Assembly: GCA_021797025.1 (NCBI GenBank)
Contig: JAKAAK010000169.1
Span: 1-7,118 of the forward strand
DNA: 7,118 bases
Direction of reading: 5' to 3'
Origin: Thermoplasmata archaeon
GTDB taxonomy: Archaea > Thermoplasmatota > Thermoplasmata > Thermoplasmatales > Thermoplasmataceae
The translations under genes and the position numbers were made by a program. Shown piece after piece: positions 1 through 7,118 of the stretch. Every line of letters starts with the position of its first letter. The stretch's first letter is position 1. Below the pieces are notes generated by a model, which did no database searches, was not told the DNA's origin, and worked only from the letters and a program-made list of their open reading frames with translations.

Positions 1-84
1 CTGGTATATAGTGAGAAGGGAAAGATAATATTATCAATTCATTGCTTTACAAAACGGACTGAATTGTTTGGGTGTTTTAAATAG
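1..84 (+). CDS. Possible 3' end of a gene entering from the left edge (RelE/HigB-like tail?)
   Basis: Frame 1 is open from the first base to a TAG at 82-84 and encodes 27 residues; the other two forward frames close at once. The tail contains GKIILSIHCFTKRTE. This loosely recalls the last beta strands of RelE/HigB-type toxins, in which a basic Tyr-x-x-x-Gly-x-x-hydrophobic strand is followed by a Phe-x-Lys-Lys motif. The fragment is far too short to establish family or function, and the open frame could be chance. The sequence encoding Cys-Phe-Thr-Lys lies in a 14-base repeat that recurs at 714-727. A toxin tail is only a guess. Confidence 0.25.
   Translation: MVYSEKGKIILSIHCFTKRTELFGCFK
41..54 (+). 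repeat. 14-base direct repeat, left copy
   Basis: ATTGCTTTACAAAA at 41-54 is identical to 714-727. The two copies bracket the gene at 170-670, and the left one lies in the possible 3' coding tail at the window edge. Identity does not extend beyond the 14 bases. In DNA this AT-rich, one chance match of this size in 7 kb would not be surprising, so its position is the only reason to record it. Confidence 0.4.
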
Positions 85-132
85 ACATTTTTTAAAATAT
101 TATAGACCTACAACCCCATAGAAAATATTATA

Positions 133-140
133 TTTAATAT
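133..140 (+). promoter_or_regulatory. Candidate TATA box for the 170-670 gene
   Basis: TTTAATAT ends 30 bases before the ATG at 170. Archaeal transcription usually starts about 25 bases downstream of the box centre, which would give a leader of under ten bases. The surroundings are very AT-rich, so other placements are possible. Confidence 0.35.
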
Positions 141-169
141 CAGTTTACTTAATGCATAAGTGTTAAAAA

Positions 170-670
170 ATGAATGAAACTAAAGACCTTCAGAATAAGC
201 GAGGTTTTAAAGATAGACAAATTACAGGCAATGTTGGCTTGTATTTTATTTGTTATAAACTTTCAAGATGGGGGTGGAATGTACTCCCCACTTCGAGAAA
301 TGCAAGAGGCATAGATATCCTAGCATATGGGAAAAACGGAAAACAACCTATTACAATTCAAACTAAAAGTTTCACGAGAATGCATGTAGCTGTAGGGCCG
401 TTTAGGGAGAAAACTGATATCATAGCAGATTTTTATATTGTTGCTTGTAAGGCCTATAATATGCCCATTATTTATGTTTTAACAAAAGATGAAACAAAAT
501 CTCTTTTAACTGAGCATAAAGGTAAATATTGGCTTGAGTATAAAGATTACCAAAAGTCTGAATTCCTCGAGAGATGGGATAAAATTGGGTTTGGGTTTTC
601 TGATAATTATGAAATTAACCAAATAATCAAAATTGATACAGAAATGAATAAGGAAAAAATCAAGATTTAA
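170..670 (+). CDS. PD-(D/E)XK-type nuclease-like protein, uncharacterised family
   Basis: This 166-residue soluble protein has the core of a PD-(D/E)XK fold. A helix around residues 20-33 (ITGNVGLYFICYKLSRWGW) is followed by strand residues containing ARGIDILAYG with Asp49, and then ITIQTKS with Gln64 and Lys66. Gln in place of the second acidic residue is common in small Hjc-like and restriction-type nucleases. The G-N-V-G-L-Y helix and the R-N-A-R-G-I-D block match a widespread family of bacterial hypothetical proteins that I recall, some of them misnamed aspartate ammonia-lyase; I see nothing of a lyase here. The C-terminal part (YWLEYKDYQ, LERWDKIGFGF) fits that family. There is no signal peptide or membrane segment. 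The gene stands alone on its strand, followed by a T-run at 690-695. A role in DNA cleavage or defence is inferred from the fold. Confidence 0.8.
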   Translation: MNETKDLQNKRGFKDRQITGNVGLYFICYKLSRWGWNVLPTSRNARGIDILAYGKNGKQPITIQTKSFTRMHVAVGPFREKTDIIADFYIVACKAYNMPIIYVLTKDETKSLLTEHKGKYWLEYKDYQKSEFLERWDKIGFGFSDNYEINQIIKIDTEMNKEKIKI

Positions 671-689
671 GCTCTATTATTCTGATAGA

Positions 690-695
690 TTTTTT
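690..695 (+). terminator. Oligo-T terminator candidate after the 170-670 gene
   Basis: Six T residues lie 20 bases after the stop codon. Archaeal RNA polymerase often terminates at short T-runs without a stem-loop. The call rests on position and sequence only. Confidence 0.35.
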
Positions 696-713
696 CAAAT
701 AATCAAGAACTGA

Positions 714-727
714 ATTGCTTTACAAAA
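714..727 (+). repeat. 14-base direct repeat, right copy
   Basis: This is identical to 41-54. Read in the same codon phase it encodes Cys-Phe-Thr-Lys and then soon a TGA. It might be a duplicated 3' gene end, but it is short enough to be chance. Confidence 0.4.
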
Positions 728-741
728 TCTGTATTTTGACA

Positions 742-754
742 ATCATATTATGAT
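742..754. repeat. 13-base palindrome upstream of the recombinase gene
   Basis: ATCATATTATGAT has two perfect six-base arms around a single central base. Nearby, CAATCATAT occurs at 740-748 and again at 837-845, the second copy overlapping the recombinase ATG. Such symmetry about 90 bases before a recombinase gene could be an operator or part of a recombination core. No function can be proven from sequence. Confidence 0.4.
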
Positions 755-814
755 GTACGATATGGTTTATTTATATACACATACACGATTCCAAAAATTT
801 TATGGACAGAAAAC

Positions 815-822
815 TATTTAAA
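815..822 (+). promoter_or_regulatory. TATA box of the recombinase gene
   Basis: TATTTAAA lies 22 to 29 bases before the ATG at 844, the spacing expected for leaderless transcription in archaea. A second TATA-like run, TTTATATA at 770-777, would give a leader of about 40 bases. No Shine-Dalgarno sequence precedes the ATG, which favours the leaderless reading. Confidence 0.55.
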
Positions 823-843
823 GATATATGAATTGTCAATCAT

Positions 844-1461
844 ATGGCTAATATAGTTCCTGTTCCGAGGTCATGGAAGATCCAATCATCCCAGAAGAGA
901 ATTCCAATGGAGTTCTTTTCAGATGATGAGATCATGGCAATGCAGTCATGGATAATAAATAAAATCCAGGAAAATAAAAAAAGGTCCGATTACCACAAAA
1001 GGTATTTTCTATTATTTAAAACCCTGTTATGGACCGGTGCAAGGATAGATGAGGTGCTTTCCATAAGACCAATGGATATTCACCTTGATATTAATTCCAT
1101 TGATTTAATTACATTGAAGAGGCGCAGGCCTGTTATAAGGACAATTCCATTGCACAGGGACCTGAAGGATGCCATAATGTCCTATTTTATAGAATTCCAT
1201 GTAGATATGAGATCTCAAGAAAGGATCTTTCCAATGAAGAGGCAGGCCGTTGATTTATATCTAAAAAGGATGCAGAGGGATTTAAAATTTAAAATCCATG
1301 CACATAAGTTCAGGCATACATTCGGCGTCAAGGCCATAATGAACCATGTTCCATTATCCGTGCTCCAGGAATGGCTTGGCCATTCAAGCGTTTTTACAAC
1401 AAGCATTTACACGCAGATTACCGGAATGGATACTAATCAGTTCATGGAGAATATGAGGTAA
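844..1461 (+). CDS. Tyrosine recombinase / integrase (XerA-like, compact)
   Basis: This tyrosine-family site-specific recombinase cuts and rejoins DNA through a 3'-phosphotyrosine link. All catalytic residues are visible in its 205 residues: Arg67 in TGARIDE, Lys92 in the beta hairpin (LKRRRP), His154 and Arg157 in HAHKFRHTF, His180 in EWLGHSS, and nucleophile Tyr189 in IYTQI. At 205 residues it is shorter than XerA/XerC (about 280-300). It begins close to the catalytic domain, with only a short basic N-terminal segment and no full SAM-like core-binding domain. The TATA spacing supports the start at 844, so the short form looks intended rather than truncated. Its natural target cannot be told. 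It could mobilise part of this island, act as a resolvase, or be a remnant. AGG-rich codon use resembles the two plus-strand genes at 1565 and 2679. Confidence 0.92.
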   Translation: MANIVPVPRSWKIQSSQKRIPMEFFSDDEIMAMQSWIINKIQENKKRSDYHKRYFLLFKTLLWTGARIDEVLSIRPMDIHLDINSIDLITLKRRRPVIRTIPLHRDLKDAIMSYFIEFHVDMRSQERIFPMKRQAVDLYLKRMQRDLKFKIHAHKFRHTFGVKAIMNHVPLSVLQEWLGHSSVFTTSIYTQITGMDTNQFMENMR

Positions 1462-1564
1462 TAACTAAATTTATGTATTAAGAAAATTACAGTAAAGATA
1501 TCACACAAAAAAGAAATAGCCTTTTTAGCTGTGATTTATTAAATCAGGTAAGCCGTAAAGAGGA

Positions 1565-2242
1565 ATGAATATGGGAAAAAGCTACAAACTTAATTTTCCG
1601 GAAAGCGAGATAGTAAGCCTCTATCTGGAGGAGATATACTGGCTGTCATCATCGATAAAATCCAAAACAGAAATGATATTTGAAAAGACCAAGGTACCAG
1701 AAAAAGGCTATGTGATTCAGGTAGATATAGAGATACATTCGCTAATAAAGGCAGTTATAGACGAATCTGCTCAGCTGAAGCGCATGCTTGAGCCAAGGAA
1801 GACATTAAACGGTGAAACTGAAGATCAGAGAGAATTTAGAGAGCAGAGGGGGCAATCACTATCTAACCTTTTCAGGTCAATTGATATCAGTGAAATCATG
1901 AAGGATGATGTAAGAAATGCCATGGAGCATTTTGATGAGAGGCTGGACAAACTGAGCTTCAGTGTCAGAAAGAATAGACGCAAAAAACCACAAAGAATCG
2001 CATACAACATGGTGTTTTCAGATAAGAAGGTTATGAGCCCATTCCCAAATCCAGTAAGGATTTATATCTCTAATGAGCGGAAGTTATATATATTTGGATT
2101 AACACTTGATCTCGGAAAGATACATGAAGAGAGCTCGAAGATGTTGGAAATCCTTAAAAAAGAACCAAGGAGAAAAGATATAAAAGAGCCGGGAGGTCTT
2201 CTTCTTCCTATTAATAAACTCGATAACAAAAAACAATTCTAG
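1565..2242 (+). CDS. Uncharacterised protein with a HEPN-like R-N-x3-H motif
   Basis: I do not recognise a named family. The 225-residue product is largely helical in its first 135 residues and charged throughout. Residues 117-122 read RNAMEH within DDVRNAMEHFDERLDKL. This fits the R-[N/D/H]-x3-H signature of HEPN domains, many of which are RNases in toxin and defence systems; Arg117 and His122 would be the active pair. A basic linker (RKNRRKKPQR, 135-144) leads to a beta-rich part (VRIYIS, KLYIFGLTLDL) and a basic C-terminus. The motif is short, so the HEPN idea is a hypothesis. ATGs occur at 1565 and 1571. The purine-rich AAAGAGG at 1557-1563 lies seven bases before the second, so initiation at 1571 (two residues shorter) is better supported. 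No signal peptide or membrane helix is seen. The gene follows the recombinase by about 100 bases on the same strand. Confidence 0.75.
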   Translation: MNMGKSYKLNFPESEIVSLYLEEIYWLSSSIKSKTEMIFEKTKVPEKGYVIQVDIEIHSLIKAVIDESAQLKRMLEPRKTLNGETEDQREFREQRGQSLSNLFRSIDISEIMKDDVRNAMEHFDERLDKLSFSVRKNRRKKPQRIAYNMVFSDKKVMSPFPNPVRIYISNERKLYIFGLTLDLGKIHEESSKMLEILKKEPRRKDIKEPGGLLLPINKLDNKKQF

Positions 2243-2274
2243 CATGAATTTAAAGATAAAATAAAAAAATTTGA

Positions 2275-2412
2275 ATGGAAACAAAGAACAATTATCCGGT
2301 GATGAAAAGAATAAAGGGAACCATAAACAATATAATTGATGACTACAACTCTGGCCATACAATTCAAGGATATTGCAATATATACGAAAAATATACCACG
2401 AAACTGATATAA
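2275..2412 (+). CDS. Possible small protein of 45 residues, unknown
   Basis: ATG at 2275 opens a 45-residue frame ending at TAA 2410-2412. It starts METKNNYPVMKRIKG and ends YEKYTTKLI. TTTAAAGAT at 2249-2257 lies about 18 to 26 bases upstream, compatible with a leaderless start. The frame ends 23 bases before the convergent gene at 2436-2594 without overlapping it. The mix of residues looks protein-like, but in DNA this AT-rich an open frame of 46 codons is only mild evidence. I recognise no family. Confidence 0.35.
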   Translation: METKNNYPVMKRIKGTINNIIDDYNSGHTIQGYCNIYEKYTTKLI

Positions 2413-2435
2413 AGTTAAGGCCAAAAATCTAAACT

Positions 2436-2594
2436 TCAATTTAAAATTATTATCTTCCTTTCCTCTTTCTCTATTATCTTTTTCAGGACAAAATCAAAGG
2501 ATAAAGGCTTAACATATTCCCTCTCCATTCTAGCCTTAATCTCTCTTAATAGAGCAAGGGTATCCATATCAATCCTCAGTGATGAATATGCCAT
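2436..2594 (-). CDS. Small ribbon-helix-helix-like protein (antitoxin or regulator type)
   Basis: Reading the minus strand from ATG at 2594 to TGA at 2438-2436 gives 52 residues. The order is that of a ribbon-helix-helix DNA-binding fold: a strand (SSLRIDMDT, about 4-12), a first helix (LALLREIKARMER, 13-25), a turn with Pro, and a second helix starting LSFDFVLKKIIEKEE. Small archaeal antitoxins of VapB type and RHH repressors look like this and act as dimers inserting the strand into the DNA major groove. A TATA-like TTTATAAT (plus-strand 2615-2622) sits 21 to 28 bases before the ATG, so leaderless expression is likely. It is divergent from the methyltransferase at 2679 with only 84 bases between, so the protein could control itself and that gene. 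No PIN, RelE or other toxin gene adjoins it on the same strand. Class confidence is moderate. Confidence 0.65.
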   Translation of the reverse strand: MAYSSLRIDMDTLALLREIKARMEREYVKPLSFDFVLKKIIEKEERKIIILN

Positions 2595-2614
2595 AATATT
2601 CTATAAATCCAGTA

Positions 2615-2622
2615 ATTATAAA
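2615..2622 (-). promoter_or_regulatory. TATA box for the small RHH-like gene
   Basis: On the minus strand TTTATAAT lies 21 to 28 bases before the ATG at 2594. The same interval must also hold the control region of the divergent gene at 2679, for which I see no equally clear box. Confidence 0.5.
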
Positions 2623-2678
2623 CCTTTGCAACTGTATGCAAAAATGAAAAATCATTAACCATTTTTTGTTATAGGGAT

Positions 2679-3422
2679 ATGAAGTCTTTATTCCCCTATG
2701 CTGGAGGGAAGATCCATTTAATAAGGCACATAGATCAGATCTACAAGAAATCAAATAAAACTGCATTTATAGATGTCTTCGGCGGGTCAGGGAAGGTTCT
2801 AATGAATATTGATTCTAGGAATAAGGTATACAACGATATAGACAATTCCCTGGTCAATATATTCGAAACCTTGAGGAATCATCCGGATATATTAAGGGGA
2901 AAATTTGAATATTCACTGAATTCCAGGAAGCTGTTCTATGAGTATAAGAATATCACAGATGACAGTGCAGAGAACGCCTTCAGGAGAGTTTATACCTATC
3001 TAATGTCGTTTGCAGGGAAGGGCAACCATTACGGCTACAGTGTCAAGTCCAGGATGAATAAGATGGCAAATGCCAGAAAGAACATAGATGATATTTACAA
3101 TGATGTGAAATACTGGACCATTGAAAATCTGGATTATAAGGATTTGATAAAGCGATATGATTCGGAAGATTCCTTCTTTTACCTGGATCCTCCATATTAC
3201 AAAATAAAATTTTACAGGCACAACTTCACAGAGAATGATTTTTATGAGTTGAAGGAGACATTGAATGATATCCATGGGAAATATCTGCTGAGCATAAATT
3301 CCAATGATTTTATCTTAAATTTATTCGGGGAGCCTGATATGAAGATAGAAATCCAGAACAATTCTATAAATAATAAGCATGTTAAGGATTCAAAGGGATA
3401 TGAGCTCCTATATTATAACTAA
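2679..3422 (+). CDS. D12-class (Dam-like) adenine-N6 DNA methyltransferase, orphan
   Basis: This enzyme transfers a methyl group from S-adenosylmethionine to adenine N6 in double-stranded DNA. The 247 residues show the D12/Dam order: motif X FPYAGGK (5-11) at the N-terminus, motif I DVFGGSGKVLMNI (32-44) for AdoMet, NDID (52-55), and catalytic motif IV FYLDPPYY (167-174) with Asp170-Pro-Pro-Tyr173. The start at 2679 puts the PYAGGK motif right at the N-terminus, as in Dam relatives. Dam-family enzymes are usually 260-290 residues, so this one is slightly short but complete. Its target cannot be read from sequence; phage-type relatives often methylate GATC or similar short sites. No endonuclease gene adjoins it on its strand, so it is best called an orphan methyltransferase, perhaps phage-derived or a guard against a restriction system. 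Confidence 0.9.
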   Translation: MKSLFPYAGGKIHLIRHIDQIYKKSNKTAFIDVFGGSGKVLMNIDSRNKVYNDIDNSLVNIFETLRNHPDILRGKFEYSLNSRKLFYEYKNITDDSAENAFRRVYTYLMSFAGKGNHYGYSVKSRMNKMANARKNIDDIYNDVKYWTIENLDYKDLIKRYDSEDSFFYLDPPYYKIKFYRHNFTENDFYELKETLNDIHGKYLLSINSNDFILNLFGEPDMKIEIQNNSINNKHVKDSKGYELLYYN

Positions 3423-3559
3423 ATCATATCAAATGGTAAATATTTATAGGGGTCTTTTAGTTATATAAGTGAAAACATATGCTAGATGTAGTTAAAGATC
3501 TTAAAAGGAAAAACAGCACATGGCGGCTGTTAAAGCTTGGCAAACAATCAGAATAAAAA

Positions 3560-3573
3560 AATATTATAATATT
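3560..3573. repeat. 14-base AT palindrome near the 3' end of the regulator gene
   Basis: AATATTATAATATT is a perfect palindrome located 17 bases past the end of the minus-strand regulator gene. It could help end transcription on either strand, but pure A/T palindromes arise easily in DNA of this composition. Confidence 0.3.
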
Positions 3574-3589
3574 ATTCTAACATATAACC

Positions 3590-3862
3590 TCATTCCACCA
3601 CTAAATCTCTTAAATTAATTGAGTAAGATTCTTTTAATAAATGATATAATATAGATTTATTTTTACTACAGTAATACTTCTTTACTAGACCTACATTTTC
3701 TAGAGCATCGAGTGATTTATTAACTGATTGCCTATATTTTGGAGATAGATCACCAAGTCGTTTGAATATTTCTGATGCAGACATATCTTTCTCTACCAGT
3801 AACTGAAGTATCTTCTGCCTTCTATAATTGTCAAGAATTTTAACAAAGGATTGGAGTTTCAT
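3590..3862 (-). CDS. Winged helix-turn-helix regulator (ArsR/MarR-like), probable controller of the RM locus
   Basis: The 90-residue product has a winged helix-turn-helix layout. Helix 1 is around residues 5-24 (FVKILDNYRRQKILQLL), helix 2 is MSASEIFKRL (27-36), and the recognition helix is SPKYRQSVNKSLDALENVG (40-58). The beta wing follows as LVKKYYCSKNKSILYHLL. No metal-binding Cys pair or sensing domain is seen; Cys65 is single. The gene is divergent from the EcoRV-like endonuclease, with 107 bases between the two ATGs and both TATA boxes inside that gap. Many Type II systems carry a small controller that delays endonuclease synthesis after entry into a new host, but classic C proteins are lambda-repressor-like, not winged helices. 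Control of the RM pair is therefore inferred from position. It could instead be an unrelated archaeal regulator. Confidence 0.82.
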   Translation of the reverse strand: MKLQSFVKILDNYRRQKILQLLVEKDMSASEIFKRLGDLSPKYRQSVNKSLDALENVGLVKKYYCSKNKSILYHLLKESYSINLRDLVVE

Positions 3863-3883
3863 TTAATTTGGATATGTTTTTCT

Positions 3884-3891
3884 TTATTTAA
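3884..3891 (-). promoter_or_regulatory. TATA box of the winged-helix regulator gene
   Basis: Minus-strand TTAAATAA lies 22 to 29 bases before the ATG at 3862, the spacing for a leaderless archaeal transcript. It is about 50 bases from the endonuclease TATA box on the other strand. Confidence 0.5.
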
Positions 3892-3942
3892 CTATATGTC
3901 GCCTAAACAGATTAATAATGTTCTATAATAATGACATATATA

Positions 3943-3950
3943 CTTAAATA
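3943..3950 (+). promoter_or_regulatory. TATA box of the EcoRV-like endonuclease gene
   Basis: CTTAAATA lies 20 to 27 bases before the ATG at 3970 and inside the longer open frame that begins at 3931. This fits a leaderless transcript starting at 3970 and argues against the upstream ATG. Confidence 0.5.
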
Positions 3951-3969
3951 TTTAATTATACACAAGTTT

Positions 3970-4713
3970 ATGAATTTTGGCGAAGAATTCTATAAAAAAA
4001 TAGGGAATAATAAACTAACTTGGCTGGTAAGAGGGATACTATCTACTGATGATTTGGTTTATGGTATAGGCACAGATAGTAAAATCTTGTCAAGAGTCTT
4101 TGAACTTCTTTCTTATCCATTTATCGAGGAGATAGCACAAGAACAAAATTATTACTTAGAGATATCATCTGAACAGACCGTTTATCCAGATTTCACACTC
4201 TATAAAACTAAAAAAGATAAAACTAAACTTGCAATAGATATTAAAAGTACTTATAGGAAGAAGCCGAATGCAAAGTTTGGATTTACCTTAGGTTCATATA
4301 CTTCTTTTCTAAGAAACAACACTAAAAATATAATGTATCCATATGATGAATATTCAGAACATTGGATAATAGGGTTTGTATATGATAGGGAAACTGAAAG
4401 CAGTCGGTCTACAAAAAAAGTCAATCTCAGTGAGAGGAATACATTAATGCCTTCCTATAAAAATGTTGAATTTGTTGTACAAGAAAAGTATAAGATTGCG
4501 GGATGTAAACCTGGTAGTGGAAACACTGCCAATATTGGTTCAATTTTAGGAGACTTAAATGACTTTAAACATGGTAATGGCCCATTTTCTAGCTATGGTG
4601 AGGCAACATTTAGAGATTACTGGGCCAATTACGGAAAGAACATACCACGTCCTTACTCAGATCTAGAGGGATATTTTAGATGGAAGAAGAATCAGAAAAA
4701 TAGCTTTTCGTAA
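3970..4713 (+). CDS. EcoRV-like Type II restriction endonuclease, predicted GATATC-specific
   Basis: The 247-residue product aligns with EcoRV (about 245 residues), as I recall that sequence, without gaps over most of its length. Catalytic residues fall at EcoRV's own numbers: Glu45 in SRVFELL, Asp74 in YPDFTLYK, Asp90 and Lys92 in LAIDIKSTY. The blocks FTLGSYTSFLRNNTKNI (105-121), with Thr106 and Lys119, and the recognition loop GSGNTAN (182-188) also match, except Ala187 for Thr. EcoRV cuts GATATC bluntly in the centre with Mg2+ as a dimer; the same is predicted here. The frame is open from an earlier ATG at 3931. Starting at 3970 gives the exact register with EcoRV (Gly22, Ser25, Gly34, Asp36), and the TATA box supports it. 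The 13 extra residues are probably not translated. The cognate methyltransferase starts 30 bases downstream, and a divergent regulator lies upstream. No damage is seen, so it is likely active. Confidence 0.95.
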   Translation: MNFGEEFYKKIGNNKLTWLVRGILSTDDLVYGIGTDSKILSRVFELLSYPFIEEIAQEQNYYLEISSEQTVYPDFTLYKTKKDKTKLAIDIKSTYRKKPNAKFGFTLGSYTSFLRNNTKNIMYPYDEYSEHWIIGFVYDRETESSRSTKKVNLSERNTLMPSYKNVEFVVQEKYKIAGCKPGSGNTANIGSILGDLNDFKHGNGPFSSYGEATFRDYWANYGKNIPRPYSDLEGYFRWKKNQKNSFS

Positions 4714-4714
4714 C

Positions 4715-4722
4715 TTTTAATT
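4715..4722 (+). promoter_or_regulatory. Candidate TATA box for the M.EcoRV-like gene
   Basis: TTTTAATT lies immediately after the endonuclease stop and 22 to 29 bases before the methyltransferase ATG at 4744. This would let the protective methyltransferase be made from its own leaderless transcript as well as by read-through from the endonuclease gene. Confidence 0.45.
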
Positions 4723-4743
4723 AGATCTGATATATATCATAAT

Positions 4744-5673
4744 ATGGACAATCAATCTCCTAAAATAAATCTTACAAATTTTGGATATGTAAACGGTAAC
4801 GATTCTCAATTTACGCCTTTACTAATTAGACATGTTATAGCTCCACCTATAAAATGTCAGGGTATAAAAACAAAGTCTGTCGATTTCATTGCATCAAGCA
4901 TTAAATGGAAGGGGGACGGTAGATGGGTTGAACCATTCCTGGGATCAGGGGCGGTTTTATTTAACATCGCCCCAAAAAGGGCACTTGCTTCAGATATTAA
5001 CGGGTATATTATTGATTTCTACAAAAGTATTCAAGAGCATAAGATAGATTGTAAAATGGTAAGAGATTTCCTGGAAGAGGAGGGTAAAAAACTTGAAGAT
5101 AAAGATGCGGAATTTTATTATGAGGTTAGGAATAGGTTTAACAAAAATCACGATCCACTAGACTTGCTATTCCTAAGCAGGGCATGTTTTAATGGAGTGA
5201 TGCGATTTAACGGTAAAGGGGGGTTTAATACACCATATAATCATAAACGCCAGAGATTTGCACCAGCGTATATTACAAAGATAGTAAATCAAGTTAAATT
5301 TGTTAGTCACGTAATAGAAGGGAAGGATTGGGAATTTAAAAAGGGAGATTGGAGGGAAACGTTAAAACAAATTTCTGGCGATGATTTTGTTTATGCCGAT
5401 CCTCCATATTATGGGCGCCATACAGACTATTATGGAACTTGGACGGATTATGATGATGAAGAACTTGCAAAGGTTTTAGAAAGTTTTGAAGGTGGCTTTG
5501 CTTTATCATCATGGAAAGAAAATGAATTTAGAAAAAACGAGCAACTTGATCTTCATTGGTACAAATTTAACATTAAAATGAAAAATCATTTTTATCATGT
5601 AGGTTCTGTAGAAGATTATAGACATCCTATAACAGAAGTTTTAGTTATAAAACCAGGGTTTCAGGTTGACTAA
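4744..5673 (+). CDS. M.EcoRV-like adenine-N6 DNA methyltransferase, predicted GATATC-specific
   Basis: This is the modification partner of the preceding endonuclease. Of 309 residues, those from about 33 on follow M.EcoRV (298 residues) closely as I recall it: motif X PPIKCQGIKTK (34-44); motif I WVEPFLGSGAVLFNIAPK (61-78), the AdoMet site; DFYKSIQ (91-97); SRACFNGVMRFNGKGGFN (145-162); RFAPAYITKI (171-180); catalytic YADPPYYGRH (217-226) with Asp219-Pro-Pro-Tyr222; and NHFYHVG (281-287). M.EcoRV methylates the first adenine of GATATC, so the host's own sites would be shielded. The first 30 or so residues (MDNQSPKINLTNFGYVNGND and on) have no counterpart in the short M.EcoRV N-terminus, and no in-frame Met lies nearer motif X, so the extension appears real. 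The order R then M on one strand contrasts with many divergent RM pairs. Several relatively GC-rich stretches near conserved motifs hint at horizontal origin. Confidence 0.95.
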   Translation: MDNQSPKINLTNFGYVNGNDSQFTPLLIRHVIAPPIKCQGIKTKSVDFIASSIKWKGDGRWVEPFLGSGAVLFNIAPKRALASDINGYIIDFYKSIQEHKIDCKMVRDFLEEEGKKLEDKDAEFYYEVRNRFNKNHDPLDLLFLSRACFNGVMRFNGKGGFNTPYNHKRQRFAPAYITKIVNQVKFVSHVIEGKDWEFKKGDWRETLKQISGDDFVYADPPYYGRHTDYYGTWTDYDDEELAKVLESFEGGFALSSWKENEFRKNEQLDLHWYKFNIKMKNHFYHVGSVEDYRHPITEVLVIKPGFQVD

Positions 5674-5701
5674 AGAAATCTTTAATCCACTGTAATTTTT
5701 T
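5671..5701 (+). terminator. Hairpin plus T-run after the methyltransferase gene
   Basis: TAAAGA and TCTTTA at 5671-5684 form an inverted repeat that begins at the stop codon. A run of six T at 5696-5701 follows. In archaea the T-run alone may suffice, so the hairpin may be incidental. Confidence 0.35.
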
Positions 5702-5718
5702 GATTAGGTCTAATAAAT

Positions 5719-6017
5719 TCAAATTGTTTTATAATCCAATTTATAAATCGATAAATCTATTTCTATATATTGTTTTAATATTATTGTTTTTAACTTTACA
5801 AATCTACTATTAATGTATCCATTATCATGGTAATTCACAATAATTGAATAATAAGTTTTTATGTATCTCTCTTCAATTTCCGGTATATTATCATAACATT
5901 ATCTCTTTGTAAGGGATCAAGAATAACTTGATTATCTAAGGATCTAAGTATAGCGTCTAAAGAAAGTGGATATAAAATTAGGAGTTTCTGTTTATCTGTA
6001 AAGTTAGTGATTGTCAT
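5719..6017 (-). pseudogene. Small unknown gene split by a frameshift
   Basis: From ATG at 6017 a frame encodes MTITNFTDKQKLLILYPLSL and on through LDPLQRDN, then runs out at a TAA at 5861-5859 (52 residues). In the -1 frame a second open stretch begins after a TAA at 5901-5899 and continues for about 59 residues. It includes YDNIPEIEERYIKTYYSII and INSRFVKLKTIILKQYIE and ends at TGA 5721-5719. Joined in the 40-base overlap, the two give one helical protein of roughly 100 residues, so a single-base loss (or a sequencing error) probably broke one gene. I see no clear slippery heptamer to argue for programmed frameshifting. The ATG overlaps the stop of the duplicated zinc-ribbon tail as ATGA, suggesting the gene was once translationally coupled to the zinc-ribbon gene. 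The family is unrecognised. The remaining gap 5674-5718 holds only the terminator-like sequence. Confidence 0.5.
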
Positions 6018-6039
6018 TCCAGCTTCGCCACACAATTAT
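6014..6039 (-). repeat. Distal copy of the zinc-ribbon gene's 3' end (26-base direct repeat)
   Basis: 24 of 26 positions match 6682-6707, including an unbroken 16-base core (TCATTCCAGCTTCGCC on the plus strand). Read on the minus strand in the gene's phase, it still encodes Asn-Cys-Val-Ala-Lys-Leu-Glu-stop, where the intact gene has Asn-Cys-Gly-Ala-Lys-Leu-Glu-stop. The upstream part of the gene is absent: this copy begins eight bases past the nuclease stop codon. It is either one side of an insertion or the last scrap of a deleted paralogue. Confidence 0.75.
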
Positions 6040-6047
6040 AAAATAAA

Positions 6048-6662
6048 TTATATTTCATGCTTTATATCCCTTATTTCCCCTGCAGTAATTGTTATTGCCC
6101 TGGCTATATCGGATATAATAAAGGTGAAATTATCCGAATATTCCCCATCCGAAAGTAATTTTTTGAGGTGACTTATTATCTTGTTCATGGGTTTATAATC
6201 AGGGTAATTGACAGGATATCTGGTTAGATTTACTATAATCATTACCGGCACCATTGGAAATCTACCATCTGAGTGGATATCATTTTGCAATTTTTTAACA
6301 TCAGAAAACACAGAGTCTATAACCACTGGTATCTCTTCAGTTTCATTTTCATAATCATAAAGAATCTGTTTTACCTCTATAAAGAAAACTTCATAATCGT
6401 TATTACTATTAAAAATATGATCTATCTCGAAATCTACACGCTCCTTGGTACCTACATAGCGTGATTCCATTATTATGTCATTGAACGAAAAATAACCACT
6501 GGATATCATTTCATGATAAATCATAGCATTGAGATGATGTTCATGTTGTATAATACCTCCTAAGTTTTCATTGATGTTATACTCGTCATCCAACAAAATA
6601 ATCTTCTTTGTAGCTATCTCTACAGCATTCCTTATTTTTTCAATTGCCATTTTTTCTTCCAT
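6048..6662 (-). CDS. PD-(D/E)XK nuclease-like protein, uncharacterised
   Basis: The 204-residue product carries a nuclease core of the PD-(D/E)XK type. An N-terminal helix (QHEHHLNAMIYHEM, 39-52) with Glu41 is followed by KERVDFEIDHIF (74-84) with Asp77 after an Arg-Val pair, then by the strand EVFFIEVKQIL (91-101) with Glu96 and Lys98. A later helix, FSDVKKLQND (119-128), is typical of such proteins. I do not recognise the family; the likely role is DNA cleavage, probably in defence. There is no membrane segment. GGAG at 6675-6672 lies nine bases before the ATG at 6662 and acts as a credible Shine-Dalgarno sequence, unlike most genes here; Met5 is a possible alternative start. It follows the zinc-ribbon gene by 19 bases on the same strand, so the two are probably co-transcribed. 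It is visibly more AT-rich than that neighbour and is flanked by a direct repeat, both signs of later arrival. Confidence 0.75.
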   Translation of the reverse strand: MEEKMAIEKIRNAVEIATKKIILLDDEYNINENLGGIIQHEHHLNAMIYHEMISSGYFSFNDIIMESRYVGTKERVDFEIDHIFNSNNDYEVFFIEVKQILYDYENETEEIPVVIDSVFSDVKKLQNDIHSDGRFPMVPVMIIVNLTRYPVNYPDYKPMNKIISHLKKLLSDGEYSDNFTFIISDIARAITITAGEIRDIKHEI

Positions 6663-6681
6663 CTATTTCATCTCCATTTGT

Positions 6682-6707
6682 TCATTCCAGCTTCGCCCCG
6701 CAATTAT
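6682..6707 (-). repeat. Proximal copy of the 26-base direct repeat, at the 3' end of the zinc-ribbon gene
   Basis: This copy forms the last codons and stop of the intact zinc-ribbon gene. Its partner lies at 6014-6039, exactly beyond the nuclease gene, so the interval of 668 bases is the unit bracketed by the repeat. Confidence 0.75.
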
Positions 6708-7118
6708 CGCAATAATGAGCTCTCTCACGGTTCTCAGCGCCACATACTGGGCATATTTTCACCTTTCCCTTATACTGTGTCATCATCTTCTGCACCTGCG
6801 GGTATGTCCAGGCTTCCCGTACATGCCAGCATTCATAGGAATCGTCCTGCTCGCACCATAATCTGAAGATTCCGTTGCCGTTTTGCTTCACGTATATATT
6901 GAATATCCTTGACCGTTTGCCAGGTACAGCTTCCTCAACGGTTATGTGGTTGTCGAGCACATTGAAATGAAATAAAAATTTAAGATACTTGGAATTCTCC
7001 CGCTCCTCAGGGGTTAGTGCTACATTGATTTCTTCCCCATCAATGTGGATAACACCCTCGGCTTCCTGGTCTATGGGCGCTTCGGACACTTCCTCAAGCT
7101 CAACCAACTTTTCAGCAA
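6682..7118 (-). CDS. C-terminal zinc-ribbon protein, 5' part beyond the window
   Basis: The frame is open to the right edge and upstream codons (Ala-Glu-Lys-Leu) continue without a stop. The true start is outside; a TTG at 7107 is possible but not convincing. About 145 residues are visible. An acidic stretch (VELEEVSEAPIDQEAEGV) comes first, then a mixed alpha/beta region (KYLKFLFHFNVLDNHITVEE, IFNIYVKQNGNGIFRLWC). A C-terminal zinc ribbon follows, with Cys pairs CPVC and CDNC separated by ten residues, ending GAKLE. Such treble-clef ribbons bind one zinc and are common in archaeal proteins of many roles. The central region is not one I can assign, so no function is given. The gene is clearly richer in G+C than the rest of the window, suggesting resident chromosomal DNA next to an acquired island. 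The nuclease gene follows it directly. Confidence 0.8.
   Translation of the reverse strand, partial: AEKLVELEEVSEAPIDQEAEGVIHIDGEEINVALTPEERENSKYLKFLFHFNVLDNHITVEEAVPGKRSRIFNIYVKQNGNGIFRLWCEQDDSYECWHVREAWTYPQVQKMMTQYKGKVKICPVCGAENRERAHYCDNCGAKLE

Follow-up and report, generated by a model that had tools for sequence, protein, structure and literature searches.

In the classical EcoRV restriction–modification (R–M) system, the gene for the controller (C) protein lies just upstream of the endonuclease gene (R) on the same strand, and the methyltransferase gene (M) is divergent (PMC5333194). The EcoRV system of pLG13 (NC_005019, Escherichia coli) likewise has a divergent M and a gene upstream on the R strand that encodes a C protein of the HTH_3 type. 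C proteins have been reviewed as helix-turn-helix activators or repressors, in a text whose accessible part does not contain the word 'winged' (PMC3874152), and the word is also absent from the accessible part of PMC3850674. In the portion available from a 2025 review, winged helices are mentioned for modification-dependent endonucleases, not for controllers (PMC12707154). Winged-helix regulators are found in other bacterial defence systems in the form of WYL proteins, for example BrxR (PMC9122589, PMC9122601, PMC9122588). A toxic endonuclease needs to be delayed until the methyltransferase has acted, and this control is the point of interest here. In the literature excerpts covered, the described C proteins act on bacterial promoters, and an archaeal system needs a controller compatible with archaeal transcription.

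R–M genes have been described in genomic islands of Ferroplasma (PMC12350378) and Cuniculiplasma (PMC5155288), and both C. divulgatum PM4 and the E-plasma of Iron Mountain have been reported to carry type II genes (PMC10354927); the main text of none of the three papers contains 'EcoRV'. Papers on haloarchaeal viruses mention restriction endonucleases and methylases, again with no 'EcoRV' in the main text (PMC8651126; PMC3950731). In titles and abstract openings of a mostly open literature, with REBASE lying outside it, we found no account of a winged-helix controller in an archaeal type II R–M system or of an EcoRV system in Thermoplasmatales.

Here, we describe an EcoRV-type locus in a DNA stretch of 7,118 nucleotides (the window). 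The window encodes two enzymes with intact motifs, its flank looks archaeal, and a winged-helix gene (wHTH) next to R is linked to the R lineage. We read the locus, with a probability of about 0.6, as a type IIP EcoRV system of a probable Thermoplasmatales (Ferroplasma-like) host, in which R and M would act on GATATC and the wHTH protein would replace the HTH_3 C protein. The enzymes themselves are of a well-known kind, the endonuclease being an EcoRV homologue of a host that is probably acidophilic; beyond them, the locus provides a concrete candidate for a controller, with its putative site confined to one 107-base intergenic region.

Organization of the locus

Three genes, wHTH, R and M, lie within positions 3590–5673 of the window (Table 1), and the complete EcoRV-type R and M genes are found where the first-pass annotation had placed them. 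The third gene, wHTH, lay within the same interval and was unmentioned in the reasoning of that annotation. In the R–M spacer, the repeat search reported another palindrome overlapping TGATATATATCA. No tRNA genes or Rfam families (gathering threshold) were found in the window.

Table 1. Features of the EcoRV-type locus, in window coordinates
Feature	Position	Strand	Basis
Winged-helix (ArsR-like) protein (wHTH), 90 aa, divergent from R; proposed controller	3590–3862	−	Weak profile matches, model
Divergent intergenic region, 107 bases; candidate operator/promoter	3863–3969		Imperfect inverted repeat 3885–3897 / 3938–3950
TATATGTC / GACATATA, inside the wHTH–R intergenic region	3893–3900 / 3933–3940		Candidate operator/promoter element
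R, EcoRV-family type II restriction endonuclease, 247 aa	3970–4713	+	PF09233, PDB EcoRV, model, conserved active site and R-loop
R–M spacer, 30 nt; possible M promoter	4714–4743	+	Short palindrome TGATATATATCA spotted by eye, 4728–4739
M, EcoRV-type N6-adenine DNA methyltransferase (Dam/D12 family), 309 aa	4744–5673	+	PF02086, PDLC03264
Zinc-ribbon family gene, incomplete, last in window	6682–7116		Family membership

The pLG13 system shares with the window the R and M families, the active site and the recognition loop, and in both a small DNA-binding-protein gene adjoins R. By comparison, the window carries R and M in tandem (R>M>) and a winged-helix gene that is divergent from R. Among 94 other R loci, the layouts are R> <M (33), M>R> (15), <M R> (7) and R>M> (2); the remaining 37 contain no M scoring >200 bits against the window M, and two scanned R-adjacent proteins of such loci are also D12-class methyltransferases. 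Because 2 of the 94 loci share the order R>M>, the tandem arrangement is rare, not unique. It is also present on plasmids of Rhodothermus marinus and Antarctobacter, which are bacterial and whose R proteins are about 36–37% identical to the window R. The Geobacillus stearothermophilus plasmid pEF60063-2 (CP128456) encodes closer homologues (M 57% and R 49% identical), but it is bacterial and, unlike the window, has a divergent M and an HTH_3 gene before R.

The endonuclease and the methyltransferase

The R protein matches PF09233 with 205.8 bits (E = 9.6e-61, cut-off 25, residues 12–223) and the PDB EcoRV chains at E of about 2e-61, and 107 of 242 aligned residues are identical to those of pLG13 EcoRV. 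A model predicted without templates (pLDDT 86.4) superimposes on EcoRV 1b96 with TM-scores of 0.86/0.87. Translation probably starts at ATG 3970, giving 247 aa, because the matching residue starts most aligned relatives; the longer reading frame from 3931 is probably unused. The PD...D-x-K active site (D74, D90 and K92) is intact, and E45 and Q69 are also identical to EcoRV, as had been stated for the key residues in the first-pass annotation. Furthermore, the R-loop residues 182–186 (G-S-G-N-T) are the same as in EcoRV, and N188 is kept as well. These residues are conserved across the family: across 139 aligned R sequences, the window R among them, D74 and K92 are invariant, whereas D90 and Q69 occur in 138, T186 in 137 and N185 in 132, with the window R carrying the majority residue at all six positions.

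The M protein matches PF02086 (E = 8.1e-39), the Dam family TIGR00571 (170.6 bits) and the PADLOC MTase_II profile PDLC03264 (371 bits), and contains a DPPY motif and an EPFLGSG stretch. It is 57% identical to the M adjoining the EcoRV-like R on the Geobacillus plasmid and 45–46% identical to the M proteins of EcoRV plasmids. Each of the 12 plasmid records in which R has a match is also among the 14 best M matches; in the other two, from Kovacikia (a record without annotation) and Allochromatium, no R match was found. As judged from their sequences, the window R and M form an EcoRV-type R–M pair, with matches far beyond chance.

Recognition site

In the EcoRV system, the methyltransferase modifies the first A of GATATC, and residues 182–186 of the endonuclease contact the bases of the recognition site. 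As the recognition loop of the window R is of the EcoRV type, GATATC is our best guess for its site, and the earlier prediction of a GATATC endonuclease is retained at that strength. The window contains nine GATATC sites, as compared with 3.2 expected from dinucleotide shuffles (1 of 200 shuffles reached nine) and 6.5 expected from a maximal-order Markov model. There is thus no avoidance of GATATC in the window, where the site is if anything in excess, and with the count above both expectations we dropped site avoidance as evidence for specificity; its lack neither excludes nor supports GATATC as the recognition site. A survey covering 230 methylomes (13 from archaea) makes no mention of GATATC in its main text (PMC4752239).

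An EcoRV-like pair whose specificity has shifted from GATATC, or an R that is decaying, would fit the lack of GATATC avoidance, several differences from EcoRV in R, including N70T, T93S and T187A, and the end branch of the window R, which is long (0.44, as compared with 0.14–0.21 in the four nearest rows of the tree). However, T70 is the family norm, being found in 121 of the 139 aligned R sequences, and the N of EcoRV is in the minority (17). The loop residues 182–186 and N188, the catalytic residues and the reading frame are all intact, and the 90%-identity cluster of the window R spans 21 contigs. We consider a shift in specificity or a decay of R improbable.

The winged-helix protein and its link to R

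The wHTH protein gives weak matches to ArsR, TrmB, FUR and Csa3-type profiles, below the curated cut-offs where these are given. It scores 18.6 bits against PF01022 (cut-off 22) and 23.7 against NF033788 (cut-off 55), and by these profile scores it falls short of the curated family cut-off for ArsR/SmtB membership. The best PDB match of its model, which is of modest confidence (pLDDT 69), is the ArsR-like 2oqg (E = 1.9e-4); the TM-score reaches 0.79 with CzrA, and MarR-type proteins match lower down. The wHTH protein may resemble the ArsR/SmtB winged-helix repressors in fold and matches them weakly in sequence; it differs from these in scoring below the family cut-offs and in its linkage to R–M genes.

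Four relatives of wHTH were found when 5.8 billion proteins were searched by shared short words, a method that misses distant kin. Three of these have longest contigs whose lengths are exactly those given for relatives of R: P0242 (82%; 7419 bases, as for P0002), P0243 (81%; 6816 bases, as for P0003) and P0244 (79%; 3738 bases, as for P0005). The contig value of the fourth, P0241 (97%; 9476 bases), is absent among the R relatives listed; for the cluster of the window R, the value given is that of the longest (10083) of its 21 contigs. In a control, 2 of 120 zinc-ribbon family proteins shared any contig value with the R list, and the chance that at least three of the four wHTH relatives share R-list values is about 2e-5 if these are independent. 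In view of the identical longest contigs and this control, wHTH and R very probably share contigs in three more lineages, and since three relatives match R-relative contigs exactly, wHTH looks like a dedicated part of the window R lineage. Between the window and the three relatives, wHTH is slightly better conserved than R, with 70–73 of 90 residues identical (78–81%) as compared with 69–72% for R. Its residues 41–55, in the predicted recognition helix, do not vary among the five proteins.

The linkage bears on a different explanation, in which the EcoRV-type pair is functional and wHTH is a passenger of the island that regulates neither R nor M. Winged-helix genes are common in archaea. No wHTH partner was found for the R relatives P0004, P0006 and P0007, a partner thus being present for three of the six relatives P0002–P0007; the contigs of P0004 are up to 3478 bases long, those of P0007 up to 4124, and that of P0006 1865. 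In the Micrarchaeota genome that encodes a 60%-identical R, on a contig cut inside R, wHTH had no match at E ≤ 1. The inverted repeat described below, the candidate operator, is moreover weak. Against this, three of the four wHTH relatives share contig values with R relatives that are 69–72% identical to the window R, and a passenger would hardly be expected to persist, conserved, next to R in several lineages. We regard the passenger explanation as unlikely, although it deserves to be taken seriously.

A gene of the HTH_3 C type on the R strand just upstream of R is absent from the window, and a winged-helix gene on the opposite strand is present instead. The classical C protein of pLG13 has no match anywhere in the window. 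Among the 94 other R loci, 22, including some near-identical contigs, have a small HTH gene directly upstream of R (<420 bases, on the R strand, ending within 200 bases of the R start), and the three of these genes that were scanned are all of the HTH_3 type. With the wHTH profile, no relative was found at the 94 loci, the next best match (E = 0.22) being an HTH_3 protein. An iterated HMM of the C protein (three rounds, not converged) drifted into larger methyltransferases.

Candidate promoters and operator

TATA-like 8-mers are located at −28 of wHTH, −27 of R and −28 of M, with scores of 7, 8 and 7 of 8, respectively. In shuffled AT-rich intergenic DNA, 3875 of 5000 sequences score at least 7 and 988 score 8. 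The first-pass annotation had read these elements as archaeal TATA boxes; as their scores are no better than those of the shuffles, we dropped them as evidence for archaeal promoters. Upstream of wHTH, R and M, no Shine-Dalgarno-like match exceeds 3 of 6 positions of GGTGAT, which is no more than consistent with the leaderless starts proposed there. In addition, an inverted repeat of 13 nt with one mismatch overlies both TATA positions in the wHTH–R intergenic region. A repeat of this length was reached by 6 of 200 shuffles, and we take it as a candidate operator and a weak lead.

In the scheme that we infer for recognition, enzyme activity, operator, wHTH binding, and the sign and timing of regulation, R would cut GATATC and M would methylate the first adenine of GATATC in host DNA. 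The 90-aa winged-helix protein would substitute for the HTH_3 (Xre-like) C protein, bind the promoter region shared by wHTH and R, and limit transcription of both its own gene and R. M would be produced early after entry, from a promoter of its own, and R would be held back until M has protected the genome. A more specific version, which we put forward tentatively and rate slightly below even odds, is that an archaeal EcoRV lineage has swapped the bacterial HTH_3 C protein for a dedicated ArsR-type winged-helix controller acting on divergent leaderless archaeal promoters. If so, the controller would have been rebuilt for TBP/TFB-driven transcription under the same timing problem, to methylate first and cut later.

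Archaeal setting and phylogeny

The last gene of the window encodes a 144-residue stretch that is 94% identical to a Ferroplasma sp. protein, with other members up to 97% identical. On the strength of this one named relative, the flank looks archaeal, Thermoplasmatales-like and acidophile-like, in agreement with the neighbourhood proposed in the first-pass annotation. Ferroplasma belongs to the Thermoplasmatales within Thermoplasmatota. A binning or assembly artefact that joined bacterial R–M DNA to archaeal DNA would be compatible with the low GC3 of wHTH, R and M (0.22–0.26), as compared with 0.41–0.53 in four other genes (the recombinase, 1565, Dam-like and zinc-ribbon genes). However, the genes at 170–670 and 6048–6662 have similarly low values (0.28 and 0.30), AGA/AGG make up most Arg codons in eight of the nine genes, R and M included (the exception being the zinc-ribbon gene, with 3 of 7), and the R cluster is found on 21 contigs. 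We therefore regard such an artefact as very improbable.

Megablast of the window against 72,556 plasmid records gave no match. With single-sequence or narrow patterns, R, the recombinase and wHTH had no relatives in viral contigs, and the Dam-like gene had one weak match there (27%); a search with the R family alignment found 19 viral contigs with R relatives, at most 46% identical. Given the lack of a plasmid match and the distance of the viral R relatives, assignment of the window to a viral or plasmid element was dropped.

Of 1600 scored proteins, 1444 are R relatives at E ≤ 0.001, and 120 of these make up the R list used here. The window R falls in a clade of 10 rows, comprising the window, P0002–P0009 and the Micrarchaeota contig JAHJAQ010000086 (L015), with a bootstrap of 100 and an SH-aLRT of 98 in a tree of 43 hand-picked rows and an SH-aLRT of 98 in a tree of 139 rows; the named bacterial rows fall outside it. 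The larger tree contains the window, the relatives P0002–P0060 (out of the 120) and 79 of the 94 loci; of 13 nearly identical viral loci it omits 10, and it also omits five short reads of R (L070–L074). The R of L015, which is cut off at the contig end, is 60% identical to the window R over 171 residues, and the contig also encodes TBP, a carbamoyltransferase and an amino-acid kinase. Its divergent neighbour is the TBP gene, as compared with wHTH in the window. Judging from the window flank and the gene content of L015, two members of the clade come from archaeal or archaeal-looking DNA. The halovirus HGTV-1 provides another archaeal case: its gene 181 is annotated as an EcoRV-like endonuclease. 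The product is 28% identical to the window R, lies on a very long branch and does not keep Q69 and N185, and no EcoRV-type M was found in the 5.5 kb covered.

An EcoRV-type system in archaeal DNA thus has precedents in HGTV-1 and the Micrarchaeota contig, and EcoRV relatives are not purely bacterial; the first-pass annotation had cited such systems from bacteria. The transfer between domains that the first-pass annotation had deduced does not hold as worded: with an arbitrary root and a clade (100/98) that contains another member in archaeal DNA, the direction of transfer is not readable from the tree, which does not settle its age either.

A different Micrarchaeota contig, L021, was set aside as a second archaeal case. 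It is likely misbinned, because its R branches within the Clostridia and the proteins encoded around it include a Peptidase_S24/LexA-like and a LuxR/sigma-like one. The R family was found in 1 of 196 relatives of its genome (G002) and, among 87 genomes from the phylum to which G001 belongs, in 1, in each case the starting genome only. G002 does encode TBP, and L021 may instead reflect a recent transfer.

Partners of EcoRV-like endonucleases and other features of the window

EcoRV-like endonuclease (R) genes without an M.EcoRV-type methyltransferase are adjoined by a larger protein encoded on the opposite strand. Two of these neighbouring proteins, from loci L058 and L060, were scanned, and both proved to be distant D12-class methyltransferases, so endonucleases of the R family may be paired with partners of more than one kind. 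Similar opposite-strand genes lie beside R in loci L004, L005, L011, L013 and L063–L069. At locus L021, R nests among Clostridia and the neighbours of the R-M pair are bacterial-looking; its contig is likely misbinned.

Features of the window and of other loci carrying EcoRV-like R
Feature	Position	Strand	Basis or assignment
Small protein, candidate PD-(D/E)XK-like pattern	170-670	+	by-eye reading
Tyrosine recombinase, 205 aa	844-1461	+	XerA/XerD-type models
Second Dam-like adenine methyltransferase	2679-3422	+	PF02086, phrog_56
Protein with sub-threshold NERD (nuclease-related) match	6048-6662	-	domain-model search
Gene beside R	L058:6756-7859	opposite to R	distant D12-class methyltransferase
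Gene beside R	L060:2219-3319	opposite to R	distant D12-class methyltransferase
R-M pair	L021, contig JAHKLX010000076		filed as Micrarchaeota

Within the window, the second Dam-like gene has no evident nuclease partner and is possibly an orphan methyltransferase. The possible PD-(D/E)XK-like pattern reads GIDILAY...ITIQTKS in a product with no Pfam match, and no PDB relative was found for the NERD-matching protein. The recombinase, to which XerA/XerD-type models match by their C-terminal part only, may mark an integrated island.
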